Below the pieces are notes generated by a model, which saw nothing but the letters and a program-made list of their open reading frames with translations, searched no databases and had not been told where the DNA came from. This document shows, in pieces, positions 1 through 64,000 of a stretch of DNA of 64,000 nucleotides. Source of the DNA: an uncultured Chlorobiaceae bacterium (GTDB lineage: Bacteria; Bacteroidota; Chlorobiia; Chlorobiales; Chlorobiaceae). Made by a program: the position numbers and the translations under genes. Where the stretch lies: positions 62,001 through 126,000 of the forward strand of contig CAIPMW010000076.1 in the NCBI GenBank assembly GCA_903866255.1, read 5' to 3'. Position 1 is the stretch's first letter, and every line of letters begins with the position of its first letter.

Positions 1-136
1 GATATGGGTTTGCATTAAGTTCAATTATACCAATTCCAAAGGATTGATTTAGTCGTTCCATTTCTTCCGTCAAACTGTCGCTGAACCGCTTGCGCTGCAC
101 AGCTCCCCGGAGGGATAACCAGGCCGGTATCCGTTG
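1..136 (-). CDS. C-terminal part of an unrecognised protein, cut by window edge
   Basis: An open frame on the minus strand runs from a TGA at 137-139 to the left edge of the window. The readable part contains RLNQSFGIGIIELNANPY, which looks like a real protein interior: alternating hydrophobic residues after a helical stretch. It resembles the C-terminal part of uncharacterised HrgA/COG2958-like proteins, but that is from memory and weak. The only starts inside are GTG at 100 and ATG at 61, both in the middle of the conserved-looking part. The upstream end therefore seems to have been replaced by the palindromic repeat at 148-205, and this is probably a broken gene. Confidence 0.3.
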
Positions 137-147
137 TCATCCTTTTG

Positions 148-205
148 TTATGCCGAGCTGGAGCTCGGCGCTCCCAGCTCCGCGTCAGCTATCGCTCTGG
201 TTCGG
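148..205. repeat. Palindromic intergenic element
   Basis: An 8-bp perfect inverted repeat GCCGAGCT-GG-AGCTCGGC lies at 152-169 and is followed by a further related arm (CTCCCAGCTC, 171-180). It separates the 3' end of the AAA-ATPase gene from the partial gene at the left edge. There is no T-tract, so a simple terminator is unlikely. Its compact GC-rich symmetry suggests a dispersed repeat; copies elsewhere in the genome cannot be checked from one window. Confidence 0.4.
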
Positions 206-209
206 AGCA

Positions 210-1727
210 TTACAACTTCTCCCACTCAAACTTGCTGACGTTTCTTGGCTTGGGGTCAAAGACAATGCCAATCAGATAGCGTTCGCCTTCATATTTCTCG
301 TAATACTTCATTGTCCTGATCTGCTCAAGCGGCTCCCCGTCGGTCACCTTGAATTCAAAGAGAAAGGTTCTTCCACCGGCCTTTATGGTCAGGTCAATTC
401 TGCCCTTGTTGCTCACATCCTCGGCGATGATGTCCACCCCGATACTCGAAAAATAGGCATAGAGCACGCTGGCGTAAAAGCCCTCGTACCTCTCAATGTC
501 GTTGTTGGTGTAATTGTTATAGGCGATACTGGCAAAAAGGCGCTTGATAACCGGTTCCAGACTTGCAACATCACCACTCTTCATGAGAGCAAGCAGCTCA
601 CGGCGGATCGGCTCATTTTCCGAAACGCAGGTCACCGATTGCAGAATATAATCGTTAAAACTGGTCTGCACCTCCATATTGGGAAATCCCAACTCATAGC
701 CAAATCCCATATCCAACGGAATCAGGCGCTTTATGGTCAAGTAGCCCGTCTGAAACAGAAGAGTCTCCAGCCTGAGATTTTCAAGGTCAAAACTGTTGAT
801 CAGAGACTCATTAACTTGTAATCCAATAAATTTGGGGATGAAATAGCTGTTCTTTTTGATGAGTTCAATCAGAAATCCGGGCGTTCCGGTCTCAAACCAA
901 TAGTTTTTGAATGTACGCTGGTTTCTGATAAAGAGCAGAATATCGAAAGGGTTATAGACCTTGTCACCCAAAAAATTATAACCATTGTACCACCGTTTGA
1001 CCTGCTCCATATCCACCCCTTCGAGATAAGGAGTAAAAGAGTTCTCCAGATCAAGCTGGGTGTACCCGCAGACATTGCCATAGTCAGGGTTGAGGCTGAT
1101 GTCTTCGAGATTGTTCAGGCCGCTGAAGAGCGACACTTTGGAGAATTTGCTCACTCCGGTGAGAAACACAAAGCGCAGATACTCGTCGTTATCCTTGATT
1201 TTTGTATAAAAGTCACGCATCCCATCCCGAATGATGAGAGCCTCAGGGATAGTGTCAATATTGTCCAGAATCGGCTTGTCATACTCATCAATCAGAATAA
1301 CCACCTTCTGATGATATTTTTCCCAGGCTTTTTCGATTAATTCCGCGAAGAAGTGTTGTGCCCTGGTTCTGTTTTCACACTCCAGCCCAAGTCGCTTCTC
1401 ATTGGATTTGAGGATGTACTGCAAATCCTCCTCCAGGTCGGCTTTCGAGTGAATCCCGCCACTGAAACTGATCTTGATGACTGGATATGTCACCTCCCAG
1501 TCCCACTGCTCCTCAATCAGCAGACCCCGGAATAGCTCCCGATTTCCTTCAAAAATATTTTTCAGCGTATCAAGAAACAGGCTTTTCCCGAATCGCCGGG
1601 GCCGCGACAGAAAAACATACCGATAGTTCTCAATCAGGCTGCGGGCAATCTCTGTTTTATCGATATAAAGATAATCATCTTCAATTATTGTACTGAGCGT
1701 CTGTATTCCTACCGGCAGCTTTTTCAT
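210..1727 (-). CDS. AAA-ATPase-like / PD-(D/E)XK nuclease family protein (DUF1703 type)
   Basis: The 505-residue product has an N-terminal AAA-ATPase-like domain with a P-loop variant RPRRFGKS (residues 42-49) and a Walker B-like VVILIDEYDKP (142-152). A C-terminal nuclease-fold domain carries the PD-(D/E)XK pattern: GRID (Asp445) followed by FEFK (Glu458, Lys460). Such proteins are very numerous in Chlorobi, Bacteroidetes and other anaerobes and often occur in many copies. Their function is unproven; defence or mobile-element roles are suggested. ATG at 1727 is chosen because GGAGG lies 7 nt upstream and the conserved family N-terminus (MKKLPVGIQ) begins there. The longer open frame to 1997 has no conserved sequence. 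It stands alone, next to repeats and decayed genes. Confidence 0.85.
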   Translation of the reverse strand: MKKLPVGIQTLSTIIEDDYLYIDKTEIARSLIENYRYVFLSRPRRFGKSLFLDTLKNIFEGNRELFRGLLIEEQWDWEVTYPVIKISFSGGIHSKADLEEDLQYILKSNEKRLGLECENRTRAQHFFAELIEKAWEKYHQKVVILIDEYDKPILDNIDTIPEALIIRDGMRDFYTKIKDNDEYLRFVFLTGVSKFSKVSLFSGLNNLEDISLNPDYGNVCGYTQLDLENSFTPYLEGVDMEQVKRWYNGYNFLGDKVYNPFDILLFIRNQRTFKNYWFETGTPGFLIELIKKNSYFIPKFIGLQVNESLINSFDLENLRLETLLFQTGYLTIKRLIPLDMGFGYELGFPNMEVQTSFNDYILQSVTCVSENEPIRRELLALMKSGDVASLEPVIKRLFASIAYNNYTNNDIERYEGFYASVLYAYFSSIGVDIIAEDVSNKGRIDLTIKAGGRTFLFEFKVTDGEPLEQIRTMKYYEKYEGERYLIGIVFDPKPRNVSKFEWEKL

Positions 1728-1897
1728 CGTCAACCTCCATTTAAAACATGATCCCATTAAGCGGTATCGACTCTCCAACGCATCAGCTACAGAGCGTAAC
1801 ACTTTTTTACTACACGCCAAAATATAAAACTTTTTGACAGGAAAACAGAGAGAGGCAGTCACGTAAAACGAACGGTTCTCCCATTGCGCATAAAGGG

Positions 1898-1937
1898 ACA
1901 CACGACGAACCCGCCTCAAGGCAGGTTTGTCGTGTGT
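1898..1937. repeat. Long perfect-loop inverted repeat upstream of the AAA-ATPase gene
   Basis: Two 19-nt arms (1898-1916 and 1919-1937) flank a 2-nt loop. They match at 17 of 19 positions, and the two differences would be G-U pairs in RNA from one strand. There is no adjacent T-tract. It lies about 170 nt upstream of the start at 1727. The rest of 1728-2175 has no supported gene and is AT-rich. Confidence 0.6.
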
Positions 1938-2175
1938 GGTGATGATATTTTCAATTGCGGAGCTGTCTTTGGCATCATGAAGCGAGAGGGTATTCACTAA
2001 AATTAACTAATTAGGGATACTATGAGATATTCCTTTTAATTCAGCTAAATAACGGTATACCGATGCGACTTTTTTTTAAAACAGGAACTGTTTTCAGCTC
2101 AATCGTAAGGGGTAAAGTATTTATTCTATTGGATATAGATAATTATATGTGTAAAAAAAATGGTCTTTTCTATAC

Positions 2176-2304
2176 ATGTTTTTATTCTCCTTTGCTTTTT
2201 CGCTTTCTGCAACCAACAACATTACCACTGCCGACTATCAGGATACACTCATCACGGGGCGGCTGCAAAAGCAGTTGAACTCCACCCATCGCGCCAGTTC
2301 CTGA
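2176..2304 (+). pseudogene. Orphan N-terminal fragment of a secreted protein (probable)
   Basis: A 42-codon frame begins with a signal-peptide-like hydrophobic run (MFLFSFAFSLSATNN) and continues as a polar, protein-like stretch ([17 protein letters not shown]). It stops abruptly just after it meets DNA belonging to the opposite-strand dioxygenase remnant at about 2275. I read it as the 5' end of an exported-protein gene whose remainder was deleted. The length is too short for certainty and no ribosome binding site is visible. Confidence 0.25.
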
Positions 2305-2566
2305 CTGCCCGGAGCTGGCCAGGTGACCTCAAACAGCTCCCGGGGAAATCCGTAGAAATCGTGTATGGTCTCAGGAGAGGTAGTGCCCGACACCGCCATG
2401 TCAGCCCCGTACCAGTGGGCCGAAACGGCAAGTATCGCCTTCGGTCGGGGGATGCCATGCCCGAACCGGCACGAGCTTTCGGTATAGCGGTTCGTCTGGA
2501 TCGCATACATCGGGTTGCCATGCCCGAAAAAATCGCTGGCATCACCTTTTCCATCCCGTTATTCAC
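2270..2566 (-). pseudogene. Remnant of a DODA-type (YgiD/LigB family) extradiol dioxygenase
   Basis: The frame starting near 2566 gives MEKVMPAIF. The expected continuation [16 protein letters not shown] lies in the other minus-strand frame, so there is a frameshift just before the GHGN metal-binding motif. The second frame then reads [22 protein letters not shown] and [10 protein letters not shown], all characteristic of 4,5-DOPA extradiol dioxygenase relatives. Similarity ends at about residue 90 of an expected 260, so most of the gene is missing. Family assignment rests on several conserved motifs in order. It is clearly non-functional: frameshifted and 3'-truncated. Confidence 0.7.
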
Positions 2567-2574
2567 TATTTTGC

Positions 2575-2790
2575 CTGCGCCTTGACCAGTTCAACATCTA
2601 GCGAGATGTTGAACTCTTCGCCAACAGCCACTCCCCCTGTCTCCAGCGCCTTGTTCCAGACAAGTCCGTAGCAATCTCCGGTAAACCGGATAGTTTGGCC
2701 TTTACTCTCAATCGTTCACCCGCCGAAGCCTTGCCCTTAACGGCAGATAATAAAGGGCTTCCACTCTTGATAAAGGGCAAAGGTGGTCAA
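2575..2790 (-). pseudogene. Remnant of a YceI-family (polyisoprenoid-binding) protein, C-terminal end
   Basis: One minus-strand frame reads GLVWNKALETGGVAVGEEF then NISLDVELVKAQ, the typical C-terminal strands of YceI lipocalin-like periplasmic proteins. Upstream codons in the same frame carry stops. Neighbouring residues (PFIKSGSPLLSAVKGKAS) occur in a different frame, so the copy is frameshifted and lacks its 5' half. It sits directly upstream of the dioxygenase remnant on the same strand. This suggests a former two-gene operon that has decayed. Confidence 0.55.
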
Positions 2791-2922
2791 TACCCTTCAT
2801 CTGGCCAATATGTTCTGGTTGGAACGCCTCCAGCTTGAGTTCACCCGCTATCAAGCAACGTGCGTGGTGTGATACATAAACACAAGAAAATCCTTTTTCA
2901 ATTTCTCATTACCTTGCGAGTG

Positions 2923-2931
2923 TGGTATAAT
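2923..2931 (+). promoter_or_regulatory. Candidate extended -10 promoter
   Basis: TGGTATAAT at 2923-2931 is a perfect extended -10 element, about 125 nt upstream of the PPC-domain gene. No good -35 box is found at the usual distance, which is tolerable for an extended -10 promoter. The assignment is by sequence only. Confidence 0.4.
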
Positions 2932-3055
2932 AGAAGACGCGCCTCATTGAAATACTGGAAGTTTTTTGCAGATACTCACTTCCAACAGCGGTATAAAACA
3001 ACAGTTATTTCTTTATAATAAAAGGGTTATAAGGAAATAGCACAGTCATCATGTC

Positions 3056-3499
3056 ATGAAATATTCAGAAGCAAGGCAGGGTAGAGTCTTTGTGATACGC
3101 TTGGAAGATGGCGAAATTGTCCATCAGGTGATTGAGCAGTTTGTTCAGGATCATAACATTGAACGCGCCTCACTGATTGCTGTCGGCGGAGCTGACAAGG
3201 GCAGCATTCTGGTTACCGGCCCCGAAGAGAGCCGCATATTTCCGTCAACCCCGATGACCCATGAACTGTACGATGCCCATGAAATCACGGGCACCGGCAC
3301 AATTTTTCCGGATGACACAGGCAAGCCTGTACTTCATGGCCATTTTGCCTGTGGCAGGGAGGAGAGTACGGTGACCGGCTGTATCCGCACCGGGGTAAAG
3401 GTGTGGCAAGTGATGGAGATCATTCTGATTGAGCTGCTTGAGAACACCGCAACCCGTCAGTTTGATCCCCACACCGGCTTCAAGCTGCTTATACCCTGA
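3056..3499 (+). CDS. PPC-domain (DUF296) protein, putative DNA-binding
   Basis: At 147 residues the protein is a single PCC/PPC domain. The conserved core is visible: GGADKGSILV near residues 44-53, HGHFACG at 94-100 and the closing strands around residues 110-130. In plants this domain accompanies AT-hooks; bacterial versions are free-standing trimers of unclear role, usually annotated as DNA-binding. ATG at 3056 follows an AAGGAA that is rather far away (19 nt), so initiation may be weak. It converges on the helicase gene with only 9 nt between stop codons, and no separate terminator is seen. Confidence 0.85.
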   Translation: MKYSEARQGRVFVIRLEDGEIVHQVIEQFVQDHNIERASLIAVGGADKGSILVTGPEESRIFPSTPMTHELYDAHEITGTGTIFPDDTGKPVLHGHFACGREESTVTGCIRTGVKVWQVMEIILIELLENTATRQFDPHTGFKLLIP

Positions 3500-3508
3500 G
3501 TCGTAGTA

Positions 3509-4765
3509 TTACCGCCCTCTCCCTGTCCGTTCAGACCACCGTTTTGCCGTGTTGGCTGCCGGTGGTTTTGGCCCGGGATGACCCGAGTTCCCTCTCCCCT
3601 GCTGCTTGGGTGCCTTGACCGGATTGTGATCCATCAAGGGGAAAGAGTGGTTGTCGATAACCGGAATTTTTTTGGCAATCAGTTTTTCAATATCGCGCAG
3701 ATACTCCTTCTCCTCAGCATCACAAAATGAGAGCGCGGTACCTTTTGCCCCTGCTCTGCCCGTCCGGCCAATACGGTGGACGTAGGTTTCAGAGATGTTG
3801 GGCATCTCATAGTTGATCACATACTCCAGATCATCAACATCAATACCTCGAGCGGCGATGTCGGTCGCCACAAGAATCCTTGTGGTCTGCGCCTTGAAAT
3901 TGGAAAGAGCACGCTGGCGGGCATTCTGCGCCTTGTTGCCATGGATCGCCTCCGCTTTGATATGGTGCTTGTCGAGAAGTTTGACCACCTTGTCCGCCCC
4001 ATGCTTTGTCCGGGTAAAGACCAGCGCTGTCTTGATGTTTTTATCCTGAAGGATATCCACCAGGAGCGCACTTTTATTGCCCTTGTCCACAAAGTAGATT
4101 GATTGATTGATAATATCGACCGTTGAAGAGACCGGTGTGACGGAAACCTTTGAGGGATTATGCAGAATGGTGGCGGCAAGCTTGACAATTTCCGGCGGCA
4201 TGGTGGCCGAAAAAAAGAGTGACTGCCGCTTTTTTGGCACCAGTGCCAGTATCTTTTTAACATCGTGAATAAAACCCATATCAAGCATGCGGTCGGCTTC
4301 ATCCAGCACCAGTATCTCCACATCACGCAGACTCAAAAATCCCTGATTGAGCAGATCAAGCAAGCGTCCGGGAGTGGCAATCAAAATATCGACACCTTTT
4401 ATCAGCGTTGCTGTCTGGGGATTCTGGTTAACTCCGCCAAAAATCACCGTATTGGTTAACCCGGTATGACGGCCGTAGGCCTTAAAACTCTCGCCGATCT
4501 GGATGGCCAGCTCTCGTGTCGGGGTAACAATCAGGCTCCGTATTTTTCTCTTTCTGTCATAGACCTTGTTAGCTCCAAGCAACTGCAAAATCGGAATAGC
4601 AAATGCCGCCGTTTTTCCGGTTCCCGTCTGGGCACAACCAAGCAGATCGTTCCCCTCTAAAATAATCGGTATCGCCTCGGCCTGTATCGGAGTCGGGGTG
4701 GTATAACCCTCTTCCTGCAGCGCCTTCAAAATTGGTTCTATAATGTTCAGTGACTCAAATTGCAT
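3509..4765 (-). CDS. DEAD-box RNA helicase (RhlE-like)
   Basis: The 418-residue protein has all helicase motifs in order: Q motif TPTPIQ near 23-28, motif I AQTGTGKT (45-52), PTREL, motif II DEAD (155-158), SAT, and motif VI HRIGRTGRAG. A short basic Gly/Arg-rich tail (about 30 residues) follows, as in RhlE-type proteins. It would unwind RNA duplexes in ribosome assembly or mRNA turnover. ATG at 4765 is used because MQFESLNI is the usual family start; the open frame upstream to 4855 overlaps the next gene and is not conserved. It lies downstream of, and in the same direction as, the YgjP-type gene. Confidence 0.93.
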   Translation of the reverse strand: MQFESLNIIEPILKALQEEGYTTPTPIQAEAIPIILEGNDLLGCAQTGTGKTAAFAIPILQLLGANKVYDRKRKIRSLIVTPTRELAIQIGESFKAYGRHTGLTNTVIFGGVNQNPQTATLIKGVDILIATPGRLLDLLNQGFLSLRDVEILVLDEADRMLDMGFIHDVKKILALVPKKRQSLFFSATMPPEIVKLAATILHNPSKVSVTPVSSTVDIINQSIYFVDKGNKSALLVDILQDKNIKTALVFTRTKHGADKVVKLLDKHHIKAEAIHGNKAQNARQRALSNFKAQTTRILVATDIAARGIDVDDLEYVINYEMPNISETYVHRIGRTGRAGAKGTALSFCDAEEKEYLRDIEKLIAKKIPVIDNHSFPLMDHNPVKAPKQQGRGNSGHPGPKPPAANTAKRWSERTGRGR

Positions 4766-4811
4766 CGTGTAGTGTAAAATTATTAAACAAAAGGGTAAAA
4801 AAAGTAAGCGG

Positions 4812-5570
4812 TCAGGGTTTACCCGAAACCCATGCCGGCACATATTTCCAGGCACTCTTCATTTCGCGGTTATAAATCCGCCAGAGGGGATCATGCTGAT
4901 GGACAAGCGCCCAGAAGGAGCGGGAGTGGTTGAGATGAACGGTGTGGCAAAGCTCATGAACCATGATGTGCCGGATAAGATAGTCCGGCAAAAAGAGCAG
5001 CTTGGTGTTCAGCGTTATCACATGCGCAACGGTACAACTCCCCCATCGTGAGTGCTGCAGGCGCACCTTTGCTTCAGCATAGTCAAAATCAAGAGATGTT
5101 GCAAGGGATTTAAACGAGGGAAGCAGCAACAGCCCTGCCCGATGCTTCAACCAGGAGAAAAGAAGCTTGCGGCAAAGCGACTCATTGGCAACGTCCCCGG
5201 AGATCAGCAGCCGGGTTGGAGAGAGCTCCTCAATATCACCCTGTGCAACTGCGGCCGTCTGCTGGTACTCCACCTCCCACTCCTCATCAAAGAAGGGAAA
5301 AAGTACCTTGCTCGGCCATCCGTTGCCAGCCACAGGAGGAGGCTCCAGGCGATGCGCATCAAGCTTCTTCGTCGTCTTTCGGATCCACTCCGCATGACGG
5401 AGCAGAAGCGCCGGTATCTCCTTTTTGGGAAAGCCTTCGGGCAACACCACAATCAGTCCCTCATGCGGTGTCATCTTCAGCCGGGCATACTTCGACCTTC
5501 GGCTCACCTGGACGGTATAGGGCGGAGGAAACATCTCCCCGTCGCAACTATGAGATACAATACTCGTCAA
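4812..5570 (-). CDS. YgjP-type metal-dependent hydrolase (DUF45, zinc metallopeptidase fold)
   Basis: The family signature SRWGSC (174-179) precedes the zinc site HELCH (205-209), with a further His at 215 in NHSRSFW. This is the M48-like/SprT-like arrangement of the DUF45 family. The substrate is unknown; a nucleotide pyrophosphohydrolase activity has been suggested for some members. The listed start is TTG, which overlaps the preceding gene's stop codon (TTGA). ATG at 5534 is a plausible alternative start that keeps the whole domain. The tight join to the upstream PLP enzyme suggests co-transcription, so it may also respond to the SAM riboswitch. Confidence 0.85.
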   Translation of the reverse strand: MTSIVSHSCDGEMFPPPYTVQVSRRSKYARLKMTPHEGLIVVLPEGFPKKEIPALLLRHAEWIRKTTKKLDAHRLEPPPVAGNGWPSKVLFPFFDEEWEVEYQQTAAVAQGDIEELSPTRLLISGDVANESLCRKLLFSWLKHRAGLLLLPSFKSLATSLDFDYAEAKVRLQHSRWGSCTVAHVITLNTKLLFLPDYLIRHIMVHELCHTVHLNHSRSFWALVHQHDPLWRIYNREMKSAWKYVPAWVSGKP

Positions 5571-6703
5571 CCAAGCGCTCTCTGTAAATCGGCAACAAGA
5601 TCGTCACCATCCTCAATACCTACCGAAAGCCTGATAATGGTATCGGTGATTCCCGCCGCCTCGCGGTGCTCTTTATCCATCGACGCATGGCTCATGGATG
5701 CCGGATGCTCAATCAACGACTCAACGCCTCCCAGGCTTTCTGCCAGCGCAAAGAGCTTCGTGGCTGTCAGCACACGATTGACATCATCCAGAGTACCATC
5801 AAGCTCGAAGGAGACCATGCCGCCAAAACTTTTCTGCTGCTTTTTGGCAAGCTCATGCTGGGGATGGTTGGCAAGACCGGGATAAAATACCCGTTTCACC
5901 TTGGGGTGCTGCTCCAGAAACTGTGCCACCGCAAATGCATTGATCTCATGCTCTCTCATGCGAACGACCAGTGTCTTGATTCCGCGAAGCACCAGCCAGC
6001 AATCAAACGGCTGGGCACAGGTGCCAAGCGCATTCACGGTAAACTTCAGCTTCGCATCCAGCTCCTCACTGTTCGAGAGAACCGCTCCGCCCACCACATC
6101 AGAGTGGCCGTTCAGATACTTGGTTGTTGAATGCACTACAATATCCGCTCCAAGTTCGAAAGGCTTTTGCCCGTAAGGAGAGAGAAAGGTGTTATCAACA
6201 ATCGTCAAAAGGCCTCGCTCTTTGGCAAGTGCCGCCACTTCAGCAATATCAATAAGGTTCAGGAGTGGATTGGATGGAGTTTCAACCCAGACCGCTTTGG
6301 TGCGCTCATTGACATAAGGGAGAATATCTTCGGCCCTCTGCATGTTCACAAAATGAACCTTGATGCCAAAATGCTCCTCAACCGTCTTCATCAATCTGGA
6401 GGTACCACCATAACAGTCGTCGGTGCAGATAATTTCATCACCCGAATGGAAAATGCTCAGGGTCGAAGTAATGGCCCCCATGCCGGTGGTGACGGCAACT
6501 GCCGCCGAACATCCCTCAAGAGCAGAGAGATTATCTTCAAGCGCCTTTCGCGTCGGGTTGCCGCTTCTGGTATAGTCAAATCCACGATGTTTGCCGATAT
6601 CCTCGAACACAAAGGTTGACGACTGATAAATCGGGGTCATAATAGCGCCGTAAGCCTTGTCGGGGCCTACACCGGCGTGAATCGTGTCGGTCTGGAAACT
6701 CAT
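5567..6703 (-). CDS. Cystathionine gamma-synthase / gamma-lyase family PLP enzyme
   Basis: This 378-residue enzyme of the Cys/Met metabolism PLP family has YTRSGNPTR near the N-terminus (binding of phosphate from the partner subunit) and the PLP lysine in HSTTKYLNGH (Lys195). Length and motifs fit cystathionine gamma-synthase, gamma-lyase or a bifunctional form, acting in transsulfuration between cysteine and homocysteine. The sequence alone does not settle the direction. ATG at 6703 has AGGTG at a good distance. A SAM riboswitch and terminator lie in its leader, which argues for a biosynthetic, methionine-forming role, since SAM would switch it off. Confidence 0.88.
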   Translation of the reverse strand: MSFQTDTIHAGVGPDKAYGAIMTPIYQSSTFVFEDIGKHRGFDYTRSGNPTRKALEDNLSALEGCSAAVAVTTGMGAITSTLSIFHSGDEIICTDDCYGGTSRLMKTVEEHFGIKVHFVNMQRAEDILPYVNERTKAVWVETPSNPLLNLIDIAEVAALAKERGLLTIVDNTFLSPYGQKPFELGADIVVHSTTKYLNGHSDVVGGAVLSNSEELDAKLKFTVNALGTCAQPFDCWLVLRGIKTLVVRMREHEINAFAVAQFLEQHPKVKRVFYPGLANHPQHELAKKQQKSFGGMVSFELDGTLDDVNRVLTATKLFALAESLGGVESLIEHPASMSHASMDKEHREAAGITDTIIRLSVGIEDGDDLVADLQRALG

Positions 6704-6743
6704 AAATCACCTGTTTAGAAAAATGAAAAGGAAAGTACAATAA

Positions 6744-6780
6744 AAAAACCTCTTCCCTGATGAGCAAGGAAGAGGTTTTT
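6744..6780 (-). terminator. Intrinsic terminator in the leader of the Cys/Met PLP gene (attenuator)
   Basis: A perfect 13-bp stem (6744-6756 with 6768-6780) with an 11-nt loop ends, on the minus strand, in a run of seven T residues. It lies only about 40 nt before the start codon at 6703 and downstream of the SAM aptamer. It is therefore best read as the expression platform's terminator, not the end of another gene. Confidence 0.85.
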
Positions 6781-6880
6781 ATGAAATTCTATTTCTAAAG
6801 AGAGCCAGCGCTGAAAGCAACTCGCCTGTTTTGAAAAGAGAAACGGTAAAACGCTCTTTTTCACTCATCGTTCTTTTGCT

Positions 6881-7003
6881 TCATCCGGCTTCAACAAGTC
6901 AGACGCATAGATCGCAAAAGTAGAATGTGGCACCGTGTTCCACTGTAACAGGAATCGGTTGTCAAGGCTTCACCGGGTCTATTCCCTCAGCCTTTCTTGA
7001 TGA
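6881..7003 (-). promoter_or_regulatory. SAM-I (S-box) riboswitch aptamer
   Basis: Reading the minus strand from 7003, the S-box core appears in order. P1 is TCATC (closing with GATGA at 6881-6885). AAGGCTGAGGGAATAGACCC follows, in which the P2 arms AGGC/GCCT and GGG/CCC pair. GGTGAAGCC, GACAACC, a P3 stem TTCC/GGAA and then CGGTGCCACATTC follow. These match the consensus GAGGGA, CCC-GATGAAACC, GGCAACC and GGTGCCAATTCC. The aptamer precedes the terminator at 6744-6780 and the Cys/Met PLP enzyme gene. SAM binding would be expected to favour termination. Helix P4 is not well resolved by eye. Confidence 0.82.
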
Positions 7004-7267
7004 CCAGTAATGGATAAAGAACGTGTTAACGATTGTTAATATAGGGTTTCGCGAAGAATAATACAAATGAGCCTGCCGGGCCTGTGCAATTTTCAGGGCA
7101 TCAAGCGTTATCATCGGCGTAAACTGAGCAAGCCATCCATACGACCTTTTCTCAGGAATCACGAAAGCTCTCCATTTTTTGCATTATGGTGCGCTTTCGT
7201 ATTTTAGCCATAGGTCTGGGGAGAAAGAGACCCTGAATCGCCTCTCTTTAAATACTTAAAAAAGCTC

Positions 7268-8353
7268 ATGAGCGCACAGAAAAAAGTTCTGGTAGGTATT
7301 TCGGGCGGTGTTGACTCTGCGGTGACCGCCTGCCTGCTCCTGAAGCAGGGCTATCAGGTGACGGGTCTCAACATCAGGGTGCTCGACTCCCTTAAGGAGA
7401 GCCCTTCGATTCAGCCATCACCGCTCGTCATCAGCGACCACCCCGATTTTCAGATTCCGGTCTTCACGCTGAACCTCAGCAGCAAGTTCAAAAGTGATGT
7501 CATCAGCTATTTTCATGACGACTACCTTGGAGGGAGAACACCAAACCCCTGCATGGTCTGCAACAAAAAGATCAAGTGGTTCGGCCTCTTTGAGGGGGCG
7601 AAAATGCTTGATGCGGAGTTTGTCGCTACCGGCCACTTTGCCTCGACCTCTTTCAGCGATGGACGGTACCGGCTCTACAAGGGGGTTGACCCGCAGAAAG
7701 ATCAGAGCTATTTTCTCTGGATGCTCTCCCAGAGTGATCTCGAAAAAACTTTCCTCCCACTGGGCGCACTGACCAAACCGGAGGTACGCAAGCTGGCTCA
7801 CAGCTTTGGTGTCAGAGCGGCTGAAAAAAAGGAGAGTCAGGAGATCTGCTTTGTTCCTCAGGACGACTATTGCAGCTACCTCGCTGGAGCCATTCCCGGC
7901 CTTGCTGAAAAGGTAGCGAACGGCGACATTGTGGATGAAACCGGCAAGGTTATCGGCAAGCACCGGGGCTACCCTTTTTACACCATCGGCCAGCGGCGCG
8001 GAGTTGGTGTTTCAGCGAAAATCCCTCTCTACGTCACAGGGATAGATACAGAGAATAACCGCATCCAGGTTGGCACAAAATCTGCGCTTGAAACCCGTCG
8101 CCTCATTGCCTTCGGCTTGAACTGGATTGGCATTGAACAACTGAGCGCCCCGACAGATGCGCTCGGCAAAATAAGGTATCGTGACAAAGAGAGCCCCTGC
8201 ACCCTTGAACCGCTTGAGAACCATGAGGTTGCGGTATCGTTTACTTCACCCAAAAGCGCCATTGCTGCCGGGCAGGCCGCAGTCTTTTACCGCAACAGCG
8301 AAGTGCTCGGCGGAGGCTTTATCCGCCAGGTTCTTCAGGAATCTCACTTGTAA
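7268..8353 (+). CDS. mnmA: tRNA-specific 2-thiouridylase MnmA
   Basis: MnmA thiolates U34 of tRNA-Lys, -Glu and -Gln using ATP and a persulfide relay. The PP-loop SGGVDS (12-17) lies at the N-terminus. The two reactive cysteines are present: NPCMVC (Cys95) and SQEICF (Cys194). The tRNA-binding motif GRTPNPC precedes the first. YTIGQRRG in the central domain and a C-terminal beta-barrel complete the family's usual length (361 residues). ATG at 7268 begins right at the conserved sequence. It is followed after 15 nt by the esterase gene in the same direction. The bases before it carry the divergent SAM riboswitch leader on the other strand. Confidence 0.96.
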   Translation: MSAQKKVLVGISGGVDSAVTACLLLKQGYQVTGLNIRVLDSLKESPSIQPSPLVISDHPDFQIPVFTLNLSSKFKSDVISYFHDDYLGGRTPNPCMVCNKKIKWFGLFEGAKMLDAEFVATGHFASTSFSDGRYRLYKGVDPQKDQSYFLWMLSQSDLEKTFLPLGALTKPEVRKLAHSFGVRAAEKKESQEICFVPQDDYCSYLAGAIPGLAEKVANGDIVDETGKVIGKHRGYPFYTIGQRRGVGVSAKIPLYVTGIDTENNRIQVGTKSALETRRLIAFGLNWIGIEQLSAPTDALGKIRYRDKESPCTLEPLENHEVAVSFTSPKSAIAAGQAAVFYRNSEVLGGGFIRQVLQESHL

Positions 8354-8368
8354 ATCTTATCTCACCTT

Positions 8369-9040
8369 ATGCTTCAACGAAAACATCTTTCACTAACCTT
8401 TCTTGATCTGGCACCTGCCGCGCCGGATAATGCTCCACTCATGATTCTGCTGCACGGTTATGGCAGCAATGAAAAAGATCTGATCCAGCTCGCGCCAATG
8501 CTGCATCAGGGGCTCCGATATATCAGCGTTCGCGCTCCGCACACTCTTGATGTGGGGATGTTCGGCTGGTTCCCCCTCGGCTTTACCCCGACCGGTATTA
8601 CGGTCGATTATGCCGCGGCAGAGGAGGCTCGCCTGCAATTCATCAGCTTTATCAGGGAGATTCTTGCCGAATACAAACCGGCAGGAGGCAAACTCTTTCT
8701 GATGGGCTTCAGCCAGGGATCGGTGATGAGCTACATGACCGCCTTCAGTGAGCCTGGGCTGCTGCATGGGGTGATCGCCTGTTCGGGGCAGTTGCCCGAA
8801 AGGAATCTCCCGCTGGACAATCCCGCTCTGCGCAAACTCCCTTTTGTTGTGCTGCATGGCCTCTACGACGATGTGCTGCCGATTGCAAAAGGGCGAGCCT
8901 CCCGCGAGTGGCTCCAGCAGCGGGTGGATGACCTCACCTATCAGGAGTATCCGATTGCGCACCAGATTGCGGATGAGGGTATCCGGTTGATCCATTCGTG
9001 GCTTGAAAAAAGGGTACCGCCAACTCTGGAAAGAGAGTAA
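8369..9040 (+). CDS. Carboxylesterase / phospholipase-type alpha/beta hydrolase
   Basis: The 223-residue alpha/beta hydrolase has the oxyanion segment LLHGYGSNEKD (28-38), the nucleophile elbow GFSQGS (Ser115), the acid in LYDDVLP (Asp168) and the catalytic His198. This matches the small cytosolic carboxylesterase/acyl-protein thioesterase group (PF02230). The natural substrate is unknown. It lacks a signal peptide. It sits 15 nt after mnmA and 75 nt before metH, so the three may share a transcript. Confidence 0.88.
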   Translation: MLQRKHLSLTFLDLAPAAPDNAPLMILLHGYGSNEKDLIQLAPMLHQGLRYISVRAPHTLDVGMFGWFPLGFTPTGITVDYAAAEEARLQFISFIREILAEYKPAGGKLFLMGFSQGSVMSYMTAFSEPGLLHGVIACSGQLPERNLPLDNPALRKLPFVVLHGLYDDVLPIAKGRASREWLQQRVDDLTYQEYPIAHQIADEGIRLIHSWLEKRVPPTLERE

Positions 9041-9115
9041 TTGCCCCCTTTTCGGTATATTCTCCATTTTTAAACACCGCCATGCCTTGGCAAACTAAAG
9101 AGGAAGTAAAGACGA

Positions 9116-12100
9116 ATGAAGGAGACCCTTTTATCTCTGCTTGAACAGCGCATCCTTGTGCTCGACGGTGCTATGGGCACCATGATCCAGCGCCATAAAC
9201 TCAAGGAGGAGGATTACCGGGGCGCACGGTTTGCCTCGCACTCCCATCCGCTCATTGGCAACAATGATATGCTTGTGTTGACGCAGCCGGAGATCATCTA
9301 CAACCTCCATTGCGACTTTCTTGAGGCTGGCTCGGATATTATCGAAACCAACACCTTCAACGCCAACCCGATATCCCAGGGAGACTACAATGCCGTTGAG
9401 CTGGTGAAGGAGCTGAATGTTGAAGCCACTCGCCTTGCTCGCCGCGCTGCCAACGACTTTACCGCAAAAAATCCCGACAAACCGCGCTTTGTAGCCGGTT
9501 CCATAGGGCCTACGAACAAAACGCTCTCTCTCTCCCCCGATGTCAACCGTCCCGGTTATCGCGCCGTCACCTTCCGGGAGGTGGTCGATAACTACATTGT
9601 TCAGCTCGAAGGTTTGATGGAGGGCGGCGTTGATCTGCTGCTCGTCGAAACCGTCTTCGACACCCTGAACTGCAAGGCGGCCCTTTTTGCCATTGAAGAG
9701 TTTTTCAACCGAACCGGATGGCGTGTGCCGGTGATGGTCTCCGGCACCGTGGTGGATGCAAGCGGGCGCACCCTCTCCGGCCAGACCACCGAGGCTTTCT
9801 GGACATCCATTGCTCACCTGCCGGATCTGCTCTCCATCGGGCTGAACTGTGCGCTTGGCTCAAAGCAGATGCGCCCCTTCATTGCGGCAATGGCGGGCAT
9901 TGCTGAAAGTTATGTGAGTGTTTATCCGAATGCAGGCCTCCCCAATGAGTTTGGAGAGTATGACGACTCCCCTGAATACATGGCCGCCCAGATTGCCGAC
10001 TTCGCCACCTCGGGATTTGTCAATATCGTCGGGGGATGCTGCGGCACCACTCCACAACATATCAAGGCAATTGCGGATGCGGTCAAAAATCTTCAGCCAC
10101 GCAAACGCCCTGCAAAAAAACATGAGCTGCAACTCTCCGGCCTTGAACCCCTCTTTGTCAACCAGACAACCGGCTTCATAAACATCGGTGAGCGCACCAA
10201 CGTCACCGGATCGAAAAAATTTGCCCGTCTCATCAAGGAGGGCAACTACGACGAAGCGCTCTCCATTGCCCGCCAGCAGGTAGAGAGTGGTGCCCAGGTG
10301 ATTGATGTCAATGTCGATGAGGGGATGCTCGACTCCGAGAAGGTGATGAAGGAGTTCCTCAACCTGATTGCCTCCGAGCCCGACATCTCGCGTGTGCCAG
10401 TGATGATCGACAGTTCAAAGTGGTCGGTTATTGAGAGCGGCTTGCAGTGCGTTCAGGGCAAAAGCATCGTGAACTCCATCAGCCTCAAGGAGGGTGAGGA
10501 GCTTTTCAGGGAGAGAGCCCGCAAGGTGTTGCAGTACGGTTCCGCCACCGTGGTGATGGCTTTTGACGAGCAGGGACAGGCCAATAATTATCAGCGCCGT
10601 ATTGAAATTTGCCAACGCGCCTACGATATTCTCACTCAGGAGGTGGGCTTCCCGCCGGAGGATATTATTTTTGACCCCAACGTCCTGACCGTTGCCACCG
10701 GCATTGATGATCATAACAATTACGCTGTTGATTTCATTGAGAGTGTCCGCTGGATCAAGGAGAATCTCCCTTATGCCAAAGTCTCCGGCGGTATCAGCAA
10801 TGTCTCATTCTCTTTCCGTGGCAACGAAACCGTCCGTGAAGCGATGCACGCGGCATTCCTCTATCACGCCATCCACGAGGGTCTCGACATGGGCATCGTC
10901 AATGCCGGACAGCTCGCCATCTATCAGGATATTGAGCCTGAGCTGCTGGTGCGGGTTGAGGATGTGCTGCTCAACCGTCGCTCGGACGCTACCGAACGGC
11001 TGGTCAGCTTTGCCGAGACCATCGCTACCGGCGGAGAAAAGATTGAAGCCAAAGCCGCTGAATGGCGGAGTGCTCCGGTTGAGGAGCGGTTGCGCCACGC
11101 ATTGATCAAGGGCATTGTCGAGTTTATTGAAGAGGATACTGAAGAGGCCCGCCAGCTCTACCCAAGGCCGCTTCAGGTGATTGAGGGGCCGCTGATGGAT
11201 GGCATGAACGCTATTGGCGACCTCTTTGCGGTGGGCAAGATGTTTCTGCCACAGGTGGTGAAAAGCGCCCGCGTCATGAAGCGCTCGGTCGCCTGCCTTC
11301 TGCCCTACATCGACGCAGAGAAGGCGAAGAACAAGGACACCCGCGCAGCCGCCAAGGTACTTCTTGCAACAGTCAAGGGGGACGTGCACGACATTGGCAA
11401 AAATATTGTTGCGGTTGTGCTTGCCTGCAATAACTACGATGTGGTTGATATCGGCGTCATGATGCCCTGCGAAAAAATTCTGGAAGCGGTCGAGCGCGAA
11501 AAGGCTGACCTGCTTGGCCTCAGCGGCCTCATCACCCCGTCGCTTGATGAAATGGTGCATGTCGCCAGCGAAATGGAACGACTCGGCATGAAGATACCGC
11601 TGCTTATTGGAGGTGCCACCACATCGCGAATGCACACTGCGGTCAAAATTGCGCCGGTCTATTCTGGCGCGGTCGTTCAGGTGCTCGACGCATCACGGAG
11701 TGTTCCTGTGGTCAACAGCCTCCTCAATCCAGCGCTCAGCCCCTCGTATATCGAAGCGCTCAACAAAGAGCAGGCGGGGTTGAGAGAGAGCCACTCGTCG
11801 AACAACGCTTCAAAAAAATATCTTTCGCTGGCGGATGCCCGCAAGAACCGCGCTTTACTGCAACCGGTGGCCTACAAACCGCTGAAGCCGGGCATTACTC
11901 TGCTGGAAAATGTTACCATTGGAGAGCTGCGCCCCTATATCGACTGGACACCCTTCTTCATGGCATGGGAGCTGCACGGACGCTACCCGCAGATTCTCGA
12001 CGACGGCAAATACGGCACAGAAGCCAAAAAGCTGCTGAATGATGCCAACAGACTGCTCGACCGGATTGAACAAGAGCAACTGCTCGGCCTGAGAGGTGTT

Positions 12101-12847
12101 GCGGGACTCTTCCCGGCCAACAGCAACGGGGATGACATTGATGTTTACGCCGATCAGAGCCGCAGCAGCGTCCTCACGATACTCCACACCCTCCGTCAGC
12201 AGCAGGAAAAGAGCGCTGGCGAACCAAATCTCGCCCTTGCCGACTTTATAGCATCCAAAGAATCGGGAGTTCAGGACTACATTGGCGGATTTGCCGTCAC
12301 CGCCGGTCTTGGGATAGAAAAGGTGCTCAAACAGTTCAGTGATGAGCAGGACGATTACCACCGCATTATGACGCAGGCCCTTGCCGACCGCCTGGCAGAA
12401 GCCTTTGCTGAAATGCTGCACGAGCGGGTGCGCAGGGAGTTGTGGGGTTACGAAACTGCTGTAAACCCGGCAGGCAAGAAAACATGTGCCTGCCACCCCG
12501 ACATCACTCCATGCCAGCCGGTCGCTCTTGATGAGCTGCTGGCCGAAAAGTACCAGGGCATCCGTCCGGCACCCGGCTATCCCGCATGCCCCGATCACAC
12601 CGAAAAAGCAGAACTTTTCGCCCTGTTGAATGCTGAAACCAACACCGGCATAACACTCACGGAATCATTTGCCATGAACCCGGCAGCCTCAGTCAGCGGT
12701 TTCTACTTCGCCCATCCGCTGGCAAAATACTTTATGCTGGGAAAAATAGGGAGAGACCAAGTGGAGGATTACGCTGAACGCAAGGGAACAGGTGTCAAGG
12801 ATGCGGAAAAATGGCTTGCTCCGACGCTGAACTACAATAGAGAGTAA
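9116..12847 (+). CDS. metH: Cobalamin-dependent methionine synthase MetH
   Basis: The 1,243-residue protein transfers methyl from 5-methyltetrahydrofolate to homocysteine through cob(I)alamin. Modules appear in order. The homocysteine domain is first, with zinc cysteines in LNCALG and GGCCGTTP. The pterin domain ([11 protein letters not shown], then [11 protein letters not shown]-like sequence) is next, followed by a cap domain. The B12 domain carries [10 protein letters not shown], with the axial His near residue 758 and [11 protein letters not shown]. The C-terminal SAM-dependent activation domain ends with AYPACPDH-like sequence (here [11 protein letters not shown]) and [10 protein letters not shown]. 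All five parts are present, so it should be reactivatable. No cobalamin riboswitch is seen in the 75-nt gap upstream. An AGAGGA precedes the ATG. Confidence 0.97.
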
Positions 12848-13000
12848 CCTGTTGTGTAAAGAATAGTCGGAATAAAAGAGAAATTTTTCTATTATGAGGG
12901 AGTAGCATGTTTACTATTTGTTGGTTCAGGGGAATAGCTTTATTTTTGCATAATTTTTTCACCAATACATTCTCATAATAACACTAAAACAATAACCGCC

Positions 13001-13228
13001 ATGTCAAACGACGCAATCAGTGATTTTTCAGTTGCTTTCAACAACCTTTTGACCACTGCAGGAACACTGGCCCAGCAGCAGCTCGACTTGCTGAACATCG
13101 GAATCAGAACAGCCGGACAGCTTATTGAGCCGGTTGTCAAATCATCGTCTGATCTTATTGGCAGCCTTCTAAGCAATTGCTGCCAGCTTGTCCAGAACAT
13201 CGCATCATCTATTTTTCCACAGAAGTAA
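13001..13228 (+). CDS. Chlorosome envelope protein, CsmB/CsmF family
   Basis: The 75-residue protein has the CsmB/CsmF layout. A short polar start is followed by an amphipathic stretch with AQQQLDLLNIGI, then IEPVVKSSSDLIG and a C-terminal hydrophobic helix ending in SSIFPQK. These proteins sit in the lipid monolayer around the chlorosome, the bacteriochlorophyll antenna of green bacteria. The match to CsmB is in pattern and length, from memory; whether it is the B, F or another paralogue is open. It carries two adjacent cysteines (NCCQL), which is not typical. It is monocistronic, with 153 nt of AT-rich DNA before it and a strong terminator after it. Confidence 0.75.
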   Translation: MSNDAISDFSVAFNNLLTTAGTLAQQQLDLLNIGIRTAGQLIEPVVKSSSDLIGSLLSNCCQLVQNIASSIFPQK

Positions 13229-13245
13229 GCTGCTCTTTTGATTGG

Positions 13246-13275
13246 AAAAGCACCCTGGGATCCAGGGTGCTTTTT
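13246..13275 (+). terminator. Intrinsic terminator after the chlorosome protein gene
   Basis: A perfect 13-bp stem (13246-13258 with 13262-13274) with a 3-nt loop is followed by a T-tract, 18 nt past the stop codon at 13228. It fits the abundant single-gene transcript expected for a chlorosome envelope protein. Confidence 0.9.
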
Positions 13276-13368
13276 GTATTACTATGGCACGATCCGCCCT
13301 ACACAGATAGTCTGAGTAAACTATCGTTACGATGACTTGTTGAAAGTACCAGCACAAGAACCACTAAC

Positions 13369-15009
13369 TTATCTACCGCTTACAGGTTTATTAAGGAGTT
13401 TCAGCACATTGTTGTCACGATTATAGATGTCTTCCCGAAACTGAAGCTCTTGACCGTTGGGCACGACAGTCAGATAGAAAAGAAATACCGGAATCTGCTG
13501 TGGAAGAGGAATTATTCTTGTTTTTCCCGTATTGATGGACTCCTGAATCTTTGCCCTGCTCCAGAGAAGTGTGTCCTGCAACAACAGTCTGGCAAGATCT
13601 GCTGGGTTTTGTACCCTGATACATCCAGAACTGAAAGCTCTGCTGCTTTTGTCGAAAAGCTCTTTCCCTGGCGTATCATGCAGATAAATGGTATGGCGAT
13701 TCGGCATCAGAAACTTGATTCTCCCCAGTGCCCCTTGATCGCCCGAACGCTGCTGGAGATGGTAGGGTAGGTTGCTCGCAGAATAGTGTGACCAGTCTAC
13801 TGATGCTGGATCAACGGTACTCCCCTCTTCATCAACCACCCTGAGTTGTTTTTTTGCAAGATAAGAATTATCTCTATTGAGAGCAGGAAGAACATCTTTA
13901 TCAAGAACGGTCTCGGGCACAACCCATTGCGGGTTAAAAACAAGAGAGTGGATCACTGCCTTGAACACTGGAGTTTGCCGCTGTGGCTGCCCGACAATCA
14001 CTTTTGTTCCCCACCGATAATGCCCATTTTCGATGTACTGGAGAGAATATCCTGGAATATTGACAAGAATACAGGTAGGGTCGATATCATGTAAAAACCA
14101 GCGGTACCGTTCAAGGTTAACGCGAATCTGCTCAATCCTGCGCTCAACCGGAATATTCATGACTCGAAGAGTGGCCGCCCCAACAGAACCATCAACCTCA
14201 AGGCCGTTCCGCTTCTGAAACCGTTTGACAGCCCCGGCCATCTCCCGAGTGTATACTGTTGAGGTATCCGCATCCTCTGCGGCAAGATCACCCGACACTT
14301 TGAGACGTCTCCTCAACACTGTAATCCGGCTATCCCGATAGCCCTCTTTCAGCGCAGCTCCGCCTGGAAGCTGTGGCCAACCGCCATTACGGGCAAGAGC
14401 ACGATATCGCGCAAGTCCTTTTTTAAGAAGGCCATAGTTTACATCTTGCGGACGAAGCTCGTTGAAAAAAGCAGTGATTGAACCGGCGGCGAGAGCTCGT
14501 TGAAGCTTCTCATCCAACGACTGAAAGTTTTTCTTTTCGTGGTTCCAGAAGGGCTCAAGGGTGACCGGATCAACTTTGCCATAACGAAGATGGCTGGCAA
14601 GAAGAAGCAAATTTTTGGTAAGAAGGATGTCATCTTGCCCCTTTTTTTCAGGCGAAACCAATGCGTGTGCACCAAACTCCCTGAGCCAGGCGATAGCATA
14701 GTCGGATGGATTGAGACCGTCAGCAGCAGAGGCCTCAACAGCAGCCATAAACTCATCAACCATCTGCCCATTTATCCAGAGAGGTTGATAGCCTCTCGCT
14801 GCATAGAAGCGATCCAGCCGGATATGCAGCATCTCTTTTGCGGTTCCATCTGCGGGTCTCTTCTGTTGAATCAGGTGCGCACAATAGCCTTGAATTATCT
14901 CAGCTACAGCATTGCCTTGATACGGTCGCTCTCTCGCCAACGGCAGCCCTCCATAGGCAGGAAAAGCGAGAAGCGCCGTCAAAAAATACAGAGAAATCAA
15001 GCGGAACAT
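13369..15009 (-). CDS. L,D-transpeptidase of the YcbB/LdtD type
   Basis: This large periplasmic L,D-transpeptidase has a signal peptide (MFRLISLYFLTALLAFPAYG), a peptidoglycan-binding module (AVKRFQKRNGLEVDGSVGAATL) and a YkuD catalytic domain. The catalytic domain has the His/Cys motif: HDTPGKELF followed by SSGCIRVQNP, with Cys near residue 463. It would make 3-3 crosslinks in peptidoglycan or attach proteins to it. ATG at 15009 is preferred because it begins the signal peptide. A TTG at 15033 is an alternative with a better-spaced purine run. Length (546 residues) is normal for the YcbB group. No partner gene is adjacent. Confidence 0.9.
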   Translation of the reverse strand: MFRLISLYFLTALLAFPAYGGLPLARERPYQGNAVAEIIQGYCAHLIQQKRPADGTAKEMLHIRLDRFYAARGYQPLWINGQMVDEFMAAVEASAADGLNPSDYAIAWLREFGAHALVSPEKKGQDDILLTKNLLLLASHLRYGKVDPVTLEPFWNHEKKNFQSLDEKLQRALAAGSITAFFNELRPQDVNYGLLKKGLARYRALARNGGWPQLPGGAALKEGYRDSRITVLRRRLKVSGDLAAEDADTSTVYTREMAGAVKRFQKRNGLEVDGSVGAATLRVMNIPVERRIEQIRVNLERYRWFLHDIDPTCILVNIPGYSLQYIENGHYRWGTKVIVGQPQRQTPVFKAVIHSLVFNPQWVVPETVLDKDVLPALNRDNSYLAKKQLRVVDEEGSTVDPASVDWSHYSASNLPYHLQQRSGDQGALGRIKFLMPNRHTIYLHDTPGKELFDKSSRAFSSGCIRVQNPADLARLLLQDTLLWSRAKIQESINTGKTRIIPLPQQIPVFLFYLTVVPNGQELQFREDIYNRDNNVLKLLNKPVSGR

Positions 15010-15148
15010 AAGCAATCGGTCAAGCGGATTCAAACAAGTACTCTTCTATAACTCTGGAATCACAATCCGAAAAGATAGATTATTTTGGAAACCATCAAAC
15101 CAATATGCTCCCAGCGCGAATAACCACATACATACTTTTATGATCAAC

Positions 15149-15805
15149 CTACCACTCCGAAGAGTACAGGCCGACAATCTCTTTGTAGGCGATGGCTGCC
15201 GCGCATGACGTCACAGGAATAGTGATCAGCAATCCGATACCAAAAGCGAGCGCACCCAGCATGTTCAGAACAAAAAGCACACAGGCAAACCCAAAAAAGG
15301 AAAACCAGTGTCGTGAAATAATGGTACGGCTCATCTCCATTGCCTGCCAGAACTCCATGCGGTAATCAATCACAAGAAAAGTGGTAAACATGTAACCAAT
15401 TGCAAGGTAAATCCCTGGCAGCAGCAGCAATACAAAACCGATGCAGACCAGAAGAGTGCTGGCGAGTGAGGCAAGAAAAAGAGGAAGAAAATAATTGAAA
15501 CCTTTGAAAAAATCGTTGAACTGAAGCGGTTGGCCACTTGCCAGCTTGAAAGCCACAATACTGTACCCGGCATAGAATGGTGCTGCAACAGAGGAAAAAA
15601 GCAGGGAGCTACCCGCATCCACCATTGAAGTTGCGAGCCACACAGCAAAGAGCGTCAAACTAAACCCAAAAAATGCGCCAACATTTTCGAGGAACATCTG
15701 CCACGCCTGCTGGAGATATCGCTGAATATTCACGGATGTTGTGGCAACGCCCGCTCTCTCAAACAGATGCGGATCCACTTTTTCACCAAAATCAAATGCT
15801 GCCAT
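15149..15805 (-). CDS. Integral membrane protein of unknown function
   Basis: The 218-residue protein has about five to six hydrophobic segments, beginning near residue 38 and ending close to the C-terminus (YKEIVGLYSSEW). The first 35 residues are soluble and include FGEKVDPHLFERAG. Small residues and glycines in the membrane parts (LLLLPGIYLAIGYMFTTF) recall the membrane domain of glycerophosphodiester phosphodiesterase-like or DUF975-type proteins, but no catalytic motif is visible. It is flanked by the transpeptidase gene in the same direction (139 nt gap) and by a gene-poor stretch. Function is not assigned. Confidence 0.75.
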   Translation of the reverse strand: MAAFDFGEKVDPHLFERAGVATTSVNIQRYLQQAWQMFLENVGAFFGFSLTLFAVWLATSMVDAGSSLLFSSVAAPFYAGYSIVAFKLASGQPLQFNDFFKGFNYFLPLFLASLASTLLVCIGFVLLLLPGIYLAIGYMFTTFLVIDYRMEFWQAMEMSRTIISRHWFSFFGFACVLFVLNMLGALAFGIGLLITIPVTSCAAAIAYKEIVGLYSSEW

Positions 15806-16192
15806 CTTTACTTCTCCGCGTGTTATAGTTATGGTTCATCAGAAACAAGGTACACAACAAGGATGCAGGAGACAAACGGATGTTTACAACCAACATTGGA
15901 GCTCAACATACTCGCGATCAACCACCATCTGTCTGAACCATGATTCTCTTGATTGGCCTGATTTCTTGATTGTTCACGTTCCTGTGCCTGTTGATTCGCA
16001 GGGACAGCCTTGGCCTGTCCCATGGGTATGCATCAAATCATGTAATCCAATAATCCTGTAAATCAAGGTTCAAGACCGGACGCTTCGCGTTAACATATTT
16101 TGAGATATATTCCAAGGCAATATTCATCCCCCATCAATGGTATCTGCCTTCATCATCCGTTCAACAATAATTTTCACGCAAAGAAATCCCCT
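15806..16192. other. Gene-poor intergenic stretch
   Basis: I see no supported gene in these 387 bases. A small inverted repeat (GGGACAG at 16001-16007 with CTGTCCC at 16015-16021) and repetitive AATCC/TTGATT words (around 15940-16075) are present. These suggest remnants of a dispersed element. The divergent promoters for the membrane-protein gene and pgl should also lie here, but I could not pick convincing boxes. Confidence 0.4.
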
Positions 16193-16989
16193 ATGAACCG
16201 ATCTTCACAAAAGTTTCTCTACCATGACAATGAAACTGCAATAACAGAACATGCCACAGCGCTGATCGTTGCAGAGGCATACCATGCTATTGCTGAACGT
16301 GGACGATTTTTGATGGTGCTGGCTAGAGGTAATTCACCACGGATTCTCTACAAGCGGCTTGCGCAAGGAGTGAGCGGTGAACTGCTGGCAAAATATAGAC
16401 TTCCACTCCCTGATGGCTGGTCGAAAAGCAGACAGACTCTCCACCAGCTTCCTGAAAAGACATGGTTTTTCATGGGCGATGAGCGGTGCCTCCCCGTCGA
16501 CCATCCCGACAGCAACGAGCGGATGATTCAGGAAACGCTGTTGCCCCACTCCGGTATTGGCGAACATCATCTTGTCAGAATGGCTGGAGAAAAGGCTGAT
16601 ACAGAAGAGGCTGCAAGGGAATATGAAGATGCCATCCGCACATTTTTTCCGATTGAAGAGAGTGGCACATCGAACAAGTTTCCACGTTTTGACCTCATTC
16701 TGCTCGGTCTCGGCGATGATGGCCACACTGCCTCGCTGTTTGCAGACAATGCTGAGGTACTTCAGAAACAGAACCGATGGGTCATTGCGCTCAACGCTCC
16801 ATTCGGCAAACCACCAGGAAAACGGCTCACCCTGACCCTGCCACTCATCAACCATGGTCGAAATATTCTTTTCTTCACCACCGGAAAAGCAAAAAGCGAA
16901 CTGGCTGAAAAGATATTTCTTGGACATGAAAAAAGCGTACCCGCAAGTCTTGTAAAACCGGACAAAGGAATACTCTTCTGGTTTACCGC

Positions 16990-16999
<10 letters not shown>
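16193..16999 (+). CDS. pgl: 6-phosphogluconolactonase (DevB/Pgl type)
   Basis: The 268-residue enzyme hydrolyses 6-phosphogluconolactone in the oxidative pentose phosphate pathway. Family motifs are present: [13 protein letters not shown] for phosphate binding, the signature [16 protein letters not shown], and [16 protein letters not shown] at 16193 fits the family N-terminus; an open frame extends 93 nt further upstream but is not conserved. Its 3' end overlaps that of zwf by 10 nt in a tail-to-tail arrangement, placing two consecutive pathway enzymes on opposite strands. Confidence 0.93.
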
Positions 17000-18426
<1,427 letters not shown>

Positions 18427-18440
18427 GATATGGGGGCGTT

Positions 18441-19340
18441 TTATGGTTTCTCAATAAAGGAGTGACCTCCAAACTCATGACGCAATGCAGCGACAGCTCT
18501 GTCAGACAAATTTCCTTCAGAGCGTGAACGGTAGCGGGTAAAGAGAGATGCTGCAATAACAGGAATCGACACCTCATGGTCAAGAGCCGCCTCCACCGTC
18601 CAGCGACCCTCACCAGAATCGGCAATGGCACCGGTAAGATAATCGAGCTTTGGATCTTTCTGCAGCGCCTGAGCCATGAGATCCATCAGCCAGCCACGAA
18701 TCACCGAGCCATTTGCCCAGACCCGGGAAACTGCTTCAAGATCAAAATCATAACCACTGGCATCAAGCAGATTGAACCCCTCGCCCATCGCCTGCATCAT
18801 ACCGTACTCAATACCGTTATGGACCATTTTGGCAAAATGGCCTGACCCGGAACGCCCCATATAGCCGTATCCGTTTTCGACACAAAGATCGCTTAGCAAT
18901 GGCTCGATAACATCGTAAGCGCTTTTGTCGCCACCAACCATGATGCAGGCACCATGCCGCGCCCCCTCAAGGCCACCGCTGGTTCCGGCATCAAGAAAGT
19001 GGATACCCTGCTTTTCAAGAAGCGCCGCTCTCCGTTCGGAATCCTTATAATGCGAATTACCTGCATCAACGACGATGTCGCCTCTGTCAAGCAGCGGCAG
19101 AAGCTGCTCAATGGTGCGATCAACCGGAGCGCCAGCGGGTACCATCAACCATATCAGACGGCGATGGTCAAGCTTACCCACCAGCTCCTGCAAAGAGCCT
19201 GACGCATACGCTCCTTGTGCAGCAAGAGACGCAACAGCCTCCCCGGAGAGATCAAAAGCCACCAGTTCATGGCCACACTCCAGAAGATGGAGCGCCATGT
19301 TGCATCCCATTTTCCCCAATCCAACAAGTCCAGCTTTCAT
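18441..19340 (-). CDS. gnd: 6-phosphogluconate dehydrogenase (decarboxylating), short YqeC/GndA-type
   Basis: The 299-residue protein is the short (about 300-residue) form of 6-phosphogluconate dehydrogenase, not the 470-residue E. coli type. It shows the Rossmann start [23 protein letters not shown], the substrate signature [21 protein letters not shown], and the catalytic lysine in [18 protein letters not shown] at 19340 begins just before the nucleotide fold; TTG at 19355 is the other option. It follows the glycosyltransferase stop by 11 nt and precedes zwf by 14 nt, placing the oxidative steps in one transcript. Confidence 0.93.
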
Positions 19341-19351
19341 AACCTTTTCAA

Positions 19352-20527
19352 TCAACTTGATTCAACCGGGACAGCTCTTCTGTCACTCATCTCCGCACAG
19401 GGTACTCCTCGTGCAACAATTTTTTTGTACCGCTCAATCAAGCCCTGATTGACCTCAGACCAGGACTGCTGCTCAGCAAAAGCAAGACCACGCGCCTTCA
19501 GCTCTTTATGCCTCAATGAATTATCAAGCAATTCAATGCATTGTGCATAAAATGCTCCACTATCTCCTTCGGGAGCCACGAGGCCACCACCCGACCTCTC
19601 AACAACTTCCCTGCAACCCCCGGCATCAGAAACCACAACAGGCAATCCTGAAGCCAGCGCTTCAAGCGCAACATTACAAAAAGCCTCTGTTGTGGAAGGA
19701 AACAGAAACAGATCTCCACTGGCATAAGCGACAGAAAGCTTTTCTCCAGTAAGATAGCCGGTAAATACCGCCTCCGGCATTCTTCGCTTCATAGCCTCCT
19801 CCTCAGGACCGGAACCAATCATCACAAACCGTACCTTATCAGCGTATATCCCTTGCATAAACCGGTCGTACACATCCATCACCACCTCAATATCCTTATA
19901 CACCACAAAACGTCCAGCGTAGACAATCACCCTCCTGTCGGCAGCATTCCAAGCTAACCGAAGTTGCAGAGAGCGACGGGATGGATCAAAAAGCTCTTTG
20001 TCCACGCCCCGTGACCAGAGAGCAATGTTATTGATATGATGGCCTTCAAGTTTCAACCGAACACTCTCATTTGGAGCCAGCACAAGGGTGCAACTGTTGT
20101 AAAACCAGGCAAGGTATCTCCAGGCTAACCCGACAGCAAACCCAAGTCGATAGTAGGCAAGATAGGAGGGGAAATCCGTGTGGAAGGCCGATGCCACCGG
20201 AATGTTTTTTTCTCTGGCGTAAATGAGAAACTCTCTGCCAATAAGATCAGGTGTTGAAATATGGACAATATCCGGGAAAAAGGCTTCGAGCTGCAAGCGA
20301 ATGTCATTGGTAAAAAAGCCAAGTTTGTAATCGGGATAAAGCGGTATCGGAACAGAAGGCACCCCGTGAAGGGCTATGTCGCCAACATCATCACTGGAAG
20401 AGAGATCAGGAGACCACACCTCCACCTCGTGCTCCTGCTTCCTGAATGATGAAACCAGTTGATAAATGGATTTAACCGCTCCATCCTTATCCTTGACATA
20501 GCTCCCCGCATATAAGGCGATTTTCAT
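19352..20527 (-). CDS. Group 1 (GT4) glycosyltransferase
   Basis: The 391-residue GT-B enzyme has an N-terminal acceptor half with HISTPDLIGREF and SAFHTDFPSYLAYY. The C-terminal donor half has VYAGRFVVYKDIEVV, the E-x7-E element in FPSTTEAFCNVALEALASGLPVV, and SDAGGCREVV. The TDF/PSYL region resembles lipid mannosyl- and sulfoquinovosyl-transferases (MgtA/SqdX-like), so a glycolipid acceptor is possible. Chlorosomes and green sulfur bacterial membranes do contain glycolipids. The actual donor and acceptor cannot be told from sequence. It is the first gene of the gnd-zwf unit, 11 nt upstream of gnd. Confidence 0.85.
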   Translation of the reverse strand: MKIALYAGSYVKDKDGAVKSIYQLVSSFRKQEHEVEVWSPDLSSSDDVGDIALHGVPSVPIPLYPDYKLGFFTNDIRLQLEAFFPDIVHISTPDLIGREFLIYAREKNIPVASAFHTDFPSYLAYYRLGFAVGLAWRYLAWFYNSCTLVLAPNESVRLKLEGHHINNIALWSRGVDKELFDPSRRSLQLRLAWNAADRRVIVYAGRFVVYKDIEVVMDVYDRFMQGIYADKVRFVMIGSGPEEEAMKRRMPEAVFTGYLTGEKLSVAYASGDLFLFPSTTEAFCNVALEALASGLPVVVSDAGGCREVVERSGGGLVAPEGDSGAFYAQCIELLDNSLRHKELKARGLAFAEQQSWSEVNQGLIERYKKIVARGVPCAEMSDRRAVPVESS

Positions 20528-20652
20528 AACAGGCCAAATACAGAATAGATCAATTCAGTTTCACTGCTGCCAAACTCACGCAACCCCGCTTCGGTCGGCA
20601 GTCACCATTCAAAGGTAACATTTCCCTTGAAAAAGCACTCATTCGGGCCTGT

Positions 20653-21123
20653 TCACGGAACACCACAAGAGAGCTTTGCTACTTTTGGATGAACCAGCCT
20701 CTTGTAACTGTCGTAGGAGAGTCGCAGGAGTTCAGTATGAGCTCCAGCATTAAAGGCAATGTCGTCATCCTCCTCAAGCTCTTCAGAGACGTAAACCTCC
20801 ATACCATAAAGATTACCGAAGGGAGGCATGGCCCCAATCTCACATTCAGGGAAGATATCAACGAACTCTTTCTCGCTGGCCAGATCCACCTCCTGTTTAC
20901 CACAAAATTCCCGCAAAAGCTTAAAATCAAGCTGACGGGAGGCTGGTAAAACAACCATGGCCAAGGTGCCAGCAATCGTCACAACAACAGTTTTGGCAAG
21001 CTCTTTTCCCGGAACATGAGCGGAAGCAGCAATCTCCTGCGCCGTATAGGCCGGAGAGTGGCTGACCACAAAATACCTGACCGCATGACTGTCAAGAAAT
21101 TCCCTTAATTTGCGAATAGGCAC
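20653..21123 (-). CDS. YbaK/ProX-type aminoacyl-tRNA deacylase domain protein
   Basis: The 156-residue free-standing editing domain hydrolyses mischarged aminoacyl-tRNA (typically Cys- or Ala-tRNA-Pro). The N-terminal SPAYTAQEIAASAHVPGKELAKTVV contains the conserved lysine. PASRQLDFKLL and the C-terminal GAMPPFGNLYGMEVYVSEEL follow the usual order. The start is GTG at 21123, supported by GGAGG about 6 nt before it. It stands alone between the glycosyltransferase and an outer-membrane protein gene. Confidence 0.88.
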   Translation of the reverse strand: MPIRKLREFLDSHAVRYFVVSHSPAYTAQEIAASAHVPGKELAKTVVVTIAGTLAMVVLPASRQLDFKLLREFCGKQEVDLASEKEFVDIFPECEIGAMPPFGNLYGMEVYVSEELEEDDDIAFNAGAHTELLRLSYDSYKRLVHPKVAKLSCGVP

Positions 21124-21182
21124 GACAACCTCCCTTGTTAAACGGTTATTGACAACTGCTCAAAAAACCTTGATCCGTCGCA

Positions 21183-21725
21183 TCACAGACCAACTCTCAA
21201 TCCAATAGTCACATTGTTCGTCCCTATACTGTATTTATGACCACCCAATATTGGATCGGCAGTACTGGCATGACGATACTGGAGATCAAGAGTCGTAAAA
21301 GGAAAAACATGAACCCCTGCTCCAGCGCCAACCTGCCAGGCGACTACACGGTCGCTGCCATTCCCTCCATAAATATTTGCAACGCCAACTCCGGCACTGA
21401 GAAAAGGGGCAACCGGAATAACTGGAACGGCTATATCCAGATAGTAGTTCGCCATATAGGTGGTCATCGACAACTTTTTCAACATATTCTTGATGTCATT
21501 ATTCTGATACCCAACCTCCGCTTCAACACGATAGTGGCCACCATCAAGCCCGACAGCCCCGGCGAGATGATAACTATAACTATAAGAGCTGGCTGTATAT
21601 TTAGAATCACCCATTGAGGCGAGACCCACTGCACCTCTCACATAAGGCATTGCAACAGTAACAGATGGAACGGACATCAACAAAGCAATGAACCCTGCGA
21701 CGACTCCAGCCACTCTTTTTTTCAT
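21183..21725 (-). CDS. Outer-membrane beta-barrel protein
   Basis: The 180-residue protein has a signal peptide (MKKRVAGVVAGFIALLMSVP, then TVAMPYV). A small barrel follows: alternating strands such as SYSYHLAGAVGLDGGHYRVEAEVGY and a terminal strand NNVTIGLRVGL that ends close to an aromatic/hydrophobic residue. It resembles opacity/surface-antigen-type 8-stranded barrels of Chlorobi. ATG at 21725 is chosen because AAGAG lies about 7 nt upstream and it starts the signal peptide. Function is unknown; it is probably structural or adhesive. Confidence 0.8.
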   Translation of the reverse strand: MKKRVAGVVAGFIALLMSVPSVTVAMPYVRGAVGLASMGDSKYTASSYSYSYHLAGAVGLDGGHYRVEAEVGYQNNDIKNMLKKLSMTTYMANYYLDIAVPVIPVAPFLSAGVGVANIYGGNGSDRVVAWQVGAGAGVHVFPFTTLDLQYRHASTADPILGGHKYSIGTNNVTIGLRVGL

Positions 21726-22005
21726 CACTGACTCTTTTCCCTGCATTTATAATAAACAACTCACAAGCAACTCTGTAAGCAAGGTAACATAATACGGGAA
21801 TAAGGCCAAGCCAGCAACACCCCTGACTCAACCAGATCGCCCCCCCGAGAATACCTGGCTTCTCCGTAGTACAATACAGCGCTACACTGTAATGTAACGA
21901 AAAAGCAGTTCAGCCAAACGGGTGGTTTTTTTGCAGGGAGTAATCTGTTCTGTACATTGCCTCCTCAAACGAAAAGGATACAACAACATCTACCCAAACC
22001 CCTCT

Positions 22006-22761
22006 ATGGAATGGATCGCACAGCCAGAAGCATGGATCGCTTTGGCAACCTTGACAGCTCTGGAGATAGTTCTCGGTATTGATAATATTATTTTCATCTC
22101 AATCATCGTCGGGCGCCTGCCAAAAGCGCAGCAAGGCAAAGGGAGAATCATAGGGCTTGGCCTCGCCATGCTCACCAGAATCGCCCTTCTGCTCTCTATA
22201 AAATGGGTAATGAGCTTGACAACAGGACTCTTTACCCTCCTCAGTCACACCATTTCAGGTCGCGACCTGATTCTGCTTGGCGGCGGGCTCTTTCTGCTGG
22301 CCAAAAGCACCCAGGAGATTCACCAAAGTCTTGAGGGGGAAGAAGAGACTAAACTGGGTAAGTCAAGCAGCAATTTTATCTTTACCATGCTGCAAATTGC
22401 GGTCATCGATATTGTCTTTTCGCTCGACTCGGTCATTACCGCTGTAGGTCTTGCTGATGATATTCAGGTGATGATCATCGCTATCATGATCTCTATCGGC
22501 ATCATGATGCTGGGAGCCAAGGCTATCAGCGATTATGTTGAAGCTCACCCGACCATCAAAATGCTCGCGCTCAGCTTTCTCATCCTTGTCGGTGTCACCC
22601 TGCTTGCCGAGGGCGCTGGATTTGAAATTCCCAAAGGGTACATCTACTTCGCCATGACCTTCTCGGTCGCCGTCGAGATGCTGAATATCCGCCTGCGCAA
22701 AAAATCTGCCAGGCCTGTCCATCTGCGTACAACAATGAATATCGACGGAGAGAGGGGGTGA
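22006..22761 (+). CDS. TerC-family membrane protein
   Basis: The 251-residue polytopic protein has the two acidic membrane motifs of TerC: LEIVLGIDNIIF (near residue 20) and VFSLDSVITAVG (near residue 145). The segment ISGRDLILLGGGLFLLAKS lies between them. Members associate with tellurite resistance, but several act in metal (manganese) export or help membrane protein folding. The start at 22006 puts MEWIAQPEAW first; the open frame upstream is not conserved. It converges on the RNA methyltransferase gene with 35 nt between them. Confidence 0.88.
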   Translation: MEWIAQPEAWIALATLTALEIVLGIDNIIFISIIVGRLPKAQQGKGRIIGLGLAMLTRIALLLSIKWVMSLTTGLFTLLSHTISGRDLILLGGGLFLLAKSTQEIHQSLEGEEETKLGKSSSNFIFTMLQIAVIDIVFSLDSVITAVGLADDIQVMIIAIMISIGIMMLGAKAISDYVEAHPTIKMLALSFLILVGVTLLAEGAGFEIPKGYIYFAMTFSVAVEMLNIRLRKKSARPVHLRTTMNIDGERG

Positions 22762-22796
22762 AGTAAACTCTCGGACAATGAAAGTACATCCACGCT

Positions 22797-23588
22797 TCAC
22801 CCCAGCGCCAACCGCTCCATCAAAATAGCGGCTGAAACTGACGCGTTGAGCGACTCAACCCTCACCCGTGCGCCAGCGTGAGGGATGCGAACCAGCAGGT
22901 CAGCCAGCGCTATTACCGATTTACTGACCCCATTGGCTTCGTTGCCAATCACCAGTACAACTTTTTCAGGCCACGCCGGGAATTCCCGAAAATCCTGGCC
23001 ATCAAGCGATGTGCAAAGAATGGAATAGCCTTTTTTTTGGAGACGGTAAAGCTCGTGATGAAGCTGCCCAACACCGTAATGACGGAGAGCAAAGATGCTT
23101 CCCGCACATGAACGTATCACTTTGGGATTATAGCGGTCGGCGGTTCCAGCGCTGCAAATCATCGCGTCTACGCCAAACCATACCGCCGTTCTGAGGATAG
23201 TGCCCACATTGCCCGGATCCTGAAGATCATCAAGGGCAACGACAAGCGATCGCCCGGGCTTTTCCGGCGCTGCAGGCACCTCATGCCGAGGCTGTCGAAA
23301 AACACCAAAAATACCCTGCGGCGTGGAGGTTCCGGCAAGCTGAGCAGACTCTTTTTCGGTGACAGAAAAGAGCTTTTTCTGGTACGCCTCTGCAAAACGG
23401 GCTGCCTCTGTTTCACCATCCCTGACCAGCAGGGCAACAAGCATCTCCTCATCCGGCAAGTTCAGGCAAAGTTCTTGCACCGTGCGAAGCCCTTCAGCGA
23501 GAAACAGCTCCTCCGAATCCCTGAACTTTTTCTGGTGAAGCTTCACAAAATAGCGCAACCTGGCTTTGCTTAACACAACCGGTGTCAT
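22797..23588 (-). CDS. TrmH/SpoU-family RNA 2'-O-methyltransferase
   Basis: The 263-residue SPOUT enzyme has an N-terminal substrate-binding domain (about 100 residues, eL30-like). The trefoil-knot methyltransferase has three motifs: LDDLQDPGNVGTILRTA, VLVIGNEANGVS and IPHAGARVRVESLNASVSAAIL. It would methylate a ribose in 23S rRNA or tRNA using SAM; the site cannot be read from sequence. The gene overlaps the preceding hypothetical gene by 4 nt (ATGA), suggesting coupled translation. Confidence 0.9.
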   Translation of the reverse strand: MTPVVLSKARLRYFVKLHQKKFRDSEELFLAEGLRTVQELCLNLPDEEMLVALLVRDGETEAARFAEAYQKKLFSVTEKESAQLAGTSTPQGIFGVFRQPRHEVPAAPEKPGRSLVVALDDLQDPGNVGTILRTAVWFGVDAMICSAGTADRYNPKVIRSCAGSIFALRHYGVGQLHHELYRLQKKGYSILCTSLDGQDFREFPAWPEKVVLVIGNEANGVSKSVIALADLLVRIPHAGARVRVESLNASVSAAILMERLALG

Positions 23589-24400
23589 GGCTTCATCCCC
23601 GCCCTCTTCAGACTTGCAATAACCGATTTTGGATTGTGCTCAAAATCCTCTGGTGGTCTCCCCGTTCCTCGTAAAAGAGCCGCATCATCAAGATCAACAA
23701 AAATACCATCGCCACATTTCTCATCATTCCCAGCGCCTGTCATGCAACGGCGAATATACTCGTCAAAACTCTCCTTATCCATGGTATGCCCTTCCAAAAT
23801 AGAGGTCTGTTCTCCATCTCTTGCGGGGGCCTCGCCCCTGGATGTTGACTCTTCATGAACCATCAGCGTCATCTTGAGCATCACCTCTTCACGAGAAAGC
23901 TCACCAAAACCAGCTTTTTTCACAAGTCGGACAAAAGAGCTGTCGTCAATCTTTTCCATCATAAGAAGTAACTGCCCAAGCCCACCATACATCTCCGCGT
24001 GAGCCTTGATGGCCTCTTCAATCGTCGCTATCGATTCACCTGCTGACGGATTATGACTGTTGCGCGACTCTGCGGTCGGAGGTATCGGAGCGCCTCCCTT
24101 TTTCCTCGTAAACCTCTCCCCACCAAGAAACTCCTCATCAACACTGTACTCTCTGAGCCGATCGTGCATCACATCGGAGCGCTTGGCCTTTGCTCGCCGC
24201 GACGAGACAGAGTCAATCTCCGCCCGCTGCTGCAGCAAAAGTCGCACCACGATAAGTATACCCGTCATGGCGACAGCGATAACAAAACAGAAAACAATCA
24301 TCTCCAGTCTGAAACCAAACAACAGCACCACAAGACACTCGGCAACAAGGAGCCCGAAAAACAGAGCGAGAAGGAGTTTCAGAAAAAATCGTTCATTCAT
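23585..24400 (-). CDS. Hypothetical protein with two N-terminal membrane segments
   Basis: The 271-residue protein starts with two membrane helices (FLKLLLALFFGLLVAECLVVLLFG and MIVFCFVIAVAMTGILIVV). A basic cytoplasmic linker and a mostly helical, acidic C-terminal region follow. The latter includes KKAGFGELSREEVMLKMTLMVHEES, which may be protein-interacting. No known domain is recognised. The gene is translationally coupled to the SpoU methyltransferase. Another short open frame overlaps its start. It is probably specific to green sulfur bacteria. Confidence 0.7.
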   Translation of the reverse strand: MNERFFLKLLLALFFGLLVAECLVVLLFGFRLEMIVFCFVIAVAMTGILIVVRLLLQQRAEIDSVSSRRAKAKRSDVMHDRLREYSVDEEFLGGERFTRKKGGAPIPPTAESRNSHNPSAGESIATIEEAIKAHAEMYGGLGQLLLMMEKIDDSSFVRLVKKAGFGELSREEVMLKMTLMVHEESTSRGEAPARDGEQTSILEGHTMDKESFDEYIRRCMTGAGNDEKCGDGIFVDLDDAALLRGTGRPPEDFEHNPKSVIASLKRAGMKP

Positions 24401-24554
24401 AATTCAATGGTGGCTTTATAATCATCAATACCTGCTGAAAACGCTTGTGCAAGAGATGACACCGCTCCGCAGCAACTCCTTTGTAACAGGTGACAATATC
24501 AACGAAAAACTCACTTCTACCACTCTCTTTACCTCCAACTGATTTTTTCGGCAT
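24393..24554 (-). CDS. Possible small protein (53 residues)
   Basis: This open frame starts at ATG 24554 (MPKKSVGGKESGRSEF) and contains FFVDIVTCYKG and CHLLHKRFQQVLMI. It overlaps the start of the next gene by 8 nt in the same direction, a spacing seen in real operons. It has no recognised domain and no strong ribosome binding site. It may be real or chance; composition does not decide it. Confidence 0.35.
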   Translation of the reverse strand: MPKKSVGGKESGRSEFFVDIVTCYKGVAAERCHLLHKRFQQVLMIIKPPLNYE

Positions 24555-24684
24555 GATTATTTCAAGAGTTGGCAGAAAAAGCAATACCTTTAAACAAAGG
24601 ATAATGTTAAGAGAATAAACGGAATGTCCTTCAGTTGAGCAAATGTTTCATAGTGTTTAAACTTCTGCATCAGTATAACAGACA

Positions 24685-25422
24685 ATGACCCATTCAGGCA
24701 AAAAAGTATGCTTCATGACTGGCGCTTCGGGCCTGCTCGGTGGTGAAATTGCGCTTTCATTGGCCGGAGAGGGATATACCATTTTCTTTACCTGGAACAC
24801 ATCGGAAGAGAAAGCTGCCCAAACCCTCGAAAAAATCCGCTGGATAAGCCCGGAATCGCGGATGATCCGCTGCGATGTCTCAAAACCCGCCGAAATCAGC
24901 AGCGCTTTTGCAGCTTTTCAGGAGCAGTTTGACCGGCTTGACCTGTTGATTGCCAGCGCATCGAATTTTTTCAGCACCCCACTCCCTTATGTCACCGAAA
25001 AGCAGTGGGACTGCCTGGTAGACACTAACCTGAAAGGCACCTTTTTTACCATGCAAGAGGCAGTACGCATCATGCAGAAACAGTCGTTCGTGTCACGCAT
25101 CATCTCCTTGACCGATATTTCTGCCAACCTTGTGTGGCGAAATTTTGCCCCTTACACCGTCTCAAAAGCAGGCATCCAGCACCTGACGAAAGTCTTCGCA
25201 AAAACCTTTGCACCACACATTCTTGTAAATTCAATTGCGCCGGGCACCATCACCCTGCATCCTGACAAGGAGCTTCAGCCAATTGAAGATACGATCAATA
25301 GCATTCCGCTCAAACGACCCGGCGACCCGCTTGATATTATTCGAGCCATTATCTTTCTCCTGGAGAGCGATTATATCACCGGACAGGTTATTACTGTTGA
25401 CGGAGGAAGACTTCTTCAGTAA
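24685..25422 (+). CDS. Short-chain dehydrogenase/reductase
   Basis: The 245-residue classical SDR has the cofactor motif [10 protein letters not shown] (12-21), the NAG-equivalent ASASN near 90, and the active-site pair Tyr157/Lys161 in YTVSKAG. The C-terminal [11 protein letters not shown] and [10 protein letters not shown] fit pteridine reductase or FabG-like enzymes. A pteridine/dihydrofolate reductase-like (FolM) role is possible but not shown. It is flanked by about 260 nt upstream with no supported gene and by an 81-nt gap before the DUF883-like protein. Confidence 0.85.
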
Positions 25423-25503
25423 GTGGGCCATGCAAAGACCATATTGTTTTTATATATTTGTCACAAAGGTTTACCACAACTTATGAAATATCGTTGAACG
25501 CTT

Positions 25504-25773
25504 ATGGAACAGGAAATCCCGGTTACTATACACAGCAGCAAGCCAAAGGGGTTTGCAGAAGAGCATCAGTATGAAGCAACAAAACAGCGGTCAGAGACCA
25601 GGGAAACACTTGTTGATGTGTTATCAGGCTTCAAAGAGAGTGAGCTTGGTGCGCTGCTGTTGAAAGGCGCTGAAAAGACAACGGAGTATATTAAAAAGAA
25701 TCCCGTGCAGGCGATGCTCTTTTCAGCAGGCGCAGGTGCTTTGTTTGGACTTATATTGAAAAAGAAGCGATAA
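25504..25773 (+). CDS. Small membrane-anchored protein (DUF883/ElaB-like)
   Basis: This 89-residue protein has a long polar helical N-terminal part and a C-terminal glycine-rich membrane segment (AMLFSAGAGALFGLILKKKR) preceded by KKNPVQ. This is the layout of ElaB/YqjD/DUF883 proteins, which tether ribosomes or respond to stress at the inner membrane in E. coli. The resemblance is in layout, not strong sequence identity. It is the first of three small genes (25504-26596) running into the GH13 gene. Confidence 0.7.
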   Translation: MEQEIPVTIHSSKPKGFAEEHQYEATKQRSETRETLVDVLSGFKESELGALLLKGAEKTTEYIKKNPVQAMLFSAGAGALFGLILKKKR

Positions 25774-25794
25774 AAAGCATTGACTTTGGATACT

Positions 25795-26196
25795 ATGATA
25801 AATCGGCAGGATAGAGAGGGTGATAACAAGACCTCCGTGCAACATAAAAAAAACGGAATGCAGCAACTGTTCGACGAGTCAGCAACTTCCATGTATAGGG
25901 ATGTTATGGCCATTATTGAGGCAAAATTAGAGTTGCTCAAGATAGAGATGACTGAAAAGCTTGCCCTTGCCGGTGCTGGCGTTGTGCTTGGTGTCATACT
26001 TGTTATTGGTACAGGTTACTTTATCACCACCTTCGCGCTGCTCGCAGGCGAGCTTCTGGGACATCCTTTTCTTGGTTATCTTCTGGTAAGCTTTATCTTT
26101 CTTCTGTGCTTTCTGTTTTTGACAAAAATCAGACCATTACTCCTTAAAAATCTGATCCGGAAAATCCTCTTATCCATCCATGACTACACCAAATGA
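25795..26196 (+). CDS. YqjE/phage-holin-like (DUF1469) membrane protein
   Basis: The 133-residue protein has an N-terminal helix (MYRDVMAIIEAKLELLKIEMTEKLAL) and two membrane segments (GAGVVLGVILVIGTGYFITTFALL and LGYLLVSFIFLLCFLFL). This is the typical form of YqjE/holin-X proteins, which often follow a DUF883 gene. ATG at 25795 is preferred over a TTG at 25780. It overlaps the next gene by 17 nt. Together with its neighbours it resembles the E. coli yqjD-yqjE-yqjK group, whose role is unclear. Confidence 0.75.
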   Translation: MINRQDREGDNKTSVQHKKNGMQQLFDESATSMYRDVMAIIEAKLELLKIEMTEKLALAGAGVVLGVILVIGTGYFITTFALLAGELLGHPFLGYLLVSFIFLLCFLFLTKIRPLLLKNLIRKILLSIHDYTK

Positions 26197-26596
26197 GCCT
26201 TTAGCCAGCATTCAGGCACGCATAGAAGAGCTGCATCATACCATTACGGAAAAGGAGGAGCAGATAAAATTGAGAACCAAAAAACTTGCGGCGGATCTAA
26301 AAAAAGAGATTTCTCCAGAAAACATTATCAGGCAGCACCCTAAAAAAGCAGCAGGAGCAGCTTTTTTGACCGGTCTGCTCCTCACAAGAGCATTGAGGGG
26401 ACATGGAAGCCCTTCCAATCGGGTGGAGCACACACAACACACCATTCCATCGCAACACTTGTCGGCAAAGAGCAAAACCGCCCTCTCCGCCATTGGATTT
26501 GAGGTACTGCGCACCGTAAAGGATATTGGATTTACATACCTTCAGCGCTACCTTGAAAAAAAATCAGATAGACGGGCATTCAGATCTGTCCATTAA
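26180..26596 (+). CDS. Small helical protein, DUF3618-like
   Basis: The 138-residue product starts with a coiled-coil region (IQARIEELHHTITEKEEQIKLRTKKL). A QHPKKAAGAAFLTGLLLTRAL segment follows that looks like the membrane-association motif of DUF3618 or YqjK-like proteins. The C-terminal 60 residues are polar. It overlaps the YqjE-like gene at the start and the likely start of the GH13 gene at its end, so the three small genes and the GH13 gene form one compact run. Confidence 0.65.
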   Translation: MTTPNEPLASIQARIEELHHTITEKEEQIKLRTKKLAADLKKEISPENIIRQHPKKAAGAAFLTGLLLTRALRGHGSPSNRVEHTQHTIPSQHLSAKSKTALSAIGFEVLRTVKDIGFTYLQRYLEKKSDRRAFRSVH

Positions 26597-29500
26597 AACC
26601 CGTTGGACAACATTCAAAAATTTTTTTTCAGTGACCATCAAGCACAACCTCCCAGTGTTACAAAACAAAGAACACTTTTATGTCAACAGGAATGCCAGAG
26701 AGCTTTTTCATCTTGCCGATCCTGAATTTCTTCTAATATCCGGTTCAGGTACAGAAAGCCTGAAAAGATCTGAAAAACAGGCGGTAGTCATTAACAATTA
26801 TCTGAAGCAACAGAAGGGCGCTGAAGCAAAAGCGATCCTTCCGGCACAGCTCCACGGCATGAAACTGCTGCACGAACTGTTCCATGCCATTATGATAAAA
26901 GCCATCACCTTACGGCAACCGAACTTTCTTCAAAACGTCTTTGGAGCCTTTCAGGAAGAAATCTCCCCTGAGCAGTCGGAAGAGTACCTGACTCACTTTA
27001 CAACCTCTTTTCCTACACAAAAGCTGTATGCGGGAGAAGTGACGCACACCGAATGGCTGAAGCTGCAAAGCAATAAAAAAGAGGTACTTGAAGAGTCTTT
27101 TCTTGTCTGGCTGAATAACCAGAATCCTGCGCTTGAGCAGTTTGCTGATCTTTTGACTGATCCTCTGACAAAAGAGGCGGCATACAGGAAGTTGATCATG
27201 ACCATGCGGAACTCCATGCAGGCGATGGGGCCCGTTGGATCGGACAATCTCGATCTCGCAGAACTGCTCATCAGCCCGATCAAATATGCACCAACGTCCA
27301 TTCTTGACCAGCTTCGCTACATCCGTCTGAATTGGGCAGAGCTGCTTGAAGAATCCGCCTTCTGGGGACTGCTGGCAGGAGCTATTGATTTTATCGAAGA
27401 TGAAGACAAGTATCTGTTCTTTGAACAGATTGCTCGTGAAAAAGCGCTCCGCAATGATGGTCATGAGTTTGAAAAAGAGGCACACGTACCTGATTACACC
27501 TTTGATGACGCCAATGCCCCTGCAAATTATTCCGTTGATTCATCCTGGATGCCAGAAGTGGTGATGCTGGCAAAGAGCACCTACGTCTGGCTCGATCAGC
27601 TCAGCAAACTCTACCGGCGTCCAATTTACCGCTTGCAGGATATTCCCGATGAGGAGCTCAATGCCATCGCTGATCGCGGGTTTACCGCCTTGTGGCTGAT
27701 TGGTCTCTGGCAGCGGAGTTACGCCTCGCAGAAGATCAAGCAACTCCATGGCAATCCCGAAGCGAAAGCTTCAGCTTATGCACTTGAAAAATACGATATT
27801 TCGGACGACATCGGTGGCTACGACGGCTATCTGAACCTGATGCACCGGGCAAAACAGCGCGGCGTTCGTCTTGCGAGCGACATGGTGCCAAACCACACAG
27901 CGATGGATTCCGAACTGGTGCGCAATAATCCTGACTGGTTTCTGTCAACATACACGCCGCCTTACTATAATTACTCCTATAACGGACCGAACCTCAGCAG
28001 CGATCAGCGCTACGGCATCTATCTTGAAGATGGCTACTGGAATCGCTCTGATGCTGCCGTTACCTTCAAGCGGGTGGATTATATGAATGGCGATACCCGC
28101 TACATCTATCACGGCAATGACGGCACCAACATGCCGTGGAACGACACCGCGCAGCTCAATTTCCTCAGCGCCGAGGTGCGAGAAGGGGTGATTCAGCAGG
28201 TTCTCCATGTGGCAAGAATGTTTCCTATTATCCGTTTTGATGCCGCCATGGTGCTGGCAAAACGGCATATCCAGCGGCTCTGGTTCCCGCTGCATGGCCA
28301 CAGCGCTGCCGTCCCTTCACGTTCCTCCCACTCCATGAGTATGGCTGAGTTTGATGCAGCCATTCCCGTAGAGTTCTGGCGGGAAGTGGTTGACCGTATT
28401 CATCAGGAGGTACCAGACACGCTGCTGCTTGCCGAAGCCTTCTGGATGCTCGAAGGCTACTTTGTGCGCACCCTCGGCATGCACCGCGTCTATAACAGCG
28501 CCTTCATGCACATGCTCAAGAAGGAGGATAACGCCAACTACCGCTACCTCATCAAGAACACGCTGGAGTTTGACGCTGAAATTCTGAAGCGCTACGTCAA
28601 CTTCATGAATAATCCCGACGAAGATACCGCCATTGCCCAGTTTGGGCGAGGCGATAAATATTTCGGTGTCTGCATGATGATGATTACCATGCCGGGTCTC
28701 CCGATGTTTGGGCACGGACAGGTTGAAGGCTTTACCGAGAAATACGGCATGGAGTACGCCAAAGCCTATTACGATGAGCAGCCCGACGATCATCTTGTCT
28801 GGCGCCACTATCACGAGATTTTCCCGATCATGAAGAAGCGACCGCTCTTTGCCGAGGTGCGCAACTTCTTTCTCTACGATGTCTATTCACCGGAGGGGAT
28901 GGTCAACGAAAATATCTTCGCCTACTCCAATCGGCTCGGCAATGAAACCGCGCTTGTTATCTTCAACAACTGCTTTGAACAGGCTACCGGCTGGATCAAA
29001 ATGTCCGTCGGTTACCGTCAGAACGACGAGATCCGCCAAAGCTCTCTCTCCGACGGTCTCAACCTGAGCCATCAGGAGAACACCTTTGTTGTCTTCAGGG
29101 ATCATGCCAGTGGCCTTGAGTTTATCCGCTCCTGCCAGGAGATTGCCTATAACGGCATGATGGTTGCTGTGGATGGTTATCGATACAACGTCTTCCTTGA
29201 CTTCAGGGAGGTTTATCCCTCAAAACTGAGACCTTACTACCGCCTTGCAGCGGAACTCAACGGGCGTGGTGTTCCATCAATCGAGCTGGCCGCTCTCACC
29301 ATGAGCCTCACGCCGCTCCACCGCATCATCACAACGGCGCTCACCTCTGAAGCTGAGACTTTTGAAGAGGAGATGTTTGAAGCAACGCTAACGACCTTGC
29401 TCGAAGCGGTTGCCCGGCAGTTCAGTGAGTTGATGGAAAAACCGCTTGACGTACCAGAAAACCTTGCAGCAGAGGCTACGGAGCTCTACAAGCAAGCGCT

Positions 29501-30086
29501 TTTGCTGCAAGGCGTGCTGAAAAAAACACCAGAGTCGCGCAAACTCCAGACTGCTCTTGGACTCAGCAGCGATGATGGCGTGGCTTATGAAACTATCGCA
29601 AAACATTGGGTTATCCTTGACGCGCTGCAACAGATGCTCACCGCAACCGGCTCGCTCAACCAGAACGTTATTGACGACTGGCTGATGAGCGACGCACTGC
29701 GGGCAATCTACGCAGAATCCAGCATGATTGGCATTCCGGGCGAGAACCTGCCAGACCTGCTCGTCTGCCTGCTTACGCCTAAACCGGCAGCAGAGGCAGA
29801 TGCAACGCTCGAAGCGCGTCTGCTCGCTGGCATCAAAACCCTGAACAACGCTAACCGCCACCATCTTGGTCGCCTGCTGCAATTTGACGAACGCCACTAC
29901 AAAACGTGGTTCCGCGAACAGCGCTTCAGCGTCCTCGTGGCGTGGTTTATCATGCAGGAGCTTCTGCGAGAGCCAGCAACAACCGTCTCCGAATGGCTCG
30001 AAGCATCAGAACAGCTCGACATGCACACCTTCCTTTCCGGGTATGAGATGGTGGAGTTGCTGCGCAACGTGCCGGATAGGCGGTGA
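26526..30086 (+). CDS. Large GH13 (alpha-amylase family) enzyme
   Basis: The frame gives 1,186 codons, far longer than a typical amylase (about 500). About the first 330 residues have no recognised glycosidase motif. The barrel follows, with DMVPNH (near 452), RFDAA (nucleophile near Asp572) and LLAEAF (acid/base near Glu637). Region IV reads FMNNPDED where most members have NHD, so the histidine is missing. The C-terminal 400 residues are helical and unassigned. It should act on alpha-glucan such as glycogen, but reaction and direction are unclear. The start is uncertain: TTG at 26526 is the longest choice, GTG at 26631 the other, and no ATG lies near. It has no signal peptide, so it is probably cytosolic. 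Confidence 0.88.
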   Translation: MDLHTFSATLKKNQIDGHSDLSIKTRWTTFKNFFSVTIKHNLPVLQNKEHFYVNRNARELFHLADPEFLLISGSGTESLKRSEKQAVVINNYLKQQKGAEAKAILPAQLHGMKLLHELFHAIMIKAITLRQPNFLQNVFGAFQEEISPEQSEEYLTHFTTSFPTQKLYAGEVTHTEWLKLQSNKKEVLEESFLVWLNNQNPALEQFADLLTDPLTKEAAYRKLIMTMRNSMQAMGPVGSDNLDLAELLISPIKYAPTSILDQLRYIRLNWAELLEESAFWGLLAGAIDFIEDEDKYLFFEQIAREKALRNDGHEFEKEAHVPDYTFDDANAPANYSVDSSWMPEVVMLAKSTYVWLDQLSKLYRRPIYRLQDIPDEELNAIADRGFTALWLIGLWQRSYASQKIKQLHGNPEAKASAYALEKYDISDDIGGYDGYLNLMHRAKQRGVRLASDMVPNHTAMDSELVRNNPDWFLSTYTPPYYNYSYNGPNLSSDQRYGIYLEDGYWNRSDAAVTFKRVDYMNGDTRYIYHGNDGTNMPWNDTAQLNFLSAEVREGVIQQVLHVARMFPIIRFDAAMVLAKRHIQRLWFPLHGHSAAVPSRSSHSMSMAEFDAAIPVEFWREVVDRIHQEVPDTLLLAEAFWMLEGYFVRTLGMHRVYNSAFMHMLKKEDNANYRYLIKNTLEFDAEILKRYVNFMNNPDEDTAIAQFGRGDKYFGVCMMMITMPGLPMFGHGQVEGFTEKYGMEYAKAYYDEQPDDHLVWRHYHEIFPIMKKRPLFAEVRNFFLYDVYSPEGMVNENIFAYSNRLGNETALVIFNNCFEQATGWIKMSVGYRQNDEIRQSSLSDGLNLSHQENTFVVFRDHASGLEFIRSCQEIAYNGMMVAVDGYRYNVFLDFREVYPSKLRPYYRLAAELNGRGVPSIELAALTMSLTPLHRIITTALTSEAETFEEEMFEATLTTLLEAVARQFSELMEKPLDVPENLAAEATELYKQALLLQGVLKKTPESRKLQTALGLSSDDGVAYETIAKHWVILDALQQMLTATGSLNQNVIDDWLMSDALRAIYAESSMIGIPGENLPDLLVCLLTPKPAAEADATLEARLLAGIKTLNNANRHHLGRLLQFDERHYKTWFREQRFSVLVAWFIMQELLREPATTVSEWLEASEQLDMHTFLSGYEMVELLRNVPDRR

Positions 30087-30097
30087 AGTTGGGGGAA

Positions 30098-30127
30098 ATG
30101 GAGTGTTCCAAAAACATAGCTTTTGGG
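30098..30127 (+). repeat. Direct repeat, left copy, flanking the nuclease/DUF2283 module
   Basis: This segment (ATGGAGTGTTCCAAAAACAT then AGCTTTTGG) matches 30792-30820 at about 25 of 29 positions. The two copies bracket a 660-bp segment that carries only the toxin-like and DUF2283 genes. Confidence 0.5.
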
Positions 30128-30183
30128 GGCAGCAAACAAATCAAACAAAGAGCTGCTTTTGTGGCGGCACCAACTGTAGCTGA

Positions 30184-30498
30184 ATGAAGGTGATTTTCGA
30201 TATATTTGGCAGACCTGTACGTCTTACAGAAGAGCGGTTGGTGCATATTGTTGCAACACATCCTGAAATGGTTGACCAAATCATAAATCTTGACGAGACG
30301 CTTGTAAATCCTTATGCTGTTATCGAATCGATTAATGATAACGCAGTTCAGTTGTTTTATCGAAAGTTTTGTCACCTCTCTTTTGGGGATAAATATTTAT
30401 GCGTGGTTGTCAAAATACAATTAGCAGATGCCTTTGTAATAACAGCTTATATCACTGATACAATAAAAAAAGGACGGCAAATATGGAGAAAAATATAA
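30184..30498 (+). CDS. Putative toxin, PBECR/RelE-like nuclease-fold protein
   Basis: The 104-residue protein contains GRPVRLTEERLVHIVATHPEM, then VNPYAVIES, QLFYRKF, KYLCVVVKI and FVITAYITDTIKKGR. This is the pattern of small phage-Barnase-EndoU-ColicinE5/D-RelE-like nuclease proteins that pair with DUF2283 proteins. Candidate active-site residues are the conserved His in the EER-x-x-HI segment and the basic C-terminal KKGR. It overlaps the next gene by 16 nt, as toxin-antitoxin pairs often do. Toxicity is inferred, not shown. Confidence 0.7.
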   Translation: MKVIFDIFGRPVRLTEERLVHIVATHPEMVDQIINLDETLVNPYAVIESINDNAVQLFYRKFCHLSFGDKYLCVVVKIQLADAFVITAYITDTIKKGRQIWRKI

Positions 30499-30695
30499 AC
30501 GTATGGTTCGATAAAGAGGCGGATTTTCTTGAGGTTATGTTTGATGTTAAAGCGGGATATTTCAAGGAGACCGAGAATGAAGATGTTATGGAGAAAGTTG
30601 ATGCCGATGGAACTGTTATCGGATTTTCAATATTGCATGTAAGTCAGCATGAAAAATCACCGATCTCTTTCGGGATTAAGAGCAGTGTAGCATAA
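30483..30695 (+). CDS. DUF2283 protein, putative antitoxin
   Basis: The 70-residue protein has the DUF2283 signature: YDKEADVLYI-like opening (here WFDKEADFLEVMFD), the TENEDVMEKVDADG turn, and GFSILHVSQHEK. DUF2283 proteins repeatedly lie beside small nuclease-like genes, as here, and are thought to be the antitoxin. It overlaps the preceding gene by 16 nt. Confidence 0.75.
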   Translation: MEKNINVWFDKEADFLEVMFDVKAGYFKETENEDVMEKVDADGTVIGFSILHVSQHEKSPISFGIKSSVA

Positions 30696-30791
30696 TGGGA
30701 ACGAGCCATTGTTGAAACCGTCAATCTCCGTTACCTGAAACTGTTGGAGTCGTTGTAAAACGTGGCTCGCTAAACCATGAAAATGACAAGA

Positions 30792-30820
30792 ATGGAGCTT
30801 TCCGAAAACATAGCTTATTG
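30792..30820 (+). repeat. Direct repeat, right copy
   Basis: This is the partner of 30098-30127 (shared core ATGGAG-T-TTCC-AAAACATAGCTT). It lies 97 nt after the DUF2283 stop and 34 nt before the lipoprotein start, within its presumed leader. Confidence 0.5.
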
Positions 30821-30854
30821 GCGTAACCAGCAAGAAACGCGCACAGGAGAACAC

Positions 30855-32186
30855 ATGAAAACCCTGCAATACCTCATCACTCTTCTTTTTTTCTGTTTTC
30901 TTTGCGGATGTAACACTCCGTCGGGCGACAAGCAAGCCACAAAAGACGACAGCACGTTGGGGCAGATGGTGATTATTCCGCAATTCGACTATGTTGGTGA
31001 TTTTCACGAGGGACTTGCCAAAGTCTGGGTTAAAAATAAAAAAACTGATAAATGGGGATTCATTAATAAAAAAGGCAAGTGGGTTATCAAGCCTCAATTC
31101 AATTACGTTGGTGATTTTCATGACGAACTTGCTAAAGTCTGGTTTGGAGATAAAAAAATTGGTAAATGGGGCTTCATGGATAAGCAAGGCAACTGGGTTA
31201 TTAAGCCTCAATTCAATTATGTTGATGATTTTCACGACGGACTTGCTAAAGTCTGGTTCGGGGATAATAAAATTGGTAAATGGGGATTCATGGATAAGCA
31301 AGGCAACTGGGTTATCAAGCCTCAATTCAATTATGTTGGTGATTTTCATGACGAACTTGCTATGGTCAGAAAGGGGGATGATAACACCGGAAAGTGGGGT
31401 TTTATTGATAAAAAAGGCAACTGGGTTATCAAGCCTCAATTCAATAGTGCCGACAGTTTTTCCGAGGGACTTGCCGGTGTCTATCTACCTTCCGTTATTG
31501 ACGATGGTTTCACAACTACTTTTAAGACTCTTGAAAATAGTGGCTTTCTATTTATTGACAAACAAGGCAAAATATATACCTGCAATATCGGTGAATCGTA
31601 TGACAAAAATGTTTCTGAAATGTGGCCGTTTTCAGACGGACTCGCTAAAGTAAAGATGGGGAGCACAAAATTTACAGAATGTGATACATATGGATTTATT
31701 AATAAACAAGGCGAAATGGTTGTCAGACCAAGACTATATATTGCCCAAGATTTTTCCGATGGCTTAGCTGGCGCCTGTGATACACATCGTGAGTTGGTGG
31801 GCCGACAGCTCGTTCCTATTGATAAGTACGACATCATTAAACCAGGTACCATGGTCGTTGGGAATTTCATTGTTAAGAATGAAGGCCGCTTGGACATCAC
31901 TAGTACAAAATGGGGATACATTAACAAACAAGGTATATGGGTTATTCCCCCGCAATTCGATGAGGTCGGTAAGTTTTCTAACGGTCTTGCAAGGATCAGG
32001 ATTGATGTGAAATGGAGGTGGTTGTTCACCGCAAATCAATGGGGGTTCATTGACCAACAAGGCAAAATGGTGATTTATCCGCAATTTGATGATGCACGAG
32101 ATTTTTCCGAAGGTCTTGCTGCGGTTCGAATTGACAGCAAATGGGGATTCATAAGCTGTAAAGCGAACACAAATGAAACGGAATAA
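30855..32186 (+). CDS. WG-repeat lipoprotein
   Basis: The 443-residue protein has a lipoprotein signal ending in the lipobox LCGC and about eight to ten WG repeats of about 40 residues (core KWGFIDKQGNWVIKPQF). Repeats 1 to 5 are nearly identical at DNA level (31000-31460). Later repeats diverge and carry insertions. Such proteins are predicted to be surface or periplasmic binding proteins, but no ligand is known. AGGAGA at 30845-30850 sets the start at ATG 30855. The longer upstream frame includes the direct-repeat copy and is not conserved. Confidence 0.88.
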   Translation: MKTLQYLITLLFFCFLCGCNTPSGDKQATKDDSTLGQMVIIPQFDYVGDFHEGLAKVWVKNKKTDKWGFINKKGKWVIKPQFNYVGDFHDELAKVWFGDKKIGKWGFMDKQGNWVIKPQFNYVDDFHDGLAKVWFGDNKIGKWGFMDKQGNWVIKPQFNYVGDFHDELAMVRKGDDNTGKWGFIDKKGNWVIKPQFNSADSFSEGLAGVYLPSVIDDGFTTTFKTLENSGFLFIDKQGKIYTCNIGESYDKNVSEMWPFSDGLAKVKMGSTKFTECDTYGFINKQGEMVVRPRLYIAQDFSDGLAGACDTHRELVGRQLVPIDKYDIIKPGTMVVGNFIVKNEGRLDITSTKWGYINKQGIWVIPPQFDEVGKFSNGLARIRIDVKWRWLFTANQWGFIDQQGKMVIYPQFDDARDFSEGLAAVRIDSKWGFISCKANTNETE

Positions 32187-32316
32187 GTAAAGGAAAAGTC
32201 ATACCACAATGTTACCCGTAACGTATTTATGGATAAGGCTTGAGAGTAACGTTTGATACGGAGTTCCCTCCTCAAGGGATTTCTCTACCAATTATTTTAT
32301 AAAGGAATAGCAAACG

Positions 32317-32547
32317 ATGCACACTCACGATCGTATCACCATTGACCCCAATGTTTGTCATGGTAAGCCATGTATTCGCGGACTCCGTTATCCCGTTGAA
32401 AACGTCCTCGAATGGCTGGCTGGCGGAATGACCATTGATGATATTTTGCGTGACTATGAGGATCTTGAACGGGAAGATATTCTCGCTACGTTAGCTTATG
32501 CCGCTCGACTGGCTCATATCAAGAGCACCAAAGTGTTGGCAGCATGA
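32317..32547 (+). CDS. DUF433 protein, putative antitoxin
   Basis: The 76-residue DUF433 protein has RITIDPNVCHGKPCIRGLRYPVENVLEWLAGGMT and a helix ending in LATLAYAARL. DUF433 proteins carry a helix-turn-helix and normally overlap a downstream DUF5615 PIN-like toxin gene. Here the start of that partner overlaps the stop (ATGA at 32544-32547) but has been cut short. The antitoxin appears intact and may be orphaned. Confidence 0.85.
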   Translation: MHTHDRITIDPNVCHGKPCIRGLRYPVENVLEWLAGGMTIDDILRDYEDLEREDILATLAYAARLAHIKSTKVLAA

Positions 32548-32576
32548 AGTTTCTGGTGAACGGCAAACTCTTGTAG
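32544..32576 (+). pseudogene. Truncated DUF5615 (PIN-like) toxin start
   Basis: The frame that overlaps the DUF433 stop by ATGA encodes only MKFLVNGKLL before a TAG. The position, ATGA overlap and MKFLV opening are those of DUF5615 toxins (usually about 110 residues starting MKFLVD). The rest of the expected sequence is not found in the 80 bases before the hicA-like gene, so the toxin is lost. Confidence 0.5.
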
Positions 32577-32655
32577 CACTGTATGGAAAATGTGTGTTTT
32601 ATCGGTAGTTTATAGGGCAAATTGATTTAGATTTAACTAAAACAAGTATAATACG

Positions 32656-32916
32656 GTGGGGAAGTATTCCAAACTCAGGGAAAGGATTTTGTCAGGTGCT
32701 GCTGACAACAATATTGAGTTTCGGGAACTCTGTCGGCTTCTCATTCGCCTCGGGTTTGAAGAGCGTATCAGAGGAGATCATCATATTTTTGTAAAGGAAA
32801 ACATTGCAGAAATTATCAACTTGCAGCCCAACGGGAGTAAAGCCAAGCCTTATCAGGTAAAGCAAGTCAGATCAATTGTAACGAAGTATATACTTGGAGA
32901 TGCTGATGTCGATTAA
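32656..32916 (+). CDS. hicA: HicA-family mRNA interferase toxin
   Basis: The 86-residue protein has a double-stranded-RNA-binding-like fold with the catalytic motif RGDHHIFVK. Its first 20 residues (GKYSKLRERILSGAADNN) form an N-terminal helix, and the conserved LIRLGFEE-I-G-H order is kept. The start is GTG at 32656, the only start upstream of the domain. It overlaps the following antitoxin gene by 11 nt. The toxin-first order is the normal HicAB arrangement. Confidence 0.8.
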   Translation: MGKYSKLRERILSGAADNNIEFRELCRLLIRLGFEERIRGDHHIFVKENIAEIINLQPNGSKAKPYQVKQVRSIVTKYILGDADVD

Positions 32917-33118
32917 ATACGAATTGATAATCTACTGGAGCAAAGAAGATAACGCTTTCATTGTGGATGTCCCGGAACTTCCCGGGTGTATGGCTGATGG
33001 GGTGACTTATGAAGAGGCCGTAACGAATGCTCAAAGAGTTATAGAGGAATGGGTCGAAACCGCTCATTCACTCGGCAGGCAGGTGCCGGAACCAAAGGGT
33101 CGGCTGATGTATGCGTAA
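32906..33118 (+). CDS. hicB: HicB-like antitoxin
   Basis: The 70-residue protein is an RNase H-fold HicB N-terminal domain: YELIIYWSKEDNAFIVDVPELPGC then GVTYEEAVTNAQRVIEEW. It lacks the C-terminal DNA-binding helix-turn-helix of longer HicB proteins, so autoregulation may differ. ATG at 32906 is chosen for a GGAG 6 nt upstream. It overlaps hicA. Confidence 0.82.
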   Translation: MSIKYELIIYWSKEDNAFIVDVPELPGCMADGVTYEEAVTNAQRVIEEWVETAHSLGRQVPEPKGRLMYA

Positions 33119-33137
33119 CCTGCACTCTTCAGCTTGC

Positions 33138-33425
33138 TTACACCATCCCCTTCTTCGGAAACTTGAGCAAGCTGAACAGCCACGTGAACAGATCGCCCAA
33201 AAGGTGAAACCAGTTCCCGACCGTTTGTTCAAAACTCTTGAAAAGTTCCGGAACATGACCTCCGCTGATCTGGAGGTAGGCGGCATAAAGCACAAACAGC
33301 GCGGCCAACAGCAAAAACATCCCCATGATTTTTCTTAAAGAAGAGAAAAGAATCATAAGCGATATAATCACAGCGATCACAAAAAAGAACGGATGCTGAG
33401 TCAGATAGGTAATCGCTTTTTCCAT
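33138..33425 (-). CDS. Small membrane protein of unknown function
   Basis: The 95-residue protein has two or three hydrophobic helices (FFFVIAVIISLMILFSSL, MGMFLLLAALFVLYAAYL) and a C-terminal amphipathic stretch. No domain is recognised. It lies 14 nt downstream of lpxB on the same strand, so it probably shares its transcript. Its hydrophobicity and spacing argue that it is real. Confidence 0.65.
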   Translation of the reverse strand: MEKAITYLTQHPFFFVIAVIISLMILFSSLRKIMGMFLLLAALFVLYAAYLQISGGHVPELFKSFEQTVGNWFHLLGDLFTWLFSLLKFPKKGMV

Positions 33426-33439
33426 CGTTACTTGAAGTG

Positions 33440-34582
33440 TTAAAGATATTCCTGTAAAATAGATGCCACTCTGGGAGATGGCGAAACCTCGGCCAGTTTT
33501 GCCCGTGCAGCAAGCAGCTCACGCCGCATGGCTCCAGCCACTGCCGGGTCATCAAGAATCAGCCGTGCTTGCCGGTATATCTCCTCTCCGTTCGCTTCAT
33601 GCTGGAGCAACTCAGGCACTGCCCGCTCACTACTCCAGAGCCCTTTGGCAACAATATTGGCCAAAGCAATATTCTTCAGTTTAACCAGTTTTTTCCCAAT
33701 CTGGTAATTCAGTTGCCCGGTTTTATACACCACAATCATTGGCACGCCAAAGCAGAGCGACTCAAATGTTGCTGTCCCGGAAGTCACCAGCGCCAGCTCG
33801 CTGAACTGCATCACCTCATAGGCGGAACACTCAACAATGGAGAGATCACGGTATTCCGACAACGAGCTATAGACTTCCCTGTCAAGATGCGGAGCACGCC
33901 CGAAAAGAAAAGCCATCGGGTAATCACCATTGAGCTGTCGGGCAGCTTTCAACAGCTCCGGCAAAATATGGGTAATCTCCTGCTTGCGACTTCCCGGCAG
34001 AAGACCGACAAGGCGGGTTTCAGGTGCAAGCGAATGCTGCTTCAGAAAATGTTCCCGTGATGGAAGAGCAAGTTCTGTCAGTTCTTCAATAACAGGATGA
34101 CCCACAAACTCGGCATTGATGCCATGACGGCGGAAAAACTCAACCTCAAAGTCAAAAATCACCAGCAAGCGATCAACATCACGCCGGATGGCCTTCACCC
34201 GTCCCTCTTTCCATGCCCACACCTGCGGAGAGATATAATAGACAACCGGAATGCCAAGCTGATGTAAAAAACGTGCCATCAATAGGTTCATGCCGGGATA
34301 ATCAACAAGAAGCGCGACAAACGGCTTTTCGCGGCGCACTGCCTCCTTCAGTTCACGAATAACCCGCCGGAGAAATCCTGCATGTTTAACAACATCCACC
34401 ATACCCATAATGCTCATTTGCGCGGTATCATACAGCAGCTCAGCTCCAAGCTTCCGGATTTTTTCACCGCCGACCCCAAAAACCTTGATATCCGGCCGTG
34501 CTTTTAGCAACTCGGCAATCGCTCCGGCGGCATGCATATCTCCGGAAACTTCACCGGCTAACACAAAAAGCTTCTTTAGCAT
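33440..34582 (-). CDS. lpxB: Lipid-A-disaccharide synthase
   Basis: The 380-residue LpxB joins UDP-2,3-diacylglucosamine and lipid X to form the lipid A disaccharide. Diagnostic segments are the N-terminal AGEVSGDMHAAG, then VDYPGMNLLMARFLH, YYISPQVWAWKEGR, FVGHPV and the donor region VTSGTATFESLCFGVPMIVVYKTG. ATG at 34582 follows the TTG at 34585 and is preferred. The small membrane protein gene follows it; the divergent phosphohexomutase gene lies 139 nt away. Confidence 0.95.
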   Translation of the reverse strand: MLKKLFVLAGEVSGDMHAAGAIAELLKARPDIKVFGVGGEKIRKLGAELLYDTAQMSIMGMVDVVKHAGFLRRVIRELKEAVRREKPFVALLVDYPGMNLLMARFLHQLGIPVVYYISPQVWAWKEGRVKAIRRDVDRLLVIFDFEVEFFRRHGINAEFVGHPVIEELTELALPSREHFLKQHSLAPETRLVGLLPGSRKQEITHILPELLKAARQLNGDYPMAFLFGRAPHLDREVYSSLSEYRDLSIVECSAYEVMQFSELALVTSGTATFESLCFGVPMIVVYKTGQLNYQIGKKLVKLKNIALANIVAKGLWSSERAVPELLQHEANGEEIYRQARLILDDPAVAGAMRRELLAARAKLAEVSPSPRVASILQEYL

Positions 34583-34721
34583 CAAAAAAGATGATAATTA
34601 GGGTAATCAGAGCGGGAATATCTCTTTTCTTTTGGATTATTTGTTTATTTTTCGGTGCCCTACAAGCACATGAAAATATGGAGTCGCAAATCAGGCTTAA
34701 TTATATCAAAATCAATAAAGA

Positions 34722-36104
34722 ATGCAAGTTAAATTCGGTACTGACGGATGGCGCGCAATCATTGCAAAAGATTATACTTTTGATAACCTGAAACTTGCCG
34801 CGCTGGCATCGGCACGCTACTTTCTTGGCCACCCTAACCGGTCGAAAGGGGTGTGCATCGGATACGATACCCGCTTCATGTCAAAGAATTTTGCTGAGTA
34901 TACCGCTGAGGTTTTCTCTTCACAGGGGCTGAAGGTCTTTCTTTCAAACAGCTTTGCCTCTACTCCTGCCGTCTCTCTTTTTACAAGAGCCAGGCAACTT
35001 GCGGGCGGCATAGTTATTACCGCATCCCATAACCCTTCAATATATAACGGATTCAAGGTTAAGGCCTCGTATGGCGGCCCTGCGCATCCAGAGGTGATCA
35101 CTGAAATAGAAGCAAACCTTGAGCTGATTGATCCGGCAACGGAGATCAAGGGTGATAAAAAGCTGATTGAGCTGGTCGATATGAAGGGCTTTTATCTCGC
35201 CTATCTGAAGAGCTGCATTGATGTAGCAATGATACGCGAGTCACGAATAAAAATAGCACACAATGCCATGTATGGCGCCGGGCAGGATATGCTTACCAGC
35301 CTGTTTGATGAATCGATGCTGAGTTGCTATCACTGTAACATTAACCCCGGTTTTGGAGGCATCAATCCTGAGCCAATACCTCAGTATATCGGGGATTTTG
35401 TTGAATTTTTCAAGGAGGTTGAACCTGATGTTGCCATTATCAATGACGGTGATGCTGACAGGATCGGTATGCTTGATGAGAAGGGTGCGTTTGTTGATTC
35501 CCACAAACTCTTTGCCATCATTCTCAAAGACCTGGTTGAGGAGCAACACAAAACCGGTGAAGTTGCCAAAACGTTTGCTCTGACAGACGTGATCGACAAA
35601 ATATGCCATAAACATAATCTCATAATGCATGAACTGCAGGTGGGGTTCAAGCATGTGAGCAAACTCATGACCACCAATGATATTCTTATGGGTGGTGAAG
35701 AGTCTGGCGGCATAGGTATTACCGCCTTTCTGCCAGAGCGCGACGGAGTCTATACCGGACTGTTGATTCTTGAAATGATGATTCGCCGCGATAAAACTCT
35801 TTCGCAACTTGTTGATGAGTTGTATGATGAGTATGGCTTTTTCTGTTATAATCGCCTCGACCTGCATGTCAGCGATGCAAAAAAACAGGGGATTATCGAC
35901 CGTGCTGCAGGCGGAAATCTTGATTCGATTGCTGGATACAACGTGCTGAAGTTCAGTGATCTTGATGGCTACAAATATCATTTTGAGGGTGGGTGGATGC
36001 TTATTCGACCATCAGGCACTGAACCGATATTACGTATCTACTGCGAAGCAGACTCACAGGAGAAGGTCGACAAGGTACTTGCATTTGCCTCCAAACTTGC
36101 CTGA
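34722..36104 (+). CDS. Phosphoglucomutase/phosphomannomutase family enzyme
   Basis: The 460-residue alpha-D-phosphohexomutase has the phosphoserine loop [13 protein letters not shown] (Ser near 102), the metal loop DGDADR (near 242), the sugar loop GEESGG and the phosphate loop RPSGTEP. It interconverts sugar-1- and sugar-6-phosphates for polysaccharide and glycogen metabolism; specificity (glucose or mannose) is unresolved. The start at 34722 fits the family (FGTDGWR). It is a different subfamily from the mutase at 54688. Confidence 0.92.
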
Positions 36105-36132
36105 GAAGAGCGCTGGACTGAAAAAATCGGGT

Positions 36133-36675
36133 ATGACCTCTGATGATGAGTTGTTCAGATGCCTTGTTACTGAACATCAGGAGATGGTGGTCAATACCTG
36201 TTATCGATTTGTCCTTAACCGTGAAGATGCAGAGGATCTTGCGCAGGATGTCTTTGTTGAGGTTTTCCGATCTCTGGAGCAGTTCCGTGAAGAGTCAAAA
36301 CTTTCAACATGGATATACCGGATTGCCGTTACAAAATCACTTGATCACCTGCGCCGCCTGAACAGGAAAAAGCGCTTCAGTTCACTGAAAAGGATGATCG
36401 GCATCAGCGATCCGGCCGATGATATTGCCGCACCCTCACAAAATAATCCCGCAGAAGCATTCGGAGGCAACGAACGAGCCAGAATATTGCAGGATGCCCT
36501 TCAGTCTCTCCCTGACAGTCAGAAAACCGCATTCCTCCTCAGCAAACAGGAGGGATACAGTAATCAGGAAATTGCAGATATTCTCAAAACATCAGTTTCA
36601 GCCGTCGAATCTCTGATTCACAGGGCAAAAAAAAAGCTTCACGACAAGCTCTATACCTATTATGCAGAACATTAA
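36133..36675 (+). CDS. ECF-type RNA polymerase sigma factor
   Basis: The 180-residue protein has region 2 ([23 protein letters not shown], then [17 protein letters not shown]) and region 4 ([26 protein letters not shown], then [16 protein letters not shown]). This is the SigE/SigW-like ECF group. ATG at 36133 begins just before the conserved domain. The next gene encodes a single-membrane-span protein, as an anti-sigma would, and two Spy/CpxP-like proteins follow, which suggests control of an envelope or metal stress response. Confidence 0.9.
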
Positions 36676-36741
36676 TTTTTTTTCAGAAACCGCAAGTTTT
36701 ACAGAAGCCTGTCGTCCCATACAATGAAACAGGAGAAAATG

Positions 36742-37098
36742 ATGATGAAGTGTCATGAACAGGTAGAGGCTGAGGTGACTGCAACCATGAGGTTGCTTGA
36801 TGAGGCAGAGCATCTTGAGGTTCACCATATTTTCAGGGTGCGGCTCATGCGAAGGGTGGAGGAGAATTTGGTACAAAGAGGGAGAGGCCGGGTCAGTGCA
36901 CGCCTTGATTTTGGGTTGGCGTTTATTGTGCTGCTTCTGCTCATCAATCTTGCGTCGGCTCTTCTGGTTATGAAACCGGAAGAGAGCCAATCGGCGGCAA
37001 CTGTTGGGCAGCTCGCAGATAACCAGAGTGATGATTATTCCAGTCAGGAATTTGCGTACTATGACCAGACCGCCTCTTATGAGCCCGAAAAACCCTGA
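36742..37098 (+). CDS. Single-span membrane protein, possible anti-sigma factor
   Basis: The 118-residue protein has an N-terminal cytoplasmic helical part (CHEQVEAEVTATMRLLDEAEHLE), one membrane segment (FGLAFIVLLLLINLASALLV) and a short acidic periplasmic tail. The layout and position fit a small anti-sigma factor but it lacks the canonical zinc motif HxxxCxxC. Three consecutive ATGs follow an AGGAG; 36742 is the middle choice. Confidence 0.6.
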   Translation: MMKCHEQVEAEVTATMRLLDEAEHLEVHHIFRVRLMRRVEENLVQRGRGRVSARLDFGLAFIVLLLLINLASALLVMKPEESQSAATVGQLADNQSDDYSSQEFAYYDQTASYEPEKP

Positions 37099-37163
37099 CC
37101 CCTGTTTCAATATCTCATGATTATCATGTAACGGTAACACACTCAAATAAAAGGAGATAACTG

Positions 37164-37622
37164 ATGAAAAAGAGATTGATGGTATTCACAGCGTCGGCAT
37201 TGCTGCTTGGATTCAACAGCGCTTTGGCAGCGCCAGGGTGCCCCTCTATGGGTGGATTCGGCGGCAGAGGGCAGGGGTGCGGAGTGACCATGATGGAAGA
37301 GCGTCTCGGACTGAATGAAAAACAGAATGAGAAGATTGATGAACTTCAGTCAAATCATTTCCGAAAAGTATCGGTCGAAAGAAGAAAACTTGCCACCCTG
37401 GAGCGTGAGTTACAAGAGGAGTCGCTGAAAGCAAGCCCGGATGGTAAAAAAGTTGAGCTGCTCTCAGAAAAAGTTGGAAAACAACATGCCGCTCTTGCCC
37501 GCCTGAGAAGCGCCCATGTTGCAGAAATTTCAGCAATACTAACTCCCGAGCAGCGCGATTCCATGCGCACCATGATGGATGATCGGCCTCTGCGGGGCAA
37601 TCAAGGCATCAGACCGAGATAA
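37164..37622 (+). CDS. Periplasmic Spy/CpxP/ZraP-like protein
   Basis: The 152-residue protein has a signal peptide (MKKRLMVFTASALLLGFNSALA) and a Gly/Cys-rich start of the mature part (PGCPSMGGFGGRGQGC). Helices follow with the LTxxQ-like motif (AILTPEQRDSM). These proteins are periplasmic chaperones or metal sensors. The two Cys and Met residues near the N-terminus may bind metal. A good AAGGAG precedes the ATG. A terminator follows it. Confidence 0.85.
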   Translation: MKKRLMVFTASALLLGFNSALAAPGCPSMGGFGGRGQGCGVTMMEERLGLNEKQNEKIDELQSNHFRKVSVERRKLATLERELQEESLKASPDGKKVELLSEKVGKQHAALARLRSAHVAEISAILTPEQRDSMRTMMDDRPLRGNQGIRPR

Positions 37623-37643
37623 CGTTATTGCACAACATCCATG

Positions 37644-37679
37644 AAAAAGCAGGCTTATGGCTATAATGCCTGCTTTTTT
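37644..37679 (+). terminator. Intrinsic terminator after the Spy-like gene
   Basis: An 11-bp perfect stem (37644-37654 with 37668-37678) with a 13-nt loop ends in TTTTTT, 22 nt after the stop. It may attenuate expression of the following related gene. Confidence 0.85.
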
Positions 37680-37710
37680 GTAATGAGAAAAAACTGACAC
37701 TGACCACACC

Positions 37711-38208
37711 ATGAACTTTCTCGCTTCAAAGCGCCTTGTTACAACAGCTCTTGTTCTCCTCGCTGTGTTTAACGTGACACTGCTCGGACTGCTCTTCTGG
37801 CAAAATACCTGCAGAGTACGACCAACACCCGGGGGACATCAATTTGGAGCTCATCCGGCGTTTATGGAGTCTCTGTCCCTCACCCCGTCCCAGGCGGTCT
37901 CGTTCCGTCAACTGCGTCGGCAGCATTTTCTCAAAGTCAGACCCGAGATGGAGAGTATTGCACTGCTGAAACAACAACTGGTGGAAGAATCGCTGAAAGA
38001 GAACCCTGACAAGGCAAAACTTGAAATTATTGCCTCAGGTATCGGCTCTCGCCATATTGCCCTGGAACGTGAAATTGCTGTACATTTTCATGAACTGGCA
38101 AAGGTGTGTACACCGGCGCAACGCGAATCACTGAAACAGGTGCTCAACCAGTTGACTGCTCAGAAACACGCCATGAGGATGGAGAGATGGATGGAGCAAC
38201 GCCAATAA
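37711..38208 (+). CDS. Membrane-anchored Spy/CnrX-like protein
   Basis: The 165-residue protein starts with a single uncleaved membrane segment (TTALVLLAVFNVTLLGLLFW). A periplasmic helical domain of the heavy-metal resistance/Spy type follows, with LSLTPSQAVSFRQLRRQHF and KVCTPAQRESL. It is a paralogue of the preceding protein: both repeat the E-ESLK-NPDK/SPDGK-KVE pattern. This fits a CnrX-type sensor that governs an ECF sigma factor. It lies after the terminator of the first gene. Confidence 0.8.
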   Translation: MNFLASKRLVTTALVLLAVFNVTLLGLLFWQNTCRVRPTPGGHQFGAHPAFMESLSLTPSQAVSFRQLRRQHFLKVRPEMESIALLKQQLVEESLKENPDKAKLEIIASGIGSRHIALEREIAVHFHELAKVCTPAQRESLKQVLNQLTAQKHAMRMERWMEQRQ

Positions 38209-38223
38209 CCACACAAGCCATTG

Positions 38224-39744
38224 TTATGGTGTTCTTTTAGTAAATCTGTTGCCTGCTTTCATGACAAGAAGCCTCGTCTCTTTATGGAACAACGCTCCGG
38301 CAATCACGAGATAGAGTAACAGTAATCCGCCTTTAAGAGCAATCGCCGCCTCTGGTCGTGAAATTTCCGATCTGAAAGTGAACTGCATTGATGCCAGAGC
38401 AATACCTGCAACAAGAAGGAGGAAAAGCTTGAGCCAGTCGTGACGAATCGGGAAAACTCTCAGTGAGAACCATGCCATCACCAGGCACATGACGGCTGTA
38501 CCGGCAACAATGGCATAAGCCGCTCCATCCATGCCACTCAGGGGAATAAACCACCAGCAGGAGACAGCCGTCACTACGGCACCAGCAAAGGTGACTATGG
38601 GCAAGTAACGGGTATTGCCGGTGATGAGCAGTCCTGCAGAAAGATTGGTAGAGATCATGTCAAACACATAACTCAGGAAAATCCATGGCAGAATAGAGAG
38701 CCCAATCCAGTAACGGGGAGGAAGCAGATAAAAGCTCTCTGCATAGTGGTAACGAACAAGATCCTGAACAAAAAAAGTGGCTGCAAGCGCCAGAAACATG
38801 GTAACAAGAGTTGAGATGCTGAGCACATGTTGAAAAAGCCTTTTGGCATCGGGATCTTTGGCATGTTGCAGAAAAAAAGGCTGCCATGCAAAGCGGAAAA
38901 CCTGGATAACAAGCTGCAGAACCACACCAAAAGCGGCAATCCTTCCATAAATACCAACAATATCGGATGGCTGATAGCCCGAACCGTAAATGCGCTCAAT
39001 GTCAGAAGCGGGAATACGGATTAAGATGTTCCGATCAATAAGATGGATCAACAGACCGGCAATACCGGTTGGAACATAAGGCAAGCCAATGCGCAACATG
39101 TCACGCAACTGCAGCGATGAATAGAAAAGCCTGAACTGTCGAAACACGGGAATAACCAGAAGAAGAGAAACTAATGAGCCAAATGCCTCGGCAATAAAGA
39201 CACCTGACAATCCAGCATGAAAGTAAACAATAAGGATAATGGCACTCGCAACCACTCCAACCACTCCAAGTACTCTGGCAATGGCAAATTGAAAGGCTTT
39301 TCTTTTAAGACGCAGTTCGGCAAAGGGAATGACCAGAAGGGTATCAAGCCATAATATCAGTGCTGCGAAGCGGACAAAAAGGTAATCACCTGATGAGAGA
39401 CCGATGAGTTGGGCAATATCCCGAGCAAAGAAAACAATGAGAAAGGCAAAAAGCGTGGAGGTCACCAGAAGTGTGATAAACGCTGTTGAAAAGAGCCGGG
39501 TATCGTCACTCTCTTTATGGGCTGAATCTGATACAACCTTGAGATAGGAGGTCTCAAGGCCATAAGAAAAAAGAACATTGGCGAGAGCTATATTGGCATA
39601 GATGATGGTCTGTATACCATTATCAAACGTGGAGAGTTTGTTGGCATAAAGGGGAACCAGCAAATAATTGAGGCTGCGGGCAAGAATAGTGCTTGAGCCG
39701 TAAATAACGGTATCTTTGAAAAGAAGCTTTAATTTTGAGAGCAT
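38224..39744 (-). CDS. Polysaccharide flippase (Wzx/MOP-type)
   Basis: The 506-residue membrane protein has about 12 to 14 hydrophobic helices and the N-terminal pattern [23 protein letters not shown] of O-antigen/oligosaccharide flippases. It would move lipid-linked sugars across the inner membrane. The glycosyltransferases it might serve are not adjacent. The gene runs tail-to-tail with the CnrX-like gene with 15 nt between. Confidence 0.85.
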
Positions 39745-39766
39745 GCAGAAGAAAAATCAGAGGGCT

Positions 39767-40120
39767 TTAAACATTGTCATCCGTCACCGTATCAGCCGTT
39801 CCATTACTTTGAGCTTGAGCCGCTGCCCGTCTCTGCCTGATTGCCTCTTCATCAATCTGAAACCTGCCATCTTTCTGAATCACAGGGATTCTTGAGATGA
39901 CATCACGGAGATGACGCTGCGCCTCCTCCTGCTGCTGCTTGAGTTTATCCAGCTCCTCCTTGTTCAGGCCAACAGGATTATCTTTGTCAATAAGCGCATC
40001 ATGGAACGACTCAATGACCAGATTTTGCTCTTTTTTCATATAGCCCACAAACTTGCGAAACAGGACGACAAAAATAAAAAAAACGAACAGGGATAAACCA
40101 AGAAGAACGAGCCAACTCAT
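39767..40120 (-). CDS. Hypothetical protein with one membrane span
   Basis: The 117-residue protein has an N-terminal membrane segment (LVLLGLSLFVFFIFVVLFR) and a coiled-coil stretch rich in Glu, Gln and Lys (LNKEELDKLKQQQEEAQRHL). Its C-terminus is polar. It is just upstream of the flippase gene (22 nt gap) on the same strand. No domain is recognised. Confidence 0.6.
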   Translation of the reverse strand: MSWLVLLGLSLFVFFIFVVLFRKFVGYMKKEQNLVIESFHDALIDKDNPVGLNKEELDKLKQQQEEAQRHLRDVISRIPVIQKDGRFQIDEEAIRQRRAAAQAQSNGTADTVTDDNV

Positions 40121-40242
40121 GAGAAAATGGTTATGATGAGCAAAGGAAAATGTTATCCGGTTAATTTACCCGATATTACCTTTTATAAAAATAGTAACCA
40201 ACCATCTTTTCTTCACTGAAGCATCTATTCTGCCAGAAGACT

Positions 40243-41223
40243 ATGAGCAAACCATCAAAAACAGGGAATATTACCTTCAACGGAAAAACAATCCTCGAAC
40301 AGGAGGCAAACGCCATTCTCCTCATCGCACAACGGCTTGATAAAAGTTTTTCTGCTGCTGTAGAGTTATTGGTATCGTGCACAGGCAAAATTATTATCTC
40401 CGGAATGGGTAAATCGGGTATTATTGGCCAGAAAATCGCTGCAACAATGTCTTCAACGGGTTCAACTGCTCTCTTCCTGCACCCGGCTGATGCGGCACAT
40501 GGCGATCTTGGCATTGTCGCCCATGACGACGTTATTATCTGTCTGTCGAAAAGTGGCACCACGGAGGAGTTGAATTTTATCCTCCCCGCACTTCGGCAGA
40601 TCGGAGCCAGAATTATTGCCATGACAGGCAACCTTCGCTCATTTCTTGCCCTGAATGCGGACATCACTCTGGATACCGGCATAGAAAAGGAGGCCTGTCC
40701 TTACGATCTTGCGCCAACAACCTCTACAACGGCCATGCTGGCAATGGGGGATGCTCTCGCAATGTGTCTGATGCAACAGAAAAAGTTCACACAGCGCGAT
40801 TTTGCACTCACTCATCCCAAAGGCTCTCTTGGACGACAATTGACAATGAAAGTGAGTGATATCATGGCAAAAGGCAACGCCGTGCCAATTGTAACACAGC
40901 ATGCCTCACTGACTGACCTTATACTTGAAATGACCTCAAAACGATACGGTGTCAGTGCTGTTGTGAATGGTGAAGGGGTTCTCTGTGGAATATTTACCGA
41001 TGGCGACCTGCGGCGCCTGGTTCAGAGTGGCCAAGAGTTTTTAAGCCTCACTGCCGGGGAGGTTATGACACCCAATCCGAAAACCGTGACGACAGGAACA
41101 ATGGCCAAAGAGTGCCTTGATATTCTTGAAACCTGGCGCATAACACAGTTGCTGGTATGTGACGATGAGCAGCGACCTGTTGGAATGATGCACATCCATG
41201 ACTTGATTACACTGGGACTCTAA
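40243..41223 (+). CDS. kdsD: Arabinose-5-phosphate isomerase (KpsF/GutQ/KdsD family)
   Basis: The 326-residue enzyme has an SIS domain (GKIIISGMGKSGIIGQKIAATMSSTG and CLSKSGTTEELN) and two C-terminal CBS domains (from about residue 205: VSDIMAKGNAVP and GEVMTPNPKTV). It converts ribulose-5-phosphate to arabinose-5-phosphate for Kdo of the LPS inner core. It agrees with lpxB, lptC and bamA in this window as evidence for an LPS outer membrane. Confidence 0.93.
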   Translation: MSKPSKTGNITFNGKTILEQEANAILLIAQRLDKSFSAAVELLVSCTGKIIISGMGKSGIIGQKIAATMSSTGSTALFLHPADAAHGDLGIVAHDDVIICLSKSGTTEELNFILPALRQIGARIIAMTGNLRSFLALNADITLDTGIEKEACPYDLAPTTSTTAMLAMGDALAMCLMQQKKFTQRDFALTHPKGSLGRQLTMKVSDIMAKGNAVPIVTQHASLTDLILEMTSKRYGVSAVVNGEGVLCGIFTDGDLRRLVQSGQEFLSLTAGEVMTPNPKTVTTGTMAKECLDILETWRITQLLVCDDEQRPVGMMHIHDLITLGL

Positions 41224-41227
41224 TTTC

Positions 41228-41489
41228 GATGGGTTGCACCTATGATTCGTAACCCCGTGATACCCCAACGATGTGACCACCCAACCGATGGGCTGCACCT
41301 ATCGCTAACGTATCACGCCCCTCCAGGGCTTGAAAAACCCCATATCTTCAGCCCTGAAGGGGCGTAACCCGCCAACATAGGGCGCAGCCCTATGATTATG
41401 AGCCCACACATAGATACCACGACGCACTATATACCCCTCTCATCCCCACGCGCCGAACCCATCTATAGTGAATCACGCCCCTATTCCTC
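41228..41489. repeat. Intergenic repeat cluster with palindromes
   Basis: The 266-nt gap between kdsD and sucD is filled by related words: CGATGGGTTGCACCTATG (41228-41245), CGATGGGCTGCACCTATCG (41287-41305) and an inverted version around 41376-41394 (CATAGGGCGCAGCCCTATG). A 16-nt inverted repeat (41315-41330 with 41350-41365) matches at 15 of 16 positions. No gene is supported here. It looks like a dispersed genomic repeat. Confidence 0.6.
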
Positions 41490-42389
41490 CTACCGTCCCA
41501 AAGCTGTAAGCATGGCTTCGCCGATGTCTGCCGGGCTCTCCACAACGTGGATGCCTGCCTCTGTCATTGCTTGTATCTTGTCTTCAGCCGTGCCTTTTCC
41601 GCCTGACACAATTGCGCCAGCATGACCCATTCTGCGGCCAGGAGGCGCTGTACGGCCAGCAATGAATCCAATAACCGGTTTTTTGAAATACTTCTGGATG
41701 TATGCGGCAGCCTCCTCCTCCGCATTGCCACCTATTTCCCCGATCATGACCAGCCCTTCCGTCTCATCATCGTCGGCAAAGAGCTTGACTGCATCAATAA
41801 ACTGTGTGCCAATAATAGGATCACCACCAATACCGATACAGGTTGACTGGCCAAGGCCAACCAGGGTAAGCTGGTGTACCGCTTCATAAGTCAAGGTTCC
41901 ACTGCGTGAAATAACTCCAATTGTCCCTTTCTTGTGGATAAAACCTGGCATAATACCAACTTTTGCCTCTCCCGGAGTAATAACACCCGGACAATTCGGC
42001 CCGACAAGAACCGCACCCTTCTGCTTGACAAAAGCAAAGGCTTTCATCATGTCGTTGACTGGAATGCCCTCGGTAATACAGATGATCACTTTCAGCCCGG
42101 CATCTGCAGCCTCCATGATCGCATCTGCGGCAAACGGCGCTGGCACAAAGATTACTGTTGCATTGGCCTCTGCCTTCTCCACTGCTTCCCGGACTGTATT
42201 GAAAACCGGCACTGGACGACAGAACTTGTCTTTTTCGTTTCCATGGTAAAGCAGGTCGCCTTTCCCGGGAGTAACACCGGCGACCACATTAGTTCCATAT
42301 TCAAGGATCTGGGAGGTATGAAAGGTGCCTTCCGCACCGGTTATACCCTGCACAAGCAGACGGGTATCCTTGTTCACTAAGACGCTCAT
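41490..42389 (-). CDS. sucD: Succinyl-CoA synthetase alpha subunit
   Basis: The 299-residue alpha subunit has the CoA-binding Rossmann domain ([15 protein letters not shown]), GPNCPG near residues 130-135, and the phosphohistidine site [10 protein letters not shown] with His256. With a beta subunit (sucC, not in this window) it forms succinyl-CoA from succinate. In green sulfur bacteria it works in the reductive TCA cycle of carbon fixation, running towards succinyl-CoA. That use is known physiology, not visible here. Confidence 0.96.
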
Positions 42390-42437
42390 AATAATAGATT
42401 TATTAAGATTGATGGCTCTTGAGACGTTGGCCAGAGA

Positions 42438-43865
42438 TTAAAAAGAACGTTGTATCCGTTTTGCAATACCAAGCAGCTTTCCCTCTTCGAAAAAATTACA
42501 AACAAGATGCATTCCCACAGGAAGATTCAAGCTGTCAAATCCAAGCGGGACACTGACTGCAGGCATACCAACAATACTTGCAGGAACGGTGAATACATCG
42601 GCCAGATACATATCGAGTGGATCACCAGTTTTGTCACCAATGCCAAAAGGGGGAAATGGTGATGTTGGGCCAGCAATCACATCAACCTTTTCAAGCGCTT
42701 CGCGGTACCGATCCTGAAAAACCCGACGAACCTGTTGTGCCTTTTTGTAATACGTATCATAATATCCAGCGGAGAGCACATAAGTTCCAAGCATAATCCT
42801 TCGCTTGACCTCCCTGCCGAAAGCATCAGTCCTCGAATTCACATACATGGCAGCAAGATCTTCCGCTTGCTCAGAACGATACCCATACCGGGCACCATCA
42901 AAACGGGCAAGATTTGATGATGCTTCGGCAGTTACAAGAATATAGTAGGCTGCGATGGCATACTCGCTATCCGGCAGCGTAATATCAACCAGTTCAGCTC
43001 CCTGATCACGAAGCTCAAAGAGTTTTCCCTTTACCATCCTGGCAACATCAGCGTTAAGAGTCTCAGGGAAATACTCTTTTGGCACACCAATCTTCAACCC
43101 CTCGACCGAAACAGTCGCCATCACCGAAGAGTAATCTGGAACAATATGGGATGAAGATGTGGCATCCCGTTCATCCCTGCCAGCCATAACCTCCAGCACC
43201 AGGGCAGCATCATCACAATTTCGGGCAAGCACCCCTATTTGATCGAATGAAGAGGCAAAAGCCACCAGTCCATAGCGAGAGATCCGTCCGTAGGTTGGTT
43301 TCAACCCGACAATATCACAAAAACCCGCAGGCTGCCGAACCGACCCGCCGGTATCTGAACCAAGCGCCACCATAGCCAGACCATTTGCAACTGCTGCTGC
43401 CGATCCTCCTGAGCTACCCCCGGGCACCCTTTTGTTATCAAATGGGTTGGGAACAATACCATAGGCAGAGTTTTCATTTGAGCTACCCATGGCAAACTCA
43501 TCCATATTCGTTTTTCCCAAAAAAATAGCGTCTTCCGCCTCAAGCCGAAGCACTGAAGTTGCATCATAGACACTCTCGTAATGCTCAAGAATTTTTGACG
43601 CGCAGGTAAGCCTGCTTCCTTTGATGGAAATATTATCTTTAATAGCCATCGGCATGCCAAACAACTTGCCGGGAGAAACGCCATCCCTGAGTTTTCGGTC
43701 AAGCATTCTGGCCCTTTCAAGCGCCTGGTCGTGAAAGACTGTTATATAGATATTGTGATTACTCAGCCTGTCAATACGTTCAAGAAAAAAACGCACAACC
43801 TCTTCACAGGTTATCATACGTGAGACAATCTTTGAGCGAAGATCTTCGTAACTACTTACTTGCAC
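42438..43865 (-). CDS. gatA: Asp/Glu-tRNA amidotransferase subunit A
   Basis: The 475-residue amidase-signature protein has the catalytic triad Lys76 (AIKDN), cis-Ser151 (GGSSGGS) and Ser175 (DTGGS). It releases ammonia from glutamine for the GatCAB complex, which converts Glu-tRNA-Gln (and Asp-tRNA-Asn) to the amide. The start is GTG at 43865. gatB and gatC are not next to it; in this group the genes may be scattered. It lies 48 nt upstream of sucD on the same strand. Confidence 0.95.
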
Positions 43866-44069
43866 GTCTTTTGAGAATTATTTTAGGAGAAGAGTATCTG
43901 TAACTGATTATTGCGTACCTTTGCAATCGTTTCTGTTCCGTTGAAAGTTTGTATAATAAGAAATAACTGCATATTATTCAATTCGGGTTTGTGTCGAGAT
44001 ACAGAAGATTTCTGTCGATTGACTTTTGTACATGGACACAGATTAAGAGGCAAGATAGTAACCGGATAT

Positions 44070-44918
44070 ATGAAACTCATAAATGTAAAGGGCCTTTCAT
44101 CATCACTTAAAGCCAGTTGGCTCTCTATGGAATCTGACGATGAAGACGCGCAGGTGCAGTATGAACTTCAATCATCATGCGAACTGCCCCGCCATATTGC
44201 GATCATCATGGACGGTAATGGGCGGTGGGCAAGATTGAAAGGCAAGACGAGAATTGATGGACATGTTGCTGGCGTAGAATCAGTGAGGGACATCGTCGAA
44301 GCCTGCTCTCAACTTGGCATAAGGTATCTTACGCTCTTCACCTTTTCCACTGAAAACTGGAAACGACCGGAAAAAGAGGTATCGGCACTGATGCAGCTCA
44401 TTGTCAGAGTGATCGGCATGGAGAGTCGCAAATTGCATGATAACAACATCCGCCTCAGCATTATTGGAGAAATGGGGCTTTTGCCTGAGAATGTCCGTTC
44501 TGTTCTTGAAGCAACCATGGAGCTTACAAAAAATAATAATAAGCTTGTACTGAACATAGCAATCAGCTATAGTGGTCAATGGGATATTGCCCAAGCTTGC
44601 AAGGCCATTGCCTTTGATGTAAAGGCGGGCCTTTTGAAACCTGAGACTGTTACTCAGAATACAGTCGCATCGTACCTGGCAACGGCTTCTATGCCTGATC
44701 CTGAACTACTGATCCGTACAAGTGGTGAGTTCAGAATCAGCAACTTTATGCTTTGGCAAAGCGCATACTCTGAAATCTATTTCACAAACACCTACTGGCC
44801 CGACTTTCGACGTTCACAACTGTATGATGCCATTCGAGAATTTCAACGAAGAGAGCGACGATTTGGACAGACAAGCGAACAAATTCAGACAAAAAAATTT
44901 CCTGCCAACAAGGTTTAA
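44070..44918 (+). CDS. uppS: Undecaprenyl diphosphate synthase (isoprenyl transferase)
   Basis: The cis-prenyltransferase motifs are present: HIAIIMDGNGRWA, TLFTFSTENWKRP, and the C-terminal ELLIRTSGEFRISNFMLWQ followed by EIYFTNTYWPDF. It makes the C55 carrier for cell wall and LPS sugars. ATG at 44070 (282 residues) is chosen; ATG at 44127 would give a more typical short N-terminus and cannot be excluded. bamA starts 24 nt after the stop. Confidence 0.93.
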   Translation: MKLINVKGLSSSLKASWLSMESDDEDAQVQYELQSSCELPRHIAIIMDGNGRWARLKGKTRIDGHVAGVESVRDIVEACSQLGIRYLTLFTFSTENWKRPEKEVSALMQLIVRVIGMESRKLHDNNIRLSIIGEMGLLPENVRSVLEATMELTKNNNKLVLNIAISYSGQWDIAQACKAIAFDVKAGLLKPETVTQNTVASYLATASMPDPELLIRTSGEFRISNFMLWQSAYSEIYFTNTYWPDFRRSQLYDAIREFQRRERRFGQTSEQIQTKKFPANKV

Positions 44919-44941
44919 CCTGATTGTCCTGCACACATTTC

Positions 44942-47449
44942 ATGAAACAAACACGAAAACTGATAACCTTGATTCTGCTTGCTCTTGTTTTCATTGCCGC
45001 AGAAAAAAAAGTTGAAGCAAAAAACCGCCCGACAAAACAGCCCGCTGCTGCAGAACAGTCGGAAGTAACTGCGTCAAAAAAAGAGCTCTACACCATAAAG
45101 TCTCTCTCATTTAGTGGCCTGCAATCACTTAACGAAAACGAGCTATCGAGCAGTCTTCCGCTTAAGGTAAATGAAAGAATACTGATCCCCGGAACAGAGC
45201 TCTCAGGAGCACTGCAATACCTTTGGAAACTACAGCTTTTCAGCGACATTAATGTAAGCATGACCGATCTTGGCCAGAAAAATATTGCGCTCAAGTTCGT
45301 GCTGACTGAACTGCCAACACTTGATGAAATCATCTTTACTGGCAATAAACAAATCGACAATGATGAGTTAATCAAAACAGTATCCCTTGGAACCGGGAAA
45401 AAAAATTCGGAACAATCTATACTTACTGCTGCCAACAAAATTGAAAAACTCTATGCATCAAAGGGTTATTTAACAGCGAAAGCTGAATTTCGCCAAGAGG
45501 AGATTACCAAAAACCATGCAAAAGTTTTTTTTGATATTACCGAAGGCAGAAAGGTATCTATTGAAAAAATAACTTTTCACGGAAACACTGCATTTGATAA
45601 TGTAAAACTTAGAGGGGTTTTTAAAGAAACTGCCCAGAACTCCTGGTGGCGAAGAATTTTTGGATCTCCAAAGCTTGATACCGATAAATTCAATGAAGAT
45701 AAAAAACTTCTGGTCGAGTTTTATAGAAACAATGGCTATCGCGATGCACAGGTGTTACGCGACTCAATCAGCTATACCAAAAACAAAAAAGGGCTTCTGC
45801 TTGATATTTATCTCAGTGAAGGCAATAAATACCATATAAGAGATATCACCTGGTCAGGCAACACCAAAGAATTTGCCACAACAGATATTCTTGAAAAAAC
45901 CTTCAGGATAAAAAAAGGCGACACCTATAATCCAAAGCTGATTCAGGAACGGTTGACCTATTCACAAGACAATTCAGATATCAGTTCACTCTATCTTGAT
46001 CGTGGCTACCTCTCCTTTAAGGCAAATCTTGAAGAGCGAATCATAAAACCCGATATTGTCGATCTGGATATCTCTCTTCGGGAGGGAGAGCAGTTCCAGC
46101 TTAATTCAATTCATATCAGCGGGAATACAAAAACAAAAGACCACGTTATCCGGCGTGAACTGCACACAATTCCAGGGGATATGTTCAGTCGCAAAAATGT
46201 TGTCCGCAGCATAAGGGAACTCAGTATGCTCAACTACTTCGACCCCGAGCAGATTACACCGGATATTGAGCCGCATCCAGAAAACAATACTGTAGACCTG
46301 ACCTACAATGTTGCTGAAAAACAGACCGATACCTTTAACGCATCTGTTGGCTACAGCGGGAGCGGATTTACCGGTGCGCTTGGCGTCACGTTCAATAATT
46401 TTTCGCTGAAAGATATTTTCAATGCTGATGCCTATCGACCGTTGCCACATGGCGATGGTCAGCAACTTGGCTTCCAGTGGCAATTCGGCAGCTACAATTA
46501 CAACACTCTCAGCGTTAACTTTACTGAGCCTTGGGCATTTGGCACTCCAACAGCAGTCGGTTTTTCCGCCTTCAAGACTCATACCGCTTACGACTATACA
46601 AATGACAGCATTGACAACCCAACCGTCATCGACCAGTATGGCACAACTCTTTCCGTCGGACGAAGACTCACCTGGCCAGATGATTACTGCTCAATCAACC
46701 TGAAACTGAAATATCTTCACAGCGCTGGCGGCTTCCTCAGTTTTATCGACTATAATGATCCCAATGCTCCAACCAGAGCTGAGGAGTATTCAATAACCCT
46801 CACAACAACACGCAACAGCATAGACAGCCCCATCTATCCAAGACGAGGCAGCAAAAACTCAATTACAGGACAACTTGCCGGTGGCCCACTGCCAGGTTCT
46901 GTTGATTTTTATAAGCTGATCGGATCTTCGAGCTTTTACATTCCTCTGACAAAAAAATTCGTCTGGAACCTTTCGACACAGCACGGCTATCTGGCAACCT
47001 TTAATAATACTGATTATATCCCCTACACAGAGTACTTCTACATGGGGGGCAGTGGTCTGTCAACTCTGCCGACCATTCCGCTCAGAGGATATGACGACCG
47101 CAGCATCGGCCAAAAGCTCGGAGGGGGGAGTTCAAACACATCAACACTGTATGCCGGGAAGTTTTATTCGAAGTTTACATCAGAGATTCGTTATCCTCTC
47201 TCCATGTCGCAATCAGTAAGTATTTATGCTTTGGGGTTTCTTGAGGCTGGCAATCTCTGGGAGACAAGCAGCGCAATCAAGTATTCGGATTTGAAAAAAT
47301 CCGCAGGCCTTGGCCTTCGACTCTATCTGCCTATTATCGGGCAAATCGGGCTTGATTATGGTTACGGGCTTGATGCAGTGGAGAGCAATCCGTCCAAATC
47401 AAAACAGGGGTGGAACTTCATGTTCAGTTTTGGCACAACAACAGAATAA
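44942..47449 (+). CDS. bamA: Outer membrane protein assembly factor BamA
   Basis: The 835-residue protein has a signal region (LITLILLALVFIAAEKKVEA), five POTRA-type repeats (for example SLSFSGLQSLNENELSSSL, then later FHGNTAFDNVKL and IHISGNTKTKDHVIRREL), and a C-terminal Omp85 barrel ending in a phenylalanine-rich strand (GWNFMFSFGTTTE). The lid-lock motif region RGYDDRS is present. It inserts beta-barrel proteins in the outer membrane. ATG at 44942 is used; the TTG at 44924 is an alternative. It forms an operon with uppS. Confidence 0.96.
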   Translation: MKQTRKLITLILLALVFIAAEKKVEAKNRPTKQPAAAEQSEVTASKKELYTIKSLSFSGLQSLNENELSSSLPLKVNERILIPGTELSGALQYLWKLQLFSDINVSMTDLGQKNIALKFVLTELPTLDEIIFTGNKQIDNDELIKTVSLGTGKKNSEQSILTAANKIEKLYASKGYLTAKAEFRQEEITKNHAKVFFDITEGRKVSIEKITFHGNTAFDNVKLRGVFKETAQNSWWRRIFGSPKLDTDKFNEDKKLLVEFYRNNGYRDAQVLRDSISYTKNKKGLLLDIYLSEGNKYHIRDITWSGNTKEFATTDILEKTFRIKKGDTYNPKLIQERLTYSQDNSDISSLYLDRGYLSFKANLEERIIKPDIVDLDISLREGEQFQLNSIHISGNTKTKDHVIRRELHTIPGDMFSRKNVVRSIRELSMLNYFDPEQITPDIEPHPENNTVDLTYNVAEKQTDTFNASVGYSGSGFTGALGVTFNNFSLKDIFNADAYRPLPHGDGQQLGFQWQFGSYNYNTLSVNFTEPWAFGTPTAVGFSAFKTHTAYDYTNDSIDNPTVIDQYGTTLSVGRRLTWPDDYCSINLKLKYLHSAGGFLSFIDYNDPNAPTRAEEYSITLTTTRNSIDSPIYPRRGSKNSITGQLAGGPLPGSVDFYKLIGSSSFYIPLTKKFVWNLSTQHGYLATFNNTDYIPYTEYFYMGGSGLSTLPTIPLRGYDDRSIGQKLGGGSSNTSTLYAGKFYSKFTSEIRYPLSMSQSVSIYALGFLEAGNLWETSSAIKYSDLKKSAGLGLRLYLPIIGQIGLDYGYGLDAVESNPSKSKQGWNFMFSFGTTTE

Positions 47450-47460
47450 CAAAATATAGT

Positions 47461-47503
47461 TGAAGAGGAATCTGATTGCGATGCCTCTTCAGCTTCTGTT
47501 TTT
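47461..47503. terminator. Possible terminator between bamA and the BFN-domain gene
   Basis: An 8-bp perfect stem (47461-47468 with 47484-47491) is followed after 7 nt by TTTTT on the plus strand. It overlaps the stop region of the convergent gene (47489). It would serve bamA. Confidence 0.45.
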
Positions 47504-48073
47504 CATACGGGATATTTCATCTCGAAGCTTCGCTGCTTCTTCATAGTCTTCGTTACTTATCGCCTCACTGAGAGATATCTGAAGTTCATCAAGCAGAGTA
47601 TCAGGGGCAGGCTCAAGAGCAGCCATCCCTTCAGCTTCCTGAACCTCCTCGTTCTCCTCTTTATGATCCTCTTTGATACCAGCCTCATTCATAATCTCTT
47701 CGGTAACAAAAAGTGGGGCATTAAAACGCACCGCGATGGCAATAGCGTCACTGGGACGCGCATCAATCTCATGTACTTCACCATTGACCTCACAAATAAC
47801 TTTCGCATAAAAGGTCTCATTGTGCAGTTCGTCAATAATAATTTCGCTGACACGCAAATGAAATGCGTCAGCAATATTTTTGAAAAGATCATGAGTAAAA
47901 GGACGCGGCGGCTTTATATTTTCAAGTTTAAGGGCAATTGCCTGAGCCTCAAACCCTCCTATAATAATCGGCAGCTTCCTTCTTCCCTCCAACTCGTAGA
48001 GGATGAGGGCATAGGCTCCATTGGTATGAGGACTGGTTGAAAGGCCTAGAATATCTACCTGAAGTTTACGCAT
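47489..48073 (-). CDS. Bifunctional nuclease domain (DUF151) protein with UVR motif
   Basis: The 194-residue protein has the DUF151 domain (LPIIIGGFEAQAIALKLE, RPSDAIAIAVRFNAPLFVTEEI). A C-terminal UvrB/C-type helical hairpin (EDYEEAAKLRDEISRMK) follows an acidic linker. This combination is common in Chlorobi and Bacteroidetes and may link it to DNA or RNA handling. ATG at 48073 is chosen. It is placed before the ETF genes. Confidence 0.88.
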   Translation of the reverse strand: MRKLQVDILGLSTSPHTNGAYALILYELEGRRKLPIIIGGFEAQAIALKLENIKPPRPFTHDLFKNIADAFHLRVSEIIIDELHNETFYAKVICEVNGEVHEIDARPSDAIAIAVRFNAPLFVTEEIMNEAGIKEDHKEENEEVQEAEGMAALEPAPDTLLDELQISLSEAISNEDYEEAAKLRDEISRMKNRS

Positions 48074-48149
48074 GAGCAAAAAATTAATGTTGCATCCAAT
48101 GTCATAAAATAAAAAAATACCATGTACCTTAACAACAAAGTACCACTAA

Positions 48150-49136
48150 TCATTGCTCCCGGAATATATTCTGCAAAGCGCCAAGAAGTTCAGGCAATAC
48201 ACGACGAAGGTCACCAACAATCCCATAATCTGCAACATCAAAAATCGGGGCATTACTGTCATTGTTGATGGCAACCACCACCGTAGATGAGCCAATCCCG
48301 GCTATATGCTGAACCGAGCCGGAGATACCGCAGGCAAGATAAAGTGTTGGATTTACTGTTTTACCAGTCTGCCCTATCTGCTCGCTCTGTGGGCGCCACC
48401 CTTCATCCACGGCTGGACGACTTGCGCCAACAACTCCTCCGAGAAGCAGCGCAAGCTGCTCAAGCAATGCAAAACCATCGGCCCCACCAACTCCCCTGCC
48501 TCCGGCAATGATAATGCCCGCTTCAGCAACATCCCGCCTGCCCTCACGCATAATCATCCTGCGAAGCAGGGGAAAAAGCTCTTCATCTGTATCAGTGGAG
48601 AGCGGATGAAGGGGTATATAATCAATTTGAGCTCTCGAAGGAATCATTGAGATTATCGGAAGTGAAGAGATAGTATAGATTCTAAGTGGACATTCAAAAA
48701 AAAACGATGCCATAAAAGAACCAGAATAAACTGTCCGTACCGTGCCACTATCTACCCCGGCAGCATCAAACACAGGAACACCCGATAACATAGCTGCCTT
48801 CATACGTATAGAAAGCTTGGGAGCCAGTTCACGACTGAGCACGGTATCGGCAAAAAAAAGAGCGCAGCAACTTTCCTGTTTAACTATGTCCACTACTAGA
48901 CGGGCATAACGAGCCGAATTGTATAAAGTGAACTGATGGTCACTTGTGTAATAAAGAACACCCTTTCCGGCAAGAGTGCAACGAAGCTGATGAAGATCAA
49001 CTGCTCCCGCAACCAGACCACAAACAGTAATATCTTCATGTACTGCGGCAAGCTGCTGAAGAGTGTTCCAGAGCTCAATGGAAGCTGCTTTTACAATACC
49101 TTCCCTCTGTTCCAGAAACACAAGATATTTGTTCAT
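48150..49136 (-). CDS. etfA: Electron transfer flavoprotein alpha subunit
   Basis: The 328-residue EtfA has the C-terminal FAD-binding domain: VGASRPAVDEGW, GQTGKTVNPTLYLACGISGSVQHI and INNDSNAPIFDVADYGIVGDL. The N-terminal domain is weakly conserved, as is usual. It forms a heterodimer with EtfB, encoded upstream (49364-50110). The partner dehydrogenase is not in the window. ETF in an anaerobic phototroph may serve a specific redox route; that is not determined. Confidence 0.9.
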   Translation of the reverse strand: MNKYLVFLEQREGIVKAASIELWNTLQQLAAVHEDITVCGLVAGAVDLHQLRCTLAGKGVLYYTSDHQFTLYNSARYARLVVDIVKQESCCALFFADTVLSRELAPKLSIRMKAAMLSGVPVFDAAGVDSGTVRTVYSGSFMASFFFECPLRIYTISSLPIISMIPSRAQIDYIPLHPLSTDTDEELFPLLRRMIMREGRRDVAEAGIIIAGGRGVGGADGFALLEQLALLLGGVVGASRPAVDEGWRPQSEQIGQTGKTVNPTLYLACGISGSVQHIAGIGSSTVVVAINNDSNAPIFDVADYGIVGDLRRVLPELLGALQNIFREQ

Positions 49137-49221
49137 CGCCCTTTTGACTTTATATTGTTACAGCTTTTCATTACTGTTCGTCATCAAAATAGCCACAAAT
49201 TATCTGCTTTACAGTCTTAAA

Positions 49222-49300
49222 CGTGGCTCCCCACCGCAAATAGCGAGGTATCTGGTTTTAGAAAAAGCTTAACATACTTCACCGCAAGCGGTGGGGAATT
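49222..49300. repeat. Inverted repeat between etfB and etfA
   Basis: CCCCACCGC (49229-49237) pairs with GCGGTGGGG (49288-49296), and CACCGC/GCGGTG (49280-49293) forms a local hairpin. Words ACCGCA, AGCG and TATCTG recur at 50160-50185 upstream of etfB. It looks like a small mobile or dispersed repeat. Confidence 0.45.
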
Positions 49301-49363
49301 TAACCCGGAGAGATTAAAAATATTTATGTTGAGACGATCAGGATTATTAACTATGGTATTGAA

Positions 49364-50110
49364 TCAAAAAAGTTTGTGTTTCTCACGAAGAATCTTGATC
49401 AGTTCTTTTTCATCAGAGAGAAATTGGCATCTTTTTTTTCTGTCAAGAGGTTTCAAGCCAGCCATAACCACATAAGGCGGCACATCCAAAGAGATAGAAA
49501 AAGAATCAATATTTTTTTTCCGCGCCTCCATAACCGATTTGATACTAGTTTTGCGTGGCATATTTAACCCCTTTTCAGCACTGAGCAGCACTGGATAATG
49601 AAGATCAAAAAACTCACTCCCCCCCTCTATTTCACGTTCAACCTGAAGGCCTTCGGTTGAAACACCCAGAGAGCAAATACCAGTCACTGCTCCGATGCCA
49701 AGAAGCTCTGCGAGCATTGGTGGCACCTGCGCACTTTGAAAATCTGTTGATTGCTTGCCGCAAAACACAACTTCAGGCAAAGTATCACCGTAAAAAACGG
49801 AAATGGCACGACTCAAGGCAAAGGCCGTTTGATATGGATCTGCAACCACCGTATGATCAACCAGAATAGCACGATCAGCTCCCATTGCGAGGGCTTTGCG
49901 AACCATCTCTTTGGTCGAAACTGAAGCAACACTGAAAACAGTGACCTCACCGGGCGCAAAATGCTCCCTTAGGCGCACAGCCTCTTCAAGAGCATACTCG
50001 TCGTAAGGGTTCATCACCTCATAGACTCTTGAGAAATCTCTTTCCCCATCAACAACTCCAATAACCGAAGCAGTATCAGGTACATGACAGACACATACGG
50101 CAATATTCAT
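49364..50110 (-). CDS. etfB: Electron transfer flavoprotein beta subunit
   Basis: The 248-residue EtfB has NPYDEYALEEAVRL and the AMP-binding region with MGADRAILVDH, VFCGKQSTDFQSAQVPPMLAE and GLQVEREIEGG. AGGGG lies about 7 nt upstream of ATG 50110. It precedes etfA by 227 nt of repeat-bearing DNA. Confidence 0.92.
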   Translation of the reverse strand: MNIAVCVCHVPDTASVIGVVDGERDFSRVYEVMNPYDEYALEEAVRLREHFAPGEVTVFSVASVSTKEMVRKALAMGADRAILVDHTVVADPYQTAFALSRAISVFYGDTLPEVVFCGKQSTDFQSAQVPPMLAELLGIGAVTGICSLGVSTEGLQVEREIEGGSEFFDLHYPVLLSAEKGLNMPRKTSIKSVMEARKKNIDSFSISLDVPPYVVMAGLKPLDRKKRCQFLSDEKELIKILREKHKLF

Positions 50111-50230
50111 TGAAGATTCCCCTGATTGCCATGACCAAGACAGAAATGAAGCACGTTACCGCAGGCAGCGGAATATCTGATTAGGACACTTTGACCGGAT
50201 ACTGTGGTAAATTCAACGCTGAATTAGAAT

Positions 50231-50258
50231 AAAAAAACCGCTTTCCAGCGGTTTTTTT
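50231..50258 (-). terminator. Intrinsic terminator after tRNA-Leu
   Basis: A perfect 12-bp stem (50231-50242 with 50247-50258) with a 4-nt loop ends, on the minus strand, in seven T residues. It starts 10 nt past the tRNA 3' end and closes the tRNA unit. Confidence 0.9.
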
Positions 50259-50268
50259 ACAGAACAAG

Positions 50269-50350
50269 TGCCCGAGAGGAGATTCGAACTCCTACACCTT
50301 TCGGCGCTACCCCCTCAAGATAGTGTGTCTACCAATTTCACCACTCGGGC
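50269..50350 (-). tRNA. tRNA-Leu (anticodon GAG)
   Basis: The minus strand gives an 82-nt class II tRNA: acceptor GCCCGAG/CTCGGGC, a D-loop with GGTAGACAC, the anticodon stem CTATC/GGTAG around TTGAGGG (anticodon GAG), a long variable arm and TTCGAATC in the T-loop. The CCA end is not encoded. Confidence 0.95.
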
Positions 50351-50383
50351 TTGTAAAACGACTGAATGCCTTTTCGCACTCAG

Positions 50384-50456
50384 TGAGAATAGAAGGACTC
50401 GAACCTTCGACCCTCTGCTTAAAAGGCAGATGCTCTACCGACTGAGCTATATTCTC
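50384..50456 (-). tRNA. tRNA-Lys (anticodon TTT)
   Basis: The 73-nt minus-strand cloverleaf has acceptor GAGAATA/TATTCTC, D-loop AGCTCAGTCGGTAGAGC, anticodon loop CTTTTAA (anticodon TTT) in the stem CTGC/GCAG, and T-loop GTTCGAGTC. This is a target of MnmA (also in the window). No CCA is encoded. It lies 33 nt upstream of tRNA-Leu. Confidence 0.95.
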
Positions 50457-50488
50457 AACCTCAATAAGGTACACGAGAGTACCGGGAC

Positions 50489-50596
50489 TTACTTATTCTG
50501 GTATCTCTGGCGCTTCTTGTGCCTGTTCTTGCGACGCATCTTTTTACGCTTGTGCACAGCCATCTTATGACGTTTTCTCTTTTTTCCGCAGGGCAT
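50489..50596 (-). CDS. AURKAIP1/COX24 (mS38-like) small ribosomal protein
   Basis: A 35-residue, extremely basic protein (start MPCGKKRKRHKMAVHKRKK) begins at ATG 50596 and stops at 50489. It matches the short AURKAIP1/COX24-domain proteins of Bacteroidetes and Chlorobi, homologues of mitoribosomal mS38 that bind the small subunit. It is too short for usual gene-calling cut-offs. It lies between rho and the two tRNA genes on the same strand. Confidence 0.85.
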   Translation of the reverse strand: MPCGKKRKRHKMAVHKRKKMRRKNRHKKRQRYQNK

Positions 50597-50675
50597 ATAG
50601 TAAGTGTCTTTCCTCTTGTTTTAAAGGCAGATAATATACGATTTATTTTAAAATATACAAACTTCCTGTTGTAGA

Positions 50676-51965
50676 TCAGGCATTCATATATTTGAAAAAC
50701 TCCTTGTTATCCTTTGTATCAGCCATTTTTTCGCGCATGAACTCCATACATTCGATCGGGTTCTTGTCGGCGAGATACTTTCTGAGAAGCCAGGTTCGCG
50801 AGAGTTCTTCCTGTGAAAACAACAACTCCTCTTTACGAGTGCTGGAGCGAAGAATGTCTATAGAAGGAAACACCCTGCGTTCGGAGAGCCTGCGGTCAAG
50901 GAGAAGCTCCATATTTCCTGTACCTTTAAACTCTTCAAAAATAACGTCATCCATACGTGAGCCAGTATCGATAAGCGCTGTTGCAATAATGGTCAGACTA
51001 CCTCCTTCCTCAATATTTCGGGCTGCTCCAAAAAAACGTTTCGGTTTCGTAAGAGCATTGGCATCAATACCTCCCGAAAGAATTTTGCCGGAATGGGGAA
51101 TAATGGTGTTATGAGCTCTTGCAAGGCGGGTAATTGAATCGAGCAGAACAACCACATCCCTGCCAACCTCCACAAGCCGCTTGGCCTTTTCAAGCACCAT
51201 ATCTGCCACAAGAACATGACGCTCAGGATCCTCATCAAAGGTTGAACTGACAACCTCTGCAGGAACACTGCGGGCCATGTCAGTCACCTCTTCAGGACGC
51301 TCATCAATCAGAAGAACAATAAGATAAACTTCGGGATGATTTTTGATGATAGCATTGGCAATCATCTGAAGGAGCATGGTTTTACCTGTCTTCGGCTGAG
51401 CCACAATCAAACCCCTCTGTCCTTTTCCTATCGGGGTAAAAATATCCATGATCCGACCGCACGCTTCGTTCTGTTTGGTTTCGAGTTTGAGGCGCTCACG
51501 CGGAAAAAGAGGAGTCAGGTTTTCAAAATATGGCCTCTCCCTTGTAATTTCAGGATCGTTGCCATCAATAGTATTGATCTTCAATAGAGCAAAAAAACGC
51601 TCACCCTCCTTGGGCGCTCTGACCTGCCCTGATACCGTATCACCGGTACGCATGTTAAAGCGCTTGATCTGGGAAGGAGATACATAGATATCATCAGGAG
51701 AAGAGAGGTAGTTGTAATTGGCTGATCGTAAAAAACCGTAGCCTTCGGGGATAACCTGGAGCACGCCCGTATTGACCATGACATTCCCACTTTCAGAGTC
51801 GGTATTCTTCTGTGACTGGGCTTCAATAATCTTGAAAATCAGCTCCTCTTTGCGCAAGCCAGCAGCCATGACTCCAAGCTCTTTGGCTAATGTATGCAAT
51901 TCAGAAACCTTCTTTTTCTGGAGCATATTGATGTCCAGACCCTTAAAACTCGAATTGTTCGACAT
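50676..51965 (-). CDS. rho: Transcription termination factor Rho
   Basis: The 429-residue Rho has an N-terminal helical domain, the RNA-binding cold-shock-like domain ([22 protein letters not shown]), Walker A AQPKTGKT, the Q-loop/Walker B region [16 protein letters not shown], and the R-loop [22 protein letters not shown]. The length is usual. It terminates transcription at rut sites as a hexamer. ATG at 51965 fits the family; a 232-nt gene-free stretch lies upstream. Confidence 0.97.
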
Positions 51966-52197
51966 TGTATTAAATTGTATTCAACGCTTGTTTGTAAAAA
52001 AGCTATAGAAAAAGAGTGGATAGCAACACACCACCTCTGTATGGTGCCCCACACCGTGCCTGATGACACAAATCATGAATGGAATTTACCTTTGGCGCTT
52101 TGTCTGTATGACATGAAAGCAGGAAAAAAATGAAAGGGGAAGAATCTCTGTAGCCCCCAAAATATAAATAAAAAATTTTCCATAAAAAAGAGGTCGT

Positions 52198-53466
52198 TCA
52201 AATACCGCTGGCAATAATGTCGCCAGCAAGATAAAAAGAGCCCGTTACCAGAATAAGATCATCTTTACCCGCTGTCGCCCGCAAGGAGGCAAGCGCCTCC
52301 CGTCCGTTACTCGACACCGTTGCCTCTGCACCCTCCTCCTGGCACAAAGAATACAGTAATTCAGATGGCGCACTGCGTTCAGACGGAATGGCAACGACAA
52401 CAAAGGAGGCGTTGAGACGGAGAAGTTCCCGAACAACTGCCCTTGCATCCTTGTCAGAAGCAAGACCGAGCACGACCCATGCTTGATTATAACGATGGCG
52501 AAATAAACAGAGAGTATTGACTGTTTCGCGCATACCGTCAGGATTGTGCGAAACATCAAGAAGCACGGTTGGTAAAACGCCAATTTTCTCAAGTCGTGCT
52601 CTGTAACCAGTCTGCAACAACCGCTCAATTCCCAAAGAGATATGCTCTGCCGCAATACCCGCACTCTCAGCTACCATGACAGCCAGAGTAACATTGGAAG
52701 CGTGAAAAAAACCGGTCAGTGGTACTTTCAACACAGGATAACGCTGTAATGCAGTACTGATATCCATCTCGATCATTCCCGGTTCCCGAGCTGATACCCT
52801 GCACACCGCATCGTTTCCGGCAGACAAAAGAGGAGCATCACACCATGAGGCCATCTTCTGTATCGGGAGCAAAGATTCCGGATCAGAGACTGCAGTAAAG
52901 ACCCTGCACCCTTTTTTGATGATAGCCGCCTTCTCAGCAGCAATCAGGGCCAGAGTCCCGCCAAGCCATTCGGTATGATCAAAACCAATACTTGAAATAA
53001 CGACATAATCCGAATCAACAACATTGGTCGCATCAAGCCGCCCCCCCATGCCTGTCTCAATAATGGATACATCAACCCCTTCATCCGCAAACCAGGCAAA
53101 AGCTATAGCCGTGGTCGCTTCGAAAAAGGTGGAATGGTTATCAATGACCGCTCGTTGTAACAAAGAGCAGTAGTAAACAACCCGATCACGGGGAATCTGG
53201 ACTCCGTTGATACGAATTCGTTCAGTAAAATCAACCAGATGAGGTGATGTGTAGAGCGCGGTTTTCCTTCCACTCGCCTGAAAAATAGATGCAAGCGAAG
53301 CAGCAACAGTCCCCTTGCCATTTGTGCCAGCAATATGCACAACCTGACCCAGACGTTTCTGTGGCGCCCCAAGAAGATCAAGCAGCGCCAGTACCCGCTC
53401 CAGACCAGGTTTTATACCGAACCGATGGAGCGGATAAAGAAAATCAAGTGCGTCCTGGTAGGTCAC
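52198..53466 (-). CDS. folC: Folylpolyglutamate/dihydrofolate synthase
   Basis: The 422-residue Mur ligase-like enzyme has the P-loop HIAGTNGKGTVAASL (near 43-57), SPHLVDFTERIRING and ETGMGGRLDATNVV. The C-terminal domain includes LLDVSHNPDGM. It adds glutamate to dihydropteroate/folate. The start is GTG at 53466; ruvA ends 9 nt upstream, so the two are co-transcribed. Folate made here feeds MetH. Confidence 0.94.
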   Translation of the reverse strand: MTYQDALDFLYPLHRFGIKPGLERVLALLDLLGAPQKRLGQVVHIAGTNGKGTVAASLASIFQASGRKTALYTSPHLVDFTERIRINGVQIPRDRVVYYCSLLQRAVIDNHSTFFEATTAIAFAWFADEGVDVSIIETGMGGRLDATNVVDSDYVVISSIGFDHTEWLGGTLALIAAEKAAIIKKGCRVFTAVSDPESLLPIQKMASWCDAPLLSAGNDAVCRVSAREPGMIEMDISTALQRYPVLKVPLTGFFHASNVTLAVMVAESAGIAAEHISLGIERLLQTGYRARLEKIGVLPTVLLDVSHNPDGMRETVNTLCLFRHRYNQAWVVLGLASDKDARAVVRELLRLNASFVVVAIPSERSAPSELLYSLCQEEGAEATVSSNGREALASLRATAGKDDLILVTGSFYLAGDIIASGI

Positions 53467-53475
53467 TGCTACCTG

Positions 53476-54078
53476 CTAACTATTGTGAATGGAAACAAGG
53501 GCTGACTTGACAACCTCTTCAACCGTAAGAACCGTATCTTTTTCAAGAATAGCAACAACAGCTTTTTGAACAGCGGAGCGGGAAAAACCAAGCGTAACAA
53601 GCGCATTGACAGCATCATCCCGTAGTCGGTTTGTCTTAAGCGACGCTGGAACAACCAGAGTGCCAACGGGAGTAAGCTTCAGTATTTTATCCCTTAATTC
53701 GAGAATAATCCTTGCGGCTGTTTTCTTGCCAACACCGGAAATACCATAAAGTCGTTCTGGCGTATTGGCCAGAATAGCCTCATGAATCTCATAAACTTGT
53801 AATCCTGACAGAACTGCAAGGGCAAGTTTTGGTCCTACACCAGAAACAAGCAACAGCAACCGGAACAGTTGACGCTCATCCTCCCCGAAAAAGCCGAAAA
53901 GCTGGAGAGCATCTTCCCTTACATAAAGATGTGAAAAAAGAAGGACTTCGCATCCCGGTTCCGGTAAACGATGACTGGTAGTTGCGGAAATCAGAAACTG
54001 GTAAGCAATTCCAGAGACATCAACAACCGCTTCCTCCGGCAACACTGAAACCAGCTTGCCATGAAAATATGCAAACAT
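53476..54078 (-). CDS. ruvA: Holliday junction DNA helicase subunit RuvA
   Basis: The 200-residue RuvA has the N-terminal OB fold ([12 protein letters not shown]), two helix-hairpin-helix motifs ([18 protein letters not shown] and [19 protein letters not shown]) and a C-terminal domain ([16 protein letters not shown]) that contacts RuvB. It binds four-way junctions. It precedes folC by 9 nt and follows rpsT by 94 nt. ruvB and ruvC are not nearby. Confidence 0.95.
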
Positions 54079-54172
54079 GAATCAAGGGGTATGGAAACCC
54101 GGACGGGAACACTATCCTGCCCGGATGTCAGACAACAAAAATCACTTCCTGCGGTGCCTTAACATGCTCAGC

Positions 54173-54451
54173 TTATTGTTCAGCCTTCACATAACCGTTT
54201 AAAAGACGTGTCAACTGTGATTTTTTGCGAGACGCTTTGTTAGCGTGGATGTAATTCTTTACACCAAGGCGATCAAGTTTCTGTACAGCCGAACGGTAGG
54301 CAACCTCGACTACAGCCTTGTCTGCGCTGGTATCAATCAGTTTTTGCATGGTTTTAACAAGAACTTTCAGCTCTTTCTTCCGTGCTCTGTTCCTGGCATT
54401 TCTTCTGTCTGACTGCCGAAGTCTTTTTTCAGCCGATTTGTGTAAAGGCAT
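54173..54451 (-). CDS. rpsT: Small ribosomal subunit protein bS20
   Basis: The 92-residue protein is basic and helical ([26 protein letters not shown] is cut here only as its opening features: HKSA, RQS-RN-ARN). It binds 16S rRNA early in assembly. The [15 protein letters not shown] segment is typical. ATG at 54451 is unambiguous. It begins the leftward rpsT-ruvA-folC series. Confidence 0.95.
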
Positions 54452-54687
54452 ATACGCTTAATCCGGGATAAAATATTATAGGATAACAAAAGTCTCTCAA
54501 TATAGAAGAAACAATTCAAAACGACAAATGAGAAAGATAAAGATTGACGAAGAGCTATACTGTCATTTCAGTGCAACCACTCCTCTCATGTCCCTGAAAC
54601 AAAAAACCCAATCCCGCCCCGATACTCATCCTCCCCCATTTTTATATATATTGTGGGAATTATTAATTACGTTACCTGTCGAATGAT

Positions 54688-56103
54688 ATGAGCCTGATGA
54701 TCAGCGTTTCCGGGATAAGGGGTGTTGTTGGCGAAAGCCTGACCCCAAAAAATCTGACGGCATTTACGATGGCTTTTGCTTCGTGGACGCTACGGCGGAA
54801 TCCCGGGAAGAGAGCCCGCATCGTTATCGGCAGAGATACAAGACCTACCGGTAAAGCGATCAGTGATCTGGTCAGCAATACGCTCCTCCTGTGCGGATGT
54901 GATGTTGTTGATCTGGGTATCGCAACCACACCCACCGTTGAGCTTGCCGTCACAGCCGAGCATGCCGATGCCGGGCTTATCATTACAGCATCACACAACC
55001 CGGTTGCCTGGAACGCACTGAAAATGCTCAACCACCTTGGCGAGTTTTTAAACGCTGAAGAGGTGGAGGAGATTGTCGACATTGCAGACCACGAGCAATT
55101 TATCACTGCACGCTGGGATACCATCGGGACAATCAGCCATAAGAACAGTTATGACGACTATCATATTGAAAAAGTGCTTCAGTTGCCCTGTATTGATACC
55201 GCATCAATCACACGAGAACATTTCAAGGTACTGGTTGACTGTGTTGAAGGTGCAGGCTCTTCGATAGTGCCGAAGCTTTGTGAGCGCCTTGGCATTGATG
55301 ACATTGTGCACGTGGCCTGTGGCGGCACCGGCCTCTTTCCCCGAAATCCTGAACCCATAGAAGAAAATTTGTCTGGCACCATCGCAGCTCTCCAGAAAAG
55401 TGGATGCGATTTTGCGCTAATTGTTGATCCTGATGTCGACCGGCTCGCTCTTCTCTGCGAGGATGGTTCGCTTTTCGGGGAGGAGTACACGCTGGTTGCC
55501 TGTGCTGATTATTACCTGAGGCACAAACCCGGATCAGTGGTAAACAATCTCTCGAGCAGCCGGGCCCTCCGTGATATTGCCACCCGATACGGGGTGGCAT
55601 GTTTCAGCGCCAAAGTTGGAGAAGTGAACGTCAGTGAGGTGATGAAAGATCAACAGGCTGTTATCGGTGGTGAAGGAAATGGTGGGGTTATTCTGCCTGA
55701 ATTGCACTACGGACGTGATGCGCTAGTCGGTATAGCGCTGATTGTTCAGGCATTCACCCTCTGGCGAAGCGAAAACAACAGGGGGACGCTGTCACAATTC
55801 AGGCATCAGTTCCCTGAATATTGTATGTCAAAACAGAAAATTGTGCTCGGCAAAGCTGACCGTGAATCACTTAACGCTATATTTACCGATATCTCGCTGC
55901 ACTACAATACCGCTGAAACAAACAGGCTTGATGGGTTGAAACTTGATTTTGCTGACAGTTGGGTTCATTTACGACCATCAAACACTGAACCAATTGTGCG
56001 AATCTATTCCGAAGCGCCATCAAAAACAGAAGCCGAGGCACTGGCCAATATGCTGAAGCATGACATTGAAACAAGATGCACGGGCATGGAAAAGCATGAG
56101 TAA
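54688..56103 (+). CDS. glmM: Phosphoglucosamine mutase-type phosphohexomutase
   Basis: The 471-residue phosphohexomutase has [15 protein letters not shown], the phosphoserine loop [13 protein letters not shown] (Ser near 102), the metal loop DPDVDR, the sugar loop GEGNGG and RPSNTEP. The SVSGIRG start and RPSNTEP resemble the archaeal-type GlmM group. It would convert glucosamine-6-P to glucosamine-1-P for UDP-GlcNAc, needed for wall and LPS. The exporter gene overlaps its end by 8 nt. Confidence 0.85.
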
Positions 56104-57910
56104 CGACTCTACAAAAAAAAGCTTCCGGACACAGCAGGATGATACACTGCAACAAGAGAGAAAACGTTCGGTCGACCGCTATATCATCTCCCGTCTTTTC
56201 AGGTATATCAAACCCTACAACAGGCTTGTCATCATTGCCGTTGCTCTTACCATTGCAGGCTCTTTTCTTGCCCCGCTGAGACCTTATCTGACAAAAATCG
56301 CCATTGACGATTATATCGCACGGGCTGATTTCAAAGGGCTGAGCGTTATCAGTCTGTTCCTGGCAAGCGCTATTCTTTTGGACGGCATCAAGCAATATAT
56401 CACCACCTGGCTGACACAGATTATCGGCCAGAAAGCGGTGCTCGACCTGCGGATGGATATTTTCACCCACCTGCAGAAGCTCCCTGCAAGATTTTACGAC
56501 CGTAACCCTATTGGAAGACTGATCACCCGAACAACCAGTGATGTAGAATCACTCAACGAGATGCTTTCCAGCGGAATCATCACGATTCTGGGCGACCTGT
56601 TACAGCTCCTCTTCATCGTTGTGATGATGGCCTGGATCGACTGGCAACTGACCATCATTGTTCTTGCAATTCTCCCTTTGATGATTTATGCAACCATGGC
56701 CTTCAAAAAACGGGTCAGAATTGCCTTTCAGGATGTTCTCACCCATAACGCAAGACTCAACACCTTTTTTCAGGAGCACCTTACCGGCATGACTATTGTA
56801 CAGCTCTTTAACCGTGAAGAGCGGGAAGCGGGAAACTATGCCGCTATCAATGCGGACCATCGGGATGCCAATATCAGGACAGTCTTTTACTTCTCAATTT
56901 ACTACCCTTTGATTGAGGTTCTAAGTTCGGCTGCGGCTGGACTTGTGCTATGGTACAGCGGTGTGCGACTGCTCAAGTCCGATCTCTCGATTGGGGTTGT
57001 GGTCTCTTTTGTTCAGTATATCTGGCTCTTTTTCCGCCCGTTGCAACATCTCTCCGACCGGTTCAATGTTATTCAGACCGCTATTGCAAGCTCTGATCGC
57101 ATTATTCGACTTCTTGATGAGAAAGAGGGCATAGAAGAGCAGTCCAAACTGAACAATCTCACCTCTTTCAGGGATTGCATTGCGTTCAACAATGTCTGGT
57201 TTGCCTATGAAAGCGACAACTGGGTGCTGAAAGATATATCAATGACCATCCGGCATGGAGAAAAAATTGCCATTGTCGGCGCCACGGGAAGCGGAAAAAC
57301 AACGCTGATCAATATCATCTCAAAGCTCTACCCCTTCGCTAAAGGGTCAGTGACCATTGATGGCATCCCGTTGCAGCAGATAACGGAACTCTCGGTGAGA
57401 AGACTCGTTGGTGTTGTGATGCAGGATGTGTTTCTCTTTTCCGGCACCATAAAAGAGAACCTCGCCTTTGGAAATCCCGGGGTCACTGATGAAGCTCTTC
57501 GGGAGGCGGCAAGAATTGTGGGAGCTGACCGCTTTATTCAGCAACTTCCTGGTGGGTACGAGTACAGGGTTCTTGAAAACGGCACTGGACTCTCATCCGG
57601 GCAGAAACAGTTAATCGCCTTCGTCCGGGCACTCCTCTATAATCCTGAAATTCTTGTACTTGATGAGGCTACCAGTTCGGTTGACACGGAAACGGAATCC
57701 CTTATTGATGCGGCAACCACGCGGCTGATGAGTGAGCGCACCTCCATTATTATTGCTCACAGACTTTCAACCGTTCAAAAAGCTGACAGAATTATTGTGC
57801 TGCACAAAGGGCTTATCAGAGAGAGCGGAAACCACCAGGAGCTCCTGGCAAAAAGAGGACTTTACTACAAACTTTACCTGCTGCAGCACCCGGAACAGAC
57901 GCTTCCCTGA
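56096..57910 (+). CDS. MsbA-like ABC exporter (fused membrane and ATPase)
   Basis: The 604-residue half-transporter has six membrane helices (from about residue 40) and a C-terminal ATPase with Walker [11 protein letters not shown], signature LSSGQKQ and Walker [12 protein letters not shown]. It is of the MsbA/multidrug exporter type, probably exporting lipids or drugs. ATG at 56096 follows glmM with an 8-nt overlap. It converges on the FtsX-like gene with 12 nt between the stops. Confidence 0.9.
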
Positions 57911-57922
57911 GAATTGTAAACA

Positions 57923-59191
57923 TCACAGACTACTGTCCCTCAGAACGGTAATCGGCTCAAGTTTAGCGGCTCGCGCTGACGGAATAATTGCCGCAAGCGT
58001 GCTGATCAGCACCGTTATGCCGATAATAAGCAGAAAATAGAGAGGATTCCAGGACATACTGAAGCCTGTTTTGGTCAAAGGCCCCTGAGAACTCTCTATA
58101 GGAAGGCTTGCAAGAAGATTGATTGACCCAATTGCCATGACCCCTCCTACAAGCGCTCCTGCCAATCCCACCATAAATCCCTCAAAAATAAACATGCTCA
58201 CCATCTCAACAGCAGAAAATCCGAGTGACTTCATGATGGCAATGTCGCGGCTCTTTTCAAAAACGGTGGTTACCAGAATATTTGCAACTCCAAACCCGGA
58301 GACAATACCAACAAAGCCAACCAGAGAGAAAACGATGTACCCGATACGGGTAAAAAGGGAAAGTAGACTAGCATTTTCCGTCTGCCAGGTCAGGCAACGA
58401 TAACCGGTAACCCTCTCAAGATCTCCTGCAAGTGAGGCATTGTCAAACGGGTCTGCCACTTTAAGCGCTATGCCCGACACTTTGTTGGCAGGCAATCCCT
58501 CAATAATCTGGGCAAATTTGAGAGAGACAAGAACACTGTTGTCAACAGCATTGATGCCGGAAAAAAAGATTCCCGCCACCTTGCACTGCCGACTTTTTCC
58601 AGACGCAGGAATAATAACTACCTGATCATTCAGCTTGAGATTCATATCCTTTGCAACTGTTCTCCCGACAAGAAGCGCATGTGTGGTTTTTTCAAACAGG
58701 GCAATATCACCCTTGATTATTTTTTTGCGGATACCACTGATAGCATCCTCCCGGTCAATCAAAACACCTTTAAGGAGAATTGGCTGATTTCGACTCCCTT
58801 TTACCGCCATAACCTGGGCATTGACATAGGGAGAGACTGCCGTAACCTGTTTTTGATACGCAGGTGAAGCGAACAGAGTAAGAATCTGTCTATAGTTGCG
58901 CACCTCTTCTTGCTCAAGTTTCTGGATATTGTTATCAACAAAAGCCACTTCAGAGAACTCCTCCCGGTTGAAAAGGTTCAACGGCACAGGATGAGTTTTT
59001 TCCCCTTTAACAGTTATATGCGGTGCAACATTAACGATTGTTTCAATAAATGATTCAAGAAGTCCCCTGGTCAGGGAGTTGGTGGTAATCAATACCATCG
59101 TGCTTATGGCAACACCAAAGATGGTGGTCAATGTCTGTCGGCGGCGTCCTATCAGATGACGTACCGCTATAGCAAACAGCGTTTTCAGCAT
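57923..59191 (-). CDS. ABC transporter permease, LolC/LolE/MacB (FtsX) family
   Basis: The 422-residue protein has one N-terminal membrane helix (TIFGVAISTMVLITTNSL), a large periplasmic domain, and three C-terminal helices near IGYIVFSLVGFVGIVSGFGVANIL. The cytoplasmic loop SRDIAIMKSLGFSA is the coupling motif of FtsX permeases. It may move lipoproteins (Lol) or other substrates; its ATPase is not adjacent in this window. ATG at 59191 is preferred over an upstream frame. Confidence 0.88.
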   Translation of the reverse strand: MLKTLFAIAVRHLIGRRRQTLTTIFGVAISTMVLITTNSLTRGLLESFIETIVNVAPHITVKGEKTHPVPLNLFNREEFSEVAFVDNNIQKLEQEEVRNYRQILTLFASPAYQKQVTAVSPYVNAQVMAVKGSRNQPILLKGVLIDREDAISGIRKKIIKGDIALFEKTTHALLVGRTVAKDMNLKLNDQVVIIPASGKSRQCKVAGIFFSGINAVDNSVLVSLKFAQIIEGLPANKVSGIALKVADPFDNASLAGDLERVTGYRCLTWQTENASLLSLFTRIGYIVFSLVGFVGIVSGFGVANILVTTVFEKSRDIAIMKSLGFSAVEMVSMFIFEGFMVGLAGALVGGVMAIGSINLLASLPIESSQGPLTKTGFSMSWNPLYFLLIIGITVLISTLAAIIPSARAAKLEPITVLRDSSL

Positions 59192-59299
59192 GATGAAACC
59201 AATTCTATCCGCAGGTAAAAAGTTATGAACTATTTTTATCAAGATATGCTATCTTGGGCAGAGTATACAGAGATCTTTCACGGAACCTTTCCAGATGGC

Positions 59300-60373
59300 A
59301 TGAACGACACTCCAGACAATATAACAATTGAGCGCAAGCATAACCACGTGGAGATATGTCTGCACGGTGATGTTGTTTTTAACAGCAAAACGACAGGGCT
59401 TGAGCGATTTGAGTTTGTCCATAATGCATTGCCTGAAATCTCTTTCTCCGATATTGACCTCTCAACAACGTTTCTTGGAAGAAAAATCGGGGCCCCCCTG
59501 ATGATCTCTTCCATGACCGGGGGATACAGCGAAGCTGCTACAATCAACCAGCATCTTGCAGAGGCTGCCGAACGATTCAACATTCCGCTTGGCGTTGGCA
59601 GTATGCGACAGGCGTTAGAAAATGCTTCCTATCGCGAAAGTTTTGCCATTACACGAAAGTTCGCACCTTCAATCCAGATTTTTGCAAACATTGGTGCACC
59701 GGAGATTGCCAAAGGGTTGAGTAAAAGCGACATCAATACGATGCTCGATCTGTTACATGCCAATGGGCTGATTGTACACCTTAATGCAGCACAGGAGCTT
59801 TTTCAGCCTGAGGGCAACACAAATTTTCGACATGTTCTTCACCAACTTGCAACGCTCACCAATACTATCACGGTGCCGGTTATTGTCAAAGAGGTTGGAT
59901 GTGGTATTTCGGCAACCGTTGCCCGACAACTGATAGAGGCAGGGGTAAGCGTCATTGATGTAGCAGGTTCTGGAGGAATCAGTTGGCAGAAAGTTGAAGA
60001 GATTCGTTATATCCGGCAATTCGGCCAGGAAAATCGTTTCAGTCCGGGAGCTCTTGACCTTCTTCTAAACTGGGGAATTACTACGGCTCAATGCCTGCTG
60101 GATATCCGCGAGCTTAAAAAAGAGCACCCGGAGTTTATGGACGTTGAAATCATCGCTTCAGGTGGAATAGCGTGCGGCACTGATATTGCCACTTCACTGG
60201 CGCTTGGAGCCCGGCTTGCCGCCTCTGCACGATATATCCTTAAAGCGCTGCACGAAGGAGTCCTTGAAAAAACAATCGAGACCTGGGTTAACGATCTCCG
60301 GGCTGTGATGTTCCTGACAGGAGCCGCAACCATTGAGGATCTCAGAAACAAAAGACTTCTTATCAAACACTGA
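59300..60373 (+). CDS. fni: Isopentenyl-diphosphate isomerase, type 2
   Basis: The 357-residue FMN enzyme has [53 protein letters not shown] and [12 protein letters not shown]. It interconverts IPP and DMAPP. ATG at 59300 matches the family start ([13 protein letters not shown]); an upstream frame to 59225 is not conserved. It supplies DMAPP for the polyprenyl synthase next door, 17 nt downstream. Confidence 0.94.
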
Positions 60374-60390
60374 CCGGTTTCATCATAACT

Positions 60391-61383
60391 ATGCCTATTA
60401 CACAGGAACTTGTTGAAAAAAAATACTCTTTTTACCACAAGAAGATCAATGATGCGCTTGACAGGTGTTTTGACAGGGAAAGCCCTGTCACCCTTTATGC
60501 TCCTGCAAGGTATATTCTTGAGGGGAAGGGTAAAAGAATCCGTCCATTTCTGACGCTGCTTGCGTCAGAAGCGGTATGTGGCTCTTCGGAAGAGGCGCTC
60601 AATGTGGCTCTTGCTGTTGAAATTCTCCACAACTTTACCCTGATCCACGACGACATAATGGACCAGGCAGAGCTCCGTCACGGCAGACTTACCGTTCACA
60701 GGAAGTGGAACATCAATGCCGCGATCCTTGCAGGAGATATGATGATTGCTTATGCCTATGATCTTGCGCTGCAGGCGAAAAGTAACCGCCATGCTGAACT
60801 TGTCCATATTCTCAACCACGCCAATATCACTATCTGTGAAGGGCAGGCGCTCGACATGGAGCTTGAAGAGAAACAGGATGTCACCATAGCCGACTATCTC
60901 GACATGATTGCCAAGAAAACCGGACGGCTCATTTCAGCCGCACTTGAAGCGGGTGGAGTTGCCGGTGATGCAACGAAGGAACAGCTTCAAAGCCTGGTGC
61001 TATTCGGGGAAAAAATAGGCCGCGCTTTTCAGATACAGGATGACTATCTTGATATTATGGCTGAAGATGGAAAATCAGGCAAGATGGCCGGTGGAGATAT
61101 CATCAATGGCAAAAAGACCTGGCTACTACTCCGTTCTTTAGAGCTGACTGCAGGTGCTGATCACGATCTTCTTCGCTCAATCGTCATCAATAAGGGTATT
61201 GGCGCAGAGAGGGTGCCGGAAGTGAAGGATCTTTTTGAAAAATGTGGAGTCCTTGAAGAGACTGCCGCACTGATCAACAAAAATACAGAAGAGGCGCTGT
61301 TTGCTCTGGAGAGCCTGCCTCATGCAGAGGGAAAAGAGTACCTGAAAGGGTTTGCGCATATCCTGATGCAGAGAGACTTTTAA
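60391..61383 (+). CDS. Polyprenyl (geranylgeranyl/octaprenyl-type) diphosphate synthase
   Basis: The 330-residue trans-prenyltransferase has the first aspartate-rich motif DDIMD (87-91) and the second DDYLD (217-221), with GKGKRIRP and GEGQALDMELEE. In phototrophs it supplies tails for carotenoids, chlorophyll or quinones. Chain length cannot be read with confidence; the residues before DDIMD (NFTLIH) lack bulky aromatics at some positions. It follows fni by 17 nt and precedes dprA by 12 nt. Confidence 0.9.
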   Translation: MPITQELVEKKYSFYHKKINDALDRCFDRESPVTLYAPARYILEGKGKRIRPFLTLLASEAVCGSSEEALNVALAVEILHNFTLIHDDIMDQAELRHGRLTVHRKWNINAAILAGDMMIAYAYDLALQAKSNRHAELVHILNHANITICEGQALDMELEEKQDVTIADYLDMIAKKTGRLISAALEAGGVAGDATKEQLQSLVLFGEKIGRAFQIQDDYLDIMAEDGKSGKMAGGDIINGKKTWLLLRSLELTAGADHDLLRSIVINKGIGAERVPEVKDLFEKCGVLEETAALINKNTEEALFALESLPHAEGKEYLKGFAHILMQRDF

Positions 61384-61395
61384 CCACTGTGCGTT

Positions 61396-62547
61396 ATGCA
61401 GCATCCTGATACGATGGAACAGAGGCATCTTCTTCTTCTCCTGACACTTGTTCCGGGTATCGGACCGGCAAGAATCAAGGCAATAGCCGCCCATTTTCCC
61501 AATCTGGCAGATGTTCTGCATGCCAACTTCAATGAACTTGTTCAGATATCGGGAATTGGTGAATCGCTTGCCCGACAGATGCACCATTTTCTTCACCATG
61601 CGCCATCAAGAGAAGAGGCCATGCGCACAGCCGAGGAGCAGATTACCTCACTTCACCGCCACAATGCAACCATCATAACCATTCTTGATCATGATTATCC
61701 GCAACTGTTGAAGGAGATATATGACCCACCGCCATGCCTCTTTGTGCGGGGAAAACTTCCGCCTGCGGAGTCATTGAGTCTTGCTGTGGTCGGAACAAGG
61801 TATGCTTCGCACTATGGCAAACAAGTTACGGCTCTGCTATGCAAGGGGCTGGTCAATTGCGGCATTACCATTTTCAGTGGCCTGGCTTATGGTATTGATA
61901 TGGCTGCACATACGGCGACTCTTGAACATGGAGGAATAACGGTTGCTGTACTTGCAAGCGGCATAGAGACCATCTATACCGATCCCAAGGGAAAACTATG
62001 GCCAAAAATTATTGAACAGGGTGCTATTATTTCAGAAGAGTGGATTGGCTCTGAACTCTCTCCAGGAAAATTCCCAAAAAGAAATCGCATTATTTCAGGC
62101 ATCACTTCAGGCACCATCGTCATTGAGTCTGATCTGAAAGGGGGATCACTGATTACTGCCGCCTCTGCGCTTGAGCAGAACAGGGAAGTTTTTGCTATCC
62201 CGGGGAGTATTTTTTCAAGAACTTCAAGGGGAACGAACAAGCTCATCCAGCAGGGTCAGGCAAAGGCGATCATGGACGTTGAGGATATCATCAGCGAACT
62301 GGGAGGTCAAGCGCCCAAAAGTTGTTCAGCAGGGATTGCTCCAGCCCAGGAGAGCCGCGACAACCACCTCACACCTTCTGAAAAAGACATTATCCGTTGT
62401 ATGGGAAGTGCGCCCATACACATAGATGCTCTTGCCACTGCCTCAGGACTTGATATCCCTTCTCTTCTTGTGAACCTGTTTGAACTCGAACTGAACGGCA
62501 CTGTTGTACAGCATCCAGGGCAATTTTTCCAGAAAAAAACCTTTTGA
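61396..62547 (+). CDS. dprA: DNA processing protein DprA (Smf)
   Basis: The 383-residue DprA has an N-terminal helix-hairpin-helix (LVPGIGPARIKAIAAHFPN). The Rossmann fold carries VVGTRYASHYGK, SGLAYGIDMAAH, GTIVIESDLKGGSLITA and FAIPGSI, and a C-terminal winged helix follows. It loads RecA on incoming DNA in natural competence and is also found widely without competence. It is in an operon with fni and the polyprenyl synthase. Confidence 0.94.
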   Translation: MQHPDTMEQRHLLLLLTLVPGIGPARIKAIAAHFPNLADVLHANFNELVQISGIGESLARQMHHFLHHAPSREEAMRTAEEQITSLHRHNATIITILDHDYPQLLKEIYDPPPCLFVRGKLPPAESLSLAVVGTRYASHYGKQVTALLCKGLVNCGITIFSGLAYGIDMAAHTATLEHGGITVAVLASGIETIYTDPKGKLWPKIIEQGAIISEEWIGSELSPGKFPKRNRIISGITSGTIVIESDLKGGSLITAASALEQNREVFAIPGSIFSRTSRGTNKLIQQGQAKAIMDVEDIISELGGQAPKSCSAGIAPAQESRDNHLTPSEKDIIRCMGSAPIHIDALATASGLDIPSLLVNLFELELNGTVVQHPGQFFQKKTF

Positions 62548-62616
62548 AAACCTTCTGCTCTTTCAATAAACAGGTTATTCAGCTTTGTGTAGTTTTTTAT
62601 CAGGGAATTATTACCT

Positions 62617-62644
62617 TTGACATGATATATCCAGAAATTATACA
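62617..62644 (+). promoter_or_regulatory. Candidate sigma-70-type promoter before skp-lptC
   Basis: TTGACA at 62617-62622, a 16-nt spacer and TATACA at 62639-62644 form a good consensus promoter. The start codon of the skp-like gene lies 50 nt further on. It fits the AT-rich gap after dprA. Confidence 0.55.
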
Positions 62645-62693
62645 TTCAAAGGTACGGAAGCATTACTCACGCTAACCTAAACAATTAACATTG

Positions 62694-63242
62694 ATGAGTC
62701 ATTCAAAAGAATTTATTAACCTGTCTCGCCGTATCATTATGGCTGTCGGATTGAGTCTGGCACTGGTTGGGCCTGAGTCATTTGCGGCCCAGGATGGAAC
62801 AAAGGTCAGCGTAGTAGATTCGGGCAAAATTATCCAAATGCTGCCTGAAACAAAACAAGCTGAGGCTACATTACAGGCAACCGCCGTTCCCTTGCAGAAA
62901 GAGCTGGATCGGTTAAATCAGGAGTATCAGAAATCAGTAGCCACATATCGGCAACAGGCTGCCTCACTGACAAAAACAGCTCGGGATCAGAAAGAGAAGG
63001 ACCTTGGCGCAAAAGGCCTTGCCCTTGAAAAATATCAGCAGGAGAAATTTGGACGTGGAGGTGTTGTAGAAAAGAAACAGCAGGAACTGCTCACGCCGAT
63101 TCGCGAGAAAGTGTTGGCCGCTGTCGAGTCTGTTGCTCAAAAAGAGGGAGTTACCCTTGTTCTTGAAAAGAATATTTCTATTTATGTCACACCTGAAAAT
63201 GATCTTACCTTCAAGGTTCTGGACAAGTTGAATATCAAGTAA
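62694..63242 (+). CDS. skp: OmpH/Skp-family periplasmic chaperone
   Basis: The 182-residue protein has a signal region (RRIIMAVGLSLALVGPESFA). A long coiled coil follows (ETKQAEATLQATAVPLQKEL onward), then FGRGGVVEKKQQELL and the C-terminal strand TLVLEKNISIYV. This is the jellyfish-like Skp family, which carries unfolded outer-membrane proteins to BamA (44942-47449). ATG at 62694 follows a TTG at 62691. Confidence 0.85.
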   Translation: MSHSKEFINLSRRIIMAVGLSLALVGPESFAAQDGTKVSVVDSGKIIQMLPETKQAEATLQATAVPLQKELDRLNQEYQKSVATYRQQAASLTKTARDQKEKDLGAKGLALEKYQQEKFGRGGVVEKKQQELLTPIREKVLAAVESVAQKEGVTLVLEKNISIYVTPENDLTFKVLDKLNIK

Positions 63243-63254
63243 TGCTCTGCTGAA

Positions 63255-63803
63255 TTGAGAAGAATCGTTGCCCTTATTCTGCTTGTTCTTTTGATCGTAA
63301 TGCAGGGATGCAGTGGGAATGTCAAAAATAGCAGTCCCGCTTTCAAGGTGGTTGTTTTGCGACAAAATCTGATACAGGAGAGCTGGATGGTCAGGGTAGC
63401 TCTCACTGAGTCAGGTAGGCACTGCGGGATCGTTCAGGCGGCTCACGAAGCAGAGTATAGAACAAAGAGGGGCAGCGAACACCATCTTGATGGGGGAGTA
63501 AAAGTAACCCTCTTTGACGTCAAAGGCAATGCAACAACGACCATAACAGCGCGACATGCGGTGATTCATGATAATCAGGATGTTGAGGCAATGGGGCACG
63601 TTGTCATTACCTCGACTGATGGAACGGTAATAAGCACAGAATACGTCAAGAGAAGCGCAAGGGATAATATGATACGTTCAGACAGAGCTGTTACCATAAC
63701 CATGCTGGATGATGTAATTCGAGGAGAGGGTTTTGAAAGTGATCAGGCCTTAAAAAAGTATCGGATTTTCCGGGGAAGTGGAGAGGCCCTTATACAACAA
63801 TAA
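63255..63803 (+). CDS. lptC: LptC-like LPS export protein
   Basis: The 182-residue protein starts with a membrane/lipoprotein segment ([18 protein letters not shown]) with a lipobox. A beta-jellyroll resembling LptC follows ([48 protein letters not shown]). The start is TTG at 63255; an in-frame TAA (the skp stop) lies 12 nt upstream, so no earlier start is possible. It would bridge the LPS transporter between membranes. Confidence 0.8.
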
Positions 63804-63819
63804 TGAAGTTAGTTTGTTC

Positions 63820-64000
63820 ATGAAATTACACGTTCTGAAGTCTAAAATACACAACGCTATTGTAACAAGCGGTGATCTCGAATATGAAGGCAGCATCACT
63901 ATTGATAATGAGCTGCTTGAAATGGCAAATATGATTCCCAACGAAAAAGTACTTGTTGTCAATAATAACAATGGCGAGCGCTTTGAGACATACATTATCA
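63820..64000 (+). CDS. panD: Aspartate 1-decarboxylase PanD, N-terminal part
   Basis: The window ends within this gene. The first 60 residues read [16 protein letters not shown], then [10 protein letters not shown] (cleavage site Gly-Ser in YEGS), and [14 protein letters not shown]. This is PanD, a pyruvoyl enzyme that makes beta-alanine for pantothenate and CoA. ATG at 63820 starts the family sequence. It follows lptC by 16 nt. Confidence 0.93.

What the first reader, a model, noticed from the sequence alone, without database searches (positions are those of the whole stretch)
36133..38208. ECF sigma factor with single-span protein and two Spy/CnrX-like proteins
The order is ECF sigma, small single-span membrane protein without the usual zinc anti-sigma motif, periplasmic Spy-like protein with N-terminal Cys/Met residues, terminator, and membrane-anchored paralogue. 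In the Cnr system a CnrX-type sensor and a membrane anti-sigma control an ECF factor, but the sequence of parts here is different. It may be a green-sulfur-bacterial envelope or metal sensing module.
Basis: partly seen in the sequence, partly recalled or inferred. Interest (0 to 1): 0.55.

Follow-up and report, generated by a model that had tools for sequence, protein, structure and literature searches.

The report
Sigma-factor stress switch of green sulfur bacteria
Four neighbouring genes look like a membrane-spanning stress switch of green sulfur bacteria, and a shared control sequence ties that switch to protective periplasmic proteins, an export pump and a previously unlisted small RNA.

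Summary
In detail: ECF sigma (36133-36675), a single-span protein without a zinc motif, and two Spy/CnrX-fold proteins with a terminator between them. The emphasis needs changing. The conserved core is sigma, membrane protein and the LAST gene (membrane-anchored Spy2); the soluble Spy1 is an optional insert. In the 80 best relatives plus the window (Chlorobiaceae, Ignavibacteria, Neomarinimicrobiota, KSB1, Bacteroidetes) the small membrane protein is in all 81, Spy2 in all 78 not cut by a contig end. Both membrane proteins keep an invariant Asn in the membrane helix; Spy2 an invariant Cys. The layout works like CnrYXH, but CnrX's Ni/Co ligands are not kept and CnrY homology is undetectable. 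A motif, CAAG-N16-CGTC, precedes the anti-sigma gene in the window and in 67 of 69 Chlorobiaceae; sigma itself in many relatives, also in other phyla; Spy-like genes; a tolC-macA-macB-like pump operon; and a new structured RNA downstream of macB, with controls near zero. Best reading: an envelope-stress ECF system whose regulon includes chaperones, an ABC exporter and a sigma-dependent small RNA. Everything is computational; no expression or binding was tested.

The parts
36133..36675 (+). ECF sigma factor (regions 2 and 4)
   Evidence: Pfam PF04542, PF08281; relatives in 81 of 86 family genomes; model matches ECF sigma structures incl. SigW and CnrH 4cxf_A
36693..36716 (+). ECF-type promoter motif CAAGTTTTACAGAAGCCTGTCGTC in front of the anti-sigma gene
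   Evidence: Conserved at exact spacing in 67 of 69 Chlorobiaceae sigma/anti-sigma gaps; best hit of the window-wide scan
36739..37098 (+). Single-span anti-sigma factor, no zinc motif; two cytosolic helices, TM helix with invariant Asn, conserved periplasmic tail DDYSSQEFAYYDQ (start could also be 36724)
   Evidence: No Pfam family; 82 of 86 family genomes; alignment; AlphaFold models of a relative
37164..37622 (+). Spy1: secreted Spy/CpxP-like chaperone, optional accessory gene
   Evidence: PF13801 2.6e-13, PF07813 1.9e-7; present in a subset of Chlorobiaceae
37644..37679 (+). Intrinsic-terminator-like hairpin with T-run between spy1 and spy2
   Evidence: Sequence; spacer folds shown for the window and nine relatives
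37711..38208 (+). Spy2: membrane-anchored CnrX-fold sensor, TM Asn21 and periplasmic Cys133 invariant
   Evidence: PF13801 1.8e-13; conservation; model of a relative matches CnrX, CpxP, ZraP, Spy
34722..36104 (+). Upstream phosphomannomutase/phosphoglucosamine-mutase-like gene; perhaps co-transcribed with sigma here (28 nt apart)
   Evidence: Pfam PGM_PMM domains; RPSGTEP motif upstream in 67 of 80 loci

Best explanation
An ECF sigma factor is held at the membrane by a short two-helix, single-span anti-sigma factor that pairs, within the membrane, with a CnrX/Spy-fold receptor (Spy2). Misfolded envelope protein or another periplasmic stress bound by Spy2 (possibly read out through its invariant Cys) loosens the pair and frees sigma. 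Sigma then transcribes from CAAG-N16-CGTC promoters: its own anti-sigma-spy operon (feedback; also its own gene in many relatives), further Spy-like chaperones, a TolC-MacA-MacB-like exporter, and a structured small RNA downstream of macB. Shown by sequence: the parts, their conservation, the invariant TM Asn and Cys, the motif and where it lies, the RNA's conserved structure. Inferred: anti-sigma activity, TM pairing, Spy2 as receptor, the signal, promoter activity, that this sigma reads the motif, and that the RNA is made and acts.
For: Core order sigma/anti/Spy2 in 78 of 78 loci not cut at a contig end among the 80 best relatives plus the window, including 12 outside Chlorobiaceae. Invariant TM Asn in anti-sigma 80 of 80 aligned (an 81st, L112, by eye) and Spy2 78 of 78; Spy2 Cys133 77 of 77 aligned. 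Fold: CnrX, CpxP, ZraP, Spy. Motif at exact spacing in 67 of 69 Chlorobiaceae gaps; a weight matrix trained on those gaps alone scores >=12 within 400 nt upstream of sigma in 33 of 81 loci, including KSB1, Ignavibacteria and Neomarinimicrobiota (reversed control 0 of 81, reverse complement 4 of 81); upstream of tolC in 44 of 94 (reversed 0, reverse complement 0, shuffles 0 of 465); >=8 upstream of the RNA in 50 of 70 (5 of 70, 0 of 70 and 4 of 350). Motif also precedes standalone Spy-like genes in Chlorobiaceae and a divergent Spy-like gene in Neomarinimicrobiota. RNA structure: 12 of 24 pairs with changes on both sides, 0 of 500 shuffles as high; RNA in 73 of 86 genomes.
Against: No detectable homology of the small protein to CnrY. 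AlphaFold gave no docking of the anti-sigma periplasmic tail on Spy2: the tail stays at pLDDT about 40-47, and coordinates or PAE were not available to me to check sigma/anti-sigma contact; the rise of helix-2 confidence with sigma present is small. G039 (96% complete) lacks sigma and anti-sigma yet keeps the RNA and its motif. In Chlorobaculum-like genomes (g2) the tolC sites are weak. 50 of 94 tolC sites score under 12. Another ECF factor exists in this genome (L004) and could share the motif. Genomes are related, so counts are not independent.
Confidence: 0.62

Rival explanations
1. A genuine CnrYXH-type metal sensor: Spy2 binds Ni, Co or a similar ion through histidines and releases sigma, and the pump exports metal.
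For: Same architecture and fold; Spy2 of Chlorobiaceae has conserved His72, His125 and Cys133; Spy1 has Cys/Met near its N-terminus.
Against: By the hhalign register the H42, H46, E63 and M123 equivalents are not conserved; H125 (H119 equivalent) is His in 62 of 66 Chlorobiaceae but only 6 of 12 outgroups. The motif-linked pump is ABC-type MacB-like, not an RND metal pump.
Confidence: 0.12
2. Spy2 and Spy1 are only regulon members (chaperones); the anti-sigma factor is destroyed by regulated proteolysis as RseA is, without Spy2 acting as receptor.
For: Spy-like proteins elsewhere carry the motif, so they are plausible targets; the anti-sigma has a periplasmic tail that AlphaFold does not dock on Spy2.
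Against: Spy2, unlike Spy1, is tied to the operon in every complete locus, begins within -20 to +10 nt of the anti-sigma stop in 11 of 11 outgroups with both genes called, and keeps a TM Asn matching that of the anti-sigma.
Confidence: 0.2
3. The CAAG-N16-CGTC motif is not read by this sigma: it belongs to another ECF factor or is a binding site of some other regulator, so pump and RNA are not part of its regulon.
For: A second ECF gene (L004) with its own downstream membrane protein lies in the same genome, and in G058 a motif-bearing Rap1a-like gene lies next to a homologue (by eye) of that membrane protein. G039 keeps the motif without sigma.
Against: The motif follows this sigma's own operon into other phyla, there in front of sigma itself; shape and spacing fit ECF promoters (CGTC -10; from general knowledge).
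Confidence: 0.15
4. The RNA is not a regulator but a 3' untranslated region or terminator of macB.
For: It starts just after the macB stop codon and ends in an intrinsic terminator.
Against: A loose motif pattern stands upstream in 64 of 70 cases; closing stem and loop are conserved; copies away from tolC in five genomes also carry the motif.
Confidence: 0.2

Closest known systems
CnrYXH of Cupriavidus metallidurans pMOL28 (and NccYXH)
   Same: ECF sigma, short single-span anti-sigma without zinc, membrane-anchored CnrX-fold sensor; regulon includes a tripartite efflux pump (annotation; passages of PMC4803752)
   Different: Gene order sigma-anti-sensor instead of Y-X-H; Ni/Co ligands not kept; invariant TM Asn in both membrane proteins (the CnrX TM segment has none in the sequence) and a sensor Cys; motif-linked pump is MacB-like ABC, plus chaperones and an RNA
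RpoE/RseA and Cpx/Spy envelope stress responses of Escherichia coli
   Same: Sigma held by a membrane anti-sigma; Spy/CpxP-fold chaperones among the targets; sigma-dependent small RNAs as in sigmaE (MicA, RybB, MicL; search listing and abstracts)
   Different: Spy-fold protein is in the sigma operon and likely the receptor; no RseB- or CpxA-like gene in the operon; RNA matches no Rfam family
FoxJ and related sigmaE-dependent RNAs of Fusobacterium nucleatum
   Same: ECF-dependent small RNA outside Proteobacteria (start of abstract of PMC11005410)
   Different: Different phylum; no sequence comparison made
MacAB-TolC exporter
   Same: TolC (PF02321), HlyD-family adaptor, MacB_PCD/ABC/FtsX protein in one operon
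   Different: Scores below the curated MacA and MacB equivalog cut-offs, so a MacAB-like pump, substrate unknown

Membership tests
ECF sigma-70 family | Sigma-70 regions 2 and 4 only, 160-200 aa | tested here: met
   PF04542 and PF08281 over cut-off, TIGR02937 over cut-off, 180 aa
PF13801 Metal_resist / Spy-CnrX fold | Profile match over the curated cut-off and four-helix hooked hairpin | tested here: met
   Spy1 50.7 and Spy2 51.2 bits, cut-off 29.2; Spy2 model of a relative vs CnrX 2y3b TMt 0.76, Z 9.7, rmsd 3.0, 107 aligned (middling for a helical fold)
CnrX metal sensors | Ni/Co ligand residues of CnrX (H42, H46, E63, H119, M123; the His positions recalled, E63 and M123 named in PDB titles) | tested here: not met
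   By the hhalign register only H119's equivalent is kept, and only in Chlorobiaceae
CnrY (class II anti-sigma) | Sequence homology to CnrY | tested here: inconclusive
   hhalign of the 80-row profile against the single CnrY sequence: probability 0.7%; CnrY alone is a weak query
CnrY (class II anti-sigma) | Short cytosolic part of two helices, no zinc motif, one TM helix | tested here: met
   Two helices 4-22 and 30-44 then a TM helix in the model; no Hx3Cx2C in 80 of 80; class description from passages of PMC7406223
Class I zinc anti-sigma (ASDI/ZAS) | Hx3Cx2C motif and four-helix domain | tested here: not met
   Motif absent in 80 of 80; two cytosolic helices predicted, not four. Many ASDI lack the zinc motif too
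Anti-sigma factors in general | Binds and inhibits its sigma | not testable with these tools
   Position and conservation only; AlphaFold fusion suggestive, no contacts read
MacAB-TolC pumps | OEP, adaptor and MacB_PCD+ABC+FtsX proteins in one operon | tested here: met
Known Rfam families (for the RNA) | Match at the gathering score | tested here: not met
   No match at gathering score over the own-genome RNA locus or six relatives
Regulatory small RNA | Is transcribed from its own promoter and acts in trans | not testable with these tools
   Motif, structure and terminator only

The most novel reading that the evidence does not exclude
An old ECF stress pathway shared by Chlorobiota, Bacteroidota and their neighbours in which a membrane-anchored Spy-fold chaperone is itself the receptor: it holds the anti-sigma factor through an Asn-Asn contact inside the membrane, senses misfolded or thiol-reactive stress rather than metal, and drives a regulon of chaperones, a MacAB-like exporter and the first sigma-dependent small RNA known for green sulfur bacteria.
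Probability: 0.35. Interest if true: 0.75.

Novelty: new variant of a known kind. Interest (0 to 1): 0.62.

Why it matters
The paper I consulted notes that only 6% of Bacteroidetes ECF factors have a class I anti-sigma neighbour and suggests that other anti-sigma classes may dominate there (PMC7406223, passages); this is a concrete, widely conserved candidate with its sensor. It gives green sulfur bacteria, for which the held library yielded no paper on an ECF regulon, a predicted regulon with exact promoters. The two invariant membrane Asn residues make the signalling step testable by point mutation. The RNA is a structured family without an Rfam match and would extend sigma-dependent small RNAs to another phylum.

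Tried and rejected
Metal-sensor reading by ligand conservation: rejected. Docking of the anti-sigma tail on Spy2 by AlphaFold of an anti-Spy2 read-through chain: no support. PDB sequence search with Spy2: nothing meaningful; fold search did better. Sigma-70 promoter and terminator scans: at chance level, and they did not list the spy1/spy2 hairpin. My first idea that sigma is never autoregulated was wrong: the motif stands before sigma in many relatives and is missing in the window's lineage, where the gap after the phosphomutase gene is only 28 nt. Motif hits CAAGCTTTACAAGAGCATGTCGTC in several genomes lie inside a coding frame (ATPase-like, name recalled) and were rejected as chance. Most one-mismatch hits in the own genome lie inside genes. 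The own-genome exact hit at C80:36588 first looked like chance and turned out to be the RNA promoter. Phylum search: 87 of 198 genomes hit the Spy2 profile, but only 1 of 6 genomes of the own order outside the family; adjacency to sigma was not checked there. VIA-align Z for CnrX (about 10) is middling for helical folds. Papers: no ECF regulon of green sulfur bacteria, no ECF-Spy operon of this kind and no such small RNA found in the searches; the ECF classification paper 10.1093/nar/gkaa1229 is not held, so the ECF group number is unassigned.

Full report
What is there. The four genes are as described. The sigma protein has regions 2 and 4. The 118-124 aa single-span protein matches no Pfam family. 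Both Spy proteins match Metal_resist and are the only two such proteins over the cut-off in this 2.80 Mb, 117-contig genome. The genome has four sigma-70 family genes by region 2: this one, a 299-aa primary-like factor (L002) and two other short ECF-like ones (L003, L004).

Which parts belong together. I took the 80 best relatives of sigma from 200 that passed (68 Chlorobiaceae or labelled Chlorobi(ales), 12 from Ignavibacteria, Neomarinimicrobiota, KSB1, Bacteroidetes/Bacteroidales and one unnamed bacterium) and mapped neighbours. With the window this is 81 loci. A single-span protein follows sigma in 80 by profile and in the 81st (L112) by eye, the profile having missed that frame. Spy2 follows in 78; in the three others (L062, L063, L069) the contig ends just after the anti-sigma gene. 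So the core is sigma, anti-sigma, Spy2. Spy1 is an extra: of 66 Chlorobiaceae loci with both neighbours, 27 have a Spy-domain gene in the slot (25 plus the window and L108, mislabelled there), 31 have none, and 8 have a 300-360 nt gap that in at least five (L088, L099, L100, L101, L103) holds a short secreted ORF; the one tested (L101) has a weak DUF1104 match below cut-off (E 0.013). In other Spy1s that piece is fused in front of the Spy domain (by eye). In the family, the anti-sigma query is found in 82 of 86 genomes and sigma in 81 of 86.

What the membrane proteins show. In the anti-sigma alignment the TM Asn is kept in 69 of 69 Chlorobiaceae and 11 of 11 others; in Spy2 the TM Asn21 is kept in 66 of 66 and 12 of 12. 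Spy2 Gln61 is invariant in 78 of 78; Cys133 and Gln137 in 77 of 77 (L043 is truncated there). In Spy1 of the window the Cys133 position reads Leu (ILTPEQ, by eye). Two neighbouring single-span proteins that both keep one polar Asn in an otherwise greasy helix suggest pairing inside the membrane; this is inference. The anti-sigma also has a conserved periplasmic tail (DDYSSQEFAYYDQ in the window).

Structure. I folded two natural read-through chains of relative L042 that share the anti-sigma: anti-Spy2 and sigma-anti. Spy2's periplasmic domain is confident (block means mostly 93-98) and matches STV, CnrX, NccX, CpxP, ZraP and Spy. The anti-sigma shows two cytosolic helices, then the TM helix. 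Helix 1 is confident with or without sigma (about 94 vs 92); helix 2 rises from about 83 to 92 and the loop from 72 to 84 when sigma is present. That is weak support for binding. The tail is disordered in both (about 40-56), so nothing supports its docking on Spy2. The five models of the sigma-anti chain ranged from 67 to 77 mean pLDDT. Contacts were not available to me.

Promoter motif. The gap between sigma and anti-sigma holds CAAG-N16-CGTC (first block with at most one change) in 67 of 69 Chlorobiaceae; L083 and L101 differ by one position. A weight matrix of its two conserved blocks, trained only on these sites, was then used elsewhere. Upstream of sigma (400 nt), 33 of 81 loci score at least 12 (reversed 0, reverse complement 4); they include L110 and L116 (Ignavibacteria, 24.1 and 16.4), L111 and L113 (Neomarinimicrobiota), L109 (KSB1) and L105. 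The window's own lineage has none: only 28 nt separate sigma from the phosphomutase gene. In Neomarinimicrobiota L111 and L113 a second site points at a divergent Spy-like gene; L105 has a strong site on the same strand near its Spy-like gene. No site stands before Spy1 or Spy2 inside the operon at score 10 or more (0 of 24 and 0 of 66), consistent with one transcript from the anti-sigma promoter, with the hairpin before spy2 lowering its output (inference).

Other targets. A search of 86 family genomes for the exact motif gave 68 genomes with a hit, often the operon site. Of 20 regions around other sites fetched, the genes downstream were Spy-like secreted proteins (L137, L138, L139, L140, L144, L148; three of them, L137, L139 and L148, confirmed by Pfam), TolC-like proteins (L141, L142, L146, L147, and L135 by context), Rap1a-like small secreted proteins (L145 by Pfam, L136 by eye); six sites (L129-L134) lie inside a coding frame; L143 proved to be the RNA promoter; the second site of L140 is unclear. 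The own genome's tolC has the motif with one mismatch 43 nt before its ATG. Testing 94 tolC loci of 83 genomes: 44 score at least 12, at 42-78 nt from the ATG with one exception (23), against 0 of 94 reversed, 0 of 94 reverse complement and 0 of 465 shuffles. Sites are weak or absent in the second genus (g2, Chlorobaculum-like). The operon is tolC, an HlyD/RND-type adaptor and a MacB_PCD ABC exporter. MacAB-TolC of E. coli is reported to export macrolides, lipopeptides and protoporphyrin (passages of PMC8277102); porphyrin export would suit a chlorophyll-rich phototroph but that is speculation.

A new RNA. Just after macB, 12 of 20 fetched loci have a further site of score 8 or more, followed by a stretch without a conserved ORF that ends in a strong terminator in most. 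Fifteen sequences share a CAACAAC...GTTGTTG closing stem, a GATGATTGATGA-like loop and the terminator. Pairs: 92.2% of cells paired, 12 of 24 pairs with changes on both sides, 19 such cells, each reached by 0 of 500 shuffles; sliding the partners drops pairing to 42-61%. Most covariation is in the terminator helix (10 of 14 pairs); the closing stem has 2 of 10. The model finds it in 73 of 86 genomes. Of the 70 best of 89 matches (15 of them its training sequences), 55 lie within 6 kb downstream of tolC on the same strand and 50 have a matrix site of at least 8 upstream (reversed 5 of 70, reverse complement 0 of 70, shuffles 4 of 350); a loose CA[AG]G-N16-CGTC pattern is in 64 of 70 (reversed 2, reverse complement 0). 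The gene after it differs between genomes (rpsL in the own genome, others elsewhere), so it is unlikely to be a leader. Rfam has nothing like it at gathering score.

Against. G039 (96% complete) has neither sigma nor anti-sigma but keeps RNA and motif; an assembly gap is possible. A second ECF system in the genome could read similar promoters. Related genomes inflate counts. CnrY homology is not detected.

Relation to the known. It works like CnrYXH (annotation; passages of PMC4803752): sensor and short anti-sigma together hold an ECF factor. It is not a CnrX-type metal sensor by ligands. By domain length and lack of zinc motif it resembles class II anti-sigma factors, described as two helices that bind sigma4 and sigma2 (passages of PMC7406223).

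Noticed in passing
L243:614-760 (-) = own genome G000:C80:36413-36559: Structured RNA downstream of macB with its own ECF-type motif; copies away from tolC in G036, G040, G043, G045 and G076.
   Followed up: yes
L088, L099, L100, L101, L103 between anti-sigma and spy2; N-terminus of accessory Spy proteins in L047, L052-L054, L137, L139: A small secreted DUF1104-like module (DYS..ELA.LRG.M) occurs alone or fused before a Spy domain, so the accessory slot is modular.
   Followed up: partly
L105, L107, L111, L113, just upstream of sigma: A divergent Spy-like gene, with a motif on its strand in three of the four loci.
   Followed up: partly
L004 (G000:C87:100868-104071): A second ECF sigma with a downstream 262-aa membrane protein; in G058 (L145) a homologue of that protein, by eye, sits next to a motif-bearing Rap1a-like gene.
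   Followed up: no
L110:9343-10947 (-): In an Ignavibacteriales locus a motif (score 19.9) precedes a 535-aa ORF of unknown function.
   Followed up: no
window 30777-32186: 469-aa ORF made of repeated WGF(I/M)(D/N)K.G.WVI.PQF units, WG-repeat-like by eye; not searched.
   Followed up: no
window 32317-33118: Three short ORFs in a row (76, 86, 74 aa) that look like DUF433 and HicA/HicB-type genes by eye; not searched.
   Followed up: no
Spacers between anti-sigma and spy2 in L042, L046, L049, L050: Short inverted repeat (CCAGCCT.ATGCTGG type) without a long T-run, where no spy1 is present.
   Followed up: no
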